Of a stretch of DNA of 64,000 nucleotides, positions 1 to 64,000 are shown piece after piece. A model generated the notes under the pieces. It was given only the letters and a program-made list of their open reading frames with translations, was not told the DNA's origin and ran no database searches. The first letter of the stretch is position 1. Each line of letters starts with the position of its first letter. The stretch comes from Chloroflexota bacterium (GTDB lineage: Bacteria; Chloroflexota; Anaerolineae; Anaerolineales; DRMV01): NCBI GenBank assembly GCA_011322445.1, contig DRMV01000048.1, positions 1 through 64,000 of the forward strand, written 5' to 3'. Both the position numbers and the translations under genes were made by a program.

Positions 1-468
1 CCGGATGCCCCCACAAAAACCGCGCCGCCGTCTGCAGCCCCGGAAACGCCTCCCCCGGCCAAAGCAACGTCACCGCCGGTAGAGCCCACGCCCGAGCCCA
101 TCTCCGCTGGCCCCGAAAAAACCCCCACGGCGGAAACAACACCCGCGGCCCCAACGGCTTCCCCCACCACCGCGCCGCCTGCCCTGGAAGACACGCCGGC
201 CATCCCGCTTCCCTCTACCCCACGGCGGCGGCTGGTCGTCACCATCACCCCCACTGGCGACACTGTGCGCGACAAACTCCGCATTCGTCGCGTCTACGAC
301 AACATCATTGCCTACCCCGGCAACGACCGGTTTGCCTTTTACATTCTCGAGGCCGACCGCGCCTACCTCATCGAATTTGAAGAAACCACCGGCGTAGGCG
401 ATGAACTGCTGGCGCGGCTGAAAGCGATTGTGGGCGCGGAAAACCTCCGCGTGGAACCCTTGTTATAA
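1..468 (+). CDS. C-terminal end of a protein, probably DNA polymerase III alpha subunit (partial)
   Basis: The reading frame is open from base 1 to a TAA at 466-468, so only the C-terminus is present. The first ~75 codons encode a linker made almost only of Pro, Ala, Thr and Glu. It is followed by a compact ~80-residue domain starting at RRRLVVTITPTGD and containing YPGNDRFAFYILE and TTGVGDELLARL. That pattern (a nucleic-acid-binding-like tail with PGxDRF and a final TTG..DEL..RL helix) recalls the C-terminal domain of some bacterial DnaE proteins. The long disordered linker is unusual. The rest of the gene is outside the window, so this assignment rests on resemblance of the last domain only. 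Confidence 0.5.
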   Translation, partial: PDAPTKTAPPSAAPETPPPAKATSPPVEPTPEPISAGPEKTPTAETTPAAPTASPTTAPPALEDTPAIPLPSTPRRRLVVTITPTGDTVRDKLRIRRVYDNIIAYPGNDRFAFYILEADRAYLIEFEETTGVGDELLARLKAIVGAENLRVEPLL

Positions 469-516
469 GCCCCCGGAACAGCCCTTACACACCCCTGCGT
501 CCCGAAGGAAACACCC

Positions 517-1500
517 ATGACCAAAGTGTTAGATATTGAACGCATTGCAGTGCTCACCTCGGGCGGCGACGCGCCCGGCATGAACCCCGCCATTCGCGCC
601 GTCGTGCGCACAGCGCTGGCGCACGACCTGGAAGTGTATGGCGTGGAAAGTGGCTACGAGGGCCTCATTCACGGCGCCTTCCAGCGGTTAGAAGCCCGCG
701 ATGTGGGCGGCATCATGCAGCGCGGCGGCACCATGCTGCTCAGCGCCCGCAGCGAAGCCTTCCGCACCGAACAAGGCCAACGGGAAGCCATTCACCAACT
801 CAACAAACACGGCATCGACGCGCTCATCGTCATCGGCGGCGACGGCTCGCTGCGTGGCGCGCACGCCCTCGCCCAGCAGGGAGCGCACGTCGTGGGCATT
901 CCCGCTTCCATTGACAACGACATTTGGGGCACCAACATGGCCATCGGCGTGGATACCGCGCTGAACACCATCATGGACGCGGTGGACAAACTGCGCGACA
1001 CGGCTTCCTCGCACCAGCGGGCCTTCCTCATCGAAACAATGGGGCGGGAATGCGGCTACCTGGCGGTGATGGCAGGCATCATCGGCGGGGCCGAGACGGT
1101 GCTGATTCCCGAAGTGGAAACCACGATGGAAGAAATTGCCAACTCAGTGGAAGACGCCTACAAACGCGGCAAAACCCACGCCATCATTATCGTGGCCGAG
1201 GGCGCGCAAATTAAAATTCAAGACCTCGCCCGTTACCTGGACGAGGCCGATGTTGGCTTCAAAACCCGCATCACCATTTTGGGGCACATTCAGCGCGGCG
1301 GCCGCCCGACGGCTTTCGACCGGCTGCTGGCTTCCCGCATGGGGGTGCGCGCGGTGGAAGCCGCGGTCAGCGGGCAGTTCGATGTGATGGTGGGCCTGCG
1401 GGGTCGCGAAATGGTGCTCGTACCACTGCAAGATGTGGTCAGCCGCCAACGGCGGGCTAACATGGAATATTACACCATGGCCCGGATGCTGGCACGCTAA
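517..1500 (+). CDS. pfkA: ATP-dependent 6-phosphofructokinase
   Basis: Phosphorylates fructose 6-phosphate in glycolysis (cytosol). The 327-residue length is normal for the short bacterial PfkA group. Visible motifs are GGDAPGMN (residues 17-24, nucleotide loop), GGDGS (107-111), and PASIDNDI (129-136) with the catalytic base Asp133, followed by GVDTALN and ETMGRECGYLA. Gly in GGDGS, rather than the Asp of pyrophosphate-dependent enzymes, points to ATP as donor; Ser131 in place of the usual Thr is a mild variation. The start is supported by the Shine-Dalgarno-like GAAGGAA at 504-510. It is convergent with the next gene and their ends overlap by 4 bp. Confidence 0.95.
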   Translation: MTKVLDIERIAVLTSGGDAPGMNPAIRAVVRTALAHDLEVYGVESGYEGLIHGAFQRLEARDVGGIMQRGGTMLLSARSEAFRTEQGQREAIHQLNKHGIDALIVIGGDGSLRGAHALAQQGAHVVGIPASIDNDIWGTNMAIGVDTALNTIMDAVDKLRDTASSHQRAFLIETMGRECGYLAVMAGIIGGAETVLIPEVETTMEEIANSVEDAYKRGKTHAIIIVAEGAQIKIQDLARYLDEADVGFKTRITILGHIQRGGRPTAFDRLLASRMGVRAVEAAVSGQFDVMVGLRGREMVLVPLQDVVSRQRRANMEYYTMARMLAR

Positions 1501-2273
1501 CGCCGCGTGGTTCCCCAACCTACCACAACCCACGGCAGCATCGCCCACCCGCCTGCCAGCAACGGTCCGGTAAGGTGCGCTTCCCACGCTGCAAGCAGGT
1601 TGCTGCCCCCCACGAAAATGTAAAGCAACACCGCCCAGCGCAGGGGCGCAGCGGTGGTTTCCCGCAAGGCTGGCGGGCGGCTCAGCACCTCAAAAGCCCA
1701 GAGCGCGAGGGCAACCGTCAACCACCAGCCCAAAAAGTTGTGCAACGGCACCCCAAAGTAGCCGCCGGGGGCTTCCCACACCCAATGTCGATAATGCACC
1801 ATCAGGGGGTCTAACACCAAATCCCAGGCCGTCATGATCACGCCGCCCAGGGCTGCCACCGCCCACGGCGGCGTTTTGCGCCACAGCACCGCCAGCACCC
1901 GGCGGCTGATGACCCACGAAGGGTAAGCCATCATAAACCACGCCAGCGGGATGACATACGGCACCAGCCCCAAAAAGCGCGGCCCCAGCCGCGAAGTATA
2001 GTGGTAGGGGCCATACACCCATCCCGTGCGCACCCCCACGACCTCCATGCCAAGACCCACCCCAAAAGTGAGGGCGAAGAACGCGACTGCGCGCTTCCAC
2101 CCTACCTGCCCGGCAGCGTGGAAAAGCGCCGCAGCCATACCAAAAAGCGTCATCACCGGCGTGCCCCAGGCATACCACCCCCGCGGGGCCAGATTGCCTA
2201 ACAACAACGCCCCCAACAAGGCATAAGCCGCCAGGAAGGCAGCGAGGGCCCAGCGATGCAGCCCTTTCATCAT
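1497..2273 (-). CDS. CruF-like carotenoid biosynthesis membrane protein
   Basis: Integral membrane protein of about 258 residues with seven or eight hydrophobic segments. It belongs to the carotenoid biosynthesis protein family (DUF422) that includes CruF and bacterioruberin hydratases. Family-typical stretches are TGWVYGPYHYT in the middle and WDLVLDPLMV followed by GGYFGVPLHNFLGWW. Members hydrate the 1,2 double bond of acyclic carotenoid ends; the exact substrate here cannot be read from sequence. The ATG at 2273 is preferred over an in-frame ATG at 2294 because GGAGAGGAAG sits 9 nt before it and it avoids overlapping sufU. It follows sufU by 4 bp and is probably cotranscribed. No crtB, crtI or cruC is nearby. 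Confidence 0.75.
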   Translation of the reverse strand: MMKGLHRWALAAFLAAYALLGALLLGNLAPRGWYAWGTPVMTLFGMAAALFHAAGQVGWKRAVAFFALTFGVGLGMEVVGVRTGWVYGPYHYTSRLGPRFLGLVPYVIPLAWFMMAYPSWVISRRVLAVLWRKTPPWAVAALGGVIMTAWDLVLDPLMVHYRHWVWEAPGGYFGVPLHNFLGWWLTVALALWAFEVLSRPPALRETTAAPLRWAVLLYIFVGGSNLLAAWEAHLTGPLLAGGWAMLPWVVVGWGTTRR

Positions 2274-2277
2274 GGCT

Positions 2278-2679
2278 TTAGTCTTCCTCTCCATCCAGGC
2301 TTTCGCCGGGCTTCAGGCCGTAAATGGCGCCCTTGAGCACTTTGAGCGACAACAAAGCACACTTCAGCCGTACCGGCCCCAGGGTAATGCCAAGCAGGTT
2401 CAGCAAATCGTCTTTGGAAAACTGCTTGACTTCCTCAAGCGTCTTCCCTACAATGTGCTCCAGCAAAATGTCGGCGGAAGCCTGCGACAAGGCACAGCCC
2501 ACGCCGTCGAAACGGGCATCGGTCACGATACCACTATCATCTACTTTGAGCTCGATGTGCACATGATCGCCGCAGGTGGGGTTGTCGTCTTCGTACGCGA
2601 AGGTGTAATCTTCCAAATGACCACGCCTGTGAGGGCTTTTGTAGTGATCGAGGATATATTCGCGGTAAAGATCTTCCAT
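2278..2679 (-). CDS. sufU: SufU-type Fe-S scaffold / sulfur-transfer protein
   Basis: 133-residue IscU-fold protein with the three conserved cysteines C36 (NPTCGD), C62 (GVGCALSQAS) and C107 (RLKCALLSLK), plus D38 as a possible zinc ligand. The last cysteine is followed by ALLSLKVLKG rather than the LPPVK region of IscU, which favours SufU. SufU accepts persulfide sulfur from SufS for the SufBCD scaffold. It lies directly downstream of sufS (about 60 bp, filled by an octamer repeat) with GGAG before the ATG. Confidence 0.9.
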   Translation of the reverse strand: MEDLYREYILDHYKSPHRRGHLEDYTFAYEDDNPTCGDHVHIELKVDDSGIVTDARFDGVGCALSQASADILLEHIVGKTLEEVKQFSKDDLLNLLGITLGPVRLKCALLSLKVLKGAIYGLKPGESLDGEED

Positions 2680-2710
2680 AGTACGGCTCCGAAGGAATGA
2701 GGTATGGGGG

Positions 2711-2740
2711 CAGGTATTGGGTAGCAGGGCATTAGGTGAC
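2711..2740. repeat. Short degenerate 8-bp-period intergenic array
   Basis: Between sufU and the sufS stop codon the sequence runs in G-rich octamers of the form GGGTAxxA (CAGGTATT, GGGTAGCA, GGGCATTA) and ends exactly at the sufS stop codon. It is short and degenerate, and is recognised mainly because better arrays occur in other gaps of the window. Confidence 0.45.
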
Positions 2741-3987
2741 TATGCGAATACCTCTTTGGCTTTGTAAAGCGCGTCGATGAGGCGGTCGGCTTCCTCGGGG
2801 GTGTTATAGAGATAAAAACTGGCCCGAGCCGTGGCAGGCACACAGAATTTGCTGTGCAACGGCTGGGCGCAGTGATGCCCGGCGCGCACGGCCACACCGT
2901 AATGGTCGAGAATTTGCGCAATGTCGTGGGGATGAATATCATCCATCCAGAACGCAAAGACTGCCCCGCGCCGCTGGGTGGAAGTGCCTAAAATGTGCAA
3001 GCCGGGCACTTCTTGCAAACGCGGCAGCACATAGGCCGTCATGGCCTGTTCGTAGGCGTGAATGGTCTCCATTCCAATGCTTTCCAGATAATCGATCGCG
3101 GCGCCCAACCCCACCACCTCGGCAATGGCGGGGGTGCCCGCCTCGAATTTATGCGGTACCGCATTGGTGGTAAAACTTGTCAGCGTCACACGCTTGATCA
3201 TATCACCACCACCCAAAAACGGCGGCATCTGCTCCAACAACTTGCGGCGGGCATAAAGCACCCCCACGCCCGTGGGCCCCAACATCTTGTGCGAGGAAAA
3301 CGCGAGGAAATCCGCGCCAAGGGTCTGCACATCCACGGGCGCATGGGGCACGAGTTGCGCGCCATCCACCAGCACCAGCGCGCCGGCTTCATGCGCCTGA
3401 CGGGCGATTTCGGCTACATCGGGCTGGAAGCCGGTGACGTTGGACATGCCACTCACGGCCACCAGTTTCGGCTCGTGGGCCAGCAAGCCGGGGAGGGTGG
3501 TCATGTCCAGCGTGCCTTCAGGGGTCACGGGGATGAATTCCAGCCGAACGCCGCGCTCGGCGGCCAGCATTTGCCACGGAACAAGGTTCGCGTGGTGCTC
3601 CATCTCGGTGAGCAACACCACATCGCCTTCTTTCAGGTTGACGCGCCCCCACGCGTATGCCACCAGGTTGATGGCCTCGGTGGCATTGCGCACAAAGACG
3701 ATTTCCTTGGGAGAAGTCGCGCCAATGAACTTCGCCACTTTGGCACGGGCTTCTTCATAGGCCGCGGTGGCTTCCTCCGCGAGCGTGTGAATGCCGCGAT
3801 GGATGTTGGCGTTGTGGTGCAGGTAGAAATCGGCGATGGCTTCCACCACCTGGCGGGGCTTCTGGCTAGTGGCGGTGGAATCAAGGTAAATCAAAGGCAC
3901 ACCCGGGCGGGTTTCCCGGGCCAGCACGGGGAAGTCTTCCCGCAAGCGGGGGACGTCAAGGATAGAAAACGGGGCAGGGTGAGGCAT
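2740..3987 (-). CDS. sufS: Cysteine desulfurase SufS
   Basis: PLP-dependent group II cysteine desulfurase (415 residues) that takes sulfur from cysteine as an enzyme-bound persulfide for Fe-S cluster assembly. Lys234 in SSHKMLGPTG is the PLP lysine. Cys373 in RAGHHCAQPL is the persulfide cysteine, and the lobe around it is the SufS type. The ATG at 3987 is preceded by GGAGTTCCT. The neighbour downstream is sufU, its expected partner. Upstream lies the restriction-modification pair that separates it from sufCBD. Confidence 0.95.
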   Translation of the reverse strand: MPHPAPFSILDVPRLREDFPVLARETRPGVPLIYLDSTATSQKPRQVVEAIADFYLHHNANIHRGIHTLAEEATAAYEEARAKVAKFIGATSPKEIVFVRNATEAINLVAYAWGRVNLKEGDVVLLTEMEHHANLVPWQMLAAERGVRLEFIPVTPEGTLDMTTLPGLLAHEPKLVAVSGMSNVTGFQPDVAEIARQAHEAGALVLVDGAQLVPHAPVDVQTLGADFLAFSSHKMLGPTGVGVLYARRKLLEQMPPFLGGGDMIKRVTLTSFTTNAVPHKFEAGTPAIAEVVGLGAAIDYLESIGMETIHAYEQAMTAYVLPRLQEVPGLHILGTSTQRRGAVFAFWMDDIHPHDIAQILDHYGVAVRAGHHCAQPLHSKFCVPATARASFYLYNTPEEADRLIDALYKAKEVFA

Positions 3988-4033
3988 AGGAACTCCTCAT
4001 AGGTCATGGGAATGAGCGGCAAGTGACCGAGGT

Positions 4034-4695
4034 TCAGGCAGCAGAAGCAAGGCGTTGAATCTCCTGACGGATGGCCTCAATGACCTCGCGGTTGGCGATG
4101 CGTTTCTGGCGCCCTTCTTTCACGGAAAAGACTACAAAAACTTTCCCGCCATATTTGGCAGTAAATTTCTGATGCGTCTTTTCCATCCAGGCGCGCCAGC
4201 GATGGGCTTCGTTCATCTGCTGGTAAGTCACAGGTTTGATTTGCAGGCCAATCAGGGCTTTGCCGACACGGATGACGAAATCCACATTGAATAGCCGGCC
4301 CAAGCGGTCCGAGGCTGGCTCAATAGTAACACCTAATTGCTGTTGTAACTGCCCATACACCGTCTCGATTTCGCGTTGATACCCTTCAAAGGTGCGATGG
4401 ATGACTAAATTACGACAATGCAATCCGCCAGCGTCACCTCGTCGATCTCAGCACGGACAACCTCGGTCACTTTGACAAACAGGCGCTCGCCCAACGTACG
4501 AAGGTACGCTTCGGGTTCAAGGTCAACGCCCCGTTCGCGCAACATGGCAGCAAGGCGCTCGCGATAAGCCTGCTCCCACTCACCCTCATCGCGCGGCATG
4601 GCTTCCCGAATCCATTCCGAGACCGGGCCCACGCTGCGCTTTTTGTTCAGGCCCCAACGATTGGTGGCCATGTTGAGGATCCATTCTTTAGCCAC
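4034..4695 (-). pseudogene. MjaI-family restriction endonuclease, split by a frameshift
   Basis: Two overlapping frames together make one restriction endonuclease of the MjaI family (MjaI itself cuts CTAG). The N-terminal frame (GTG at 4695, stop at 4405) carries ATNRWGLNKKRSVGPVSEWI and ends in LADCIVVI. The C-terminal frame (4423 to 4034) continues with RNLVIHRTFEGY, then FNVDFVIRVGKALIGLQIKP, whose Asp...Gln-x-Lys spacing looks nuclease-like, and ends near residue 200 of the joined protein. The join at 4405-4423 needs a one-base shift, and I see no clear slippery site. The GTG start overlaps the methyltransferase stop (GTGGCTAA), with AGGGAG upstream, so the pair was translationally coupled. 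It is either a dead endonuclease or a sequencing error. Confidence 0.75.
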
Positions 4696-5950
4696 GGCTT
4701 TGTGCTCCCTGGTGCTCTTGCCACCACGCAGCAAAGCGTTGAGCCAAGCGATGAGGCTCTTTGGTAGGGCGAGCGATGCCTGCCTTCAGCAAATAGGCGT
4801 TGACGAAGATCTTGTTTTTCAGGTACATATAAGCCCTGACCCGGGTGTCGTTTTCCACACTCTGCTCTGGATGGTCAAATCTGAGAAACACTTGCTTGCC
4901 GCGCAAGTAACGTTGGGCATAAGCCACAAAGGCCTGAGGCTGTATCACTTCTACGCCCAGCAGGCTGACCTGCAAGCCGGTATCCAAAGTGAGTACACCA
5001 TCCTCGGTCGCCGAACGGACCCGATACAGGGCCTGGGGGCCAAAACGCAACTTTTCCGGGGCGATTTTGGGCTGTGCATCCTGGATAGTGGGGGTGTAAC
5101 CATCCACCGGGGCGAGCACCACGGGCGTTTTCCGGCTCTCAAAGGTAATTTGCGGGCCATACATGGGGGAAGTTACCCGATTCAGACGTTCCCGGATCAG
5201 GCGCACAAATTGCGGGCTAACCTCATACCCGATGGCATTGCGCCCCAATTGCACCGCCTCCGCCAGGGTGGTGCCGCTACCAGCAAAGGGATCAAGCACG
5301 GTTTCACCCACAAACGAGAACATGCGAATCAGACGGCGGGGCAACTCCGCTGGGAAGACAGCCTCATGCTCCACCTGACGGGCACCGCCAAAGACCCAAT
5401 GCCCGCTGAAAAAGGTCTTCCACTCCTCTTTGCTCATCCGGGAGGCTTCTTTGACTTCTGCAGGCACTTTGGGGCTACGGCCGGGCTTCTTGAAGATGAG
5501 GATGTACTCGTAGTCAATCTCCACAATCCCGTTAGGCGGGAAAGGATACGAACCCATGACCGTGGCCCCGCCGGTGGTGTTCATGGTGGTGCGCTTCTGC
5601 CAGATGATTGCACCCATGTAGTCGAAGCCGATTTGTTCGGCTTGGGCGATAACCTCAGCGTGGAGGGGAATAACCTTATAGCGCCCATACACTACAGCGC
5701 GCGCGAACTGGTCCCCGATATTCACACACAACCGCCTCCCGGGACGAAGCACACGATGCACCTCCCTCCAAACGCGGTAAAGGGCGCGGAGGTAATCGTG
5801 GAGGGTCTGCCCATAGCCTATTTGCCCTTTCACGCCGTAATCCTTCAAGTGCCAGTAGGGTGGCGAGGTGATCACCAGGTCTACACTGGCGTCGGGCAAT
5901 TCGGGCATCTGGCGGCTATCGGCTTGAAAGATCTTCGCCCATAACGGCAT
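4688..5950 (-). CDS. N4-cytosine-type DNA methyltransferase with a C-terminal SNase-like domain
   Basis: DNA modification enzyme of 420 residues, predicted partner of the adjacent MjaI-like endonuclease. TSPPYW (28-33) is catalytic motif IV of amino-methyltransferases, typical of N4-cytosine enzymes. DPFAGSGTT (220-228) is the SAM-binding motif I. Motif IV before motif I gives the beta-class order. Residues ~305-410 are extra: VSLLGV, GKQVFLRFD, RVRAYMYL and FVNAYLLKAGIA resemble the beta-barrel of staphylococcal nuclease, but the usual first catalytic Arg and the DxPE motif are absent. It starts at an ATG with GAGGAG upstream. The gene sits within the suf gene set. Confidence 0.85.
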   Translation of the reverse strand: MPLWAKIFQADSRQMPELPDASVDLVITSPPYWHLKDYGVKGQIGYGQTLHDYLRALYRVWREVHRVLRPGRRLCVNIGDQFARAVVYGRYKVIPLHAEVIAQAEQIGFDYMGAIIWQKRTTMNTTGGATVMGSYPFPPNGIVEIDYEYILIFKKPGRSPKVPAEVKEASRMSKEEWKTFFSGHWVFGGARQVEHEAVFPAELPRRLIRMFSFVGETVLDPFAGSGTTLAEAVQLGRNAIGYEVSPQFVRLIRERLNRVTSPMYGPQITFESRKTPVVLAPVDGYTPTIQDAQPKIAPEKLRFGPQALYRVRSATEDGVLTLDTGLQVSLLGVEVIQPQAFVAYAQRYLRGKQVFLRFDHPEQSVENDTRVRAYMYLKNKIFVNAYLLKAGIARPTKEPHRLAQRFAAWWQEHQGAQSRG

Positions 5951-5981
5951 AGCGGCTCCTCAACCCTTGTAGCCGAAACAA

Positions 5982-6010
5982 ACACACCGCCTTCCCCTCA
6001 GGCGGTGTGT
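5982..6010 (-). terminator. Probable terminator hairpin after the 92-residue gene
   Basis: An 11-bp perfect stem ACACACCGCCT / AGGCGGTGTGT with a 7-base loop. On the minus strand it is followed by a T-rich stretch (GTTTGTTT). It lies between the small gene and the methyltransferase and may separate the suf transcript from the R-M genes. Confidence 0.6.
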
Positions 6011-6019
6011 AACGGTTGT

Positions 6020-6298
6020 TTAGCGGCGACGGCGACGACGCGCCGGCCGAATTTGCTTCGAGTTTTGCGGACACCAAAGTACCCGGTCAGGAACCATCCA
6101 TCCATTGGTCAGATAGACATTGCGCTGAAACTGCACAGCGACCATTTTGTCATCGGCCTGAACAACAACCCCGGCCAGCCAACCCTGGACGCGCTCGCCC
6201 TCGTCATTATCATGGTCGCAGTAAACTTCAACACGGTCGCCCACATCAAAAATGCGGGTGTCCTGGGGTTCCTCCGAAAAGACGACTTTACCGGCCAT
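6020..6298 (-). CDS. Small hypothetical protein with Arg-rich tail
   Basis: A 92-residue protein I do not recognise. It is acidic in the middle (DHDNDEGERVQGWLAGVVVQ) with a beta-rich pattern reminiscent of Tudor/SH3-like barrels, and ends in RPARRRRRR, which suggests RNA or DNA contact. It starts at an ATG preceded by AGGAGAGCCT. It lies between sufD and the methyltransferase gene, after an inverted octamer array. Coding is likely from the ribosome site, the codon pattern and the terminator placed exactly after it. Function unknown. Confidence 0.6.
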   Translation of the reverse strand: MAGKVVFSEEPQDTRIFDVGDRVEVYCDHDNDEGERVQGWLAGVVVQADDKMVAVQFQRNVYLTNGWMVPDRVLWCPQNSKQIRPARRRRRR

Positions 6299-6320
6299 AG
6301 GCTCTCCTGAGGTGGTGATG

Positions 6321-6408
6321 GGTTGCCCGGTTATCTGGTTGCTTGGTTACCCGGCCACCTGGTTGGGGAAGGAAACCAGGCAACGATGCAACGAAGTCAC
6401 CAGGTAAC
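6321..6408. repeat. Inverted 8-bp-phased array without cargo
   Basis: Eleven consecutive octamers. The left half is GGTTGCCC, GGTTATCT, GGTTGCTT, GGTTACCC, GGCCACCT, GGTTGGGG. The right half (AAGGAAAC, CAGGCAAC, GATGCAAC, GAAGTCAC, CAGGTAAC) is their reverse-complement type. The whole block can fold on itself. It fills the gap between sufD and the small gene. Confidence 0.7.
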
Positions 6409-6420
6409 CGCAATTACATT

Positions 6421-7737
6421 CTACCCCATCTTTTCGTGAATGGCGCGGGTAAATCGCGCCCGCACGCCTTCAAAAGGAATACGCTGCATGATGGGGTCGA
6501 AGAAGCCTTCCACAATCAGGCGCTCGGCTTCTGGCTCAGGAATGCCACGGGTTTCCAGATAGAACAATTGCTCGGCATCCACCTTGCCGATGGTCGCGCC
6601 GTGGGTGCAGCGCACATCGTTGGCTTTGATTTCCAGGCCGGGGATGGAATCAGCCCGGGCAGTGTCGCTAAGCAGCAGGTTGCGGTTGGCCTGATAGCCG
6701 TCGGTCTTTTGCGCTTCGGGGGCGACGAAAATCATGCCGCGCCACACCGAGCGGCTGTGATCTTTGAGCGCGCCTTTGTAAAGCAGATCGCTGGTGGTGT
6801 GCGGCGCAAGATGGTCCTGGCGGGTGTCGTGGTCGAGGTGCTGTTTGCCATCGGCAAAGTAGAAGCCGGAAACCCGCGCCGAGGAACCTTCTTCGGCCAG
6901 ACGCACCTGGGTGAAACTCTTGGTGAGGTGGCTGCCTAACGAGCCGAAAATCCACTCAATGGAAGCATCGCGGCCCAGGTGGGCGCGCTCGTGGGTGAAA
7001 TTCCACACATGGCGTCCCCACGATTGCAATTCCACGAAATGCAGGCGGGCAGCATCACCCACGAAAATCTCCACCAGGCCAACGTGCAGGGTCTGACCTT
7101 CCTCATCGGGCGAGGCCGACTCGTGGACATAGGTCAGCGACGCGCCTTCGTCCACCCAAATCACGAGGTGGTCAATGTGCGCCAGGCCCGCACCAGGCCC
7201 CCAGGCCAGGCTGTGCAAGGGGGCTTCGACTTCCACCCCGCGGGGCACATACACGAAAATGCCGTTCTGCGAAAAGGCCGCAGCCAGGGCTGCGAACTTG
7301 CCGTCTTCCGCGGGCACAACCTGGCCCAACACCTGCGCCAGCAGGTCAGGATGCTCGGCTGCGGCGGTGCGCAGGTCGGTAAAAATCACGCCCTGGGCGT
7401 CCAGGTCGGCCTGGGCGTCGCGCTGGAACCCGCCGGGGAGCAAGAGCATCTGCCCGCCGTGCTCGCGGTCCACCAGGGGCTGGGTAAGCGCCTCGGGCGC
7501 GGGGGGCAGGGTGCGGTAGGCTTCCGGGGCGGGCAGGCGCAGGGTTTCCCCGCGCAGGCCGCGGATGTCAGTGCGCCGCCAGGCTTCCATTTTGCGGTGC
7601 GGCATGGGCAGGCGCTGGTAGGTTTCCCACGCAGCGCGACGATATTCAGCCAGCAGTTGGGGTTCGTCTTGCGGAAGCATCTCGGCGGTGAAAGGCAGGC
7701 GCACTTCCCGCCGACGTTGAGATTGCTTTGCGGTCAT
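6421..7737 (-). CDS. sufD: SufD, Fe-S cluster assembly scaffold subunit
   Basis: 438-residue SufB/SufD-family protein; SufD pairs with SufB and SufC to build [4Fe-4S] clusters. The C-terminal beta-helix carries the family stretch HDTRQDHLAPHTTSDLLYKGALKD, and the conserved His lies in RCTHGATIGKVD, followed by LFYLETRGIP. It lacks the cysteine-rich N-terminal features of SufB. It starts at an ATG with AAGGAG 6 nt upstream, 10 bp downstream of sufB, and is the third gene of sufCBD. Confidence 0.95.
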   Translation of the reverse strand: MTAKQSQRRREVRLPFTAEMLPQDEPQLLAEYRRAAWETYQRLPMPHRKMEAWRRTDIRGLRGETLRLPAPEAYRTLPPAPEALTQPLVDREHGGQMLLLPGGFQRDAQADLDAQGVIFTDLRTAAAEHPDLLAQVLGQVVPAEDGKFAALAAAFSQNGIFVYVPRGVEVEAPLHSLAWGPGAGLAHIDHLVIWVDEGASLTYVHESASPDEEGQTLHVGLVEIFVGDAARLHFVELQSWGRHVWNFTHERAHLGRDASIEWIFGSLGSHLTKSFTQVRLAEEGSSARVSGFYFADGKQHLDHDTRQDHLAPHTTSDLLYKGALKDHSRSVWRGMIFVAPEAQKTDGYQANRNLLLSDTARADSIPGLEIKANDVRCTHGATIGKVDAEQLFYLETRGIPEPEAERLIVEGFFDPIMQRIPFEGVRARFTRAIHEKMG

Positions 7738-7747
7738 CGGCTTCTCC

Positions 7748-9163
7748 TTACCCGACCGAGCCTTCCATCTGAAGGCGAATGAGGCGGTTCATCTCAATGG
7801 CGTATTCCATCGGCAGTTCTTTGACGAAGAATTCCATGAAGCCGGAAACCACCATCGTGGTGGCCTCTTCTTCGCTCAGGCCACGGCTCATCAGGTAGAA
7901 GAGCTGGTCTTCATCCACCTTGGAGACCGAGGCTTCGTGGCCGATGGTGACGTCGTCTTCTTCGATTTCCATGTAGGGGTAAGTATCCGTCTGAGAGGCT
8001 TCATCCAGCAACAGGGCGTCGCAGGTGACGTGCGAGCGCACATTGGAAGCCCCGCGGCGCACTTTCAGCAGGCCGCGATAGGAAGAGCGCCCCGTGCCCT
8101 TGCTGATGGATTTGGAAATGATTTTGCTGCTGGTGTTGGGCGCGAGGTGCACCATTTTGCCGCCCGCGTCCAAAATCTGGCCGTCGCGGGCGAAAGCCAC
8201 CGAAAGGATTTCACCGTGCGCGCCCTCACCCACCAGGTAGCACGAGGGGTATTTCATGGTGACCTTGGAACCCATGTTCGCGTCGACCCATTCCATAGTC
8301 GCGCCTTCATACACCATTGCGCGCTGGGTCACCAGGTTATAGACATTGGTGGACCAGTTTTGAATGGTGGTATAGCGCACATACGCGCCCGGGCGGACAA
8401 TGATTTCGATCACGCCGGTGTGCAGCGATTCGGTGGAATACATGGGCGCGGTGCAACCTTCCACGTAGTGAACCTTCGCGCCTTCGTCCGCGATGATCAG
8501 GGTGCGCTCGAACTGGCCGATGTTGGCGCTGTTGAGGCGGAAGTACGCCTGCAAGGGCAAGGCTACTTCCACACCCGGCGGCACGTACACAAACGAGCCG
8601 CCCGACCACACCGCGCTGTTGAGAGCGGCGAACTTGTTGTCGTTGATGGGCACCACCTTGCCGAAATACTGCCGAAACAGGTCGGGGTGCTCGCGCAGGC
8701 CGTCTTCGATGCTCTTGAAAATCACGCCCTGGCGTTCCAACTGCTCTTGAATGCGATGGTACACCATCTCGGATTCGTACTGCGCGCCCACGCCTGCAAG
8801 GAACTTCTGCTCGGCTTCGGGAATGCCCAGGCGATCGAAGGTTTCCTTGATTTCTTCGGGGATTTCATCCCACGACCGGCCAGCCTTGTCGGTGGGCCTG
8901 ATGTAGTAGTAAATGTCGTCGAAATTCAATTCCGACAAATCCGGCCCCCAATTGGGCATGGGGCGCTCGATGAAATGCCGATACGCCTTGAGGCGATATT
9001 CCAGCATCCATTCTGGCTCGCCCTTGATGGCCGAGATTTGCCGCACAATGTCTTCATCCAACCCCTTGCGGGCTTTGAAGACGTAATTCTCCGGGGTGTG
9101 GAAGTCGTAACGGTCTTCGCCGCTCAGGCTTTCCAACAGTTCCGCGTCACTTTGCTTCGCCAT
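7748..9163 (-). CDS. sufB: SufB, Fe-S cluster assembly scaffold subunit
   Basis: 471-residue SufB, about the normal length. It shows the usual N-terminal [15 protein letters not shown], the KYFGKVVP-type motif ([20 protein letters not shown]), the [20 protein letters not shown] segment with the conserved cysteine, and the C-terminal [30 protein letters not shown]. SufB is the subunit on which the cluster is assembled. It is separated from sufC by a short degenerate octamer array. Confidence 0.97.
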
Positions 9164-9185
9164 GGTTCATCCTCTTCAAGGCGTC

Positions 9186-9240
9186 CGTTGCGCACCACAC
9201 GCAACCTCGCTCTTCGCCATTTCGCAATTTTCTAATTCCT
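9186..9240. repeat. Degenerate 8-bp-period array between sufB and sufC
   Basis: C/T-rich octamers with a recurring CGC (CGTTGCGC, CAACCTCG, CTCTTCGC, CATTTCGC, AATTTTCT, AATTCCTT). The last units run into the sufC stop codon. The units resemble those at 17912-17943. Confidence 0.45.
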
Positions 9241-10004
9241 TACGCGCCCACCCGCTCGCGCAGCCAATCGTAGCCATGCTCTTCCAAATGCTCCGCGAGT
9301 TCAGGGCCACCCGTTTCCACAATGCGCCCGTCCATCATAATGTGCACTTTATCGGGCTGGATGTAGCGCAAAATGCGCTGGTAGTGGGTAATCACCAGCA
9401 CGCCCAGGTCGGGGCCACGCAGCGCGTTCACACCCTCCGAAACGATGCGCAACGCGTCAATGTCCAGGCCAGAGTCGGTTTCGTCCAAGATCGCGATTTC
9501 CGGCTCCAGCATCGCCATCTGCAAAATTTCGGCGCGCTTTTTCTCGCCGCCGCTGAAGCCATCGTTGAGGTAGCGCCCTGCAAACGAAGGATCCATGTTA
9601 AGCAGGCGCATTTTATCCATCAACAGTTTGCGGAATTCCGCAATCGGAATGCCCTCATCGTCAGGGTTGAGCGCCTTGCGTTTGGCATTGAGCGCAGCGC
9701 GCAGGAAATTCGCGAGGCTCACACCAGGGATCGCCACGGGGTACTGGAAAGCCAGGAAAATGCCCAGATGCGCCCGTTCTTCGGGTGGCAGTTCCAGAAT
9801 ATTTTGGCCCTTGAAAATCACTTCCCCTGCGGTCACTTCATAGTTGGGGTGCCCCATCAGGGTATAAGCCAGGGTAGACTTCCCCGTGCCGTTAGGGCCC
9901 ATGATGGCATGGACTTCGCCCTGCGGCAGCGTTAAATTCACACCTTTCAAAATTTCCTTGCCGCCAATGTTGACGTGCAGGTTGCGGATGACCAGTTCGG
10001 ACAT
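9240..10004 (-). CDS. sufC: SufC, Fe-S assembly ATPase
   Basis: ABC-type ATPase of 254 residues, cytosolic, part of SufBCD. It shows Walker [10 protein letters not shown] (36-44), a signature [14 protein letters not shown] typical of SufC rather than transporters, and Walker [13 protein letters not shown]. The ATG is preceded by GAGGAG 6 nt upstream. It is the first gene of the minus-strand suf transcript, with its promoter in the shared region at 10097-10125. Confidence 0.97.
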
Positions 10005-10096
10005 ACGAAACTCCTCATTGCGGTAAAATAGGCGGTGGAGCGTTCGCTCCGCCGCTTGAGCCGGTTGACACCGGGAAGGTTCTTTTGCGTGGGGGC

Positions 10097-10178
10097 ATTA
10101 TAGCACCGCGGCCGCCTCAAGTCAATATTCGTTATAAAAATCCAAAATATTGACTTATCTCCCTGGTCGTGCTATACT
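10097..10178. promoter_or_regulatory. Divergent suf promoters sharing a perfect inverted-repeat operator
   Basis: AAGTCAATATT (10119-10129) and AATATTGACTT (10146-10156) form an 11-bp perfect inverted repeat. Each arm contains the -35 box of one promoter. Minus strand: TTGACT, 17 bp, TATAAT (-10 at 10097-10102) towards sufC. Plus strand: TTGACT (10150-10155), 17 bp, TATACT (10173-10178) towards sufR. A regulator bound across the arms would cover both -35 boxes at once. SufR is the obvious candidate. Confidence 0.85.
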
Positions 10179-10233
10179 GTGGCCGACGTTTTCGCACACA
10201 GCACGCATTTCCCTTCTTCATCGGCAGGGCTTC

Positions 10234-10872
10234 ATGCAAGAGACCCGCAAGCGCATTCTCCAAACCCTTCTCACGCGGCAGCGTTGCACCATCAACGAAC
10301 TGGCCGAGGCCGTGGGCATCACCCCCATCTCCGTACGGCACCACATCAACAAGCTGGAAGCCGCCGGACTGGTCGCTTCGGAAGAGGAACGCCACGGTGT
10401 AGGCCGGCCGCGACGCCTCTATTACCTTACCGATGCCGGCTTAGAACAATTTCCCTCGCAATATGTTCGCCTGACCACCCAGCTCTTGCGGCAACTCAAA
10501 GCCACTTTGCCCGCGCCCATGGTTTCCAAAATTTTCACCGAAATGGCGCGCAACATGGCAAAGGAATTCGTCACCGAGATCGAATCCCAACACATGGGGC
10601 CGAAAGAGCGCCTGCAGTTCGTAGCAAACCTGCTCAATCAAGAAGGTTTTGTCGTCACCTGGGAAGAAGAAGACGACCACTATGTTCTCAAAGAATCGGT
10701 TTGTCCGTATTATCACGTAGGGCAAGACCACCCAGAAGTATGCGTGTTAGACCGCAACTTTGTAGCGGCCCTGCTCGACCTGCCCGCCGACAAGATTCGT
10801 CACGAGCACTGTATTTTCAACGGCGATAAACAATGCCGTTTCCTCATCCCCAAACCCAGCACGGAGAGTTAG
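10234..10872 (+). CDS. sufR: SufR-like Fe-S-sensing transcriptional regulator
   Basis: 212-residue winged-helix regulator. Residues ~5-65 form the HTH (INELAEAVGITPISVRHHINKLEAAGLV) and wing. The C-terminal half has four cysteines, C157, C170, C193 and C201, in the arrangement of SufR proteins that hold an Fe-S cluster and repress suf genes when it is present. The ATG at 10234 begins the conserved HTH; a longer in-frame extension upstream would run into the promoter. It is divergent from sufCBD, and its operator is the inverted repeat between them. Confidence 0.88.
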   Translation: MQETRKRILQTLLTRQRCTINELAEAVGITPISVRHHINKLEAAGLVASEEERHGVGRPRRLYYLTDAGLEQFPSQYVRLTTQLLRQLKATLPAPMVSKIFTEMARNMAKEFVTEIESQHMGPKERLQFVANLLNQEGFVVTWEEEDDHYVLKESVCPYYHVGQDHPEVCVLDRNFVAALLDLPADKIRHEHCIFNGDKQCRFLIPKPSTES

Positions 10873-10876
10873 CGCT

Positions 10877-11239
10877 ATGAGCGAGCAAACCAACACCTCC
10901 TCCCCCAAGCCCAACCGCCCGGAGTGGGAAGCCCGCAAAACCCACCCCAAACTGGCCGAACAGGCCGAAAAAGCCCTGCGCACCGTGGTAGACCCGGAAT
11001 TGGGCATGGACGTGGTGACGTTGGGGCTGATTCGTAACCTGCAAATTTTCGACGAATCGGCCAACCTGGTCATGATTCTGACCACGCCCTTCTGCCCTTA
11101 CGGCCCGGCCATTCTGGAAGCCGCGCGGCGCAAGGTCGAGGAAGCCCTGCAAAAGCCTACCACCATCGAACTCGGCGAAGAAATCTGGGAACGCGACATG
11201 ATGGAAGAAGGCGCAGCCGAAATGTTAGGGCTGTGGTAA
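10877..11239 (+). CDS. sufT: MIP18/DUF59 family Fe-S assembly factor (SufT-like)
   Basis: 120-residue protein of the MIP18 (DUF59) family. It shows the core VVDPELGMDVVTLGLIRNL, then ILTTPFCPYGPAILEAARRKVEEAL with the single conserved cysteine of the TTPxCP motif. Such proteins help maturation or transfer of Fe-S clusters. It begins 4 bp after sufR with GGAGAG upstream, so it is co-expressed with the regulator and ends in a strong terminator. Confidence 0.85.
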   Translation: MSEQTNTSSPKPNRPEWEARKTHPKLAEQAEKALRTVVDPELGMDVVTLGLIRNLQIFDESANLVMILTTPFCPYGPAILEAARRKVEEALQKPTTIELGEEIWERDMMEEGAAEMLGLW

Positions 11240-11262
11240 CCCACTTTTCTTCCCCAAAAACA

Positions 11263-11295
11263 AAACATCCCCGCCAAAAGCAGGCGGGGATGTTT
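11263..11295. terminator. Bidirectional rho-independent terminator
   Basis: A 13-bp perfect stem AAACATCCCCGCC / GGCGGGGATGTTT with a 7-base loop. The A- and T-ends serve both directions. It separates the convergent sufT and SCP2 genes. Confidence 0.9.
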
Positions 11296-11306
11296 GTATG
11301 GAGCGC

Positions 11307-11636
11307 TTAGCGCAGTTTGAAGAAACTGGTGAGTTTCATCGCCAGGTTGAGGTTGCCCTTCAACTTCAACTTACCCTGCATGAAAGCGGCCATGCCATCC
11401 AGTTTGCCGAGGATGACGTTCTTGTAGTCCTGCGCGTCGGCTTCTAAAGTCAGGGTGGGGTTGTCGGCCACGCCCTCTTCCACCGTGCATTGGCCGTCTT
11501 TGATGGTGATGATCCAGTCACCACCCTCTTCCCCCGTGAGGTGATATTGAATCACGGCTTCGACGCCTTTGGCTTTCTCGGGCAGGAAAGCCTTGGGCAT
11601 GCGAGCCATCAGTTCCTTCACGGTGATCTCGCTCAT
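11307..11636 (-). CDS. SCP2 sterol-carrier-like lipid-binding protein
   Basis: 109-residue protein of the SCP2 (sterol-binding) domain family. It shows GGDWIITIKDGQCTVEEG, then the helix ADAQDYKNVILGKLDGMAAFMQGKLKLKGNL typical of the lipid-tunnel fold. In bacteria such proteins bind acyl chains or acyl-CoA, which fits its place at the end of the fad operon. The ATG at 11636 is chosen because AAAGGAGTG lies just upstream; an earlier in-frame start would enter the spacer. Confidence 0.85.
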   Translation of the reverse strand: MSEITVKELMARMPKAFLPEKAKGVEAVIQYHLTGEEGGDWIITIKDGQCTVEEGVADNPTLTLEADAQDYKNVILGKLDGMAAFMQGKLKLKGNLNLAMKLTSFFKLR

Positions 11637-11655
11637 CGTTACACTCCTTTGAAAT

Positions 11656-11722
11656 GGGTAAACCGCAGATTTCACAGATTACGCAGAAAAATCTGTGAAA
11701 TCTGCGTAATCTGTGGTTTCCC
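11656..11722. repeat. Self-inverted octamer array (near-perfect hairpin)
   Basis: Left arm GGGTAAACCGCAG... (11656-11687), loop AAAA, right arm ...CTGTGGTTTCCC (11692-11722). Each arm is made of 8-bp units (CCGCAGAT, TTCACAGA, TTACGCAG, and on the right CTGTGAAA, TCTGCGTA, ATCTGTGG). The arms match except where CGT and TGA units are swapped. It lies exactly between the fadA stop codon and the SCP2 gene's ribosome site. Confidence 0.8.
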
Positions 11723-12927
11723 TACTGCAAATTCTCGAACACGCCGGCTGCGCCCATGCCGCCGCCAATGCACATGGTCACGATGCCGAACTGGACATCG
11801 CGGCGCTTCATTTCATAGACCAACTGGGTGGTCAGTTTCGCACCGGTGCAGCCCAGCGGGTGCCCGAGGGCAATCGCGCCGCCGTTCACATTGGTGATTT
11901 CCTCGTTCAAGCCGAGGTTGCGGATGACGGCCAGCGATTGCGAGGCAAAGGCTTCGTTGAGTTCAATCAGGCCAATGTCATCCAACGACAGCCCAGCCAG
12001 ATCCAGCGCCTTGGGCACGGCATACATGGGGCCAACGCCCATGATTTCGGGGTCAACGGCAGCCACGGCGAAGGACACGAAGCGCGCCATCGGCTTCAGG
12101 CCCAGCGCCTCGGCTTTGGCGCGGGACATGATGAGCACCGCGGCCGCGCCGTCGGACATCTGCGAGGAATTGCCCGCGGTGACCGTGCCGCCAATCTTGA
12201 AGGCGGGGCGCAGGCGGGCGAGGGCTTCCATGCTGGTATCGCGGCGGGGGCCTTCGTCGCGCTTGAAGACGAACTTTTTGGTCACCACCTCGCCGTCGTC
12301 GGTGGCCTGCTTGATTTCCACCTCCAGGGGGGTGATTTCCTCGTCGAAACGGCCGGAATCCACCGCCGCGGCAGCGCGCTGGTTGCTGCGCAGGGCAAAG
12401 GCGTCCTGCTCTTCGCGGCTGATGCCAAACTGCTCGGCGACGCGCTCGGCGGTCAGGCCCATGCTGAGATACACGCCCGGCCAGTCGGTCGCCAGTTTGG
12501 GGTTGGGGGCGAACTTGTTACTGGTCATCGGCACCATGGTCATGGATTCGGTGCCGCCGGCGATGGCGATATCCAGTTGACCGGCCATGATGGCGAAGGC
12601 CGCGTGGGCAATGCTCTGCAAGCCCGAAGAGCAGAAGCGGTTGATGGTTTCACCGGGCACGCTGGTGGGCAGGCCGGCGCGCAGCGCAGCAATGCGAGCA
12701 ACATTCATGCCCTGCTCGCCTTCAGGGAAGGCGCAGCCGAAAATCACGTCTTGAATGTCTTCCGGTTTGACAGCCGGGGCGCGGCGCAGCAGTTCCTGAA
12801 TGACCGCGGCGGCCATCTCATCGGGACGCACCGTCACCAGGCTTCCCTTGCGGGCCTTGCCCACCGCCGTGCGGGTCGCGGCGACGATGACGGGTTCGCG
12901 GGTGGGGTCGGAAATGGTGGTTACCAT
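11722..12927 (-). CDS. fadA: Acetyl-CoA C-acyltransferase (3-ketoacyl-CoA thiolase)
   Basis: Cleaves 3-ketoacyl-CoA with CoA in the last step of beta-oxidation. 401 residues, normal length. Nucleophile Cys99 lies in [11 protein letters not shown], general-base His356 in [15 protein letters not shown], and Cys386 in [13 protein letters not shown]. The ATG at 12927 has GAGGAG upstream. It lies downstream of fadN, but the two are separated by a four-helix-bundle gene flanked by octamer arrays. Some thiolases work in the biosynthetic direction; the fad context favours degradation. Confidence 0.93.
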
Positions 12928-12963
12928 GGGTGTACTCCTCAACAAAAGGGGTGGAGGCAAAAG

Positions 12964-13013
12964 AGGTTAGGAGGTTAGGAGGTTAGGAAAGATAGGGAGG
13001 AAGGAAGTTAGGG
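12964..13013. repeat. GGTTAGG octamer array, left side of four-helix-bundle cassette
   Basis: AGGTTAGG occurs three times in tandem (12964-12987), then AAAGATAG, GGAGGAAG and GAAGTTAG continue the 8-bp phase. The stop codon of the four-helix-bundle gene (13008-13010) lies inside the last unit. Confidence 0.85.
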
Positions 13014-13430
13014 TTTTCGGCGGGCTGGGTGGGCATTGATAGAGCGGCTGAGCATGACAATCACTCGTTCGATGATGGGAAGTCGGTGTTCCATGACCTC
13101 ATTGCCCAACAGATGCCGGGCACGGACATACCAGCCTTGCAGTTCTCGTGCTTCTCCAAGGGCGATACGAAGCACTCTCAGGCCATCGGCAGAGCCAATG
13201 CCTCGCCCGTAGGCCTCTTCCACATTGGCACACAGGCTGCCGCTGCTTCGCACCATCTGTCTGGCTACATCCCGTCCCCGCGGGTCTTGCAATAGCTTCT
13301 CGCTGTCGCTCCATACCAGGTCAAACAAATACAACGCCCAGCGATAGTATTGCGTCTGCCACAAAGGGCTGCGTTTGACCGCTCCGGGCACTTGCTGTAA
13401 CCAAACCTCAAAGTCCACCGTGCCGCTCAC
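13008..13430 (-). CDS. Four-helix-bundle protein (S23/Avd-like family)
   Basis: 140-residue, mostly helical protein. Its pattern YRWALYLFDLVWSDSEKLL, then DVARQMVRSSGSLCANVEEAYGR and ALGEARELQGWYVRARHLLG, is the family first seen in 23S rRNA intervening sequences and related to the Avd accessory protein of diversity-generating retroelements. These proteins form pentameric barrels; their cellular role is mostly unknown. No reverse transcriptase or variable repeat is present here. The GTG start has only a weak ribosome site, which lies in the flanking array. It interrupts the fad operon between fadN and fadA, with inverted GGTTAGG octamers on both sides. Confidence 0.85.
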   Translation of the reverse strand: MSGTVDFEVWLQQVPGAVKRSPLWQTQYYRWALYLFDLVWSDSEKLLQDPRGRDVARQMVRSSGSLCANVEEAYGRGIGSADGLRVLRIALGEARELQGWYVRARHLLGNEVMEHRLPIIERVIVMLSRSINAHPARRKP

Positions 13431-13485
13431 ACCTAACCGCCTGACAACCTAACCACCTATCTTCCCTAACACCTCTAATTCCTCA
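13430..13485. repeat. CCTAAC octamer array, right side of four-helix-bundle cassette
   Basis: Seven octamers in phase (CACCTAAC, CGCCTGAC, AACCTAAC, CACCTATC, TTCCCTAA, CACCTCTA, ATTCCTCA). They are the reverse-complement type of the array at 12964-13013. They begin at the start codon of the four-helix-bundle gene and contain the fadN stop codon. Confidence 0.85.
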
Positions 13486-15901
13486 ACGGCTTCCCAGTCC
13501 TCAAAATATGCCACATCCTCTCCTGCGTCTTCTCCTCGCCGCACAGCGAGAGGAAGGCTTCGCGTTCCAGGTCAAGGATGTACTGCTCAGAGACCCACTG
13601 CGGCTTGCTCAGGTCGCCGCCGGTGAGCACGTAGGCCAGTTTGTTGGCAATGTGGGCTTCGTATTCGGTGATGTAGCCGCTTTCGCGCATGGTGTAGATG
13701 CCAACTTGCAGCGCGGCCAGCGTGTCGCGGCCCGCGGCGTACACCTTTTCGGGAATGGGCGGGTGCCAGCCGCTATCGAGCATGTGCAGCACTTCACGCT
13801 TGGCTTCCGCAATCAGGTGGTCGCGGTTCATCACGACCCGGTCGGCAGCGGTCAGGATGCCCCACGCGCGGGCTTCCTCGGCGCTGGTGGCAACCTTCGC
13901 CATGCCGATTTGCTCAAACGCCCGCTGCATGAAAGCCAGCACCTGCGCGTCTTTGGTGCGCATGGGCGGGTTCACAATGCGGCGGATGATTTCCTTGGTG
14001 CCGCCGCCCGCGGGAATCACGCCCGCGCCGACTTCCACCAGGCCGATGTAGAGTTCCGCCGCGGCCACCGCGCGGGAAGCGTGCATGGTGATTTCACAGC
14101 CGCCGCCCAAGGCCAGCCCGGCAGGTGCAGCCACCACCGGCTTGTGGAAATAGCGCATCCGCATGTTGAGGTTCTGGAATGCCTTGATCGACTCGTCCAG
14201 TTGGTCCCACATGCCCTGCTGGGAAGCCAGCACCACGGCGAACAGGTTGGCGCCCGCGCTGAAGTTGTCGGCGTCGCTGCCAATCACGATGCCGTCATAC
14301 TTGCCCTCGTCCACCAAATCCATCGCCTTGTTGAGCATGTTGAAAATGTCTTCGTCCAAGGCGTTCATCTTGGTGTGGAATTCCACGGCAATCACGCCGT
14401 CGCCCAGGTCGACGATGGCCGCGCCGGGGTTCTCGTCCATCACTTTGCCCGCAGCCTTCTCTTCCTTGATAAAAATGTTCTTCGGCGAGCGGCGGATGGG
14501 CTCATAGGTTTTCTTCGCGGGGTTGTAAACGCCCACCTTGCGGCTGCCGTCGTACTGGTAGAAGGTGGCGACGCCGGCTTCCAGCATCTCGTGCACCCAT
14601 TGCGGCGCAGGGAAGCCCTCTTTTGCCATCGCTTCGGTGGTTTCGGCCACGCCCAGCATGTCCCAAATCTCGAAGGGGCCGGCCTGATGAGCAAAACCCC
14701 AGCGCATGGCGTCGTCGATGGGCTTGGGGGTGTCGGCGATTTCGGGAATCACCGACGCGGCGTAGGCAAAGCCCTGATAGAGAATGGCACGCGCCAGTTG
14801 TGCGGCGCGGTCGGTTTCCTTCACCCAGGCCCGCAGGCGCTCGCCCAGGTCTTCAATGTCCTTGATTTTGCCGATGGATTCAAACTTGGGCTTGCTGGGC
14901 GGTTCGTATTCTAAGGTTTCCAGGTTGAGGTGCAGGTAAACCTTCTTGCCGTTTTCCTTGACCCGCTTGTAAAAGCCCTGTTTGGTCTTGTTGCCCAGCC
15001 AGCCGCGCTTGATGAGCTCGGCAATCAGGTTGTTGGCGCGTTCCGAAGCGAGGTATTTCTGCGCCATTGCGTCGTGGGGGATGGCAGCGCGCAGGTTGCG
15101 GCCCACATGATCCCAAACATCGATGCCCACCAGGTCGATCAGGCGGAAAGTGGCGGTCTTGGGGCGGCCCAGCAGCGGGCCGGTGATGGCATCCACTTCT
15201 TCCACGGTGTAGCCGTGTTCCAGCACATAGTCGAGCACGAACGCGCCGCTGCCGAAGGCGATGCGGTTGCCGATGAAGTTGGGGGTGTCTTTGCAGAGCA
15301 CCACGCCCTTGCCCAGGCGGTTTTCGCCGAATTCGCGGATGAATTCCACCACCTCGGGCAGGGTGTCTTCGCCGGGGATGACTTCCAGCAGTTTGAGGTA
15401 GCGGGGCGGGTTGAAGAAGTGGGTGCCCAAAAAGTGCTTGCGGAAGCCTTCGGAGCGCCCGGCGGCAATGTCTTTGATGGGAATGCCGGAGGTGTTGGTG
15501 CTCACGATGGTGTGTTCGGGGCGGATGGCATCAATGCGCTCCATTAGTTGCTGCTTGATGTCCAGCCGCTCGACCACCACCTCGATAATCCAGTCGGAAT
15601 GCTTGACGGCCTCTTCCAGATCGTCTTCCAGGTTGCCGAGGGAAACCAGCGCGGCGTGGTCTTTGGTGAAGAACGACGCCGGTTTGGATTTGAGAGCCCG
15701 CTCGAAGCCCTGCCGCACGATGCGGTTGCGGACTTCGCGGTCTTGCAAAGTGAGGCCTTTCTTTTCTTCGTCGGGGGTCAATTCCCGCGGCACGATATCT
15801 AACAGGGTAACGGGCACACCGGCGTTGGCGAGGTGAGCGGCAATGGCCGCCCCCATCGTCCCCGCGCCGATGACCGTCGCACGGCGGATTTGGTATTTCA
15901 T
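13475..15901 (-). CDS. fadN: FadN-type 3-hydroxyacyl-CoA dehydrogenase / enoyl-CoA hydratase fusion
   Basis: Bifunctional beta-oxidation enzyme of 808 residues. The N-terminal Rossmann domain starts with IGAGTMGAAIAAHLANAG, followed by GTHFFNPPRYLKLLEVI of the dehydrogenase. The C-terminal third is a crotonase domain with NFSAGANLF, GGCEITMHASR and the second catalytic glutamate in GLVEVGAG. Dehydrogenase before hydratase is the FadN order of Bacillus, the reverse of FadB. The ATG at 15901 is preceded by GGAGGTTCTCCT; an in-frame extension upstream only translates the octamer array. Confidence 0.93.
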   Translation of the reverse strand: MKYQIRRATVIGAGTMGAAIAAHLANAGVPVTLLDIVPRELTPDEEKKGLTLQDREVRNRIVRQGFERALKSKPASFFTKDHAALVSLGNLEDDLEEAVKHSDWIIEVVVERLDIKQQLMERIDAIRPEHTIVSTNTSGIPIKDIAAGRSEGFRKHFLGTHFFNPPRYLKLLEVIPGEDTLPEVVEFIREFGENRLGKGVVLCKDTPNFIGNRIAFGSGAFVLDYVLEHGYTVEEVDAITGPLLGRPKTATFRLIDLVGIDVWDHVGRNLRAAIPHDAMAQKYLASERANNLIAELIKRGWLGNKTKQGFYKRVKENGKKVYLHLNLETLEYEPPSKPKFESIGKIKDIEDLGERLRAWVKETDRAAQLARAILYQGFAYAASVIPEIADTPKPIDDAMRWGFAHQAGPFEIWDMLGVAETTEAMAKEGFPAPQWVHEMLEAGVATFYQYDGSRKVGVYNPAKKTYEPIRRSPKNIFIKEEKAAGKVMDENPGAAIVDLGDGVIAVEFHTKMNALDEDIFNMLNKAMDLVDEGKYDGIVIGSDADNFSAGANLFAVVLASQQGMWDQLDESIKAFQNLNMRMRYFHKPVVAAPAGLALGGGCEITMHASRAVAAAELYIGLVEVGAGVIPAGGGTKEIIRRIVNPPMRTKDAQVLAFMQRAFEQIGMAKVATSAEEARAWGILTAADRVVMNRDHLIAEAKREVLHMLDSGWHPPIPEKVYAAGRDTLAALQVGIYTMRESGYITEYEAHIANKLAYVLTGGDLSKPQWVSEQYILDLEREAFLSLCGEEKTQERMWHILRTGKPLRN

Positions 15902-15926
15902 AGGAGAACCTCCTGAAAAAAGGGTA

Positions 15927-15974
15927 GACGCAGAGAAAACAGAGGCGCAGAGGGCACAGAGTAGGGAGGCAGGG
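15927..15974. repeat. GCAGAG octamer array, left side of GxxExxY cassette
   Basis: Six octamers in phase (GACGCAGA, GAAAACAG, AGGCGCAG, AGGGCACA, GAGTAGGG, AGGCAGGG) directly upstream of the fadN ribosome site. They are the reverse complement of the family at 16431-16526. Confidence 0.75.
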
Positions 15975-16008
15975 GCTAATGAGCAGGCGTTGGAGCGGTG
16001 AGGCAGAA

Positions 16009-16431
16009 TCAAGCTCCGTTGTGGGAGAGAATCACGCGACGGATACCGCCATCTTTCAAACGGGCAACGCCAAAGTTGAGAATCAATCCCAATGGGTAAC
16101 CGCCAGCCTGCAAATAGGTTAGCAGTTGGGCAACATGAGCATCAATGATTCGCCTGACAACCTTAAGTTCCACCACAACAGTCTCATCCACCAACAAATC
16201 AATGCTGCCCTTGCCAACTTGAACGCCCTTATACATCACCTGAACAGGAACTTGTCGTTGGAACGGGATGTCTTGTCGTTCCAGCTCTACACCCAGAGCA
16301 TTTTCATACACACGCTCCAATAACCCGGCTCCCAGCGCCTGGTGAACCGCCATTGCCGCTCCAATTATTTTGTAGGTTAACTCGTTCAGCCTCTCAGGGA
16401 GTTCAGGCCAAGATTTCATGCCCGCCACCAT
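16009..16431 (-). CDS. GxxExxY protein, PD-(D/E)XK nuclease-like
   Basis: About 140 residues with the family signature GLLERVY (G36, E39, Y42). A possible PD-(D/E)XK core follows, with D78 in GSIDLLVDE and E88-x-K90 in VVVELKV. Then come HVAQLLTYLQAGGYPLGLILNFGV and a C-terminal RRVIL strand. This family is placed in the nuclease superfamily, but no substrate or role is established. The start could be the ATG at 16431 or the ATG at 16419; GAGGAG is adjacent but badly spaced for both. It interrupts the fad operon between fadE and fadN and is flanked by inverted octamer arrays. Confidence 0.85.
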   Translation of the reverse strand: MVAGMKSWPELPERLNELTYKIIGAAMAVHQALGAGLLERVYENALGVELERQDIPFQRQVPVQVMYKGVQVGKGSIDLLVDETVVVELKVVRRIIDAHVAQLLTYLQAGGYPLGLILNFGVARLKDGGIRRVILSHNGA

Positions 16432-16526
16432 GCTCCTCTGTACCTTCCTCTGCGCCTCTGCGATTCTCTGTGCCTTTGCGTTACCTCTCTGCGTCTCTGT
16501 GATTCTCTGCGCCTCTGCGTTATCTC
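16431..16526. repeat. CTCTGCG octamer array, right side of GxxExxY cassette
   Basis: Twelve consecutive octamers in strict phase over 96 bp (for example CCTCTGCG twice, ATTCTCTG, TGCCTTTG, CTCTGCGT, CTCTGTGA, GCCTCTGC, GTTATCTC). The array begins at the GxxExxY start codon and contains the stop codon of the next acyl-CoA dehydrogenase gene (16520-16522). Confidence 0.9.
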
Positions 16527-17782
16527 AACTGCGACCCGCGGAAGCCCAAAATCTGGCGGGCGACCACCAGGCGGTTGATCTGGCCGGTGCCTTCGAAGAT
16601 GTCGTTGATCTTCGCGTCGCGGAACCACTTTTCCAACAGGAAGTCGCGGCTGTAACCCAGCGGGCCCATCAGTTCTACCGCGCGCTGCGTGATCTTGGTC
16701 ACCACCTCACCGGCTTTGACCTTGCTCATGGACGACACCAGCGCGTTGGGCTGCTGCTGGTCAGCCTGCCACACAGCCTTGAGCACCAACAGCCAGGCTT
16801 CCCGCAGCATGGCTTCCATTTCAATGATTTCGCGCTCAATGTTGGTCATCTTGGAACGCGGCAGGCCGTAGCGAATTTCCACGCCTTCCTTGGCGAGCAT
16901 CTCTTTGAGCAATTCCAGGGTGGCGCGCGCCACGCCCAGCGCGGAGGCCGACACCAGCGGGCGGGTGGCGTTGAACGTGCTCATCGCGCCTTTGAAGCCC
17001 TTGGTGGTCTTGGTGTCTTTGATAACCTCGGGGCTGCCCAAGATATTCTCGTAAGGCACACGCGCGTTCTGCAACACGATGGCGGCAGTATCGCTGACGC
17101 GAATGCCGAGTTTGTGCTCCAGTTTCGTGACCTTCACGCCCGGCGTACCGGCTTCCACCACAAACGAGCGAATGCCCGCGCGGCCTGCGCTCGGGTCAAT
17201 CGTCGCCCATACAACGATGAAGCCCGGCTCCAGTTTCTCGTAATTGGTGATGGATTTGTCGCCGGCGGTCACGAAAATCTTTTCGCCGTTCAGCACCCAC
17301 TCGTTGGTTTCCTTATCCAGCACCGCGGTCGTGCGAATCGCGGCAGTGTCGGAACCGCAGCACGGCTCGGTCATCGCCATGGCGGCAAAAGCGGGCTTGT
17401 CTTTCTTGAAACGGCTGAGGAAACGGCGCTTCTGCTCCGGCGTACCGGCGGCTTCCACCGCGGCCGCGCCCAAACCGCCACCCGGCGTGACCAGGTACAT
17501 ACCGGCATCGCCCCACGAAAGCATTTCAATCATGAAAGCCAGCATCTGATAGCCGATGCGGGGGCGGTCTTTCTTTTCCTTCTTTTCACCGCTGTCGCTG
17601 GGGGCCAGGGAACCCGCACCGCTGGCCTTCATCGCGGTGTGCATGAATTCAATGTAATCCCACGGAATTTCGTGCTCATGCTCGTCGAAATACCGCGACA
17701 CCGAGCGCATCATGTTCTCGGCGACGGTCTGGAGCATGTACTGTTGCTTGGCAATGACTTCGGGCATTTCAAAATCAATCAT
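16520..17782 (-). CDS. fadE: Acyl-CoA dehydrogenase with catalytic glutamate
   Basis: FAD-dependent enzyme of 420 residues introducing the alpha,beta double bond in acyl-CoA and passing electrons to ETF. The three acyl-CoA dehydrogenase domains are visible: MAMTEPCCGSDTAAIRT (FAD/substrate signature), the middle beta-domain with GIRVSDTAAIVLQNARVP, and the C-terminal helical domain ending in DIFEGTGQINRLVVARQIL, where Glu397 is the expected catalytic base. The ATG at 17782 precedes IDFEMPEV. It follows another acyl-CoA dehydrogenase gene across an octamer array. Confidence 0.92.
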   Translation of the reverse strand: MIDFEMPEVIAKQQYMLQTVAENMMRSVSRYFDEHEHEIPWDYIEFMHTAMKASGAGSLAPSDSGEKKEKKDRPRIGYQMLAFMIEMLSWGDAGMYLVTPGGGLGAAAVEAAGTPEQKRRFLSRFKKDKPAFAAMAMTEPCCGSDTAAIRTTAVLDKETNEWVLNGEKIFVTAGDKSITNYEKLEPGFIVVWATIDPSAGRAGIRSFVVEAGTPGVKVTKLEHKLGIRVSDTAAIVLQNARVPYENILGSPEVIKDTKTTKGFKGAMSTFNATRPLVSASALGVARATLELLKEMLAKEGVEIRYGLPRSKMTNIEREIIEMEAMLREAWLLVLKAVWQADQQQPNALVSSMSKVKAGEVVTKITQRAVELMGPLGYSRDFLLEKWFRDAKINDIFEGTGQINRLVVARQILGFRGSQLR

Positions 17783-17807
17783 GGCAAAACCTCCGGGGAG
17801 GGGGAAG

Positions 17808-17943
17808 TGGTTACTTCGTTGCTTCGTTGCTTCGTTGCTTCGTTACCTAGTTACATGGTTGCGGAGCCGTATCCTAACTTCCTATCATCCTAACTTCCCT
17901 AACTTTCCTGCTCCGCAACTCGCAATTCGCCACTCGCAATCTC
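17808..17943. repeat. Compound 136-bp array of 17 octamers
   Basis: The whole gap between the two acyl-CoA dehydrogenase genes is 8-bp phased. First come TCGTTGCT units (three identical), then TCCTAACT-type units, then CGCAACT-type units. GTTGCGGAGC (17858-17867) and GCTCCGCAAC (17910-17919) form a perfect 10-bp inverted repeat around the TCCTAACT block. The array runs to the stop codon of the next gene. Confidence 0.9.
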
Positions 17944-19037
17944 TACACCATCGCGAGACCGGCAAACGTCGCAAAGCCGCGACCGTTGCGCATCCACAAT
18001 TCCACCGGATGCTCACGGATGTAACCATGACCGCCCAGCACCTGCACCGCGCGGTCGGTGACCATCATCGCCATATCGGAAGCCGCCACATGGGCAAGAT
18101 AGGCATGCTTGTAGAGATCATCCTTGCCTTTGTCCAACTTCCACGCGGCTTCCCACACCAGCAGACGGACGCCTTCGATTTCGGTCGCCATCTCGGCCAG
18201 CATGAAGGCAATGGCCTGTTTCTGACCGATCTTCACGCCGAAAGCCTCACGGTCTTTGGCGTAGTCAATGGCGTATTCCAGCGCTGCGCGGGACATACCC
18301 ACCGCGAGTGCGGCATTCGCAACCCACATGGAAGCCTGCAACAGCGCAAAATCGTGGCCTTCCGGCCCGCCCAGGCGGTTTTCTTTGGGAATGCGCACGC
18401 CTTCGAACTTTACACGATAAAGCGGCAGCGCGTGCACGCCCAGCAGTTTGTGCCGCTCGACCACGCTCACCCCCTCAGCACCCTTGGGCACAATAAAGCC
18501 CTGGGTTTTGCCGTCCAGTTTGGCATACACAATCATGCCCTCATAACCCTCGGCAAAAGGCACGTAAACCTTCTCGCCAGTGATGACATACGCGTCCCCG
18601 TCTTCCTCAGCCACAGTCTGCAAATCGTTGGCGTCGAAATCGAACTTCCATTCAATGAGCGCTGAGGTGTAAGGCTTCCACTCAGCCTCGATGACCGGCG
18701 GGATGAGTTCCTGCTTCTGCTCCTCGGAACCCACCATCAAAATCGGCAACACATACAGGCTGGGCGCCATCACGGCCAGGGAAGCCGCCAAGTCGCCCCA
18801 GGCCATCTCTTCCGCCGCCAACACACTGGTTACCGCCGACCGCTCGCCAAACCCGCCGTATTCCTCAGGCACCGAGGCTTGCAGAATGCCGAGTTCCCAA
18901 CCTTTTTCCACCAAATCCATCGAAAGTTGGGCTTCTTCGTCAGCATCCCGCATGGCGGGGCGCAGGTCGTTGGCGGCATACCGCTTGACGGCATCCACCA
19001 ACATGCGTTGTTCTTCAGAAGGCTCAAACGAATACAT
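17943..19037 (-). CDS. Acyl-CoA dehydrogenase-like protein lacking the usual catalytic glutamate
   Basis: 364 residues with the acyl-CoA dehydrogenase fold: N-terminal helices (EEQRMLVDAVKRYA), ASVPEEYGGFGERS, the central beta-domain, and C-terminal AVQVLGGHGYIREHPVELWMR. Where active enzymes have an IYEGT..IQ motif with the catalytic Glu, this one reads NGRGFATFAGLAMV and then stops, about 15 residues short of the family norm. FAD-side residues in the beta-domain also look divergent. It may be the non-catalytic partner of the neighbouring dehydrogenase, as in known heterotetrameric bacterial enzymes. The ATG at 19037 is chosen because of GAGGAG 8 nt upstream. Confidence 0.85.
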   Translation of the reverse strand: MYSFEPSEEQRMLVDAVKRYAANDLRPAMRDADEEAQLSMDLVEKGWELGILQASVPEEYGGFGERSAVTSVLAAEEMAWGDLAASLAVMAPSLYVLPILMVGSEEQKQELIPPVIEAEWKPYTSALIEWKFDFDANDLQTVAEEDGDAYVITGEKVYVPFAEGYEGMIVYAKLDGKTQGFIVPKGAEGVSVVERHKLLGVHALPLYRVKFEGVRIPKENRLGGPEGHDFALLQASMWVANAALAVGMSRAALEYAIDYAKDREAFGVKIGQKQAIAFMLAEMATEIEGVRLLVWEAAWKLDKGKDDLYKHAYLAHVAASDMAMMVTDRAVQVLGGHGYIREHPVELWMRNGRGFATFAGLAMV

Positions 19038-19139
19038 AGGCCACACTCCTCTCGAAAGGTTTGGGATGCCGCCCCAGGCGGGGACAGTGGTGCTGCCCCC
19101 GCCCTGCGGGACACCCCTCCATCCATCCGAAACGGCGTC

Positions 19140-20192
19140 TCACATCGAAACGCCCGTTTTCACCAACCGACGATAACGAATCGGCGCTTCCGGGTCGGCT
19201 TCCACTTCCTGCAAATTGTCGATACCCAGGAAGCCCCGCTCATACAAATACTCTACGTGGGCACCGGCCTCGCTGAGCGCCAGCAAGACGTTGTAACCGC
19301 CCACCTTCCCAAACATAAACCGGGAAGCCTCGGCCACGGTATGCGGCGTTTCCAGGAAGCCCAGCAAAGCATTCAGCCGCTCCCGATGGGTTGCCCGAAT
19401 GGCGGCAATGCGCGCTGGAATATCCTCCACCGGGCGCTTGTGCCCCCCCAACGCCACTCGCACGCCCTCCAGCCAGCCTTCCACCCGCGCGAGCGATTCC
19501 AGATAATGCCCCAACCCGGTGGAAAGCGTGATGCTTTCCGGCGATTGGTGCGGGCTGATTTCGGAAAGGACATGATCGCCCGCAAACAACACCTCATCCA
19601 GCCGGATGACCACATGGCCGGGGCAATGGCCGGGCGTGTGCAACATCTCCAGGGGGCCAAGGCGCATGCCCACGGCTTCGTAAGTAAAATCTACCGGCAC
19701 CGAGCGGAAAAACATTTTGGGCATGGTATACATTGCCAGCAGTTCCTGCCGCCGCTCGGCCCGCACGCCGGCCTGCGCCAGGAAGCGTTCCAGGCGGCTG
19801 GAAGCCACCGCGAGCCGCTCCTCGTAATTGGTCAGCGTGCGGCGGGCCAATTCGTGCACGCCCACTTTGGCATCGGTGCGGGTTTTCAGGAAGCCCAGCC
19901 CCCCAAAATGGTCAATGTGCCCATGCGTAATCAAAATGTGCGTCAGGTCTTCCGGCCCAAAAGACTGCCCCAACACCTCGCCAGCCCAGCGGAACCCCGC
20001 CAACAACCCCTCGTTGGCGCTATCCACCCCCGACCCGGTGTCAATCAGCACGCGCAGGTCGTCCGTCACCACCAGGTACGCACACGCCCAGAAGCCGGGG
20101 AAGGCTTCCAGGGGCAGGCGGAACACTTGCGCGCCGCTGCGGGTGCGGAAGTGCATCCGCTCACAGCGTTGGGTTGTGGGGATGGTGTCCAT
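19140..20192 (-). CDS. MBL-fold metallohydrolase (LACTB2-like)
   Basis: 350-residue metallo-beta-lactamase-fold hydrolase. The metal motif HGHIDHFGG is intact; later ligands lie in HTPGHCPGHVV, FAGDHVL and GGHKRPV. The C-terminal ~90 residues form a winged-helix-like tail, as in LACTB2 and related hydrolases that act on thioesters or RNA. The context between the TetR regulator and acyl-CoA dehydrogenases favours a thioesterase-like role, which is an inference. The ATG at 20192 has AAGGAC upstream; it begins 10 bp after the tetR stop. Confidence 0.8.
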   Translation of the reverse strand: MDTIPTTQRCERMHFRTRSGAQVFRLPLEAFPGFWACAYLVVTDDLRVLIDTGSGVDSANEGLLAGFRWAGEVLGQSFGPEDLTHILITHGHIDHFGGLGFLKTRTDAKVGVHELARRTLTNYEERLAVASSRLERFLAQAGVRAERRQELLAMYTMPKMFFRSVPVDFTYEAVGMRLGPLEMLHTPGHCPGHVVIRLDEVLFAGDHVLSEISPHQSPESITLSTGLGHYLESLARVEGWLEGVRVALGGHKRPVEDIPARIAAIRATHRERLNALLGFLETPHTVAEASRFMFGKVGGYNVLLALSEAGAHVEYLYERGFLGIDNLQEVEADPEAPIRYRRLVKTGVSM

Positions 20193-20202
20193 TGTGCCGT
20201 CC

Positions 20203-20835
20203 TTAGCCCGCGGCCTTGTCGGCGTTGGTGGGCATGCAATCGGGCAAAACCAGGCTTCGCAAAGCCACCCGAGCAAAATAAGTGCCGATTTCCTCGGGGG
20301 TAAGCGGCCCCGAAGGGCGGTACCAGATGACCAGCCAGTTGATCATGCCCAAAAGGGCCTTGGCCGCCAGCGAAGGATCCTCGGCCTGGAAAGTGCCCGC
20401 GCGTTGTCCTTCCAGAAGCAACTCCCGCCACAGGCGCTCATAGGCATCGCGCCGCTTGACATGCTGGGCGCGCACCTCGGGCTCCAAAAAGCGAAACTCT
20501 AAAAGCAAAACTGCGGCCAGGTCTCGGTTCTCGGCGAGCACACGGGTATAGCCGAGCACAGCCTGCCGCAGTTTCTCTTCGGGCGGGGCTTCCATAGCCA
20601 AAACGCCCTGCATTTGCTCGATGAGCAAATCCAGGGCGCGATCAAGCAAAGCCACAAGGATTTCCTGCTTGCTGGCCACGTGATGATAAAGGCTGGCCTT
20701 TTGTAAGTGGACGGCATGGGCAATATCCTGCATCGAGGCCGCGTGATACCCCTTGCGGCGGAAAATACGCGCCGCAGCCTCGAGGATATCTTCGCGAGTG
20801 ACAGGCGTACGAGGTGCCAAAGAAGCATCAACCAT
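20203..20835 (-). CDS. TetR-family regulator of fatty-acid degradation (FadR-like)
   Basis: 210 residues. The N-terminal HTH TREDILEAAARIFRRKGYHAASMQDIAHAVHLQKASLYHHVASKQEIL is typical TetR. The C-terminal ligand domain is helical and matches the size of acyl-CoA-responsive TetR proteins. It is the first gene of the fad operon and has an operator-like palindrome at its own promoter, so autoregulation with acyl-CoA as inducer is likely. The ATG at 20835 follows GAGGA by 8 nt; a longer frame would cross the promoter. Confidence 0.85.
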   Translation of the reverse strand: MVDASLAPRTPVTREDILEAAARIFRRKGYHAASMQDIAHAVHLQKASLYHHVASKQEILVALLDRALDLLIEQMQGVLAMEAPPEEKLRQAVLGYTRVLAENRDLAAVLLLEFRFLEPEVRAQHVKRRDAYERLWRELLLEGQRAGTFQAEDPSLAAKALLGMINWLVIWYRPSGPLTPEEIGTYFARVALRSLVLPDCMPTNADKAAG

Positions 20836-20852
20836 CAGCGCATTCCTCAGAG

Positions 20853-20921
20853 AACCAACCCTCGCCCTACCGACCGGTTGGTTGGTGTCTTGAGTATAAC
20901 GAAAAGGCAGAGAAATGTCAA
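20853..20921 (-). promoter_or_regulatory. fad operon promoter with TetR operator
   Basis: On the minus strand TTGACA (20916-20921), a 17-bp spacer and TATACT (20893-20898) make a near-consensus promoter. Just downstream lies the palindrome ACCAACCGGTCGGT (20869-20882 on the complement). AACCAACC and GGTTGGTT (20853-20860 and 20876-20883) form a second, wider inverted repeat. Binding there would block transcription start. Confidence 0.8.
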
Positions 20922-20938
20922 GCGCCACCGCCCTTCCA

Positions 20939-20967
20939 TTGCACCTATAACCAAACTGGCATAAAAT
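20939..20967 (+). promoter_or_regulatory. Promoter for the 129-residue membrane protein gene
   Basis: TTGCAC (20939-20944), 17 bp, TAAAAT (20962-20967), about 110 bp before the start codon. It points away from the fad promoter. Confidence 0.6.
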
Positions 20968-21080
20968 TCAAGCGGTTGTCGTGGCTTTGTGAGGGCATCT
21001 CAATATAGCCCAAAGCGCACCCTTCCTACGCTGCTTGTGCTTGCGCCTTCAACTCAAAGTAGGTGAAAGGAGACACCACC

Positions 21081-21467
21081 ATGACGATCCATCATCGCAA
21101 ACTGTGGGGAATTCTCGCACTGGTTATCGGCTTCTTCCCGGCGCTCAGCGGCTTGCTGATCCTGTTGGGCCACGGAAACGGCAGCAGCGCGCTGATCACA
21201 GGAGGGCTGGTAATTCTCTTCGGCATCGCGCTGCTCACACAGCCTTACTTCGAAGTACACGACCACAACATCATCTTATACAGCCTGGTTGGCACCAAAG
21301 AGGTGATAGAATTCAACTCGCTGCAGGATGTAGAAATCAAGAACAACAAAGTCTACGTCCGCCTTCCCAATGGCAAAGTCAAGCGCGTGCAGGCATCCAG
21401 GTTCATGGCCGCCAAGCGCGATTGGGAAACCTTCGTGCAAAAGGTGCAACAAGCCCATTCCGCATGA
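21081..21467 (+). CDS. Small membrane protein of unknown function (two TM helices, PH-like tail)
   Basis: 129-residue protein. Two hydrophobic helices (residues ~10-27 and ~36-54) are followed by a soluble beta-rich tail (VHDHNIILYSLVGTKEVIEFNSLQDVEI...) resembling the small bacterial PH-like domains attached to membrane anchors. It is probably exposed to the cytosol. The ATG at 21081 follows GAAAGGAGA. It stands alone between the fad operon and sbcC; function unknown. Confidence 0.7.
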   Translation: MTIHHRKLWGILALVIGFFPALSGLLILLGHGNGSSALITGGLVILFGIALLTQPYFEVHDHNIILYSLVGTKEVIEFNSLQDVEIKNNKVYVRLPNGKVKRVQASRFMAAKRDWETFVQKVQQAHSA

Positions 21468-21599
21468 CGTTGCACGCCTTCCCCATAAAGCCCCGGCGCC
21501 CCCTACCTCCCCCACATTCCAGCAAGATACGCTATAATCTCGGCACGCCTTCCTCTTGCAATCGCGCCGTAGCCGCGGCATTCCCCTTCCCCTTCAACC

Positions 21600-24170
21600 A
21601 TGATTCCTCGCACCCTCACCCTCTCCGGCTTCCTTTCCTATCGCGAACCCGTCACGGTCGATTTCACCCCTATCACCTTAGCCTGCATCAGCGGCCCCAA
21701 CGGGGCAGGCAAATCGACCCTGCTCGACGCGATCACCTGGGCGCTCTTCGGCCAGGCGCGCCAGCGCGGCGACGGCGTGATCAACACCGCTGCCGAAAAG
21801 GCTACCGCCTCGGTTTCCTTTGAATTTTCCTACGAAGAAAACATCTATCGCGTGCAGCGCACCCGCGCGCGGGGTAAAAGCACCACGCTGGAATTCCAAC
21901 TGCGGCTACCCGACGGTGCCTGGAAACCCCTTACCGCTGGCAGCGTGCGAGAAACCCAGACCCGCATCGAAGAAACGCTGCGCATGGACTACGACACCTT
22001 CATCCATGCCTCGTTCTTCTTACAAGGCGAAGCCGACAAATTTTCGCGGGAACGCCCGGGCAAACGCAAAGAGGTGTTGGGGCGCATTTTAGGGCTGGGG
22101 GTGTGGGAGACCTACCGCGAAGCCACCGCCGAGCGCCGCCGCGCTGCCGAAGCCGAAATCAACCGCCTCGATGGCCGAATGGCCGAAATGCGCGCGGAAA
22201 TTGCCCACGAAGCCGCCATCGCGGCCCAACTTCGCGAGGTAGAAGCCGACATCGCCCGCCTGAGCGAAGCCGCCGAGGCCCAGGAAGCCCTGTTGCGGGA
22301 ATACGCCCGCGCCCAGGCGGCCTTGGAGCAACAACGCCTGCTGGTAGGCGAACTGGAAGCCCAGATCGGACGACTGAAAACCAGCCTTACCGACCTCACC
22401 GCCCGCCTCGCCGAGCGAGAAACCGAACACGAAAAACTTCAAGCCTTGCTGGCGCGCGAAGACGCCATTCGCGCGGCCTATCAGGCATGGCAACGCGCCC
22501 GCGAGGAACTGAGCCGCTGGGAAACCCAGGCCGAGAAATTCCGTGCGTTGGATGAGGAACGCCAGCCACTGCTGCGCGCCATCCAGGCCGAAGAAGCCAG
22601 ACACCGTGAAACGCTGGCCCACCTGGAGCAACAAGCCCGGCAAGCCGCCGAGGCCCGCCAAAACCTCACCGCAGTAGAAAAAGACCTGGCCGAAGCCGAA
22701 GCCGCACTGAGCGAAATCGAAAAAGCCATCGAAGCCGCCAAAGCCGCCGAGAGCCGCCGCGACGAACTCACCCAACGCCTCAGCGAACTGGCGGCCCGCC
22801 GCGACCGTCTCAAACAAGAAGGTAACGACTTCAAAGCCCGCATCGCCCGGCTGGAAAGCGTCACCACCCCCTCTTGCCCCCTCTGCGGCCAGCCGCTCAC
22901 CGAGGCCCACAAAGCCGACATCCTCGCCCAGTGGCAGGCGCAAGTCGACGCCCTGCGCGCCGATTATCAGGCCGTCAACGACGAAATCAAAGCCCTGCGC
23001 GCCGAGCACGCCGCGGCCCAGAGCGAACTCGCCCGGCTGCCGGGGCTGCAAAAGCAGGCCCGCGCCCTGGCTGAGCATCGCGGCAGCCTGCTCAACCGCC
23101 GGCAAGCCCTGCAAGAAACCCTCGAACAGTGGGAAAAAGAAGGCCAGACGCGGCTGGAAACCTTGCGCCGCACGCTGGAAAGGGGCGATTTTGCCCGCGA
23201 AGCCCGCACCCGCCTCAAAGCCCTGGACGACCGCCTGCGGGAACTGGGCTACGACCCCGCCGCCCATGCCGAAGCCCGTCGCGCCGAAGAAGCCGCCCGC
23301 ACCGCCGAAGCCGAATGGCAGGCGCTGGAAAGCGCGCGCGCGGTGCTGCAACACCTCGACCGGGAAACCGCCGACCTGCGCGCTCAAATTCAAACCCTCG
23401 AGGCCCAACTCAAACCCCTACGCGCCCGCCACACCAAGGCTTACCGCCAACTGCAAGCCGCCGAAAGCCAAAGTCCCGACACCGCCACGGCCGAGCGCAA
23501 ACTGGCCGACCTGCGCGAGCGCATCGCCGAACTGCAAAAAGCCCGCGGCGGCCTGCAACAACAGGCCCACCTCATTGCCAAGTACAAGCACAACCTCGAA
23601 GAACTCAACGCCCGCCGCGAGGCCATCGCCCGCGACGTGGGGCGCTTCAAGACCCTGGAAACCGCCTTCGGACGCAACGGCATTCCCAGCCTGCTGATTG
23701 AGCAAGCCCTCCCGCTGCTGGAAGAGGAAGCCAACCGCATTCTGGAGCGGCTGACCGACGGCCAAATGCACGTCCACTTCCGCACCCAGGCGCCTTACAA
23801 AGACGTCAAACGCAAAGACATGAAAGAGACGCTGGACATCATCATCAGCGATGCCTACGGCCAGCGCGATTACGAAAGTTATTCCGGCGGCGAGGCTTTC
23901 CGGGTCGATTTTGCCATTCGGGTGGCATTAGCCCGCCTCCTGGCCCATCGCGCCGGCGCGCGGCTGCAAACGCTGGTCATCGACGAAGGTTTCGGCAGCC
24001 AGGATGCCGAAGGCCGCCAGCGCCTGCTGGAAGCCATCCGTGCCGTGCAAGACGACTTCGCCAAGATTTTGGTCATCACCCACATTGAGGAATTGAAAGA
24101 AGCCTTCCCTGCCCGCATCGAAGTGCGCAAAACCCCGCGCGGTTCACAAGTGGAAGTGGTGCTGGTATAA
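21600..24170 (+). CDS. sbcC: SbcC/Rad50-like exonuclease ATPase subunit
   Basis: 856-residue SMC-like ATPase. Walker A GPNGAGKST (32-40) is at the N-terminus. Two long Ala/Glu/Arg-rich coiled coils surround the zinc hook CPLC (C426 and C429), exactly mid-protein. The C-terminal head carries SYSGGEAFRVDFAIRVALARLL and Walker B TLVIDEGFGSQD. With SbcD it opens DNA ends and hairpins, and inverted repeats such as those in this window would be natural substrates. No sbcD gene is adjacent. A TATAAT at 21533-21538 lies about 60 bp upstream. Confidence 0.92.
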   Translation: MIPRTLTLSGFLSYREPVTVDFTPITLACISGPNGAGKSTLLDAITWALFGQARQRGDGVINTAAEKATASVSFEFSYEENIYRVQRTRARGKSTTLEFQLRLPDGAWKPLTAGSVRETQTRIEETLRMDYDTFIHASFFLQGEADKFSRERPGKRKEVLGRILGLGVWETYREATAERRRAAEAEINRLDGRMAEMRAEIAHEAAIAAQLREVEADIARLSEAAEAQEALLREYARAQAALEQQRLLVGELEAQIGRLKTSLTDLTARLAERETEHEKLQALLAREDAIRAAYQAWQRAREELSRWETQAEKFRALDEERQPLLRAIQAEEARHRETLAHLEQQARQAAEARQNLTAVEKDLAEAEAALSEIEKAIEAAKAAESRRDELTQRLSELAARRDRLKQEGNDFKARIARLESVTTPSCPLCGQPLTEAHKADILAQWQAQVDALRADYQAVNDEIKALRAEHAAAQSELARLPGLQKQARALAEHRGSLLNRRQALQETLEQWEKEGQTRLETLRRTLERGDFAREARTRLKALDDRLRELGYDPAAHAEARRAEEAARTAEAEWQALESARAVLQHLDRETADLRAQIQTLEAQLKPLRARHTKAYRQLQAAESQSPDTATAERKLADLRERIAELQKARGGLQQQAHLIAKYKHNLEELNARREAIARDVGRFKTLETAFGRNGIPSLLIEQALPLLEEEANRILERLTDGQMHVHFRTQAPYKDVKRKDMKETLDIIISDAYGQRDYESYSGGEAFRVDFAIRVALARLLAHRAGARLQTLVIDEGFGSQDAEGRQRLLEAIRAVQDDFAKILVITHIEELKEAFPARIEVRKTPRGSQVEVVLV

Positions 24171-24197
24171 CGCCCCCCCTCAGCCCATGCTCAGCCT

Positions 24198-25271
24198 TCA
24201 GCGCAAATAAATCGGGTTGCTAAAAATCCACCCCCGGCGGCGCCCCCAGGCATGCAGGTAAGCCTCAATCCGGTAAGCCCCCGGGCTCGTCACAGTGGCA
24301 GTGCAAATTTCGCGCCCTTTCCAGCGTTGCACGACCTCACCGTGACGGACGAGGCGGCATTCTGCCTTGCGCGGCAGGCGAATTTTCAAAGTGACGCCGC
24401 CATTGAGCGGCAAGGTTTCGCCCATGGTGGCTTCCCTGCGCTCACCGGTCGCCGTAAAGCGGAACCCCCGCGTGCTGGCGGGCAGGTCGTAACCCACAAA
24501 GCCGCGGCCTTCGTGCAGGGCCGCATAAATCACCCGCCGGTCGTGTTCCAGCCGCCCATTCAGCGGTTCGGCAAGGAGCAAATGGGTGGTGATGGCGCGA
24601 AAGTGCTTTTCGTAAGGGAACAACCTCAAGCGCAGCGGCCCCAGCCGGTAAACATTGGCATGGGCATCGGCCCCACCCACCGCGGCCACGTGCTTTCCCG
24701 CCGCGAGCAGGCTATCCCAACGGGCCAGGGCTTCCCGATAAGGCCCCACCGCCACTTGATGGAAAAAGAGGCTGTAAAAGAGAATGTGCACGGGGGTTTT
24801 GAGGTGTCCTTTGAACTCGCTCAACGCGTTCCAGATTTCCAGACCGGTATAGCCCTCGGCGTCCCAGGCTTCCCACGAGATGTCAGGCTCCCCCACCAGC
24901 GGAGCAGCGGGGTCCACCGGGTGGGCAATGAAGGCCATTCCCCCCGCCTGGGCCACGGCCTGAAACAGCCGGGCCGGATCATGGGCATAAGGCGCCATTT
25001 CGCGCCCCGCGCCGAAGACCAGGGTGTGGTTTTTCTGCGGTTCGCGGGTCGGGTCGTGCACTTCTTCCCCCACCAGCAACACCACGCGCCGGCCGTCACG
25101 AACATAGACTTTCTCAGCGCCTTCCACCCAAACGTTATGGTCGGTGACAATCACCGCATCGACCCCGGCCCGCAGCGCAGCCTCGGCAATTTCGCGATGG
25201 GTGCCCGCCCCATCGGAGAAGCGGGTGTGCATGTGCAAAGCGATAATGGCTTCGTGCCAGGCAGAAGGCAT
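24198..25271 (-). CDS. PHP-domain metal-dependent phosphoesterase
   Basis: 357 residues with PHP metal motifs: HMHTRFSDG (motif 1), VTDHN (motif 2), GEEVHD, FIAHPVDP and a late GGADAH. The remaining C-terminal ~90 residues form a beta-rich extension (FTATGERREATMG... and SPGAYRIEAYLH) resembling a carbohydrate/Ig-like cap seen in PHP proteins that carry a C-terminal beta-sandwich. The likely activity is hydrolysis of phosphate esters; the substrate is unknown. It is convergent with sbcC. Confidence 0.82.
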   Translation of the reverse strand: MPSAWHEAIIALHMHTRFSDGAGTHREIAEAALRAGVDAVIVTDHNVWVEGAEKVYVRDGRRVVLLVGEEVHDPTREPQKNHTLVFGAGREMAPYAHDPARLFQAVAQAGGMAFIAHPVDPAAPLVGEPDISWEAWDAEGYTGLEIWNALSEFKGHLKTPVHILFYSLFFHQVAVGPYREALARWDSLLAAGKHVAAVGGADAHANVYRLGPLRLRLFPYEKHFRAITTHLLLAEPLNGRLEHDRRVIYAALHEGRGFVGYDLPASTRGFRFTATGERREATMGETLPLNGGVTLKIRLPRKAECRLVRHGEVVQRWKGREICTATVTSPGAYRIEAYLHAWGRRRGWIFSNPIYLR

Positions 25272-25273
25272 GT

Positions 25274-25302
25274 TTGACGATTCCTTGGGGGGAAGGTATA
25301 AT
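25274..25302 (+). promoter_or_regulatory. secG promoter
   Basis: TTGACG (25274-25279), exact 17-bp spacer, TATAAT (25297-25302). It lies about 45 bp before the secG start and overlaps the divergent PHP gene's upstream region. Confidence 0.75.
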
Positions 25303-25347
25303 CGGGTGGCCTGAAAACAGGCGATGTCACGCAGCGAGGAGGACGCT

Positions 25348-25581
25348 TTGGAAACCTATCTGGATATTGCCCTGATTATAACCTCAATTGCCCTGATCGC
25401 CATCGTGGTGCTGCAAAGCAAAGGCGCCGGGCTGGGTGGGCTGACCGGCTCGGATATGGGCACCGTGTTCAGCGCCCGCCGCGGGCTGGAAAAGACCTTC
25501 TTCCACCTCACCATCGCGTTGAGCGTGTTGTTCTTCGCGCTGACCCTGGCGGTGGTGCTGGTCTCTAAGGCGGCAGGGTAG
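25348..25581 (+). CDS. secG: Preprotein translocase subunit SecG
   Basis: 77-residue protein with two membrane helices and the SecG loop IVVLQSKGAGLGGLTGSDMG followed by FSARRGLEKTFFHLTIAL. It is an accessory subunit of the SecYEG channel. The TTG at 25348 is preferred over the ATG at 25324 because the strong GAGGAGGA (25336-25343) lies just upstream of TTG and would fall inside the gene otherwise. The next gene, a solute-binding protein, starts 15 bp later and is probably cotranscribed. Confidence 0.88.
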   Translation: METYLDIALIITSIALIAIVVLQSKGAGLGGLTGSDMGTVFSARRGLEKTFFHLTIALSVLFFALTLAVVLVSKAAG

Positions 25582-25595
25582 GCGCCGACTTCACC

Positions 25596-27323
25596 ATGAC
25601 CCCACAAAGCAGTTTCTTCCGCCGCTTTCGCTGGCAGTTGCTGTTGGCACTGATGGCAGCGATTGCGGTGGCTTTTTTGCTTTTAGGGCAAAAGCCCCCC
25701 GCGACGACACCCGGCAGCGTCGCCCCGGCACCCAAGCGCGGCGGCGTGTACACCGAGGCGTTGATCGGCACCATCAGCCGCCTGAACCCGCTGCTGGATA
25801 GCGGTAACCAGCCCGACCGCGATGTCGACCGCTTGCTCTATTGCAGCCTGATTGTGTTCGACGCGCGCGGCCTGCCGCAGCCCGGCATTGCCGAATCGTG
25901 GGGCATTTCGCACGACGGCACCACCTACAACTTCGCCCTGCGCAAAGACGCCAAATGGCACGATGGGCAGCCCGTCACGGTCGATGACGTCATTTTCACC
26001 ATCCAGTTGATGAGCAACGACGCCATCCCCCTGCCGCCCGACATTCGCGCCCTCTGGAAAGCCGTCAAATACAAAGCCTTAGACGCCCACACCCTGCAAC
26101 TGCGTCTGCCGGAAGCCTTTGCCCCCTTCCTGGATTACCTCACCTTTGGCATTCTGCCCAAGCACGTTTGGGAAAACATCCCGCCGGAGCAAATGGTCAA
26201 CGCGCCCCAAAACCTGGAACCCGTGGGCTGCGGGCCTTACCGTTTCGACCACCTGGTGGTAGAAAACGGCAAGATCAAGGGCATCGCGCTGCGCGCTTTC
26301 GACGACTACTTCGGAGGCCGGCCTTACATTGACCGCATGGTCTTCCGCTATTACTCCACGGCCCAAGAAGCCCTGCAAGCCTATCGCGACGGCGAAGTGC
26401 TGGGCATTCAACGCATCACCCCCGACATCCTGGCCGACGCGCTGCGGGAACGCAACTTGAACTTCTACACCACCCGCCTGCCGCGGATGACCCTTGTGTT
26501 GTTCAACCTGGGCAACAAGGAAGTCGGCTTCCTGCAAGACAAGACCGTGCGTCACGCCCTCTACCTCGGCCTGAACCGCCGCTGGATGATCGACCACGTC
26601 CTCGACGGGCAAGCCTTCGAGGCCACCGGGCCGATTTTCCCCGGCACATGGGCCTATTACGACAAACTGCAACCCACGCCCTACAACCCCGACAAAGCCA
26701 TCAGCCTGCTGAAAGACGACAAATTCGTCATCCCGGCAGGCGGCGGCAATGTGCGTGAAAAGAACGGCCAACCCCTGGCCTTCACCCTGGTTTACCCCGA
26801 CGACGCCCACCATGCCGCGCTGGCCCAGGCCATCCAGCACGATTGGGCGGCGTTGGGCGTCAAGGTGACGCTGAAAGGCGTGCCTTACGAAAAACTGATT
26901 GCCAACTACCTCGACCCGCGCACCTACGAAGTGGCGCTGGTCGACCTCGACCTGACCCGCTCGCCCGACCCCGACCCCTACCCCTTCTGGCATCAAAGCC
27001 AGGCCACCAACGGCCAAAACTACACCATGTGGGATAACCGCCGGGCGAGCGAATATCTGGAACAGGCGCGCATCACCCCCGACATCGCCCAACGCCAAAA
27101 ACTCTACTACAACTTCCAGGTACTCTTCCAGAAAGAACTCCCCGCCCTCCCCCTGTTCTACCCGGTCTACACCTACGCCGTCGATGAGCAGGTGGGCGGC
27201 ATCCGCATCGGGCCGGTGTTCGACCTGAGCGACCGCTTCCGCAACGTGACGCAGTGGTTCCTGGTGGCGCAAGGCAAAGCCGTACCCGTCACAGCCAACC
27301 CTACCACCACCCCTGCACCATAG
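25596..27323 (+). CDS. Family 5 (peptide/nickel-type) solute-binding protein, membrane-anchored
   Basis: 575 residues. An N-terminal hydrophobic helix (~13-31) without a lipobox cysteine suggests an uncleaved anchor. The mature part matches SBP family 5: GGVYTEALIGTISRLNPLLD, PGIAESWGISHDGTTYNFALRKDAKWHDGQPVTVDDVIF, RHALYLGLNRRWMIDHVL. Such proteins bind peptides or other oligomeric solutes for ABC importers, but no permease or ATPase gene is adjacent, so the partner is elsewhere. It is followed by a clear terminator. Confidence 0.88.
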   Translation: MTPQSSFFRRFRWQLLLALMAAIAVAFLLLGQKPPATTPGSVAPAPKRGGVYTEALIGTISRLNPLLDSGNQPDRDVDRLLYCSLIVFDARGLPQPGIAESWGISHDGTTYNFALRKDAKWHDGQPVTVDDVIFTIQLMSNDAIPLPPDIRALWKAVKYKALDAHTLQLRLPEAFAPFLDYLTFGILPKHVWENIPPEQMVNAPQNLEPVGCGPYRFDHLVVENGKIKGIALRAFDDYFGGRPYIDRMVFRYYSTAQEALQAYRDGEVLGIQRITPDILADALRERNLNFYTTRLPRMTLVLFNLGNKEVGFLQDKTVRHALYLGLNRRWMIDHVLDGQAFEATGPIFPGTWAYYDKLQPTPYNPDKAISLLKDDKFVIPAGGGNVREKNGQPLAFTLVYPDDAHHAALAQAIQHDWAALGVKVTLKGVPYEKLIANYLDPRTYEVALVDLDLTRSPDPDPYPFWHQSQATNGQNYTMWDNRRASEYLEQARITPDIAQRQKLYYNFQVLFQKELPALPLFYPVYTYAVDEQVGGIRIGPVFDLSDRFRNVTQWFLVAQGKAVPVTANPTTTPAP

Positions 27324-27350
27324 CCTGCACCGTTCCCCCCTGCACTCCCG

Positions 27351-27379
27351 CCGCCGACCGCCTTCCGGTCGGCGGTTTT
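27351..27379 (+). terminator. Rho-independent terminator
   Basis: A 10-bp stem CCGCCGACCG / CGGTCGGCGG with a 5-base loop and TTTT, downstream of the solute-binding protein gene. Confidence 0.85.
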
Positions 27380-27405
27380 GGCTTCCCGGCACCCCGCGGT
27401 ACAAT
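27378..27405 (+). promoter_or_regulatory. alr promoter
   Basis: TTGGCT (27378-27383), 16 bp, TACAAT (27400-27405). An ATG lies 6 bp downstream at 27412, in frame with alr. Confidence 0.55.
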
Positions 27406-27459
27406 TACCGCATGGACGGCGACATTTTTTCACCCGTGATGGCACAGGACGAAGAAGGC

Positions 27460-28665
27460 ATGATGCGCCCCACCCGGGTTGTGGTCAACCTGGACGCGCT
27501 GGCGGCCAACTTCCACGCCATCCGGCAGCGGGTGGCCCCGGCGAAAGTCATGCCCATCCTCAAGGCCAACGCCTACGGGCACGGGCTGGTGCCGGTGGCG
27601 CGGCTGATGGCTTCCCTCGGCGCCGACTACCTCGGCGTGGCCGTGCTGGAAGAGGGCATTCTGCTGCGGCAGGCAGGCATCCGCACGCCCATTCTGGTGC
27701 TCGGCGGCATCTGGGGCAGCCAGATTCCCCTCTTCCTCAAATACGACCTCACACTGACGGCCTCTTCGATTGAAAAACTCGCCCAAATCGACCAGGCCGC
27801 CGAAGCGCTGAAAACCACGGCGCGGGTACACCTCAAAATCGACACCGGTATGGAGCGCATCGGCGTGCACGATTACAGCGCCGAGGCCTTCCTGCAAGCC
27901 GCTCTGCACAGCCGCCATGTGCAGGTGGAGGGCATCTTCAGCCACTTCGCCAACGCCGACGCCGCCGACCCCGCTTCCGCCCGCCTGCAACTGGAACGCT
28001 TCCACGAGGTGCTGCGCTTTTACGAGCGCCGCAGCCTGCCCCCGCCCCTGCGCCACATGGCCAATTCCGCCGCCGTGCTGCGCCTGCCGGAAGCCACTTT
28101 CGACATGGTGCGCCCCGGCATCCTGCTCTACGGCGTGTACCCCTCGCCCGAAGTGCCCCGCACGGTGGCCGTGCGCCCCGCCCTCACCTGGAAGACGCGC
28201 GTCGTGTATTTCAAAGTCACCCAACCCGGCCGCCCCGTCAGTTACGGCTGGACCTGGACGCCGAAAAAGCAGACCCGCATCGTCACCCTACCGGTGGGCT
28301 ACGGCGACGGCTACTTCCGCGCCATGTCCAACAAGGCGCAGGTGCTCATCCGCGGCCGGCGCTACCCCCAGGTAGGACGCATTTGCATGGACCAGATGAT
28401 GGTGAACATCGGCTGGGAAACCGCCTACAACGGCGACGAAGTGGTGCTCATCGGCGAACAGGGCCGCGAGCGCATCACGGTGGAAGACCTGGCCGCGTGG
28501 GCGGGCACGATTCCCTACGAAGTGCTGACCAACATCAACACCCGCGTACCCCGCGTGTACATCGGCAGCCCGGCCCACCGCGCCGCCGCCCTGCCCGAGG
28601 AGCAAAAGGGAACCACCGATTCCGCAGAAAAATATCCACCGATTTCACAGATTGGCACCGATTGA
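27460..28665 (+). CDS. alr: Alanine racemase
   Basis: PLP enzyme making D-alanine for peptidoglycan. PLP Lys35 is in MPILKANAYGHG (numbered from 27460). Also visible are LKIDTGMERIG, FSHFANADAAD, SYGWTWTPKK, PVGYGDGYFR and the second-domain RICMDQMMVNIG. The start is uncertain: ATG at 27412 is 6 bp after the -10 box and could be leaderless, while ATG 27460/27463 after GAAGAAGG matches the usual family N-terminus and is preferred. The last ~20 residues (KGTTDSAEKYPPISQIGTD) are foreign to the family and encoded by repeat-like CACCGATT/CGCAGA sequence. Confidence 0.9.
   Translation: MMRPTRVVVNLDALAANFHAIRQRVAPAKVMPILKANAYGHGLVPVARLMASLGADYLGVAVLEEGILLRQAGIRTPILVLGGIWGSQIPLFLKYDLTLTASSIEKLAQIDQAAEALKTTARVHLKIDTGMERIGVHDYSAEAFLQAALHSRHVQVEGIFSHFANADAADPASARLQLERFHEVLRFYERRSLPPPLRHMANSAAVLRLPEATFDMVRPGILLYGVYPSPEVPRTVAVRPALTWKTRVVYFKVTQPGRPVSYGWTWTPKKQTRIVTLPVGYGDGYFRAMSNKAQVLIRGRRYPQVGRICMDQMMVNIGWETAYNGDEVVLIGEQGRERITVEDLAAWAGTIPYEVLTNINTRVPRVYIGSPAHRAAALPEEQKGTTDSAEKYPPISQIGTD
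28612..28665. repeat. Irregular repeat-derived sequence inside the end of alr
   Basis: CCACCGAT (twice), TCCGCAGA, TTTCACAGATT and GGCACCGATT recur with 8-10 bp spacing. The units match the family of the 11656-11722 hairpin. Here the repeat forms the last codons of alr rather than lying after it. Confidence 0.5.
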
Positions 28666-28749
28666 ACGATGGGCAGAACAACACCCCGCCCCACTGCCCC
28701 ACACTCCCCCCACAGCAGGGCTGAGCAACTGCAAATTTGGGAAAAGCCC

Positions 28750-28797
28750 CTGACTACCTGACTATCTGACTATCTGACTATCTGACTACCTGACTCC
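28750..28797. repeat. CTGACTAT octamer array
   Basis: Six units in phase: CTGACTAC, CTGACTAT three times, CTGACTAC, CTGACTCC. The array ends 3 bp before the ATG of the methyltransferase gene, leaving it without a ribosome-binding site. The block just before (28681-28712) is a weaker CCCCACTG-type array. Confidence 0.9.
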
Positions 28798-28800
28798 CCC

Positions 28801-30069
28801 ATGCCCACCTTTTCCTTCCCCGGCAAGACCTTCCACATGCCGCCGCCTGCCCACCTGCAGGTGGAAAGCGTGGTCGCGCCGTCAGAAGCCGCCACCGTCC
28901 CCGAAGCCAACCGCCTGCTCTGGGGCGACAACCTCGCCCTGATGGCCGCCCTGCTGCCCCGGTGGGAAGGCCGCATCCCGCTGATTTACGCCGACCCGCC
29001 GTTCTTTACCAACCGCCGCTACCGGGCGCGCGTCGGCCGCGGGGAGGATTCCCGCAAGCCCCACACCTGGCAACTCGCCGAAGGCTACGCCGACCGCTGG
29101 CCTTCGCTGGACGCTTACCTTGCCTTCCTCTACCCCCGCCTGGTGCTGATGCACCGCCTGCTGGCCCCCACCGGCACCCTCTACCTGCACCTGGACTGGC
29201 ACGCCGCCCCCTACGCCCGCCTGCTGCTCGACGAAATTTTCGGCCCCCGAAGGCTGATCAACGAAATCGTGTGGGTCTATCACGGCCCCTCGCCCATCCG
29301 CCGCGCCTTCAACCGCAAACACGACACCATCCTTGTCTATGCGAAAAGCGCAGCCTACACCTTCAACGCCGACGCGGTGCGGGTGCCCTACCACCCCAAC
29401 ACCGTGGCGACCTTCAAATCGTCGCCCAAAGCCGGTTTCGGCAAGGTGCCCGACCTGAAACGCGGCAAAGTGCCGGAAGACTGGTGGTACTTTCCCGTGG
29501 TGGCGCGGCTGCACAACGAGCGCACCGGCTACCCCACCCAAAAGCCGGAAGCCCTGCTGGAACGCATCCTCCTGGCTTCTTCCCACGCAGGCGACCTGGT
29601 GGCCGATTTCTTCTGCGGTTCGGGCACGCTGGCAGCAGTGGCGGCGCGGTTGGGGCGGCGCTTCCTCTGCGCCGATGCCACCCTGCGCGCCGTGCAGACG
29701 GCGCGGCTGCGGCTGATGCGGGAAGGCGTGGCCTTCACGGTGGAAGCCGACGCCGCCCTGACCTGGCCGTGGCAGCCTTTCCCCCAAGCATGGCAGCCGC
29801 GACTGGAGGCTGGACAGGTGCACCTGCCGCCCGAAGCCCTGGCCGAGGCCGAAGGCTGGGAAGTCGGCTTCATGGCCGACGGCATTTTCCACAGCACAGC
29901 GCAGGCCGTGCGGCCGCTGCGAGGCACGAACCCGCCTCGCGCGGCCCTGCCCTTAAACACCACACACCGCCCGTGGGCGGTGCGTCTCTTCTCAACAGGG
30001 GGAGAAGGATGGCTCTTTCAGGCAGCCGCTTCCCCTTCCGGCTCCGGCACTGGCTTGCCATCGGGGTGA
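28801..30069 (+). CDS. Orphan DNA methyltransferase (probably N6-adenine)
   Basis: 422 residues. Motif IV is DPPF (65-68, in IYADPPFFTNRRY) and motif I is DFFCGSGT (269-276), the beta-class order. RTGYPTQKPEALLERI before motif I is typical of Type III-like and solitary adenine methyltransferases. No restriction gene is adjacent. The C-terminal ~120 residues are an uncharacterised extension. The ATG follows directly on the CTGACTAT array with no Shine-Dalgarno sequence, so translation initiation may be weak or unusual. Its end overlaps the convergent regulator gene by about 50 bp. Confidence 0.82.
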   Translation: MPTFSFPGKTFHMPPPAHLQVESVVAPSEAATVPEANRLLWGDNLALMAALLPRWEGRIPLIYADPPFFTNRRYRARVGRGEDSRKPHTWQLAEGYADRWPSLDAYLAFLYPRLVLMHRLLAPTGTLYLHLDWHAAPYARLLLDEIFGPRRLINEIVWVYHGPSPIRRAFNRKHDTILVYAKSAAYTFNADAVRVPYHPNTVATFKSSPKAGFGKVPDLKRGKVPEDWWYFPVVARLHNERTGYPTQKPEALLERILLASSHAGDLVADFFCGSGTLAAVAARLGRRFLCADATLRAVQTARLRLMREGVAFTVEADAALTWPWQPFPQAWQPRLEAGQVHLPPEALAEAEGWEVGFMADGIFHSTAQAVRPLRGTNPPRAALPLNTTHRPWAVRLFSTGGEGWLFQAAASPSGSGTGLPSG

Positions 30070-30734
30070 AAACGGTACCCCACCCCGCGCAAAGTTTCCA
30101 AAAAACGCGGCCGACGGGGGTCGTCTTCCAGCGCACGCCGCAGCCAGGCCACATGCACCTGCAGCGTGCGAATATCGCCCAGGTAGGTGGTTTCCCACAC
30201 CTCACGGAACAGGTCGTGATAGGGAATGACCTGATGAGGGCGCGCCATGAACACTTTGAGCAAGCGTAACATGCGGGGCGTCAGGCGGTGCTCCCGCCCG
30301 TGGCAACGCACAACCCGCCGCTGCTCATCCAACGCCACAGCCCCCACCCGGTGCCACTGCGCTTCGCTCGGCAACAGGCGGTGAATGCGGTTGAGCAACT
30401 TGCGGGTGGTGAAAGGCAACGTCAGCGTGTAAGAAACCGGCGCATTGGCCTTGGGCGGCGCCTCGGGAGAAGCGATCAACAAAAGGGGCAACGTTTCCGG
30501 GGCAACGCTGCGCAAGCCTTTGGCAATGCGATACCCACTGGTGCCAAACGACGCCGCGTAGAGCACCACCAGGTCGGGCGTAAAGGTGTGCAACCATTCG
30601 CGCGCGGCTTTGCCCGACGAGACAACGTGCAAATCGTAACCGCGCTTGCGCAGCGCGGGCACAAACTCCGGCACCCGCACGCGGCGGTTCTCGATCCACA
30701 AAATCTGATAGTCCGTCTTCCGCTTGGCAGCCAT
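30018..30734 (-). CDS. OmpR-type winged-helix regulator with degenerate receiver
   Basis: 238 residues. The N-terminal ~120 residues have the receiver fold, but the phosphorylation site is lost: DLVVLYAASFGTSG has Tyr59 where Asp is expected, and the acidic pair near the N-terminus is IEN. The C-terminal domain (135-225) is a normal OmpR DNA-binding domain (RLTPRMLRLLKVFMARPHQVIPYHDL, TLQVHVAWLRRALEDD, LRGVGYRF). It probably acts without phosphorylation. No kinase gene is adjacent. The ATG at 30734 is chosen with AGGG upstream. Confidence 0.8.
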   Translation of the reverse strand: MAAKRKTDYQILWIENRRVRVPEFVPALRKRGYDLHVVSSGKAAREWLHTFTPDLVVLYAASFGTSGYRIAKGLRSVAPETLPLLLIASPEAPPKANAPVSYTLTLPFTTRKLLNRIHRLLPSEAQWHRVGAVALDEQRRVVRCHGREHRLTPRMLRLLKVFMARPHQVIPYHDLFREVWETTYLGDIRTLQVHVAWLRRALEDDPRRPRFLETLRGVGYRFHPDGKPVPEPEGEAAA

Positions 30735-30923
30735 CGCAACCCTGAACAGCAGGAAATCCCCATGTGGGGTGCCTGCCATTATAACCCGGAAGCCCGCCGC
30801 TCGGCGATAGGAATTTTGGGGGAATGCCCCCTGCCGCCAGCCCCCCCCAACCGCCCAACCGCCCCCCAACTGGGCGTATAATCAAGCCACAGCCCGCTTC
30901 ATCCTTCGCCAACGAGGTGCCCC

Positions 30924-31661
30924 ATGGCTCAACAAGCAGATATGCCCACACGCATTCGGGAAAACTACACCCACGTGCTGGAACGCATCGCCGCCGCGGC
31001 CCAACGCGTCCACCGCGCGCCGGAAACGGTCCGGCTGGTGGTGGTGACCAAAGGGCAGCCAGTGGAAAAGGCCCAGGCAGCCGTGCTCGCAGGGGCGCGG
31101 GATCTGGGCGAGAACTACCCCGAAGAAGGCGTTGCCAAAATGGCCGTCATCACCCAACCCGACGTGCGCTGGCACATGATCGGGCACGTGCAGCGACGCA
31201 AAGCCCGGCTGGTGATTTCCCACTACGACATGCTGCATTCGCTGGACAGGCTGGCACTGGCCCAGCGGCTGGAAACGCTGGCAGCAGAGGCCAGGCGAGT
31301 GCTGCCTGTGCTGCTGGAGTTCAACGTTGGCGGCGAGGAAAGCAAGTTTGGCTGGCCCGCCTGGGACGAAACCCAATGGGAAGCCCTGCTACCCGATGTG
31401 GAAGCCGTCGTTGCCTTCCCCCACCTGGAAGTACGCGGCGTGATGACCGTGCCGCCGCCAGTCCCCCAGGCCGAAGCGGCCCGCCCCTATTTCCGCCGCC
31501 TGCGGGCCCTGCGCGATTTCCTCGCCCGCCGCTTCCCGCAAGCCTCGTGGGATGAACTTTCTATGGGCATGAGCGCCGACTTCGAAGTGGCGGTGGAAGA
31601 AGGTGCAACCATCGTGCGGGTGGGCACCGCCATTCTGGGCCCGCGCCCGCCGAAAAAGTAG
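30924..31661 (+). CDS. YggS/PLPBP-family PLP homeostasis protein
   Basis: 245-residue single-domain PLP-binding protein. PLP Lys43 is in VVVTKGQP, followed by [32 protein letters not shown] and the phosphate-binding [27 protein letters not shown]-like tail, here ending GTAILGPRP. These proteins buffer PLP and affect amino-acid pools; no catalytic activity is established. A TATAAT at 30877-30882 precedes it, and GAGGTG is its ribosome site. Confidence 0.92.
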
Positions 31662-31739
31662 CGACAGCAACGCTCTGCCTCCACCGAGCCTTCCCTGCTA
31701 CGCGCCGGCAGCCAGGCCAAGGTCTGTTATAATTGCAGC

Positions 31740-32393
31740 ATGGAAATCACCTGGTACGGACATTCCTGCTTTCGCCTCACCCAGCGGCGCATGACGACCA
31801 TTGTCGCCGACCCGTACGATCCTGCCGCGGTGGGGCTGCCGCCGCTGAAGTTGAAAGCCGACGTCGTCACCATCAGCACCGACGCGCCCGGCCATAACAA
31901 CCTCAAAGCCGTCCGTGGCGTGCGGCACGTGTTAACCGGCCCCGGCGAGTACGAAATCGGCGGGGTGTTCATCACAGCCATCCACACCAATGGAAAAGGC
32001 AAAAGCCAGGGCGAACAGCCCCGCAATACCCTTTTCCTGTTCGACTACGACGGCCTGACGGTCGCTCACCTCGGGAACATGCGCCGCGTGCCCACCCAGG
32101 CCGAAGTCGAAGCCCTGGGCACTGTGCACGTCGCCCTGGTGCCGGTGGGCGGAGGCAGCGCCTTGAGCGCTGCAAAAGCCGCCGAGGTCATCAGCGTGCT
32201 GGAGCCTTCCATCGTGGTGCCCATGCACTACCACCTCCCTGGCACAACCCCCAAACTGGAAAGCGTGACGCGCTTCCTCAAAGAAATGGGCGTGGAAGGG
32301 GTCTCGCCGGTGCCGGTGCTCAAAGTGACACGCTCCAGCATCCCCGACGAACTGCAAGTCGTGGTGCTGGAAAATGCCAATGCACCGTCGTGA
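31740..32393 (+). CDS. MBL-fold protein with degenerate metal site
   Basis: 217 residues with the beta-lactamase fold of the group often called MBL-fold hydrolase type 3: WYGHSCFRL, DPYDPAAVGLPPLKLKADVVTIS, GEYEIGGVFITAI, VPMHYHLPG. The usual HxHxDH metal motif reads TDAPGH, keeping only the last His, and the GD of the later motif reads GN (HLGNMRRV). Metal-dependent catalysis is therefore doubtful. TATAAT (31728-31733) lies only 6 bp before the ATG, which implies a leaderless mRNA. It is followed by a short hypothetical gene 11 bp downstream. Confidence 0.8.
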   Translation: MEITWYGHSCFRLTQRRMTTIVADPYDPAAVGLPPLKLKADVVTISTDAPGHNNLKAVRGVRHVLTGPGEYEIGGVFITAIHTNGKGKSQGEQPRNTLFLFDYDGLTVAHLGNMRRVPTQAEVEALGTVHVALVPVGGGSALSAAKAAEVISVLEPSIVVPMHYHLPGTTPKLESVTRFLKEMGVEGVSPVPVLKVTRSSIPDELQVVVLENANAPS

Positions 32394-32403
32394 GGAGGTT
32401 GAT

Positions 32404-32706
32404 GTGGAAGTCAAGGTACTGATGACCTGGAACATCCGCATCGACAAAGACCGCGAATATTTCGAGTTTCTGATCAAGCAGTTTTTGCCCGGGATGCAAC
32501 GCCTGGGCTTGCAACCCACCGATGCGTGGTTTACCGCCTACGGGGAAGGCCCGCAGGTGCTGGCCGCGGCGCTGGTGCCTTCATACGAAGCGGCGCGCTA
32601 CATCCTTGCTTCGCAAGCCTGGCAACATTTGGAAAAAAAATTGCGCGACTACGTCACCGACTATCGCTACAAAATTGTGCCGGCGCGTGAAGGGTTTCAA
32701 CTGTAA
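32404..32706 (+). CDS. Small conserved-looking hypothetical protein (ferredoxin-like fold?)
   Basis: 100 residues beginning MEVKVLMTWNIRIDKDREYFEF and ending YKIVPAREGFQL. The pattern (beta strand, long helix, GLQPTDAWFTAYGEGPQVLAAALV, helix, strand) resembles a dimeric alpha/beta-barrel or NIPSNAP-like fold, but I do not recognise the family. The GTG at 32404 is chosen because GAGGAGG (32392-32398) lies 6 nt upstream. It is probably cotranscribed with the preceding MBL-fold gene and followed by a terminator. Confidence 0.7.
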   Translation: MEVKVLMTWNIRIDKDREYFEFLIKQFLPGMQRLGLQPTDAWFTAYGEGPQVLAAALVPSYEAARYILASQAWQHLEKKLRDYVTDYRYKIVPAREGFQL

Positions 32707-32725
32707 CGCGCCCCCAGGCAACGCC

Positions 32726-32761
32726 CGAGCAGGGTGGGAATGCCCCACCCTGCTCGTTTTT
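32726..32761 (+). terminator. Rho-independent terminator
   Basis: A 13-bp stem CGAGCAGGGTGGG / CCCACCCTGCTCG followed by TTTTT. It ends the MBL-hypothetical transcript and faces the convergent wtp operon. Confidence 0.9.
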
Positions 32762-32841
32762 AACCCACCAGGAACACACCCTGCGTCTCGCACAGCAAGC
32801 CCCCTGCGCGGCAATCGAAGGGGGCGAAGCCATCTCCACTT

Positions 32842-33972
32842 TCAGAACACGTGCACCGCTGAGGCTTTAAAGCCCAGCCAAACCGGCTTTCCTGGGCGCA
32901 AGCCAAGGTTTTCCAACGAGGGGGTGGTCACGGCAGCCACGAAAGGCAACGCTTCGCCTTCCGCCGCAGGCACAGCCACGGTCACGTACGCGAGCGCGCC
33001 TCGCCGCTCCACGTCGGTCACCTGGCCGCGAAAAACGTTTCGCACGCTGGAATCCAGCGGGTGGTGCGCCAAAACGATGTCTTCGGGGCGGATGGCAAAA
33101 TGCACGGCCCCCCGCCGCGCCGCCACAGCGGCCACGGCAAGGCCATGCGTGCGTAACACCGCAGCCCGGCCATTGCCAGGCTCGGCCTCGGCGGCAAAAA
33201 TGTTCCGCATGCCCACAAACTCGGCCACAAAACGGGAGGCTGGCCGGCGGAAAATTGCCTCTGCCGCGCCCATCTGCTCCACGCGGCCATCGTGCAACAC
33301 AGCGATCCGGTCGCCCAACGCCACCGCCTCTTCAAAATCGTGCGTTACATGCACCACCGTGGTACCCAGTTCGGCATGCAAGCGCCGCAGTTCGCCGCGC
33401 AGCGTTTCCCGGTGCTGGGGATCGAGGGCGCTGAGGGGCTCATCCAACAACAGCAGCCGGGGACGGATGACCAGCGCCCGCGCCAGGGCCACCCGCTGGC
33501 GTTCCCCACCGCTCAGGTGCGTGGGAAAACGCTCGGCCAGGTGAGCAATATGCAGCATTTCCAACGCGGCGGTCACCTCCGGGCTGCGAACTTCGCGCCG
33601 CAGGGTGTACCGCCCCAACCACGGCATGGCTCGCCGCCAGCGCGGCTGCCGCTGCAATGCCAACCCAAAGGCCACATTCTCAGCCACCGTCATGTGGGGG
33701 AAAAGCGCATGATGCTGATACACCACCCCCACCCGCCGCGTTTCCGGCGGCGCGTCGGTCACGTCTTCCCCGCCCAGCAGCACGCGGCCTGCCTGCGGCT
33801 GATGCAGCCCTGCGATAGTTTCCAGCAGCACGGTTTTGCCCGCCCCCGTGGGGCCGAGCAAAATGAAATACTCCCCTGCCGCCACCTCCAGCGTCAGGTC
33901 GCTCAGGCGGAAATTTCCCGCCTGCACGCTCAAGTGCTCCAAGCGCAGGCTCTGACCATCAAATCCGTGCAT
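32842..33972 (-). CDS. wtpC: Tungstate/molybdate ABC transporter, ATP-binding protein
   Basis: 376 residues. Walker A is GPTGAGKT, the signature LSGGERQRVALARAL and Walker B LLLLDEPLSALD, followed by the H-loop HVTHD. The C-terminal ~110 residues are a TOBE-type regulatory domain (FAIRPEDIVLA...). It energises the WtpB permease for oxyanion import. The start (ATG 33972) overlaps the wtpB end by 14 bp, indicating translational coupling. Substrate is inferred from the neighbouring binding protein. Confidence 0.88.
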   Translation of the reverse strand: MHGFDGQSLRLEHLSVQAGNFRLSDLTLEVAAGEYFILLGPTGAGKTVLLETIAGLHQPQAGRVLLGGEDVTDAPPETRRVGVVYQHHALFPHMTVAENVAFGLALQRQPRWRRAMPWLGRYTLRREVRSPEVTAALEMLHIAHLAERFPTHLSGGERQRVALARALVIRPRLLLLDEPLSALDPQHRETLRGELRRLHAELGTTVVHVTHDFEEAVALGDRIAVLHDGRVEQMGAAEAIFRRPASRFVAEFVGMRNIFAAEAEPGNGRAAVLRTHGLAVAAVAARRGAVHFAIRPEDIVLAHHPLDSSVRNVFRGQVTDVERRGALAYVTVAVPAAEGEALPFVAAVTTPSLENLGLRPGKPVWLGFKASAVHVF

Positions 33973-34756
33973 CGCGCCCCACCCATCGCAACACGAAGAA
34001 CACACCCAGCGAAATCAAAATGACCAGCGAGGCCACCGGCTGCGCGTAGGCCAGCCCGTAAGATTCAAAACGCGAAAAAATCAACACCGGCGCCACGGTG
34101 GGATGATACGCCAAAATGACCACCGCGCCAAATTCGCTTAGCCCTCGCGCCCACATCATGATGATGCCCGACAAGATGCTGCGCCAGGCCAGCGGGAAGG
34201 TAATTTGCCAGAAAGTCTCCCAGGGGGAAGCCCCCAGGGTGCGCGCGACGGCCTCCAGCCGGGTGTCAACGGCCCGGAAACCATCGCGGGCAGCGTTGAC
34301 CAAAAAGGCCAGGCTGACAAAAAGCATGGCGATGATAATGCCCGGCACCGCCGAAACAAAGTGAATGCCGACAGCGCCGAACAACTTACCCAGGAAAGTT
34401 TGGCGTCCAAACACCATGAGCAAAGCAATGCCGGCGGCCGAATGCGGCACAACGACCGGAATGTCAACCACGGCTTCCACCAGAGCCTTGCCGGGGAAAT
34501 CGGCGCGCGCCAGCACATAGGCCAAGGGGATGCCCAAAAGTAGCGCCAGACCCGTCGCGGCTGCCGAAGCGCCAAAAGTCAACAAGATGGCCGCGCTGAC
34601 CTCGCTTTCCTGCCAGGTGCGCCACAGCACCGCCGGCGAGGAAGCCAGCAAGGTGCGCATCAACGGCCACGCAATGAAAGCCACCAGCACCGACCCCAGC
34701 AACGCAAAGGCCAGGTGCAGGCGGTTACGGGGTTTCAAGAAGTCAGGAAGGGACAT
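33959..34756 (-). CDS. wtpB: Tungstate/molybdate ABC transporter, permease
   Basis: 265-residue permease with six predicted helices. The EAA coupling loop is visible as ARTLGASPWETFWQITFPLAWRSILSG. The pore domain resembles ModB/WtpB. Upstream of the ATG there is no Shine-Dalgarno sequence, only an octamer array, so translation may depend on that sequence or be inefficient. Confidence 0.88.
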   Translation of the reverse strand: MSLPDFLKPRNRLHLAFALLGSVLVAFIAWPLMRTLLASSPAVLWRTWQESEVSAAILLTFGASAAATGLALLLGIPLAYVLARADFPGKALVEAVVDIPVVVPHSAAGIALLMVFGRQTFLGKLFGAVGIHFVSAVPGIIIAMLFVSLAFLVNAARDGFRAVDTRLEAVARTLGASPWETFWQITFPLAWRSILSGIIMMWARGLSEFGAVVILAYHPTVAPVLIFSRFESYGLAYAQPVASLVILISLGVFFVLRWVGRDARI

Positions 34757-34764
34757 GGGAAAGG

Positions 34765-34820
34765 AGTTGCGTAGTTGCGTAGTTGCGTAGTCGGGTAGTC
34801 AGATAGTCGGGAAGCCGGGA
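34765..34820. repeat. AGTTGCGT / AGTCGGGT octamer array
   Basis: Seven phased octamers: AGTTGCGT three times, then AGTCGGGT, AGTCAGAT, AGTCGGGA, AGCCGGGA. It fills the gap between wtpA (stop at 34823) and wtpB (ATG at 34756). The AGTC units are the reverse complement of the CTGACTAT array at 28750-28797. Confidence 0.9.
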
Positions 34821-34822
34821 TG

Positions 34823-35797
34823 TTACGGCTGAACCAGCGGGCGGAGGGAGGCAGGCAGGTTGTCGGGAGCATCGGCAACCGGGGGGGTGAGCGGTGGTTG
34901 GCCGGCTTCCCGCAAAATCGCCTGCCCCTGCGGGCCCAACACAAAAGCCAGGAATGCCGCCGCCAGGTCAGGGTGCGGCGCGTTGGTGGGGATGGTCACG
35001 CCATAGAGAATCGGCGCACCCGTTTTGGTGACGGTTTCCCCGGGCCTGGCGCCGTTGATTTGCACCTTCGCCTGCGCGTAGAAATCGGCATACTGCGGGT
35101 CGCTCAGGTTGAGTTGCGGCGGCAGTTCCACATAGCGCAAATGATGCTGCACCGCCACCGAGAGATATTCAAACGCATAATCCATATCGCCCGACTGCAA
35201 CAACGCCAGCAGTTCCACTGCTTTGGGGCGCACGTTAGCCGCGGGGCAGTGGTCGTCTAACTGCTGCGCCAGGCCGGGCACCTTGTAATAGGCCTCGGCC
35301 AGTTGCCACACCATCAGCGTGCGATAGCCGCAGGGGTCGGCATTGGGGTCAGAATGCCCATACACCACCCCATCGCGCAGCAAAATGCGATACCAGTTGT
35401 CGGCGTTGATTTCGTCGGCATACTTCGAGCGGTCGGTGTAGGCAATCACCATGGCATTGGTGGCAAAGCGAATGTTCCAGTTGGCAAACCTGGGCTTGAG
35501 CAGGTTGTCAATCACGGTGTAATCGGCCACAAACACCAAATCGGCCTGCTGGCCGAGTTCGCTCACCTTGCGGGCCACCGTGCGGCTGCCACCCGAAACC
35601 GTGGCAAATTCCACCCCAGGGTGCTGCTTGTGAAAGGCAGCCGTCAACTGCTGAATGGGCACCGTCAGGCTACCGGCGTGGAAAATCGTCAACGTGCCGG
35701 AAAGTGTATCACCGGCGGCAGGGGTGGGTTGCGCACGGCCGCAGGCCGCCAACAACCCGGCAAAAACCAAAGCAAAGGCAACAAAACGCTTGCGCAC
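34823..35797 (-). CDS. wtpA: Tungstate/molybdate-binding lipoprotein
   Basis: 324-residue periplasm-facing binding protein with signal peptide and lipobox LLAACG (Cys19). WtpA features are clear: LTIFHAGSLTVPIQQLTAAF, SGGSRTVARKV, QADLVFVADYTVIDNLL, FATNAMVIAYT and the loop VVYGHSDPNADPCGYRTLM that holds the oxyanion. Tungstate over molybdate cannot be decided from sequence. Tungsten would suit ferredoxin-dependent metabolism. The GTG start follows GGAGG. It is the second gene after the regulator. Confidence 0.9.
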   Translation of the reverse strand: MRKRFVAFALVFAGLLAACGRAQPTPAAGDTLSGTLTIFHAGSLTVPIQQLTAAFHKQHPGVEFATVSGGSRTVARKVSELGQQADLVFVADYTVIDNLLKPRFANWNIRFATNAMVIAYTDRSKYADEINADNWYRILLRDGVVYGHSDPNADPCGYRTLMVWQLAEAYYKVPGLAQQLDDHCPAANVRPKAVELLALLQSGDMDYAFEYLSVAVQHHLRYVELPPQLNLSDPQYADFYAQAKVQINGARPGETVTKTGAPILYGVTIPTNAPHPDLAAAFLAFVLGPQGQAILREAGQPPLTPPVADAPDNLPASLRPLVQP

Positions 35798-35878
35798 AGG
35801 GCAACCTCCATCGTTTCAAGAATAAAATTGCGAACCATCCTTGCCCCTGAAAGCCGGCACAGGGGGGAAAGGCAGCCC

Positions 35879-36844
35879 TCACGCCACCACTGTGCCCGCC
35901 GGGGCGAGGTCGTAACCGGGCAAATCGCCAGCCAGGCGGCGGAACTCGGCCGCAGGCAGGGCTTCCAGCAAAGGCAGCAGGGGGCGCGTGGCCTCTTCCG
36001 GGAAAATCAGGTCGAAGCGCTCGGTAAACAACGGCAGGAAATCCAACCCCGCCGCCCGGGCAGCGGCTTCCAACCCCAGGGCCACATCGGCTTCCCCGGC
36101 AGCCACCGCACGCGCCGCAGCCGTGTGGGTAGCCACTTCTCGCGCGTAACCGCGCACTGCAACCGGGGCAATGCCCCGTTCCCGCAGGCGCGCATCGAGC
36201 CACACCCGCGTCCCTGAGCCACGGTTGCGGTTGACAAAGCGCAGGTCGGGGCGGGTCAAATCGTCCAGGCCACGAATGCCATGCGGGTTGCCGAAGGCAA
36301 ACATCAGCCCCTGCACCCGCCGCGCCAGGGTGACCACCCGCACCCCCCCGCCCGGGAAGAGCCGCCGCACCGTCGGCAGGTTGTACGAGCCGTCTTCATC
36401 GAGCAAATGCGCACCGCTGAGATGGCACAACCCCTGCCGCAAATTGACCAGGCCATCCAGGCTGCCTACCGGGTAAAGCACAAGATCCAGATGGGGCACA
36501 AGACGGTTAGCAAGGCGTTCCAACGCCAGATCGTGGCTTCCAGCAAACACAGCCGTAGGGCGCGTGCTCTCGGGCAACACCAGGCGCTGCAACACAAAAG
36601 CCCCTGCCGTCGCCCGATAGGTTCGCGGACGCCCCCGCCCTGCCGGGCCTTCGGCCTGCACCAACCCGGCGCGTTCCAGCCGCCGCAAATGATGCTGCAC
36701 CCATGCCGGCGACTGCCCCACCATCCGCGCAAGTTGGGAAAGCGTGGCCGGGCGCGCCATCAGCAAGCGCAGCAGGCGCAGGCGGCGCGGGTCCGAGAGC
36801 AAACGGGTCTGTTCCCAGGTGGCGAGTGGCAGGGCTTGTTTCAT
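35879..36844 (-). CDS. ArsR-type HTH fused to PBP-like sensor: regulator of wtpABC
   Basis: 321 residues. Residues ~12-80 form an ArsR-like winged helix ([42 protein letters not shown]). From ~100 on is a periplasmic-binding-protein-like domain of the kind found attached to ModE and MoeA proteins: [80 protein letters not shown]. It is the first gene of the wtp operon and presumably senses molybdate, tungstate or a cofactor form. A palindrome lies directly upstream of the start codon. Confidence 0.82.
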
Positions 36845-36847
36845 GGC

Positions 36848-36881
36848 AAAACTTGTTTAAGGGGAAACTTAAACCAAGTTT
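36848..36881. promoter_or_regulatory. Palindromic operator at the wtp regulator start
   Basis: AAACTTGTTTAAG and CTTAAACCAAGTTT form a near-perfect inverted repeat (one extra C) with a 6-base centre, 3 bp upstream of the regulator's ATG. Its AT-rich content stands out, and its position suggests autoregulation of the regulator-wtpABC operon. Confidence 0.7.
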
Positions 36882-37002
36882 ACCACAAAAACGGGCGCCG
36901 CCCCGCAAGATGCCATCCCCGCCAAAGCGCGGCTTCCCTCACCCCAGAATGTGGTATAGTTTGAGAAAACCCAAAACGGTGTCGACGAAGATGGAGGAAA
37001 GT

Positions 37003-37683
37003 ATGCCACACCTGTTACTCATCGAAGACGACGAAGGCATCGTGCGCTTCTTGAGCCGGGCGCTGACCTATGAAGGTTACCAGGTCGATGTGGCAACCGA
37101 TGGGGAAGCCGGGCTGGCCCTGGCCCGCGCCAACATGCCCGACCTGGTCATTCTGGACTGGATGCTCCCCGGCATGGACGGGCTCGAAGTTGCACGACGG
37201 CTACGCGCCATGGGCGACGTGCTCATCCTCATGCTCACGGCCAAAACCAGCGTGGCCGACCGGGTGCAGGGGTTAGACATGGGCGCCGACGATTACATGG
37301 TCAAGCCCTTCAACATGGACGAACTGCTGGCGCGCATCCGCGCGCTGCTGCGCCGCTCGCGGCAGGAAGAGCCGAAAGTCTATCGCTTTGCCGACCTGGA
37401 ACTGGATACCGGTACCCACGAAGCCCGCCGGGGCGAGCGCGTCATTCCCCTCACGGCCAAGGAATACGAACTGCTGGAACTCTTTATGCGCCATCCCCGC
37501 CAAGTGCTCACCCGCGAGCAAATTTACGAGCAGGTGTGGCAATACGATTTCGGGGCGGCCAGCAACCTGCTGGAAGTGTACATCCGCTACCTGCGCCGCA
37601 AGTTAGAAGAAGGCGGCGAACCGCGCCTGATTCACACCCTGCGGGGCGTGGGCTATGTCCTGCGCGAACACGCCGAGGAGTAG
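37003..37683 (+). CDS. OmpR-family response regulator
   Basis: 226 residues. The receiver is intact: acidic pair E8/D9-D10 in LIEDDE, phospho-acceptor D52 in [10 protein letters not shown], then LTAKTS and the switch lysine in MVKPF. The DNA-binding domain follows ([48 protein letters not shown]). The ATG at 37003 has GGAGGAAA upstream, and a TATAGT lies at 36953-36958. It is paired with the histidine kinase gene 10 bp downstream. The signal is unknown. Confidence 0.93.
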
Positions 37684-37692
37684 CCTTCCCCC

Positions 37693-39087
37693 ATGCGTAC
37701 TCTGCGTGCCCGCCTGACTTTGCTTTACGTCCTGGTCACAGGCGGGATGTTCTTGCTGTTTGGCGCGGCGGTGTACAGCGTGGTGGGAGTCTTGCTGATG
37801 CGGCAGGTGGACCGCACGCTCATCCAAACCGGCGCCGCGCTGGTCATGCAGGTCAAAGTCAGGGATATCCAGCGCCCTGAAGTTTCCATGCCGCCCGACC
37901 TGGTGATCACCGCGGGGGTGGTCGTGCAGGTGTGGGACCGGGAAGGGCGGCTGGTGCCCTTACCCGGGGGCTGGAGCCAACGCAGCCCGCTTTCGGCGCG
38001 CGGGTTTTCGGTAGACCGCCCTACCCTGCTCACCGAGCGCCACGCCCACCAACCCTGGCGCGTGCTGGCCGAGCCTATTTTCTTCACCGGCCGGCGGGTG
38101 GGCACGCTTGAAGTCGGTATGCCGCTGACGCCGGTCAAACAAGCCCGCCAGGCCGTGCTGGTCGCGCTGGTCAGCGTGACCCTGCTCGCCATGCTGCTGG
38201 CCGCGCTGGTGGTGTATTTCAGCGTGGGCGTCGCGCTGGAACCCCTGGCCCACGCTACAGCCCTCGCGGACCAGATCACCCACGCCGACGACCTCTCCCG
38301 CCGCATTCCGGTGCCGCGCGGCGCAGGCGACGAAGTGTGGACCCTGGTTCAGGCCTTCAATGCCACCCTTGCCCGCCTGGAGGCCCTCTTCCAGGCGCAG
38401 CGGCGTTTCATTGCCGACGTCGGCCACGAATTGCGCACCCCCCTTACCGTCATCAAAGGCAACGCCCAGTGGATGCGGCGCATCGGCCAGCTGGACCCCG
38501 AAGCGTTAGACAGCATCGAAGAGGAAACCGACCGCCTCGGCCGTCTGGTAGAAGACCTGCTGCTGCTGGCACGCGCCGAAGCGGGAAAACTTCCGCTACG
38601 CCGCGAAGCCGTGCCCCTCGACGCCGTGTTTGCCGATGTGCTGCGGGAAATGCAGGTCGTGGCGCGGCAAAAAGGCGTGACGCTGAAAGTGCACATCGAC
38701 CAGCCCGTGCAAGTGGAAGGCGACCCCGACCGCCTGAAACAAGTGTTCATCAACCTGGTGGGCAACGCGGTGAAATACACCCCCGGCGGCGGCCAAGTGA
38801 CCCTCACCCTCAGCGAAGACGACGGCTGGGCCATCTGCCAGGTCAGCGACACCGGGCCGGGCATTCCCCCTGAAGACCTGCCCCATGTTTTCGAGCGGTT
38901 CTACCGTGCCGACAAGGCCCGCAGCCGCGGCCAGGGCTTTGGGCTGGGGCTTTCCATCGCTTACTGGATCGTGAAACACCACGGGGGAAGCATCGAAGCG
39001 GCTTCTCGGCTGGGGGAAGGCACCACCTTTACGGTGCGTTTGCCGCTCCTCAAGGAAGCCCCCGACCCCGCGGAGGACGCCGCGTAA
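37693..39087 (+). CDS. Sensor histidine kinase
   Basis: 464-residue membrane kinase. TM1 is residues ~10-34. An extracytoplasmic sensor (~40-150) lacks a recognised domain. TM2 is ~155-180, followed by HAMP (LEPLAHATALADQITHADDLSRRIPV). The phospho-His is H245 in DVGHELRTPLTVI. The ATPase boxes are INLVGNAVKYTPGG (N), VSDTGPGIPPEDLPHVFERFYRAD (G1/F) and GQGFGLGLSIAYWI (G2). It phosphorylates the upstream OmpR regulator. It is followed by a terminator. Confidence 0.93.
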   Translation: MRTLRARLTLLYVLVTGGMFLLFGAAVYSVVGVLLMRQVDRTLIQTGAALVMQVKVRDIQRPEVSMPPDLVITAGVVVQVWDREGRLVPLPGGWSQRSPLSARGFSVDRPTLLTERHAHQPWRVLAEPIFFTGRRVGTLEVGMPLTPVKQARQAVLVALVSVTLLAMLLAALVVYFSVGVALEPLAHATALADQITHADDLSRRIPVPRGAGDEVWTLVQAFNATLARLEALFQAQRRFIADVGHELRTPLTVIKGNAQWMRRIGQLDPEALDSIEEETDRLGRLVEDLLLLARAEAGKLPLRREAVPLDAVFADVLREMQVVARQKGVTLKVHIDQPVQVEGDPDRLKQVFINLVGNAVKYTPGGGQVTLTLSEDDGWAICQVSDTGPGIPPEDLPHVFERFYRADKARSRGQGFGLGLSIAYWIVKHHGGSIEAASRLGEGTTFTVRLPLLKEAPDPAEDAA

Positions 39088-39101
39088 AGCCAGATACACG
39101 C

Positions 39102-39130
39102 CGCCCCCAGGTTTTCGTTCCCTGGGGGCG
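39102..39130 (+). terminator. Terminator hairpin between the kinase and dnaJ
   Basis: A 10-bp stem CGCCCCCAGG / CCTGGGGGCG with a 9-base loop, short T-run. It serves the two-component operon and possibly dnaJ from the other side. Confidence 0.7.
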
Positions 39131-39138
39131 TTCCCATT

Positions 39139-40269
39139 TCAACCCAGCAAATCCTTCAACTTATCCAAAAAACTGCGTTCCTGGGGCTTGACTTCGGTGC
39201 CCAGGCTCTGTGCCAGTTCATGGAACAGGGCGCGCTGCTGCTCGTCGAGGCGGGTGGGAATTTCCACATTGACTACCACAATCTGGTCGCCGCGACCGCC
39301 GCGTTGCAAATGCGGCACCCCTTTGCCCCGCAGGCGGAAAGTTTGGCCAGGCTGGGTGCCCGCCGGAATGCGGAGCGTGTGAGGGCCATCGACCGTCGGC
39401 ACCTCAACTTCGGCGCCCAGGGCTGCCTGTGCCACGTTGATGTTGAGATGCAGGATGATATCGTCGCCGCGGCGCTGGAAGAAGCGGTGTGACTTGACCT
39501 TGACCTTGATGTAAAGGTCACCGGGGGGACCGCCGTTTTCGCCTGGCTCACCTTCGCCAGCCAGCCGAATTTGCGTGCCGCTATCCACACCCGGCGGCAC
39601 AGCCACCACCTTTTGCACAGTGCGGCGCTCGACCCCGCGGCCACGGCACGTCGGGCAAGGTTGCGGAATGACCTTGCCCTGCCCGCGGCAGGTCGGGCAC
39701 AGGGTTTCCTGCACCATCGTGCCAAAGAACGTCGTGCGCGTTTGGCGCACCCGCCCACTGCCGTGACAGGTAGGGCAGGTTTGGGGCTGAGTGCCCGGCG
39801 CAGCGCCAGTGCCGCCGCAGGTGTGGCAGGTCTCGTTGCGGGTGAAACGCACTTCTTTTTCAGCGCCGAAGACGGCTTCCTCGAATTCCAGGGTGAGGCT
39901 AATTTGCACGTCGCGGCCGCGGCGTGGCCGTGGGCGGCTGGCCTGCCCCCAGGCGCGCCCAAAACCGCCGAAGCCAAAAATCTCTTCGAAAATATCGGCA
40001 AAGTCGCCCATGCCGAAATCGGCCGCACCCCGGAAGCCGCCGCCCGCGCCCCCCACCCCCGCATGGCCAAAGCGGTCATAAGCGGCGCGCTTTTGCGGGT
40101 CGGAGAGCACGGCATAGGCTTCGTTGATTTCCTTAAACCGCTCTTCGGCATCTGGCTCGGTGCTCACATCGGGGTGATACTTGCGCGCCAAACGCCGAAA
40201 GGCGGCTTTGATTTCATCCTGACTGGCATTCCGAGGAACGCCGAGAATTTCGTAGTAATCACGTGGCAT
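39139..40269 (-). CDS. dnaJ: Co-chaperone DnaJ
   Basis: 376 residues, full-length class I DnaJ: J-domain with HPD ([11 protein letters not shown]), Gly/Phe-rich linker, four zinc repeats [24 protein letters not shown] and CPTCRGRG, and the C-terminal substrate-binding domain. It stimulates DnaK ATPase. It is the last gene of hrcA-grpE-dnaK-dnaJ. There is no obvious Shine-Dalgarno sequence before the ATG, and 170 bp of apparently empty sequence separate it from dnaK. Confidence 0.96.
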
Positions 40270-40439
40270 GGCAAATGTTCAATCGCGTAGGGTTACAGGC
40301 GCCAGGGCGTAGAAACACGTCATCAGCGCCCTAAAAGGGAGTCTTTTCACTCATCAAGGGAATTGCGGCCTCGCCGATTGCAGGCCAAAGAAGCCGTGAG
40401 CGGCACAACCCAAACCGCTGCGCCCGACGAAGCGACGCT

Positions 40440-42227
40440 TTAGGCTGCCTGGGGCAACGCCTCGTGCACCGCGCGGATGGCTTCGCGAATCGCTTCCGCT
40501 GTGGCGCTTTCGTCGGCGGCAACTTCCCGCAGCGCCGCCACCGCGGTGCGAATGCGTTCCTGCTGCTCGGCGGGAATTTTCTCGCCCAGGTCGCGCAGCA
40601 CTTTTTCTGCACCGTAAGCCACCTGCTCGGCCTCGTTGGCCGCTTCGATGCGCTCGCGCCGCCGACGGTCTTCAGCAGCGTGCTTTTCGGCTTCTTCCTG
40701 CATCTGGCGAATTTCGTCTTCCGTCAGCCCCGACGAGGCCGTGATGGTGATATGCTGGCTGCGCCCGGTAGCCTGGTCTTTGGCGGTCACTTTCAGGATG
40801 CCATTGGCGTCCAGGTCAAAGGTCACTTCGATTTTGGGCACACCGCGGGGCGCTGGGGGGATGCCATCCAGAATGAAACGCCCTAACGACTTGTTATCCT
40901 TGGCCAGCGGGCGCTCGCCCTGCACAACGTGGATTTCCACCTGGGTCTGGTTGTCGGAAGCCGTCGAGAACACCTGGCTTTTGCGGGTGGGGATGGTGGT
41001 GTTACGGGGGATGATGGGCGTGGCGATGCCGCCCAGGGTTTCGATGGAAAGCGTCAACGGCGTGACGTCCAGTAACAGGATGTCGGTTACCTCGCCGCCG
41101 AGCACGCCGGCCTGGATGGCCGCGCCGAGGGCGACCACCTCGTCGGGGTTGACGCCTTTGTGTGGCTCTTTGCCGAAGAATTTAGCCACGGCTTCCTGCA
41201 CGGCGGGCATGCGGGTCATGCCGCCGACCAGCACGACTTCGTCGATCTGGCTGGCGGTCAGACCGGCGTCGCGCAGGGCTTCCTCCATCGGCTGCAGAGT
41301 GCGCTCGATGAGGTGGGCGGTCAACTGCTCCAGTTTGGCGCGCGTCAGCGTGGTCACCAGGTGCTTAGGGCCTTCGTTGGTAATCGTGATGTAAGGCAGG
41401 TTGATTTCGGTCTGCAGCAGGCTGGAAAGTTCTTTTTTGGCCTTTTCAGCAGCATCTTTGAGACGCTGCAAGGCGTTGCGGTCCTGGCGGAGGTCAATGC
41501 CCTCGGCTTCCTGGAATTCCTGAATGAGATAATCCATAATGGCCTGGTCGAAATCGTCGCCGCCGAGGAAAGTATCGCCGCGCGTGGCGAGCACCTGGAA
41601 GACGCCTTCGCCGACTTCCAGAATGGAAATATCGAACGTGCCGCCGCCGAGGTCGTACACTGCAATGGTTTCGTTTTGCTTGCGGTCGAGGCCGTAGGCC
41701 AGTGCCGAAGCCGTTGGTTCGTTGATGATGCGCAGCACCTCCAGCCCGGCAATGCGCCCGGCGTCTTTGGTGGCATTGCGCTGGGCGTCGTTGAAATAGG
41801 CCGGCACGGTAATCACCGCCTGCGTCACCGGCTCACCGAGGAAAGCCTCAGCATCGGCCTTGATTTTCTGCAAAATCATGGCCGAAATTTCCGGCGGGGC
41901 GTATTCCTTACCGCCCATCAGCACCCGCACGTCGCCGTTGGGCGCGGCCGTCACCTTGTAGGGGATGCGTTTGCGGGCTTCGGCCACCTCGGGGTCGTCG
42001 TATTTGCGCCCCATGAAGCGCTTGACCGAGAAAATGGTGTTCTCGGGGTTGACGATAGCCTGGTTACGGGCCACGCGCCCGACCAGCCGCTCGCCTTTTT
42101 TCACCGCCACCACCGAAGGCACCAGGCGCTCGCCTTCGGCCGAGGGAATGATGGTGGGTTCGCCGCCGGAAATCACCGCAGCGACGGAGTTGGTCGTACC
42201 CAGGTCAATGCCAATGGTTTTTCCCAT
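40440..42227 (-). CDS. dnaK: Chaperone DnaK (Hsp70)
   Basis: 595 residues, slightly shorter than the common 610-640 because the C-terminal lid is brief. Family signatures are [35 protein letters not shown] and [17 protein letters not shown]. The substrate-binding domain starts at [19 protein letters not shown]. It starts after AAAGGACA. It is part of the HrcA-controlled heat-shock operon. Confidence 0.97.
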
Positions 42228-42246
42228 GAGAATGTCCTTTCCAAAG

Positions 42247-42286
42247 CCAGGTCACAAAGTGACGAAGGAACGAGGGATCACGTCCA
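42247..42286. repeat. Weak 8-bp-period array between dnaK and grpE
   Basis: Five octamers starting with C and ending in A or T in phase (CCAGGTCA, CAAAGTGA, CGAAGGAA, CGAGGGAT, CACGTCCA). It is too degenerate to be sure alone; it resembles the right half of the 6321-6408 array. Confidence 0.4.
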
Positions 42287-42290
42287 CCCT

Positions 42291-42944
42291 TTATTGCGCG
42301 ACCCGCACCAGCGCCGGGCGCAGCACCTGGTCGCCGATCATGTAGCCGCGGCGCACGACCTCGATGATTTCTTCACTGCCGTGCTCGTCGTGCGGCTCGT
42401 GGGTGATGGCCTCGTGGAAGCGCGGATCGAAAGGCATGCCCGGCCGGGTATCCATCGGCTTGACGCCCTCGGCTTCCAGCACGGCCAGCATCTTGCGGTA
42501 GATGAGTTCAATCCCTTCTGCCCAGGCCGCGCCCTCGCCTTCGGTGGGTTTGTTTTTGAGGGCCAGTTCCAGGTCATCCAGCACTTCCAGGTAACGCCTG
42601 GCGATGCTGGCGACCAGGTCGCGGCGGGCCTGCTCTTGCTGTTCTTCCACACGGCGGCGATAGTTGGCAAAGGCTGCCCGTTCGCGCTGCCAGCCATCGA
42701 GGTATTCCTGCATCTGGGCGCGCGTGTTTTCCAGTTCAGCCTTCAGGGAAGCCGCGTCGTCCGCGGGGTTAGCCTCGCCTTCAGGCGCTGCAGTTTCCTC
42801 GGGGGCCTCGGCTTCCCCCGTGGGGGGCGCCTGGACGCTTTCGGCGGCTGCCTCAGAGGTGGCTTGCGTTTCCGCATCTTCGGCCGCGACGCGGGCTTTT
42901 TCTTCCTGCGAAGCCGGAGGGGTGTGTCTCTTCTTCTTTGCCAT
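42291..42944 (-). CDS. grpE: Nucleotide exchange factor GrpE
   Basis: 217 residues. The first ~75 are an acidic, Ala/Glu-rich disordered segment. A long helix follows (LENTRAQMQEYLDGWQRERAAFANYRRRVEEQ), then the head domain with GVKPMDTRPGMPFDPRFHEAI and VVRRGYMIGDQVLRPALVRVAQ. It exchanges ADP for ATP on DnaK. It has GGAGAA before the ATG and begins 13 bp after hrcA. Confidence 0.95.
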   Translation of the reverse strand: MAKKKRHTPPASQEEKARVAAEDAETQATSEAAAESVQAPPTGEAEAPEETAAPEGEANPADDAASLKAELENTRAQMQEYLDGWQRERAAFANYRRRVEEQQEQARRDLVASIARRYLEVLDDLELALKNKPTEGEGAAWAEGIELIYRKMLAVLEAEGVKPMDTRPGMPFDPRFHEAITHEPHDEHGSEEIIEVVRRGYMIGDQVLRPALVRVAQ

Positions 42945-42956
42945 AGTGGGTTCTCC

Positions 42957-44021
42957 CTATTCTGCCAAAGTTTCGGTGACCATATCACTCAATAAACGGG
43001 CGACAAAGCGCACCGTGGGGATGGCATTACTGTAAGCCATGCGGGTGGGGCCTAACACGCCTACCATGCCGGTGGCAAGGCCCGGCGCGCCATAGCGCGC
43101 CAACACGAGGGAACAGTGGCGCAGTTCTTCCCAATCTTCGCTGCCCACCAGCACCTGCACGCTGCCAATGTCGGCCTGGGAAGCCACACGTTGCAACAAG
43201 CGCTCCAGCAAGGCGCGGTTTTCCAACATGGCGAGGGCACGGCGGGCTGTTTCGGGGTGGTTAAATTCCGGCTCAGCCAGCACATGCACCAGCCCGTCGC
43301 GATAAACGGCTTCCACCAGGTGCTGCGCCGTTTCTTCCATCTCGTCCACCACCACGCGGCGGATATCGGCTTCGAGGGCATCGCTGGGGCGCGGCGCGCT
43401 GCGGATGGCTTCCAGGGTTTGCCCGGCATAGCGGGCATTGAGGTGCTCCGCGGCCGCGCTGAGGCGGGCTTGCGGCAGTGGCTCGGTCAGATGCAGCAAC
43501 CGCTGCCGCACTTCGCCGCCCACCAGCACCAACACCAGCAGCACCTGCCGCCCCCGAATGCCAATCAGTTCCAGGTGCTTGTAGCGGGCCTCTTCAGGGT
43601 GCGGCGCGGTGACCAAAGAGGCTGCCCGCGCCTGTTGGGCCAACACCGATGCCGCCAGTTGCATCCACTGGTCAATATCTTCCTGCGCCTGGTAGAACTG
43701 GTGGGCAATGGTGCGCTGGGTTTCAGGCGGCAAGTCGCTCCGCTCTAACAACTGCTCCACAAAAAAGCGGTAGCCTTTCGGCGTGGGAACGCGGCCCGCG
43801 GAGGTGTGCGGTTGGGTCAGGTAGCCCTTCTCGGTCAACACCGCCATTTCGTTGCGCACGGTCGCCGGGCTGATGTTGAGATGGTAACGCTTGACCAGCC
43901 GGCTCGAGCCGACCGGCTGCGCCGTGGCGACGTGGTCGCGCACGATGAGGGTCAGCAGGAACTGCTGCCGGTCGGTGAGTTCTTCTCCGGGTAGGGGCGT
44001 GCGCTTGCGGCGGGGCGACAT
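42957..44021 (-). CDS. hrcA: Heat-inducible transcription repressor HrcA
   Basis: 354 residues. The N-terminal winged helix (RQQFLLTLIVRDHVATAQPVGSSRLVKRYHLNISPATVRNEMAVLTEKGYLTQPHTSAGRVPT) is the HrcA signature, followed by a GAF-like dimerisation domain and the C-terminal VGVLGPTRMAYSNAIPTVRFVA. It binds CIRCE, found 26 bp upstream, so the operon is autoregulated. Confidence 0.96.
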   Translation of the reverse strand: MSPRRKRTPLPGEELTDRQQFLLTLIVRDHVATAQPVGSSRLVKRYHLNISPATVRNEMAVLTEKGYLTQPHTSAGRVPTPKGYRFFVEQLLERSDLPPETQRTIAHQFYQAQEDIDQWMQLAASVLAQQARAASLVTAPHPEEARYKHLELIGIRGRQVLLVLVLVGGEVRQRLLHLTEPLPQARLSAAAEHLNARYAGQTLEAIRSAPRPSDALEADIRRVVVDEMEETAQHLVEAVYRDGLVHVLAEPEFNHPETARRALAMLENRALLERLLQRVASQADIGSVQVLVGSEDWEELRHCSLVLARYGAPGLATGMVGVLGPTRMAYSNAIPTVRFVARLLSDMVTETLAE

Positions 44022-44046
44022 GATGGCCTCTCAGGGAAGCGAAAAA

Positions 44047-44073
44047 TTAGCACTCCTGGCTTGAGAGTGCTAA
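44047..44073. promoter_or_regulatory. CIRCE operator
   Basis: TTAGCACTC, 9 bases, GAGTGCTAA: an exact match to the CIRCE consensus bound by HrcA, placed between the promoter and the hrcA start. Confidence 0.97.
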
Positions 44074-44087
44074 TTTTTGGTGCTTTT

Positions 44088-44116
44088 ATGATACCACGGC
44101 CCCGGTAGGGCGTCAA
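44088..44116 (-). promoter_or_regulatory. hrcA operon sigma-A promoter
   Basis: On the minus strand TTGACG (44111-44116), 17 bp, TATCAT (44088-44093), 15 bp before CIRCE. The rest of the 308-bp gap (44022-44329) holds CIRCE and, on the plus strand, a TATAAT at 44250-44255 for the next gene. Confidence 0.85.
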
Positions 44117-44329
44117 TGCATGGCCACGCAGCGAGCATTTCAGCACGCCACCGCCTTGCAGGCATGCACACCACCGCCTCAAACGTTGCGATTGTATTGC
44201 AATTTGAACAGGTTTCTGCCACAGGCTGACCCATCGTCCGCCTTTAAGGTATAATTACCCGTTGCCGAACACCGGAAACAACGGCGGGCGGCACGTTTTT
44301 TCGCGAACTTTGAACAAAGGAGTGTTGCC

Positions 44330-45100
44330 ATGAGTGTTCAAACTGTGACTGCCCCGGATGGTACGGAGATCCAACGCAAGATGCACTTCACCGGCAAAGT
44401 CATCAAGACCACCACAGCGGGGGCTGTTGTGGACATCGGCGTGGGAAAGCCGGCCGTCGTGCATATTTCCCAACTGCGAGAAGAACCCGTCAAGAAAGTG
44501 GAAGATGTCGTCAATGTAGGCGACGAAGTGGAAGTGTGGGTGCGCCGCATCACCCCGAAAGGCATTGTCGAACTCACCATGATCAAGCCCCTCGACCTCG
44601 AATGGCGTGAAATCAAGGTCGGGATGACGGTCAAAGGCAAAGTGGAGCGGGTGGAAAAATACGGCGTGTTCGTCAACATTGGCGCCGAAGTGCCCGGCCT
44701 GGTGCACATCAGCGAAATGACCCACGGCTTCATCCGGTCGCCGCGCGACCTGGTGCAGGAAGGCGACGAAGTGGAAGCCCAGGTAATTGCCGTCAGCCGC
44801 CGCAAGCGCCAGATCAAACTGAGCATGAAGGCCCTGGAGCCGAAGCCCGAAGAAATCATGAAAGAGGTCAACCGCCCCACCCGCCGCAAGGCCAAAAAGG
44901 CGGGCAACGGCAAGAGCGACAAAGCAGCCGACCTGCAAGATTACGTTCCGACGCCGATGGAAATGGCCCTGCTGGACGCCCTCAAGCGCGCCCGCGCGGA
45001 CATGGAAAAGGCCACCGGCAAGGCCCGCACCGATGCCAAAAAGCGGGTCAAGGAACTGGAGGCGCTGCTTTCCAAGCGGATGCAGGCTCACTTGAACTGA
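44330..45100 (+). CDS. S1 RNA-binding domain protein (short RpsA-like)
   Basis: 256 residues with two S1 domains: KMHFTGKVIKTTTAGAVVDIGVGKPAVVHISQL (weaker) and GMTVKGKVERVEKYGVFVNIGAEVPGLVHISEM (canonical). They are followed by a basic linker and a charged helical tail (MEMALLDALKRARADMEKATGKARTDAKKRVKEL). It probably binds mRNA on the ribosome, as S1-like proteins do, but is much shorter than the 4-6 domain RpsA. GGAG precedes the ATG. A TATAAT lies at 44250-44255. Confidence 0.85.
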   Translation: MSVQTVTAPDGTEIQRKMHFTGKVIKTTTAGAVVDIGVGKPAVVHISQLREEPVKKVEDVVNVGDEVEVWVRRITPKGIVELTMIKPLDLEWREIKVGMTVKGKVERVEKYGVFVNIGAEVPGLVHISEMTHGFIRSPRDLVQEGDEVEAQVIAVSRRKRQIKLSMKALEPKPEEIMKEVNRPTRRKAKKAGNGKSDKAADLQDYVPTPMEMALLDALKRARADMEKATGKARTDAKKRVKELEALLSKRMQAHLN

Positions 45101-45127
45101 GCCGCGGCGCGTGGCAACGCTCGTTTT

Positions 45128-45164
45128 CCATCGCTCGCCTTCCGAGGCGGGCGATGGTGGTTTT
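45128..45164 (+). terminator. Rho-independent terminator
   Basis: Stem CCATCGCTCGCCT / AGGCGGGCGATGG (one G-T pair), 4-base loop, with TTTT shortly after. Confidence 0.75.
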
Positions 45165-45218
45165 AACCAGCCCCAGTTTCAGGGAACGTTGCTTGCCGCG
45201 TTTCGGACGAGGGAAAAC

Positions 45219-46235
45219 CTACCTTTGCTGGCTTTCTTCTTCCACGCTCAGGTCACTTTCCCCCGCATAGAGACGGCGTTCCAAAAGGCGGTCATAGGGC
45301 GTCCAGGTTTCACCGGCTTCCCGTTGCTGCAACAACAGCCAAAAACGGTTGACCTGGGCGCTGAGGTCATCAATTTTTGCCAGCGCGATGGCTTCCAGCG
45401 TTTGGGGACGGCGCGGGGAGCCCCACTCATAGCGGTTATGGTGGGCCAGCAGCATGTGGCGCAGCCGTAACGCCAGCGCCGGGGGAAACTCAGGCAAGGA
45501 TTCAATGGCAGCCGCCACCATCTCGTCGCCCAGCACGATGTGCCCCAAAAGGCGCCCTTCATCGGTGTAATCCACGTTCAACCCCCAGTGCAGTTCCCGC
45601 ACTTTGCCGATATCGTGCAGCAAAATGCCCGCGCGCAGCAAATCGGCGTCAATCTGGGGGTAAATTTCCAGCACGCGGTCGGCCAGGGCGAGCATCTCGG
45701 TCAGGTGCTCCAACAGCCCGCTAAGGTAAGCATGATGCACCTTGCGGCCGGCAGGCACCCAGCGCAAGGCTTCCAACAAAGCCTCATCGCCGTAGAACCG
45801 CATCACCAGGACATGAAGGTGAGGGTTCTCAATAGCCTCGGCGGCAGCAAGCACGCTTTCCAGCATGGCTTCGGGATCATGGGGCGAAGCCGGCAACATA
45901 TCACGCCAGTCGAACTCCCCCTCTGCCGCCTTACGAATGCGCAGCACCCGAACCTGCAGGCGGTCCCTGTAGGTTTCCATCTCGCCCTGAATCTTGACCA
46001 CATCGCCCACATCAATTTCGGCGGCCAGGGCTTCGGCATCCTCCCACACGCGCGCCAGCCGCTGGCCGCTGCGATCGCCCAAAACCAGGGTGAGGTAATG
46101 CCCGCGGCTGGGGTCGCGGAAAGGCTCCAGTCGCTTGCGATGCACAACGTAAAAACCAATGAACCGCTCCCCCGCCGAGACAGTGCGCAAAAAAGGCCCT
46201 TTTTGGGAATGCACGGGTTGAGATGCCGGTTCCAC
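45219..46235 (-). CDS. YhaM-like OB-fold / HD-domain 3'-5' exoribonuclease
   Basis: 338 residues. An N-terminal OB-fold (GHYLTLVLGDRSGQRLARVWEDAE, VGDVVKIQGEMETYRDRLQVRVLRIRKA) precedes an HD phosphohydrolase domain with HHAYLSGLLEHLTEML, GILLHDIGKVREL and HHNRYEWGSP. This domain order is that of YhaM (CBF1), which trims RNA 3' ends. It is followed on the same strand by nothing; upstream is the TPR gene with 13 bp between them, so they form one operon. Confidence 0.85.
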   Translation of the reverse strand: MEPASQPVHSQKGPFLRTVSAGERFIGFYVVHRKRLEPFRDPSRGHYLTLVLGDRSGQRLARVWEDAEALAAEIDVGDVVKIQGEMETYRDRLQVRVLRIRKAAEGEFDWRDMLPASPHDPEAMLESVLAAAEAIENPHLHVLVMRFYGDEALLEALRWVPAGRKVHHAYLSGLLEHLTEMLALADRVLEIYPQIDADLLRAGILLHDIGKVRELHWGLNVDYTDEGRLLGHIVLGDEMVAAAIESLPEFPPALALRLRHMLLAHHNRYEWGSPRRPQTLEAIALAKIDDLSAQVNRFWLLLQQREAGETWTPYDRLLERRLYAGESDLSVEEESQQR

Positions 46236-46247
46236 GGGGAAGTCTCC

Positions 46248-48011
46248 TCACGGGGTTGGTGTGGGCGAGGAAGTCGCCGGGGACGTGGGGGTGGGCGAAG
46301 GGGTCAGCAAACGGTCGAGGGCCTGCCGGGCTTCTTCTTGCCAGGCTTCCGGCACCATACCCTCAGGCGCATTCAGCACCCGCTTCCAGTCTTCGATGGC
46401 GGCATCGGTCACATCCAGCGCACCGAGCACTTTCGCCCGCCAGTAATAAAAAGTGTACCATTGCTGTTGTTTCTTCAAAAGAGGCTGGGCATCCTGCAAC
46501 TGGTGGAAGGCCTCGCCCGCGTGGCCCGCAGCCAGTTGGGCTTCGACCAGGGCCATACGGAGGTCAAAGTCGTTAGGGTGAACCCGCACGGCCGTTTCCA
46601 GGGTGCTGACGGCTTTCTCGCCTTCGTTGCGCGCCAGGTAAACCTGCGCCAGCAACCGCAGGGCATCGGCGTTGTAAGGTGCTGCCGCAACCACCTTCTT
46701 GGCCGCAGCCAAAGCGCCCTCGGTGTTCCCCTGCTGCAAATAAGCCTCGGCCAGTGCCCGATACACCGCTTCATCGCCGGGGGCATAGGTGAGATAAGTG
46801 CGGAAGTACAGCACGGCCTCGTCCAGTTTGCCAAGGTCAAAGGCGGCTTGCCCCAGCACCTTGTAGGCCGGCAGCAGGGTAATATCGAGGTCGTGGGCAT
46901 TCCTGGCCTCGGTGTAAGCCTTTTGAGGCTCGTTCAACATCAGGTCAGCCTCGGCACGGTAAAGCGGCACAAGGGGCGAGCCAGGAAGGCGGCTTTCGGC
47001 TTCCTTCAAGGCGGCAAGCGCGTCGGCAGGTTGCCCGGTGCGCAAGGCAATTTCTGCTTGCACGAGGTAAGCCAGGCCATAGTCAGGGTCGTCTTTCACG
47101 GCTTGTGCAGCCCATTTGGCCGCCTCTTCGGGCTTTCCCTGCGCCAGCAGCACCTGCGCCAGGCCGGTTTCCGCAGGGGCAAAGTGCGCCTGCAACTTCA
47201 GCGCTTCTTGATAAGCCGACGCGGCTTCATCCCACTGCTTTTGATGGCGATAGACTTCGCCCATGTAGAAATAGAGGTCAGCCTTATGCTCCCCTTCAGC
47301 CTCGGCCGTCTGGCGGAAGTAACGCAAGGCATCTTGCCAGCGGCCTTCCTGCATGGCACGCAGCCCCAGGCGGTAGGCTTCCACCAGGTGAGGCGTGCTC
47401 ACGGCCAGGGGGGTGGGGGTGTAAGTGGCCGGCAACAACAAAGCCAACGGCGTCGGCTTGCCGAGCGTCAGGGGGTCGATGGGCGTAGGCGTTTCGGTAG
47501 GCCGCGGCGTCGCCGTTTGGGTCGTGTAAATCAGCAACTGAGGGGTCGCGAGGTGCACCGGCCGGAAACGCTGCCACGCCCCCCAGGCGCCCCACGACAG
47601 CGCCATCAACACCAGCAGCGCCACCGCGCCTGCCACCACGCGGCGCGGCAACACGGTGCCGGTTTTCTCGGTCGGCTCTGGCACCGAGGGACGGTATTCG
47701 GCCTCCCAGGCACGGGGATGCGGCACACGCACCGGCGCAACTTCGCCCTCGGGAGGCATTTCACCGAGCAAAATCAGCCCGCGCCGCGCGGGCTCATAAG
47801 TCGGGTCGGCAGCGTAGGCCTTTTGCAGGCAATAACGCCGTTCTTTGACAGAATCCACCGCGGCGCTCAACCACACCCAGTAAACCGCATTATTGGGCGC
47901 GGCGCGTAGCAACCGGCGAAGAATTTCCTGTGCTTTGGCCGTTTCGCCCCGCTCAATGGCCTGGATGGCTTCCTGCAATGCGGCGTCCTGGTTGCTCACC
48001 TCGTGGCTCAT
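46248..48011 (-). CDS. Membrane-anchored TPR protein
   Basis: 587 residues. A short cytosolic helical part (~1-85, two TPR-like helices) is followed by one TM helix (~124-144). Then comes a Pro/Thr-rich linker (TATPRPTETPTP) and about nine TPR units from ~220 on (for example KADLYFYMGEVYRHQKQWDEAASAYQEALKL), ending in a second PTP-rich tail. It is probably a scaffold at the membrane with the TPR part outside; partner unknown. The ATG at 48011 is chosen by GGAGGAGCCT upstream. It is divergent from the LysM lipoprotein gene. Confidence 0.8.
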   Translation of the reverse strand: MSHEVSNQDAALQEAIQAIERGETAKAQEILRRLLRAAPNNAVYWVWLSAAVDSVKERRYCLQKAYAADPTYEPARRGLILLGEMPPEGEVAPVRVPHPRAWEAEYRPSVPEPTEKTGTVLPRRVVAGAVALLVLMALSWGAWGAWQRFRPVHLATPQLLIYTTQTATPRPTETPTPIDPLTLGKPTPLALLLPATYTPTPLAVSTPHLVEAYRLGLRAMQEGRWQDALRYFRQTAEAEGEHKADLYFYMGEVYRHQKQWDEAASAYQEALKLQAHFAPAETGLAQVLLAQGKPEEAAKWAAQAVKDDPDYGLAYLVQAEIALRTGQPADALAALKEAESRLPGSPLVPLYRAEADLMLNEPQKAYTEARNAHDLDITLLPAYKVLGQAAFDLGKLDEAVLYFRTYLTYAPGDEAVYRALAEAYLQQGNTEGALAAAKKVVAAAPYNADALRLLAQVYLARNEGEKAVSTLETAVRVHPNDFDLRMALVEAQLAAGHAGEAFHQLQDAQPLLKKQQQWYTFYYWRAKVLGALDVTDAAIEDWKRVLNAPEGMVPEAWQEEARQALDRLLTPSPTPTSPATSSPTPTP

Positions 48012-48074
48012 AGGCTCCTCCACCCTTGAGTTTAGCATAGGGTGCGCGGGAGGGCAAGCGCCGCGCGACAACGG

Positions 48075-48080
48075 TATAAT
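48075..48080 (+). promoter_or_regulatory. -10 box of the LysM lipoprotein gene (leaderless)
   Basis: TATAAT with only 6 bp to the ATG at 48087, so transcription should start at or near the start codon. No convincing -35 box. Confidence 0.6.
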
Positions 48081-48086
48081 GGGAAC

Positions 48087-49073
48087 ATGCGCCAACGTTT
48101 GCTCGTTCTCTGCGGCCTCATGCTGGCTGCGCTGTGGCTGGCCGCCTGCGGGAATGCTGCCCCACCGTCGGCTGCCACCACGCCCCCTCAGGCCACCCCC
48201 ACCCGTGGGTGGACCCTCACGCCCTACGCCACCCCCTCCCCTACGGCCACGCCAACGCCGCTGCCTTCCCCCACTTTACCCGCAGCAGCACACCCCAGCC
48301 CCACGCCGTGGGTTTACACCGTAGCCAAAGGCGACACCCTGCTGGGCATCGCCCTGCGCTTCGGCGTTTCGCTGAAAGCCCTCGAAGAAGCCAACCCCGG
48401 CGTGGACCCGCAGGCAATGGCCGTGGGCACGCGCCTCATCATCCCCGTAAACGCCGAAAACCCGGCAGGCCTGCCCACTCCCACTCCTTTGCCGATGGCG
48501 GTTGGCGCGCCATTTTGCGAGCCCGCTGCCGATGGCGGCGCAGTGTGCCTGGTAGAAGTTCACAACCCGGGGCCGCAGGCAGTGGAAGCCGTTGCCGCCT
48601 GGCTCACGCTGCCCAACGGCCAGGCGACGACAGCCGAAGCCCTGCTCAACCTGCTGCCCAAAGATAGCAGTACCGTGCTGGTCGCGCGCTTCACCCAGGC
48701 ACCGCCCCAACCCCGCGCGGCCGTGCGCCTGTTGCGCGCGCTGGCCGTGCCTACCAAAGCCCAGGCACAACGCTACCCTCCGCTCAAAGTGCAAAATCTA
48801 CACACCGCCATCGCCTCCAACAAACGGGCCGTCCAGGTCAGCGGCAGCCTGCGATTGCAAAAAAACACTGCCGTGCAAGCCGTTTGGGTCGTTGCAGCGG
48901 CATACGATGCTGAAGGGCACCCGGTCGGGGTGCGCCGATGGGAAGCCCCCTTGCCTTTCCCCCCTGGCAAGCCGCAGCCCTTCGCCTTCACAGTTTACAG
49001 CATTGGCCCGCCTATCGCGCGTGTGGTGGTGCACGCCGAAGCCCACGCGCTTTTGCCAACCCCCACCCCTTAA
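48087..49073 (+). CDS. LysM-domain lipoprotein
   Basis: 328 residues. The signal peptide ends in the lipobox LAACG (Cys21). A Thr/Pro-rich linker precedes a single LysM domain (~76-121, VYTVAKGDTLLGIALRFGVSLKALEEANPGV) that binds glycan strands. The C-terminal ~180 residues look like a beta-sandwich (CLVEVHNPGPQAVEAVAAWLTLPNG, VQVSGSLRLQKNTAVQAVWVVAAAYD) resembling FxLYD-type extracellular domains. It is anchored outside the cytoplasmic membrane, probably holding cell-wall glycan. It starts at the ATG 6 bp after the -10 box. Confidence 0.82.
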   Translation: MRQRLLVLCGLMLAALWLAACGNAAPPSAATTPPQATPTRGWTLTPYATPSPTATPTPLPSPTLPAAAHPSPTPWVYTVAKGDTLLGIALRFGVSLKALEEANPGVDPQAMAVGTRLIIPVNAENPAGLPTPTPLPMAVGAPFCEPAADGGAVCLVEVHNPGPQAVEAVAAWLTLPNGQATTAEALLNLLPKDSSTVLVARFTQAPPQPRAAVRLLRALAVPTKAQAQRYPPLKVQNLHTAIASNKRAVQVSGSLRLQKNTAVQAVWVVAAAYDAEGHPVGVRRWEAPLPFPPGKPQPFAFTVYSIGPPIARVVVHAEAHALLPTPTP

Positions 49074-49229
49074 ACCCTGGCGCCGGAGCATGGATCGCTC
49101 CGGCGCTTGCGCGCCCAGCCTGCCACAGGCCGGGCAGCCTACGCCCCCTTCGCCTCACGAGCGCGTCTTCCCTTAGCAACCGCCCTGGGCAGCAGCACAC
49201 GATGACAACCACCTTTACCACATCAATGC

Positions 49230-50120
49230 TTACTTCGATGTGTCGGGGATTTTCAACATAGCGCTACTGGCCGCACAGGCCAGCCAGCCCTGCGCCCCCA
49301 CCGCGCACACCTTAACCGCCAGTGTATGCTTGCCAGGCGCCAGTTTGGGAAGGGGGACAGTGGCTTTCCACACACCACCCGGCAGCGTTTGCTCTGCAAC
49401 CAGGTTGTAGTAAAAGGGGGAAACAGTACTGCCGTGGACATCGTCGATTTGCACAGCCAACGCTTCCCACGGTGCACCACTACTGCTCACAACCCGGGCC
49501 TCGATTTGCAACCGGCGGGCATCGGGCAACGTCGCGGTGACCTGCGCCTGCCATCCCGGCAAAGTGGTGGAGGAAAGATCGTGTTCCAGGGCCTTGCCCT
49601 TGGCCTGCAAAAACTGACGGCCCACAGGCTGGGGGCTGACCTCTTGCCTCGCGGGGTTATAGCAGATTTCCATATTGGCAAAGGGCTGGCAAATCTGGCC
49701 GTTGCGCTCGAAAGGCTCCCCCACCGGTGGGCCAGCACACCGCCAGCCGCCATGCGAGCGAATCCAGGCGGCAATTTCCGGCACCACATTGTGGCCATTT
49801 TCATACACAAAACCCTCACGTCTGGCGGCCGATGGTTGCGGGGGATAGAGAGAGAACGGCTGCGCCCCGCCTTGAGGCGCATCGGCACGCCACACAAACA
49901 CCATGTTGGCCGCCACACCCACCAAATTGCCCTGGAACCAAAACGGCCCTGCCAGCCACCCTCCAGCGCCGCCTGGCCCGCCACAGGCGCGCCAGGGGTC
50001 CAGGAAAGGCGACGGCGCCATGCCATTCGCCTCTCCAGCAACAGACGCGCACCCCGCCACAAGGTTCGCGGCGGTGGCGATGATTAAAATCCACAAAACC
50101 CAGCGTGCAGGCCGTTTCAT
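49230..50120 (-). CDS. Lipoprotein of unknown function
   Basis: 296 residues. The signal peptide ends in the lipobox LVAGC (Cys24). Residues ~40-150 are rich in Cys, Gly and Trp (WRACGGPGGAGG, GGWRCAGPPVG, GQICQPFANMEICYNP), suggesting disulfides. Residues ~170-290 form an Ig-like or beta-sandwich domain (ARRLQIEARVVSSSGAPWEALAVQIDD... GKHTLAVKVCAVG). I do not recognise the family. The gap to the LysM gene (49074-49229) holds a perfect 10-bp hairpin (49080-49106) without a T-run. Confidence 0.65.
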   Translation of the reverse strand: MKRPARWVLWILIIATAANLVAGCASVAGEANGMAPSPFLDPWRACGGPGGAGGWLAGPFWFQGNLVGVAANMVFVWRADAPQGGAQPFSLYPPQPSAARREGFVYENGHNVVPEIAAWIRSHGGWRCAGPPVGEPFERNGQICQPFANMEICYNPARQEVSPQPVGRQFLQAKGKALEHDLSSTTLPGWQAQVTATLPDARRLQIEARVVSSSGAPWEALAVQIDDVHGSTVSPFYYNLVAEQTLPGGVWKATVPLPKLAPGKHTLAVKVCAVGAQGWLACAASSAMLKIPDTSK

Positions 50121-50544
50121 AGCACAATCTTCCCGAAAATCTCACCTACCAGAGCATCCACAACCGTCCCGAAGAGGGCTCTTCTCCCCTCCCAAAGCAG
50201 CATCCAAGAAGACGACGCGCATTTTGGCCGCTCGCTTCTCTTCCTCTCCCCCTGCCCTCGGCTGCCCTGTTTCACAGTTCGGCCCAGCCAAGGGCAGAAA
50301 GTACACCCCGAGCAACAGGCTGAACACAGACAAAGCCCAAAGTCGAAAAAGCAGCAGGGGAGGGATGAAATCTTGTGCAGCGTTTCGGCGGCCGTCTTCA
50401 ATGGCTTACCACTAAGTCAGAATGGTTCTCTTTCGAGTATACTACCAAAGCCCTCTTTTTTGCGGATTTTGGCATGGTTCTGGCAACGTTTTAAGGCTTT
50501 CGTCATGTTGACGAAGCACGCTTTTTCAGTAGTACAATACGCCC
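50121..50544. other. 424-bp gap without a convincing gene
   Basis: Less GC-rich than its surroundings. The right end holds a plus-strand promoter: TTGACG (50508-50513), a long 19-bp spacer and TACAAT (50533-50538), 6 bp before the decarboxylase ATG. A minus-strand frame at 50117-50401 gives a Cys- and Arg-rich, low-complexity protein that I do not accept as real. Nothing else is visible. Confidence 0.6.
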
Positions 50545-52062
50545 ATGACCGTTTCCCCTGAACTTTCCCCCGAGGCCATTCGCGACCTGGGGCGTTGGGT
50601 GGCCGATTTCGTCGCCGACTACCTCGCCACCTTGAGCGAGCAGCCGATTGCCGACCCGACTGCCACCCCAGCACGCCTGCAGGCGCAGATCGACGAGCCG
50701 TTACCCCGCGCTGCGCAAGGCGTGGAAACGGCCCTCGAGGACTTCCGTCGCAAAATTGTCGCTCCCTCGGTGCGGGTAGGCCACCCCCGCTTTTTGGCCT
50801 GGATGCGCACGTCGCCGTTGGCCGGGGCGGTTTTCGCCGAAGCCTTAGCCGCGGCGCTCAACCAATCGGTGGCCGTATGGCAAGGCGCACCGGCTGCCAC
50901 CGAAACCGAGCGGCTGGTGCTGCGCTGGCTGCTCGCCCTCAGCGGCTATGCCCCCGACGCCGAGGGCATTCTCACCTCCGGCGGCTCGATGGCAAACTTC
51001 GTGGGCATGCTGCTGGCACGGCAAGCGGCCTTCCCCGAAGTGCGGCAACAAGGGCTGCGCGCCATGCCACCGGCGGCCGTCTACCTCAGCCCCGAAGCCC
51101 ATTATTCCCAGGTCAAGGCCGTGGAAATGATGGGGCTTGGCAAAGACGCGGTGCGCTGCATTCCCACCGACACTGCCCGCCGGATGCGCCCCGACGCCCT
51201 GCAAGAAGCCATTCGGGCGGACAAGCGCCGCGGCATTGTGCCGCTGGCAGTGGGGGCAACCATCGGCACCACCGCCACCGGCGCGTGCGACCCCATCGCC
51301 GAGATTGCGGCCATTTGCGCGGAGGAAGGCGTTTGGCTGCACGTCGATGGGGCTTATGGCGGGCTTGCGGCTTCCATTCCCACGGCGGCTGCCTGCGCTC
51401 GCGGTCTGGCCCAAGCCGATTCGTTCACCGTGGACCCGCACAAAACGCTCTTCGTGCCCTTCGAGGCTGGCGCGGTCTTCACCCGCCATCGCGGGCTGCT
51501 GCCGGCCACTTTCGGCGCGCGGGCAGCCTATTTGCCCAACGCCGAGGAAGGCTTCCAGTTCCGCGACTATGGCCCACAACTTTCGCGCAATTTCCGCGCT
51601 CTGAAAATCTACCTCACCCTGAAAATTTACGGCGCCGATGCCATTTTGAGCACCTGGGAACGCCTCCACCGTCTTGCAGCGCGCTTCGGCGCCATGCTGG
51701 AAGCCGCCCCCGACTTCCAACTGGTCACCCCCATCTCAATGGGCATTGCCGCCTTCCGCTATGCCCCGCCCGACCTGACCGACGAAACCGCGCTGAACGC
51801 CCTCAACCACGCCCTGGCGCCGGTGCTCCAACAGCAGGGGGAAGCCTTCCTTTCCCGCACCCACCTGGGCGAAACCGAAGCCTTGCGGGCCTGCTTCATT
51901 TCCTACCGCACCACGGAAGACGACCTGCCGCGCATTATGGAAGCCGTCCGCAAAGCCGGGGAAAGCGTGCGCGCCCAATGGCGCACAGCGCCAGAAGCCC
52001 TCATGGCTCCGGAGGCGCCGTCCCCGCCCGATTGCACCCCACCGACGCCTAAAACGCCCTGA
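50545..52062 (+). CDS. Group II PLP-dependent amino acid decarboxylase
   Basis: 505 residues of the glutamate/aromatic amino acid decarboxylase family. GHPRFLAW (79-86), TSGGSMANF (144-152), HVDGAYGG (266-273) and PLP Lys300 in DSFTVDPHKTLF are visible. The family decarboxylates aromatic amino acids, glutamate or related compounds; the substrate here is undetermined. The TACAAT box 6 bp before the ATG implies a leaderless mRNA. mutY starts 4 bp after its stop without its own ribosome site, so translation is probably coupled. Confidence 0.88.
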   Translation: MTVSPELSPEAIRDLGRWVADFVADYLATLSEQPIADPTATPARLQAQIDEPLPRAAQGVETALEDFRRKIVAPSVRVGHPRFLAWMRTSPLAGAVFAEALAAALNQSVAVWQGAPAATETERLVLRWLLALSGYAPDAEGILTSGGSMANFVGMLLARQAAFPEVRQQGLRAMPPAAVYLSPEAHYSQVKAVEMMGLGKDAVRCIPTDTARRMRPDALQEAIRADKRRGIVPLAVGATIGTTATGACDPIAEIAAICAEEGVWLHVDGAYGGLAASIPTAAACARGLAQADSFTVDPHKTLFVPFEAGAVFTRHRGLLPATFGARAAYLPNAEEGFQFRDYGPQLSRNFRALKIYLTLKIYGADAILSTWERLHRLAARFGAMLEAAPDFQLVTPISMGIAAFRYAPPDLTDETALNALNHALAPVLQQQGEAFLSRTHLGETEALRACFISYRTTEDDLPRIMEAVRKAGESVRAQWRTAPEALMAPEAPSPPDCTPPTPKTP

Positions 52063-52066
52063 CCCC

Positions 52067-53146
52067 ATGCCGCCCTCTGCCCCATCGCCCTTTGCTGCCG
52101 CCCTGCTGGCGTGGTACGCTGCCCACGGCCGCGTCCTGCCCTGGCGCGGGCTTCAAGACCCTTACGCCATCTGGATTTCCGAGGTCATGTTGCAGCAAAC
52201 CCAGGTGGCGACGGTCATTCCCTATTTTCAGCGCTGGATGGCGCGTTTCCCGACGGTGGAAGCGCTGGCCGCTGCCGACGAGCAAGAAGTGCTGGCCCTG
52301 TGGGAAGGGCTGGGCTACTACCGGCGGGCGCGGGCGCTGCACCGCGCCGCTCAGGAAATCGTTGCCCACCACCACGGCCGCCTGCCCGCCGAGCCACAAG
52401 CCCTGCAACGCCTGCCCGGCGTCGGCAAATACACCGCCCACGCGGTGGCCGCGCTGGCTTTCGGGCGCGACGTGCCTGCGCTGGATGGGAACGTCAGGCG
52501 GGTGCTGGCGCGGGTTTTCGCCGTGGAAACCCCAGTCGACACCGCTGCTGGCGAAAAGGCGCTGTGGGCTTTAGCCGCCCAACACCTGCCGCCCAGCCGC
52601 GCAGCCGACTACAATCAGGCACTGATGGATTTAGGCGCCACCCTTTGCGCCCCACGCGCCCCCCGCTGCGCCCAATGCCCGGTGGCCGAGTTCTGCCAGG
52701 CCCGCCGCAGCGGCAACCCTGAAGCCTACCCCCATAAGCAACGCCGTCAGCGCCAGCCGCACTACACCGTCGTGGCAGCCGTCATCCGGCGCGACGCTCA
52801 GGTGCTCATTGCACAACGCCCCGCCGAGGGGTTGCTGGGCAGTTTATGGGAATTCCCCGGCGGCAAGGTAGAGCACGGCGAAACGCTCGAAGCCGCTCTG
52901 CAGCGCGAAATTCGCGAGGAACTGGACACCGAGATTACCGTCGAAGCCCCCTTCGGTGTGTATCGCCACGCTTACACCCATTTCAAAGTCACGCTTCACG
53001 CCTTCCTGTGCCGCCTTGCGGGGCCTGCACCGCGCCCTTTGCAAGCCCAAGACGTGCGCTGGGTCTCCCCCGCCGCCCTGAGTGACTTCCCAATGGGTAA
53101 AATCGACCGCCAAATTGCCCGCCGCGTGGTCGAAACGATGCTCTAA
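52067..53146 (+). CDS. mutY: Adenine DNA glycosylase MutY with an intact Nudix box
   Basis: 359 residues. It removes adenine opposite 8-oxoguanine. The glycosylase domain has E39 (SEVMLQQT), the HhH motif LPGVGKYTA and catalytic D140 (ALDGNVRR). The iron-sulfur loop is C-x6-C-x2-C-x5-C (CAPRAPRCAQCPVAEFC). The C-terminal domain carries a complete Nudix signature (GKVEHGE...REIREEL), whereas in typical MutY this box is decayed. It could therefore also hydrolyse oxidised nucleotides. Confidence 0.92.
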   Translation: MPPSAPSPFAAALLAWYAAHGRVLPWRGLQDPYAIWISEVMLQQTQVATVIPYFQRWMARFPTVEALAAADEQEVLALWEGLGYYRRARALHRAAQEIVAHHHGRLPAEPQALQRLPGVGKYTAHAVAALAFGRDVPALDGNVRRVLARVFAVETPVDTAAGEKALWALAAQHLPPSRAADYNQALMDLGATLCAPRAPRCAQCPVAEFCQARRSGNPEAYPHKQRRQRQPHYTVVAAVIRRDAQVLIAQRPAEGLLGSLWEFPGGKVEHGETLEAALQREIREELDTEITVEAPFGVYRHAYTHFKVTLHAFLCRLAGPAPRPLQAQDVRWVSPAALSDFPMGKIDRQIARRVVETML

Positions 53147-53147
53147 A

Positions 53148-53741
53148 CTACTCCCCTTGCTCCTCTTCCTGCAACATCCCGTTCAGCGCGCCGTGCGCCC
53201 AGCGCACCACAATGTAGCCAAAAACCAAAAAGCCCACGATCACCGCGACACGCAGGCCAAGCGCAAGGTAAGCCACCTTATCCCACAGCAAATAGCCCAA
53301 CAGCGTCAGGAAGGCAATCCAGGCGCTATCGGCCACCAACACAATGCCTACCACTTTACGCCACGGCACCTGCGAAATTCCGGCCGCCATCAAGGCAGGC
53401 ACACTGCTGAGGGTGAATTTGGCAATGACCAGGAAAGCCACGGCGCGTTCCCGCAATTTGCGCTCCAGCGGGCGCACCAGGGGGTAACGCTTCTCGACCT
53501 TTTCCATCCAGTGCCCACGGCTGCGCAGCCAGTGCCCCACCTGAAACCAGAACGCATCCGCAGCGAGGTTGCTCGCCACAGCCGTTGCAAACACCTTCCA
53601 GGGGTCGAGCACGCCGCTGGCGGCCAGCACAGCCCCGGCAATGGTCGTCGTTGGGCCTTCCACAAAAACCAGTAACGCAAACCACGCGTAATGCCAATGC
53701 CCGGCATGATGCAAAAGCCAATGTACGGTAGGGGGTTCCAT
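53148..53741 (-). CDS. DedA/VTT-domain membrane protein
   Basis: 197 residues with five or so hydrophobic segments. The DedA-family features are an N-terminal re-entrant segment ALLVFVEGPTTTIAGAVLAASG, then DAFWFQVGHWLRSRG and FTLSSVPALMAAGISQVPWRKVV. Such proteins take part in lipid flipping or membrane homeostasis. TACAAT lies 9 bp before its ATG on the minus strand. It is convergent with mutY (1 bp apart) and adjacent to the ABC transporter operon. Confidence 0.8.
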   Translation of the reverse strand: MEPPTVHWLLHHAGHWHYAWFALLVFVEGPTTTIAGAVLAASGVLDPWKVFATAVASNLAADAFWFQVGHWLRSRGHWMEKVEKRYPLVRPLERKLRERAVAFLVIAKFTLSSVPALMAAGISQVPWRKVVGIVLVADSAWIAFLTLLGYLLWDKVAYLALGLRVAVIVGFLVFGYIVVRWAHGALNGMLQEEEQGE

Positions 53742-53768
53742 AGCAGCGCTATTGTACTCGATGAACGG

Positions 53769-54542
53769 CTATCGAGGTAGGACACATGGTCGGTTTTCCA
53801 CCTGCACCACCCGCAAAGGCACACCATAGAGATCGCTCAGGCGCTCATCGGTCAGGGCTTCCTGCGGTGGCCCACCAAACAGCAGCCTGCCGCGACGCAA
53901 GAGCAGCACCTGGTCGGCCAGATAAGCAGCGATGTGGGGGTCGTGGGTGGTCAACACAATCGTGCGCCCCTCGGCGGCCAGACCGCGCAACAAGGCCAGA
54001 GTGTGATGCTTGTTGCCCAGATCCAGGTGGGCCGTCGGTTCATCGAGCAGCATCACCGCGGCGCCCTGCACCAGCGCCCGCGCCACCAGCACCAGTTGGT
54101 GCTCCCCCCCGCTCAGGGAAGCCACCTCGCGGCGGCGCAGGTGAGCGATGCCAAGGCGAGAAAGCGCCGCATCGACCGCTTCCAGGTCGGCTGCAGTGGG
54201 CTGAGCCAGCAGCCCCAGGTGCGGAGAACGCCCTAACAGCAAATATTCCTCAACCCGGAAAGCAAAGGGGACATGCTCGCGCTGGGGCACCAGCCCCACC
54301 GTGCGGCTCAGGCTGCGGCGGTCATAAGCCGAAAGGGGCCTGCCAAAAAAGCGAATCTCCCCTCCCCAGGGGCGATGCAGCCCCAGCAAGACATGCAGCA
54401 ACGACGACTTCCCTGCCCCGTTGGGCCCCAGCACAGCCGTGATGCTGCCCGCCGCGGCGGTCAGGTTGAGGTCGTGCAGCACGGTCTGCCCCCCCCGATA
54501 GCCAAAAGACAAATGACGGACTTCTAACGCAAGGGTGTTCAT
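53769..54542 (-). CDS. BtuD/FepC-type ABC transporter ATPase
   Basis: 257 residues: Walker A GPNGAGKSS, Q-loop VPQREHVPFAF, signature LSGGEHQLVLVARAL, Walker B VMLLDEPTAHLD and switch TTHD. The family serves type II importers of siderophores, haem, cobalamin or oxyanions. The start overlaps the permease stop by 4 bp. Confidence 0.9.
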   Translation of the reverse strand: MNTLALEVRHLSFGYRGGQTVLHDLNLTAAAGSITAVLGPNGAGKSSLLHVLLGLHRPWGGEIRFFGRPLSAYDRRSLSRTVGLVPQREHVPFAFRVEEYLLLGRSPHLGLLAQPTAADLEAVDAALSRLGIAHLRRREVASLSGGEHQLVLVARALVQGAAVMLLDEPTAHLDLGNKHHTLALLRGLAAEGRTIVLTTHDPHIAAYLADQVLLLRRGRLLFGGPPQEALTDERLSDLYGVPLRVVQVENRPCVLPR

Positions 54543-55522
54543 TGTGAAGTTTGAGGCGTAGTGGCCAAGAGGGCGACAAAAGCCAACGCGCCCAACAGCG
54601 AGGTGAGAATGCCCAGGGGAATTTCGCCGTTGACCGCGGTGCGGGCAAGGTCATCGCACAGCAAAGTGAAGGTGCCGCCCAGCAACAGCGAAGCCGGCAA
54701 AGCCACGCGGGCATCAGCGGCAAACCACCGCCGCGCCAGGTGAGGAATCATCAGGCCAACCCACCCCACCATGCCGGCAAGGGAAACCACGGCGGCCGTC
54801 GCCGCGACGGTGAGCACCAGCAAAGCCAACCGCTCCCGCCCCGGCGCCGCCCCAAGGGAAAAAGCCGCCTCTTCGCTCAAAGTGAGCAAATTGAGCCGCC
54901 AGCGCGCCAGGTATAGCAACACCAGCACGGGCAAAGTCACGGCCAGCACCGGCAGAAAATTTGCCCAGCGCGTGGCCCACAACCCACCCAGCAGCCAAAA
55001 GACTATTTCCGGCAACTGGGTGAGCGGGTCAGCCAGATACTTAAGCAACCCAACCCCCGCCGCAAACAGCGCCGAGACCGCGATGCCCGCCAATACCATC
55101 CGCAAAATCCAGCCGCCGTAGCGCAGGCGGCGGGCAAAGGCATACGTCAACCCCAGGCCAAGAAAGCCAAAAGCCGCCGCGCTGGCCTGCACAGTCCAGG
55201 GCGAGGGGCTGAGGTAGAGAATGGCAAGGGCCGCGCCAAAAGCCGCCCCCTGCGAAACCCCCAGAAAGCCAGGTTCGACCAGGGGGTTGCGGAACACCAT
55301 TTGCATGGTCAGGCCGCTGACGGCAAGCACCGCCCCGTTGAGGAAAGCCGCCAGCAGGCGCGGCAGGCGCAACGTGAGCACCAACCGCACCGCCAGCGGG
55401 TCGCTTTTCAGCAAGCGCGGCGGGAGGATCGGCGGCGTGGGGTAGCGTCCCAAAAACACCGAGAGCACCAGTAGCGCCGCCGACCCTGCCAGCAACCACC
55501 AAAAACGTCGCCGCATGAACAT
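54539..55522 (-). CDS. BtuC/FecCD-type ABC transporter permease
   Basis: 327 residues with ten hydrophobic helices. The family stretches are RLVLTLRLPRLLAAFLNGAVLAVSGLTMQMVFRNPLVEPGFLGVSQGAAFGAAL and the coupling region VGWVGLMIPHLARRW. It forms the pore for the neighbouring ATPase and binding protein. It starts at the ATG at 55522, 10 bp after the binding-protein gene. Confidence 0.92.
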   Translation of the reverse strand: MFMRRRFWWLLAGSAALLVLSVFLGRYPTPPILPPRLLKSDPLAVRLVLTLRLPRLLAAFLNGAVLAVSGLTMQMVFRNPLVEPGFLGVSQGAAFGAALAILYLSPSPWTVQASAAAFGFLGLGLTYAFARRLRYGGWILRMVLAGIAVSALFAAGVGLLKYLADPLTQLPEIVFWLLGGLWATRWANFLPVLAVTLPVLVLLYLARWRLNLLTLSEEAAFSLGAAPGRERLALLVLTVAATAAVVSLAGMVGWVGLMIPHLARRWFAADARVALPASLLLGGTFTLLCDDLARTAVNGEIPLGILTSLLGALAFVALLATTPQTSQ

Positions 55523-55531
55523 CGCCCCGGC

Positions 55532-56671
55532 TCAATAATCAGGGCAATGGGCCACGGCTGCCGTCAACGCATCCCCCTGCAGGCCGTAAACCGTCTGATA
55601 GAACGCCTTGGCCACGGTGCAAATGTCCACGTCCGCGAGCGCCTGGGGATGAACGCGCCTCACCAGCCATTCCAGCCCCAGCACCCAGCGCGTATCGGGC
55701 TGATCCCAACTCACAAAATCCTTCGGGAAGGGAAACACCTGCCCATTGTGCACCGCGGTCAGGTTGGCCGCCGTGGGGTCAGCCTGAAAATCAGCCACCG
55801 CCTGCTGCGGGTCGGCGAAGTAGTCGGTGATGAAAATCTGGTCCGGGTTCCAGGCCGCGATCTGCTCCAGATTGACCACCTGCCAGTTGCCACCCTGGGC
55901 GCTTTCGGCCCACACCGGCTCCCCACCGGCCAGTTTCACCATGGTGGTCTGCAACCAGGAAGCCGGGGGCACCTTGTAAGCCGTCGTTCCCCCTTTGACT
56001 GTGTGCTGGAGGAAAAGCACGCGCGGGTGGTCATCCGTGGGCAACGCCGCGACGGCCTGCTGCACCTTGCGGATGGTCTGGTCGTAGAAAGCGGCCAGGG
56101 TCTTCCCGCGGGCAGGGTCGCCAAACAAAATGCCCAACTGCGCCATCTCGTGGCCGTATTGCTCGGGCGTTTCCATTTGCAGGTAAAACACCGGAATGCC
56201 CAAAGCCTCGACACTGGCCCCCAGTTTGTTGGCCAGGAAACTCTTCATCACCACAACGTCGGGGTGCAGCGCAGCAATCTGCTCAGGGCCAGCATCGGAG
56301 GCCAGCACCAGTTTGGCGTCGAGGTCAGGATCGACCAGGCGCAGGAAATCAAGCGCCGCCGGTGTTTGCAGCCGCTTGGGCAATGCAATAATGCGCTGCC
56401 GGGCCTCCGGGAAAGCATAAACGGCATCGGCAACCAACAAACTGGCCTTGCCAGCCACCACAATGCGCTGAGGAGGCGCGGCAAAATGCAAGGTGCGACC
56501 GCGAGCATCAATCACTTCCAGGCGGTTGGCTGGGGAAGGCACCGCCATGGGTGCCGCCGTAACCACCGCCGCCTGCGTCGGCTGAGGCGCGCTTTGGGAA
56601 GCCGTGCCTCCGCAGGCCACCAGTCCCCCTACGAGCAAAGCCCACAAAACCCAACGAAGTTGTTTCAACAT
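55532..56671 (-). CDS. BtuF/FepB-type substrate-binding lipoprotein
   Basis: 379 residues with signal peptide and lipobox LVACGG (Cys20). The type III binding-protein fold shows in PQRIVVAGKASLLVADAVYAFPEA, the long inter-lobe helix KTLAAFYDQTIRKVQQAVAAL and the C-terminal DQPDTRWVLGLEWLVRRVHPQAL. The last motif is like that of Fe-chelate and MolA (molybdate/tungstate) proteins, so the substrate could be a siderophore, a corrinoid or an oxyanion. The ATG at 56671 follows GGAGG. Confidence 0.87.
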   Translation of the reverse strand: MLKQLRWVLWALLVGGLVACGGTASQSAPQPTQAAVVTAAPMAVPSPANRLEVIDARGRTLHFAAPPQRIVVAGKASLLVADAVYAFPEARQRIIALPKRLQTPAALDFLRLVDPDLDAKLVLASDAGPEQIAALHPDVVVMKSFLANKLGASVEALGIPVFYLQMETPEQYGHEMAQLGILFGDPARGKTLAAFYDQTIRKVQQAVAALPTDDHPRVLFLQHTVKGGTTAYKVPPASWLQTTMVKLAGGEPVWAESAQGGNWQVVNLEQIAAWNPDQIFITDYFADPQQAVADFQADPTAANLTAVHNGQVFPFPKDFVSWDQPDTRWVLGLEWLVRRVHPQALADVDICTVAKAFYQTVYGLQGDALTAAVAHCPDY

Positions 56672-56695
56672 GGTCACCTCCAACGACTGCAGAAT

Positions 56696-57214
56696 TCAGG
56701 GGACAAGCAACAGGGGAATTGTATCCCTATTTTCGGGTGTCAGGCGAATGATTTTGGGCTGGCGGGAAGCCAACATGACCGCCAGGCGTTCTGCCAGCGC
56801 GGGGCGGACAGCCACGACAGCGGTATGGTAACGGCCGTGACGTAGCACGGGGAAAGCCTCCCGCAAGCCGCCCGCCAAATCCATCTCCAGCGGGCCAATT
56901 TCGTCAACAACCACCCAATCGGCGTCCGCCGCAGCGGCCAGCAAGGCATTGCCCCACGTCAGGGTGGCTTCCAGAAAGCGCCAAATGCCCACGCTGGCCT
57001 CGGCAGGGGCCGCCACGTGCGCCAACAGGCGCCGCTTCCCCGTGGCGAGGTCTTCCAGCCACAGGGCCGAAGGGTGCGGCGGGTGCCCGTGTGGCTGAGC
57101 CAGCGAAAGCACGCCGCCCACCCGCAAACCGCGTTGGCGGGCGCGAAGCACGCTGCGTTGCAGGGCCGTTGTCTTCCCCACACCCGAAGGGGCAGTCAGC
57201 AGAAAGAGAGGCAT
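56696..57214 (-). CDS. THEP1/DUF2478-like nucleoside triphosphatase
   Basis: 172-residue P-loop protein: Walker A APSGVGKT (8-15) and Walker B-like WVVVDEIGPLEMDLAG, close to the THEP1 NTPase and DUF2478 families. DUF2478 members are often found beside metal-oxyanion transport genes. It is the first gene of the minus-strand unit with the BtuFCD-type transporter (24 bp gap). TATACT lies 6 bp before the ATG (57221-57226), which suggests a leaderless mRNA. Function beyond NTP hydrolysis unknown. Confidence 0.78.
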   Translation of the reverse strand: MPLFLLTAPSGVGKTTALQRSVLRARQRGLRVGGVLSLAQPHGHPPHPSALWLEDLATGKRRLLAHVAAPAEASVGIWRFLEATLTWGNALLAAAADADWVVVDEIGPLEMDLAGGLREAFPVLRHGRYHTAVVAVRPALAERLAVMLASRQPKIIRLTPENRDTIPLLLVP

Positions 57215-57422
57215 GCCAGCAAGTATACCCGAGAGGCCACGGCCACGGGAGCAATGGGCGCGCTTCACTCGCGACAATCTGACGCAATCGTAGGGTAATC
57301 GTAGTGTAAGCGTCAAGCAAAACAGCGCCGCCTGCGGTAAGATAGATCACGAAGGGCGACAAAAACTTCTTTCTTCTCCTCCTTTTGAGAGGGCCGGGAG
57401 TGGCGACCCGGCTCTCGGTGAT

Positions 57423-57456
57423 TAAAACGGCCTGCGAAATCCATCGCAGGCCGTTT
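57423..57456. terminator. Perfect bidirectional terminator-like hairpin
   Basis: A 14-bp perfect stem AAAACGGCCTGCGA / TCGCAGGCCGTTTT with a 6-base loop. A- and T-ends make it work both ways. No gene ends next to it on either strand, so it may terminate a leader RNA or an unseen transcript. Confidence 0.8.
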
Positions 57457-57808
57457 TGCGCGCCGGCGCGCCCCGCGGGCCGCCCCCAACCAGGCATTCC
57501 CTCGGCACCCGCAGAGTTTACGCCCCCCTCTTTCGGACAATATCTCTGGCAGCGCTTCGACGGCGATTGCTCCGTAATGCATCATCAACGCAGAGTATTG
57601 GGATTAGGCTCTCCGGCAGTGTTCAGTCACCTGGCTTGATCTCTCCCCGCCCCCGCTCCGGCGAGGCTCAGCGGGGGATGGGTGAGATCTCGCCCCAGGC
57701 AGGGCGGATGGCGCCTTCCAGAATGACCAAAATCTTGTTTGAGAATGCAGTAATTTCCGCTCCACGCGCTTATTTGCGACGCAAGTGACGCCCCCTCGTT
57801 TTTTGTGG

Positions 57809-57909
57809 TAAAATACCTCCCAACCGACCGGTCGGAAGGTAGCATTTCCGCAGCGATACCTGCTCCCCGAGGTCTCCTCGCCCCGACCGGCAGCAATGTC
57901 CCTTATAAT
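57809..57909 (+). promoter_or_regulatory. fadF promoter region with TetR-type operator
   Basis: TAAAAT (57809-57814) as a -10 box, then CCGACCGGTCGG (57824-57835), a perfect 12-bp palindrome, just downstream. A partial copy CCGACCGG (57882-57889) precedes a second -10 box TATAAT (57904-57909). The palindrome matches the operator at the tetR/fad promoter in 12 of 14 positions (ACCRACCGGTCGGN). Confidence 0.75.
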
Positions 57910-57998
57910 GGGTGCAATCCCTGGGTTGGCTACTGCTCGGCACAGCCGAGTTTTCCATTGCTCGTTCTTCCACCCCATTCCACCCCCGAGGGAGTGCC

Positions 57999-60008
57999 AT
58001 GCTGACACTTTGGGAAAAAATCCTCTTCACCCTGGCCCTTCTCGCGACTGCTTACGCCACGTGGAAGGCCATCGTCCGCCTCGTCCGCATCATCGGGCGC
58101 GGGCAGGGCAAGCCCGACTGGGCGCTGGCGCGCAAACGCGTCGTCGATGCCCTGGTCAAGACCATTACCTTGCGCCCCACATGGAAAATGCGGCCCTTGC
58201 CGACGATTTTCCACGCCATGGTTGCCTGGGGCTTCATGTATTATGTTCTGGTCAACATTGGCGACATCCTGGAAGGCTATATCGCGGGCTTCCACTTTAT
58301 GGGCACCGGCACCATCGGCAACCTCTACCGCCTGGGCGCCGATTTGCTCAGCGTTTCCGTGCTGCTCGGCATGAGTGCGCTGCTCATTCGGCGCTTTGTG
58401 TTCAAAGATCGCGTGCTGGGCACCCGAGACAGCGTGATGCTCAACCCCAAGGCTCGCAAAGGCATCAACCGCGATTCGCTCATCGTGGGCCTGTTCATCC
58501 TCTTCCATGTGGGCTTCCGTTTCCTCGGCCAAAGTTTCGCCATTGCCCAGGAAGGCCCTGACCCCTACCAGCCCTTCGCCACCGCCGTGGCTTCCCTCTG
58601 GGCCGGCCTCAGCCCGACGGCGCTCACCGTGGCGCATCACCTCGCCTTCTGGATCGCCCTTGGGCTGATCATGCTCTTCATCCCCTACTTCCCCTACTCC
58701 AAACACATTCACCTCTTCTTCGCCCCCTTCAACTTTGCCCTCAAACCGGAACGCAAATCCATCGGCGAACTTGAACCGCTGGATTTCGAAGACGAAAGCA
58801 TCGAGCAGTTCGGGGCCACCCGCATCGAAGACCTGCACTGGTATCAATTGATGGACGCCTACGCGTGCATCATGTGCTTCCGCTGCCAGGAAGTCTGCCC
58901 GGCCTACAACACCGGCAAACTGCTTTCCCCTGCGGCGCTGGAAATCAACAAGCGCTACTTCTTCAACTACGAAGGCGACCGGCTGGCGAAAGGCGAAGAA
59001 ACCTCCCAGACCCTGACCGAGTTCGTCATCCCCGAAGAAGCGGTGTGGGCATGCACCTCGTGCGGTGCGTGTGTGGAAGTCTGCCCGCTGGGTAACGAAC
59101 CCATGCGCGACATCATGGACATCCGCCGCGGCCTGGTGTTGATGGAAAACACCTTCCCCAAGCAGTGGGAAACCGCCTTCCGCGGCATGGAACGCACCAT
59201 GAACCCGTGGAACGTGCCTTCCAGCGAGCGCATGAAATGGGCCGAAGGTCTCGAAGTGCCCACCATCGAAGACAACCCCAACCCCGAAGTGCTGTGGTGG
59301 GTGGGCTGTGCGGCAGCCACCGACGCCCGGGCGCAAAAAGTGGCCCGCGCTTTCGCCAAAATTCTCAACGCCGCGGGCGTGAACTACGCCGTGCTGGGTG
59401 AGCAGGAAACCTGCTGCGGCGATTCAGCCCGGCGCGCCGGCAACGAATACCTCTTCTTCGAGATGGCAAGCGCCAATGTGGAAATGCTCAACGAGGTGGC
59501 CCCCAAGCGCATCGTCACCACCTGCCCCCACGGTTTCCACACCCTGAAGAACGAATACCCCCAGTTCGGCGGCAACTACGAAGTGGTGCACCACACCCAG
59601 TTTGTCGAAGCGTTGCTCAAGGAAGGCAAAATCAAAATCGACCAGGATGGCCTGGAAAAGATCACCTTCCACGACCCCTGCTACTTAGGCCGCCACAACG
59701 GCGAATACGACGCCCCCCGCTTCGTGCTCGAACAGATGGGCGCCGACCTGGTGGAAATGGAACACACCAAAAACAAATCCTTCTGCTGCGGCGCGGGCGG
59801 TGCGCAGATTTGGAAGGAAGAAGAAGGCGACAAGCGCATCAACCTCACCCGCTTCGCCGAAGCCCAGGAAACCGGCGCCGAAACCGTCGCCGTGGCCTGC
59901 CCCTTCTGCATGATCATGCTCAACGACGCCTCAAAGGAAGCCGGCGAAGGCGCGCCGACCGTCAAAGACATCGTCGAAATCGTCGCCGAGCACCTGGTGG
60001 AAGACTGA
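57999..60008 (+). CDS. fadF: FadF/EMO-type membrane Fe-S oxidoreductase (ETF:quinone electron transfer)
   Basis: 669 residues. The N-terminal ~250 residues hold several TM helices (NarI-like haem-binding region with paired His). Two [4Fe-4S] sites follow, CIMCFRCQEVCP and CTSCGACVEVCP. Then come two CCG domains (QETCCGDSARRAG and FCCGAGGAQIW) as in heterodisulfide-reductase-like proteins. FadF-type proteins take electrons from ETF, reduced by acyl-CoA dehydrogenases, to menaquinone. The ATG at 57999 follows GAGGGAG. The shared operator ties it to the fad operon at 11-21 kb. Confidence 0.88.
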   Translation: MLTLWEKILFTLALLATAYATWKAIVRLVRIIGRGQGKPDWALARKRVVDALVKTITLRPTWKMRPLPTIFHAMVAWGFMYYVLVNIGDILEGYIAGFHFMGTGTIGNLYRLGADLLSVSVLLGMSALLIRRFVFKDRVLGTRDSVMLNPKARKGINRDSLIVGLFILFHVGFRFLGQSFAIAQEGPDPYQPFATAVASLWAGLSPTALTVAHHLAFWIALGLIMLFIPYFPYSKHIHLFFAPFNFALKPERKSIGELEPLDFEDESIEQFGATRIEDLHWYQLMDAYACIMCFRCQEVCPAYNTGKLLSPAALEINKRYFFNYEGDRLAKGEETSQTLTEFVIPEEAVWACTSCGACVEVCPLGNEPMRDIMDIRRGLVLMENTFPKQWETAFRGMERTMNPWNVPSSERMKWAEGLEVPTIEDNPNPEVLWWVGCAAATDARAQKVARAFAKILNAAGVNYAVLGEQETCCGDSARRAGNEYLFFEMASANVEMLNEVAPKRIVTTCPHGFHTLKNEYPQFGGNYEVVHHTQFVEALLKEGKIKIDQDGLEKITFHDPCYLGRHNGEYDAPRFVLEQMGADLVEMEHTKNKSFCCGAGGAQIWKEEEGDKRINLTRFAEAQETGAETVAVACPFCMIMLNDASKEAGEGAPTVKDIVEIVAEHLVED

Positions 60009-60033
60009 TTTCACACCCCAAAACGCCTTTGCG

Positions 60034-60067
60034 CCCCCTGCTCGCGGTCGGAGCAGGGGGCTTTTTC
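60034..60067 (+). terminator. Rho-independent terminator of fadF
   Basis: An 11-bp stem GCCCCCTGCTC / GAGCAGGGGGC followed by TTTTT. Confidence 0.92.
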
Positions 60068-60165
60068 CTGGCTCTGACCCAACGGCCATGCGACGAGCCA
60101 TCTCCAACGACCACGCGGCCTGCCGACCACACATAAAAAAAACATAAACAAACAAAACAACACCA

Positions 60166-60553
60166 TAGACACATCTTCGCGGCTGGGGTACAATCGCCGC
60201 CAATCAAACCCGGCAACGCCCTCGGTGCCGGGTTTCCGCATACCCCACAAATGCATTCGAGCACAAGGTGGCAGCAGGAGTAGTAAGCCATCGGCCAGCG
60301 AGCCGGGGAGGGTGCAAGCCCGGCAACGGCGCCCGCCGAGCGCCACGAGGCCCAACTCGCCTGCCTTCCCGCCAGGGAACACCCCGCCGGTGAACTTCAC
60401 AGCGTAGCCGGCGGCGGGCTGCGCCCGTTATCGCGCACCCAAGCGGCCGGCTACCGCACGGGGCGGACGCGCCCGTCGGCGCGCGGCAGTCGGCAAAAAG
60501 GGTGGTACCGCGGAGGTTCACGCCTTCGTCCCTGTGGACGAGGGTGTTTTTTT
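60166..60553 (+). ncRNA. T-box leader RNA controlling the vor operon (Leu specifier predicted)
   Basis: The promoter is TAGACA (60166-60171), 17 bp, TACAAT (60189-60194). The leader contains AGGAGTAGTAA (stem I AG-bulge/E-loop side), the apical GCGAGCCGGGGAGGGTG type motif, and the T-box proper AGGGTGGTACCGCG (60499-60512), an exact match to consensus. A terminator (60521-60531 with 60536-60546, then 7 T) competes with the antiterminator. Opposite AGTA the specifier side reads CAACTCG; in the usual AA-codon-purine setting the codon is CUC, Leu (60356-60358). TGGT in the T-box pairs with ACCA, fitting discriminator A73 of tRNA-Leu. An extra 10-bp hairpin (60206-60235) precedes stem I. Confidence 0.88.
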
Positions 60554-60601
60554 ATATCCTGCGCCCCCCGGCGCAAGCGTTTTCACACCACGGAGGTGCC
60601 T

Positions 60602-60847
60602 ATGGCTGCAAAAGGATGGGTCGAAATTGACGAGACACTCTGCAAAGGGTGCGAACTTTGCGTGGTCTATTGCCCGGTCAACGTCCTGGCCCTGGACACC
60701 AACCGGCTCACCCCCCACGGCTATCACCCGGCAATTCTGGCCAAAGAGGGATGCACCGGCTGCAACATTTGCGCCGTGGTGTGCCCTGAGGCTGCCATGA
60801 CCGTCTATCGGGAAGTCAAAGCGCGGGCGCGCGCAGCCACAGCATAG
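60602..60847 (+). CDS. vorD: 2-oxoacid:ferredoxin oxidoreductase, ferredoxin-like delta subunit
   Basis: 81 residues with two [4Fe-4S] motifs, [12 protein letters not shown] and [12 protein letters not shown]. It carries electrons between the catalytic subunits and ferredoxin. The ATG at 60602 has GGAGGTG upstream. First structural gene after the T-box, with 15 bp to the next gene. Confidence 0.9.
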
Positions 60848-60861
60848 GGAAGGAGGCCACC

Positions 60862-61968
60862 ATGACACGCGAACTGCTCAAAGGGAACGTCGCAATGGCC
60901 GAGGCCGCCATCCGGGCCGGCCTGGACGCCTATTTCGGCTACCCCATCACCCCTCAAAGCGAACTGCTGGAGTGGATGTCGAAACGCATGCCCGAAGAAG
61001 GCCGCACCTTCCTGCAGGCCGAAAGCGAAGTGGCCGCCATCAACATGGTGTACGGCGCAGCCTGCACCGGCGCGCGGGTCATGACCTCCACCTCGGGCCC
61101 TGGCATCAGCCTGATGGCAGAAGGCATCTCCTACATTGCAGGCACCGAAGTGCCGGCGGTCATCGTCGATGTGATGCGCGGCGGCCCCGGCTTAGGCAAC
61201 ATTGCCCCCTCGCAGGGCGACTACCGCCAGGTCATCCACGGCGCGGGGCACGGCGATTTCTTCCCCCTGGTGCTGGCGCCCGCCTCGGTGCAGGAAGCCG
61301 TAGACCTCATCGGCGAAGCCTTCGACCTGGCCGAGAAATACCGCACCATCGTGTTCGTGGTAGCCGACGGCAGCATCGGCCAGATGATGGAGCCGGTTTC
61401 CCTGCCCGAACCGCGCCCGCGCCGGCGCGAGCGCCCCGACTGGGCCGTCGGCGGGGCCGAAGGCCGGCCTGCACGCCGCCTGACTTCCCTTTACCTCAAA
61501 CCCGAAGTCGAAGAAGAAGTCAACCTGCGGCTGGTGCAGCGCTGGCGCGAAATGGAAGCCAACGAAATCCGTTACCGGGAATACTACCTCGACGACGCCG
61601 AATATGTCGTGCTGGGGTTCGGTACGGCCGGGCGGGTGGCGCTTTCCGCCGTGCGCGCGGCCCGCGCCAGGGGCATCAAAGTCGGGCTTTTCCGCCCGGT
61701 CAGCCTGCGCCCCTTCCCTGCCCGCGCCATCCACGACCTCGCCGCGCGCAGCAAGGCCTTCCTGGTGGTGGAAATGAACGGCGGCCAAATGCTCGACGAC
61801 ATCCAGGCCGCCGCGCAGGGGCAGGTGCCCATCCGCTTCTACGGCCGTATGGGCGGCATGGTGCCCTTCCCCGACGAGGTGCTGGCCGAAATCGAGGCCC
61901 TGGTGGCCGAACCGCCCACCCCTGCAGAAGACCCGCGCGCCCGCTGGCTGGCGCACATGGTGCAATAG
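60862..61968 (+). CDS. vorB: 2-oxoacid:ferredoxin oxidoreductase alpha subunit (VorB-type)
   Basis: 368 residues. Domain I contains [60 protein letters not shown] and [17 protein letters not shown]. The second domain is around [37 protein letters not shown]. The sequence follows archaeal VorB (2-oxoisovalerate) more than PorA. The enzyme converts branched 2-oxoacids to acyl-CoA with ferredoxin, reversibly. GAAGGAGG precedes the ATG. Confidence 0.9.
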
Positions 61969-61980
61969 TGGAGGCTCCCC

Positions 61981-62775
61981 ATGACTGTTGCTGCTCCAAC
62001 TCGCCCCAAAACTAACCTGAAAATGGTTTACCAGCGCCCTGAATCGCTGGTAGACACCCCCACCCATTACTGCCCCGGCTGCACCCACGGCGTCGCCCAC
62101 CGGCTGGTGGCCGAAGTGCTGGACGAAATGGGGTTGCGCGAGAAAACCATCGGCATCGCGCCGGTGGGTTGTGCCGTGCTGGCTTACGATTATTTCGAAT
62201 TCGACGGCGTGGAAGCCGCCCACGGGCGCGCCCCCGCGATGGCCACCGGCATCAAGCGGGTGCTGCCCGACCGCATCGTCTTCACCTACCAGGGCGACGG
62301 CGACCTCGCTTCCATCGGCATGGGCGAAATCATCCATGCCGCTGCCCGCGGCGAGCGCATCACCGTAATTTTCATCAACAACGCCATCTACGGCATGACC
62401 GGCGGGCAAATGGCCCCCACCACCCTCCCCAACCAGATCACCACCTCTTCGCCGGGCGGCCGTGACGTTGCCGTGCAGGGTTTCCCCATTCGCATGGCAG
62501 AAATTCTCGCCACGCTCGATGGTGCGGCTTACGTCGTCCGCCGCAGCATGCACGACCCGACCAACATCCGCAAAGCCAAGAAAGCCATCCGCCTGGCTTT
62601 CGAGGCGCAGGTGCGCGGCCTGGGGTTCTCGTTAGTAGAACTGCTTTCCACCTGCCCCACCAACTGGAAGATGACCCCAGCCGAAGCCATGAATTGGGTG
62701 CGCGACAACATGGTGCCCGCTTACCCGTTGGGCGATTACAAAGTCGCTCCCGAACTGCAAAAACTGCGGGTGTAA
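61981..62775 (+). CDS. vorA: 2-oxoacid:ferredoxin oxidoreductase beta subunit (thiamine-PP)
   Basis: 264 residues. The TPP motif [39 protein letters not shown] and the N-terminal cluster cysteines in [14 protein letters not shown] are present. It carries the thiamine pyrophosphate site. GGAGG precedes the ATG, 12 bp after the alpha subunit gene. Confidence 0.92.
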
Positions 62776-62787
62776 AGGAGGTACGCC

Positions 62788-63339
62788 ATGCAAACAGAAA
62801 TTTTGATCGCCGGTTTTGGCGGCCAGGGCGTGCTCTTTGCCGGGCAAGTGCTGGCCTACGCTGCGATGGACGCAGGCTACGAAGTGACGTGGTTTCCCTC
62901 TTACGGCCCCGAAATGCGCGGCGGCACGGCCAACTGCACGGTCATCATCGCCGACGAGGAAATCGGCTCGCCGCTGGTCTCTCACCCCAAAGTGCTGATG
63001 GCCCTCAACGCCCCCTCGCTGGACAAGTTCGAGCCGCAGGTGCAGGCCGGCGGGCTGATTATCGCCAACGCCTCGCTGCTCAACCGCGAGGTGGAACGCA
63101 CCGATGTCGAGGCCATTACCCTCAAAGCCAGCCACATTGCCGAAGACCTGGGCGACCGCCGGTTAGCCAACATGGTGATGCTGGGCGCTTTGATGCCGCG
63201 CTTCCCGATGCTGACGATGGAGCAAATCAAGACTGCGCTCAAAGACCACCTTCCTGCCAGCAAGCACCACCTGCTGGAAGCCAACTACCGCGCCCTGGAT
63301 GCCGGCGCGGCGGTGGCTGAGGCACAGGCAGCGGCATAG
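62788..63339 (+). CDS. vorC: 2-oxoacid:ferredoxin oxidoreductase gamma subunit
   Basis: 183 residues with the gamma-subunit pattern GFGGQGVLFAGQVLAYAAMDAGYEVTWFPSYGPEMRGGTANCTVIIADEEIGSP and MVMLGALMPRFP. It completes the delta-alpha-beta-gamma set; this gene order is seen in VOR/KOR operons. AAAGGAGG precedes the ATG. Confidence 0.92.
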   Translation: MQTEILIAGFGGQGVLFAGQVLAYAAMDAGYEVTWFPSYGPEMRGGTANCTVIIADEEIGSPLVSHPKVLMALNAPSLDKFEPQVQAGGLIIANASLLNREVERTDVEAITLKASHIAEDLGDRRLANMVMLGALMPRFPMLTMEQIKTALKDHLPASKHHLLEANYRALDAGAAVAEAQAAA

Positions 63340-63365
63340 GCGCTGTTTCGCTTTTGCACACAAGC

Positions 63366-63398
63366 ACCCCCAGGGCGGTTGCCGGCCCTGGGGGTTTT
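63366..63398 (+). terminator. Terminator of the vor operon
   Basis: An 11-bp stem ACCCCCAGGGC / GCCCTGGGGGT followed by TTT, between vorC and the convergent mutS2. Confidence 0.9.
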
Positions 63399-63399
63399 C

Positions 63400-64000
63400 T
63401 CATTCCCCTGCCAGTTTGGCTATGGTCACACCGTCGCCGCCTTCCTGCGGCAGGCCGGATTCCCAGGCGCGGACGTGGGGGTGGCGTTCCAGCGCGTCGC
63501 GCACGGCAGCGCGCAGGCGTCCGGTGCCTTTGCCGTGCACAATCCGCACGAAGGGCAGCCCGGCTAAATAGGCCTGGTCAAGGTACTTGTCCAGCCGCTC
63601 CAACGCCTCGTCGGCGGTCAGACCGCGCAAATCCAGTGCCATGCCGGGCGAGGCCACTTCGGGCACCCGCACGCTGCTTTCGCCGACTGCCGCGCCCTGG
63701 GGCGGGGGCGGGGCGAGCACCCGCAGGTCGCGAATCGGCGTGCGCACCCGCAGCGCGCCGATGACCACTTCGGCTTCCCCGGCCTCTTCGTCCAGCGCGC
63801 TCACCGTGCCCTGGGCGTTGAGGCGTTCCACGTGCACCTTCGCGCCCACGGCAAGGGGCGGGGGCGGCCCGGCCACGGGCGGCGGCTCGGGGGGCGCGGT
63901 TTCGGCTTCCAGGGCGGTCAGGCGCTCCTCGACTTCGGTTTCCAGCGCCTCGGCGGCCTGCTGGGCGGTGCGGAGTTCGTTTTGGGCTTCCAGCGCCTCG
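63400..64000 (-). CDS. MutS2 family protein, C-terminal part (runs off the window)
   Basis: The frame is open to the right edge. From the edge inward: a coiled-coil segment (EALEAQNELRTAQQAAEALE), a Pro-rich linker, a small KOW-like beta domain (VGAKVHVERLNAQGTVSALDEEAGEAEVVIGALRVR), and the Smr endonuclease domain with LDLRG and VRIVHGKGTGRLRAAV. This is the end of MutS2, an ATPase acting on branched DNA or collided ribosomes. No start codon is within the window. Confidence 0.88.
   Translation of the reverse strand, partial: EALEAQNELRTAQQAAEALETEVEERLTALEAETAPPEPPPVAGPPPPLAVGAKVHVERLNAQGTVSALDEEAGEAEVVIGALRVRTPIRDLRVLAPPPPQGAAVGESSVRVPEVASPGMALDLRGLTADEALERLDKYLDQAYLAGLPFVRIVHGKGTGRLRAAVRDALERHPHVRAWESGLPQEGGDGVTIAKLAGE

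Follow-up and report, generated by a model that had tools for sequence, protein, structure and literature searches.

The window, a stretch of 64,000 nucleotides from a Chloroflexota bacterium, contains a gene for a GxxExxY protein that sits within a run of co-oriented genes. The neighbours, among which is also an SCP2-like protein gene of the same co-oriented run, were named by reading the sequence, and the arms, arrays and palindrome in the following list carry no strand.

11660..11719, gene-less 60-bp palindrome (AAACCGCAGATTTCACAGATTACGCAGA..TCTGTGAAATCTGCGTAATCTGTGGTTT) in a further junction of this gene run
11722-12927, co-oriented with the GxxExxY gene, thiolase gene
12963..12988, downstream arm of the S23 cassette, GAGGTTAG x3.2 (TRF)
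13008..13430, minus strand, S23 / four-helix-bundle protein gene of the neighbouring cassette (TIGR02436, PF05635)
13431..13475, upstream arm of the S23 cassette, CCTAACC-type, mirror image
13475-15901, co-oriented with the GxxExxY gene, FadN-like protein gene
15926..15966, downstream arm of the GxxExxY gene, CGCAGAG-type units spaced 8-9 bp, mirroring the upstream arm
16009..16431, minus strand, GxxExxY protein gene (TIGR04256 / PF13366, PD-(D/E)XK, 140 aa)
16435..16519, upstream arm relative to the GxxExxY gene, CTCTGCG-type array of eight clear heptamers in four lag-8 pairs
16520-17782, co-oriented with the GxxExxY gene, acyl-CoA dehydrogenase gene
17790..17935, gene-less S23-type arrays of CGAAGCAA, AGTTAGGA and ATTGCGAG types, in the junction upstream of the acyl-CoA dehydrogenase gene
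17943-19046, co-oriented with the GxxExxY gene, acyl-CoA dehydrogenase gene

Four successive junctions are thus occupied, by the arrays at 17790-17935, the GxxExxY unit, the S23 unit (12963-13475) and the palindrome at 11660-11719. The upstream arm of the GxxExxY unit begins directly at the stop codon of the upstream neighbour (TTGAGATAA|CGCAGAGG) and, as the earlier note on this DNA had it, abuts the GxxExxY start codon (GTACAGAGGAGC-ATG). Lag-8 identity across 16435-16526 is 44/84, against a mean of 27 and a maximum of 41 in 1000 dinucleotide shuffles, and TRF gives this array a super-period of 18/39 bp. Matches to CTCTGCG with at most one mismatch start at 16448, 16456, 16466, 16474, 16487, 16495, 16505 and 16513, and these paired heptamers take the place of the twelve phased octamers described before. 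In the left array CGCAGAG-like units begin at 15929, 15946 and 15955, with one diverged unit in between, and taken alone the array shows no significant periodicity (lag-8 identity 10/33, p 0.74). The flanks are mirrored as had been proposed, and the regularity ascribed to the left one gives way to an irregular 8-9 bp spacing. The ungapped score of the left arm against the reverse complement of the right is 14. Since that score is also reached by shuffles (300 pairs, mean 8, maximum 14) and by 2 of 2000 pairs of the same geometry across the window, the window locus alone is suggestive, and the strong statistics for mirrored arms come from the family survey described below. The S23 cassette 2.5 kb away has its own motif, GGTTAGG/CTAACCTC, which bears out the claim of a different repeat in the same layout. 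Further gene-less period-8 arrays of S23-like type lie in the window at 28749-28795 and 34765-34799 (CCTGACTA, AGTTGCGT). Between 11000 and 20000 no rRNA or other RNA family was found at gathering score.

The GxxExxY gene exceeds the cut-offs of both family profiles by a wide margin (TIGR04256, E 8e-41, 139 bits vs 35; PF13366, E 4e-40, 137 vs 22). Its GxxExxY and PD-(D/E)XK residues are intact, as the earlier note had read them: G34, G36, E39, Y42, D78, E88, K90, Q102 and F120 are invariant across 66 homologues, and Y106 and N119 nearly so. The E, D, E-x-K and Q-x-x-x-Y among these residues make up a RecB-family set. An AlphaFold2 model (pLDDT 91.8) has its closest solved folds in lambda exonuclease, Cas4-like SSO0001, LHK-Exo and MGME1 at modest E-values (Foldseek E only 4e-3), the Cas4 profile match is weak, a sequence search of the PDB found no relative, and PHROGs gave no match. 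The predicted RecB/Cas4-like fold together with the ExK and QxxxY motifs points to a PD-(D/E)XK nuclease resembling RecB, Cas4 and lambda exonuclease; in the system proposed below it would act on the arms.

Enrichment of arrays around GxxExxY genes relative to random genes, on which the earlier note had staked its reading beforehand, is pronounced. In a sample of 80 GxxExxY genes drawn from a single-protein scan of GTDB contigs, which spans diverse phyla and takes in Methanothrix and Methanoperedens, 55 reach a mirrored-flank score of at least 12, compared with 4 of 800 random window pairs of equal geometry from the same loci; at a score of at least 14 the counts are 53/80 and 1/800. With Chloroflexota loci added, 114 of 154 GxxExxY loci score at least 11. 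S23 genes, nearly all from Chloroflexota, share the architecture (score at least 11 at 38/55), with arms unlike those of GxxExxY in motif class and period: S23 prefers a period of 7 (35 flanks, plus 14 at lag 14), whereas GxxExxY flanks have periods of 8, 9 and 10 (40, 37 and 12 flanks). Chance or low complexity as the source of the arrays was ruled out by this survey and by the reversed-pattern control given below. A strict scan for mirrored pairs found only three periodic pairs in 400 kb of genome G005 (G denotes genomes and L loci), which reflects both a low density of elements in that stretch and short arms that such a scan overlooks. Carriage by phages was rejected, with no more than two partial matches among 50,697 records. 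In several places arm and spacer are tandemly amplified (L156 in G072, L010, L012, L033 and L021), the near-identical CACGAAGG blocks at the G072 PDH junction (L156) being an example.

Arm sequence follows the protein. Across 114 armed GxxExxY units, and using only pairs with non-homologous neighbouring genes, protein identity and arm similarity are correlated (Mantel rho 0.51; maximum 0.14 in 300 label permutations), whereas control DNA just outside the arm gives -0.17 with protein identity. Because the pairs are phylogenetically non-independent, these permutations test association and not repeated co-evolution. Several clades have recognisable arms (CACAGAG/CACGGAG, CGCAGATTA, CACGAAGGG, CACGAATT, GGATGAACGG). 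For S23 the co-variation is weak (rho 0.185 vs a null maximum of 0.148). At fadN|thiolase junctions (L007, L178, L180, L184) similar-type S23 genes have arm motifs that differ on both sides, as if both changed together. The co-variation across non-homologous loci speaks against a passenger model in which an unrelated transposase moves the palindromes as a MITE family, while GxxExxY genes that once inserted in the loop travel with them and do nothing to the arms. Also against this model, no other enclosed gene family was seen among 78 periodic mirrored pairs in the 80 loci, of which 37 enclose GxxExxY, 34 are gene-less and 7 are long spans that by eye seem mostly to link separate elements. The model draws its support from the many palindromes in G207 and G215 without a matching gene and from the 40 of 154 GxxExxY genes, including a parA-context subgroup, that have no clear arms; on balance we think it rather improbable. 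In that subgroup (L003, L004 and L350, at G000:C45, G000:C1 and G225:C104) near-duplicate loci have a parA-like neighbour, no arrays and, immediately upstream, another ORF with a weaker likeness to GxxExxY; its members possibly serve a plasmid or integrative element in some other role.

Gene-bearing units occupy a characteristic position. Both neighbours are co-oriented at 82 of the 98 armed GxxExxY genes with neighbours callable by a simple ORF method (background 54%), and the outer arm begins a median of 6 bp past the upstream stop codon and ends a median of 21 bp ahead of the next start. This placement lends itself to an RNA-level explanation resembling the 23S rRNA intervening sequences, in which the arms would pair in the polycistronic mRNA, RNase III would cut the stem and the small ORF would be isolated from the operon, with the repeats acting as RNA and the protein as an RNA-binding or processing factor. 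S23, the other cargo, which in addition resembles the Avd protein of diversity-generating retroelements (PMC10053308), is encoded by rRNA intervening sequences, in which the two ends pair into a 28-bp stem that RNase III cuts (PMC4990558), and the gene-less palindrome at 11660..11719 folds into a strong hairpin (-29.6 kcal/mol, z -8). However, a stem needs no tandem short-unit structure, the arm sequence tracks the protein clade, the RecB-like fold and motifs point to DNA, and gene-less copies are found between convergent and between divergent genes as well (G173). We regard an RNA-level element as unlikely.

Comparison of corresponding junctions shows them empty in some genomes and filled by unrelated units in others. 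The PDH E1|E2 junction holds GxxExxY in G005 and G018, one S23 type in G046 and G064, another in G028 and G055, and gene-less arrays in G072 and G206; it is empty in G157, G162 and G198. The same GxxExxY gene lies at fadE|fadN in the window and in G207, and a disrupted one, 76% identical, in G224. At this site G215 has a different GxxExxY gene with CGCAAAG arms that begin at the corresponding base, and G173 has a gene-less CGCAGATT palindrome. The fadE|fadN sites of G028 and G005 (L181, L182) carry other long inverted repeats (GTAGGGGCACAGCGGG..., GGTTGAGTAG...CGTATCGAAACC), which are more palindrome families. At the junction that we named gatA|gatB by our own reading of the neighbours, L002 of the window genome and L347 of G173 are 93% identical with the same arms, and G215 and G207 have a 71%-identical GxxExxY gene with CACAGAA arms, even though the G215 FadN-like protein reaches 96% identity over its matched part; this reflects either replacement or independent occupation. 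The thiolase|SCP2-like junction contains palindromes in the window and G173 and is empty in G161, and a further junction (SITE2) is filled in G000 (the window genome) and G225, filled otherwise in G207 and G215 and empty in G173. Both families thus use the same junctions, and empty ones exist, as the earlier note had anticipated; its suggestion of one common mechanism gains from the shared sites and architecture and loses from the difference in motif class and period between the two kinds of arm. If the arrays were immobile regulatory operators or replication-slippage satellites, bound by the protein to control the operon or repair them, one would not expect junctions that are empty or taken over by unrelated units, nor uniform palindromes dispersed by the hundred. 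The number of repeat units does differ among congeners at one site and arrays are tandemly amplified in places, as such operators or satellites might be, but we consider this explanation highly improbable.

The palindrome at 11660..11719, about 4 kb from the window GxxExxY unit, belongs to the dispersed CGCAGATT family, in which L002, the other GxxExxY gene of this genome, is the member that bears a gene. A three-unit CAGA pattern has 52 hits in the window genome and none when reversed. Hits to CRCAGATKNCRCAGATK, of which one element may yield several, number 467 in G173, 205 in G215, 163 in G207, 75 in G000, 45 in G229, 37 in G225, 12 in G224 and 5 in G223; ten genomes of other genera contain none, and the reversed-pattern control is 0. 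In 400 kb of G173 we delimited 25 palindromes of 49-66 bp, 24 of them intergenic. Copies of the family have A-rich ends followed by ACC(A/G)CAGAT, mirrored. Palindromes of the window genome that a crude ORF caller had placed inside ORFs were judged an artefact of antisense ORFs, and a codon-usage caller was used on G173 instead. Adjacency to a stop codon is strong for gene-bearing units and is not seen for the gene-less copies of G173, which form clusters. At L365-L384 of G173, CAGATT palindromes are often flanked on both sides by a different repeat (ATCCACCGATTGACACAGATTT...), making composite clusters. No target-site duplication was found in 12 copies (shared flank 0.75 vs 1.02 by chance). 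Copy number follows the matching GxxExxY gene across the family only partly: G207 and G215 have 163-205 CAGATT hits, yet their GxxExxY gene at gatA|gatB has other arms.

Taken together, it seems fairly probable that a GxxExxY gene and its two mirrored arms are one unit of a system like mobile elements, comparable to REPIN/RAYT or to MITEs and their source transposons. Each arm consists of two to four, sometimes more, direct repeats of an 8-10 bp putative recognition unit ending (A)ACC(A/G)C, with the opposite arm as its mirror image, and arms without the gene form compact palindromes of about 60 bp that are spread through intergenic DNA. The nuclease would recognise these units, binding probably as a multimer, either along the array or on an extruded hairpin, and cut at or near the ACC/GGT ends, after which host repair or replication would copy the palindrome, occasionally with the gene, to a new site without target duplication. 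Architecture, association and distribution are what the data show; cutting, copying and insertion are inferred. Insertion just past the stop codon of a co-oriented gene would allow expression by read-through and spare the host operon; either target choice or selection could account for this placement. The account is challenged chiefly by the missing target duplication, by genomes that have many copies but no gene to match, and by the fact that no recent gene-bearing transposition was observed. Gene-bearing units are mostly single copies, with no burst of near-identical copies within one genome, and so mobility of the gene is inferred from its distribution. On a tree of 77 GxxExxY proteins 16 phylum labels require 31 changes (minimum 15) and some well supported forks mix phyla, which suggests transfer, within the limits that few columns and binning errors set to the tree.

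More tentatively, these units may represent a widespread, undescribed class of miniature mobile elements that colonise operon junctions across many bacterial phyla and in some archaea, with mirrored short-period arrays recognised by a self-encoded GxxExxY RecB-like nuclease (8-10) or four-helix-bundle S23/Avd-like protein (7), and with high-copy gene-less derivatives. Such a class would explain the wide distribution of GxxExxY and S23 and many orphan heptamer-to-decamer intergenic repeats. In sum, the earlier reading of the window locus is partly supported, and the observation behind it is real and general. GxxExxY and S23 are among the common hypothetical proteins that have no assigned role, and intergenic repeat arrays like CACAGAGGCACAGAG or CGCAGATTACGCAGATT turn up often and lack an explanation; the link between them provides a testable function for both, puts one more candidate class of nucleases on the short list of systems behind bacterial miniature elements and offers a natural source of protein/recognition-array pairs. 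No description of this link was found in the open-access literature, most subscription journals lying outside that scope.

Several known systems share parts of this architecture. The intergenic TAACTGA heptamers of Beggiatoaceae, for which regulation has been proposed, resemble the S23-type arrays as 7-bp direct repeats near stop or start codons, and the parts of that paper covered here contain neither mirrored arms nor a bracketed gene (PMC4679880). The 23S rRNA intervening sequences of Coxiella place a small ORF, S23 as in the neighbouring cassette, between complementary ends (PMC4990558), but lie in a 23S rRNA helix whereas the units here are in operon junctions, where the arrays have a short period and the GxxExxY fold is unrelated. 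Cas4, lambda exonuclease and MGME1 share the predicted fold and the E..D..ExK..QxxxY residues; GxxExxY proteins are compact (115-140 aa), no conserved iron-sulfur cysteines were seen among the invariant residues, and the locus here is no cas locus. MITEs, including the minisatellite-bearing BrickBuilt elements of P. gingivalis (PMC4596501), are short and intergenic with terminal inverted repeats, tens of copies and stem-loop potential, and the palindromes of 49-66 bp, with tens to hundreds of hits, fit this description of short, non-autonomous, multi-copy elements. They depart from it in showing no target-site duplication, in that the repeats themselves form the element ends whereas BrickBuilt has an interior minisatellite, and in that the candidate source gene belongs to a nuclease family not known as a transposase. 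REPIN/RAYT systems have an HUH Y1 transposase, whereas the protein here is a PD-(D/E)XK RecB/Cas4-like one, the arms are mirrored direct-repeat arrays (8-10 bp period) ending ACC/GGT, and gene-bearing units sit in operon junctions. The likeness lies in a single-copy gene flanked by short repeats that are also dispersed as intergenic inverted doublets, in gene types matched to repeat types and in several distinct gene/repeat pairs per genome (PMC3116915), and dispersed palindromic doublets whose ends match the arms of the single-copy gene are present in both G000 and G173.
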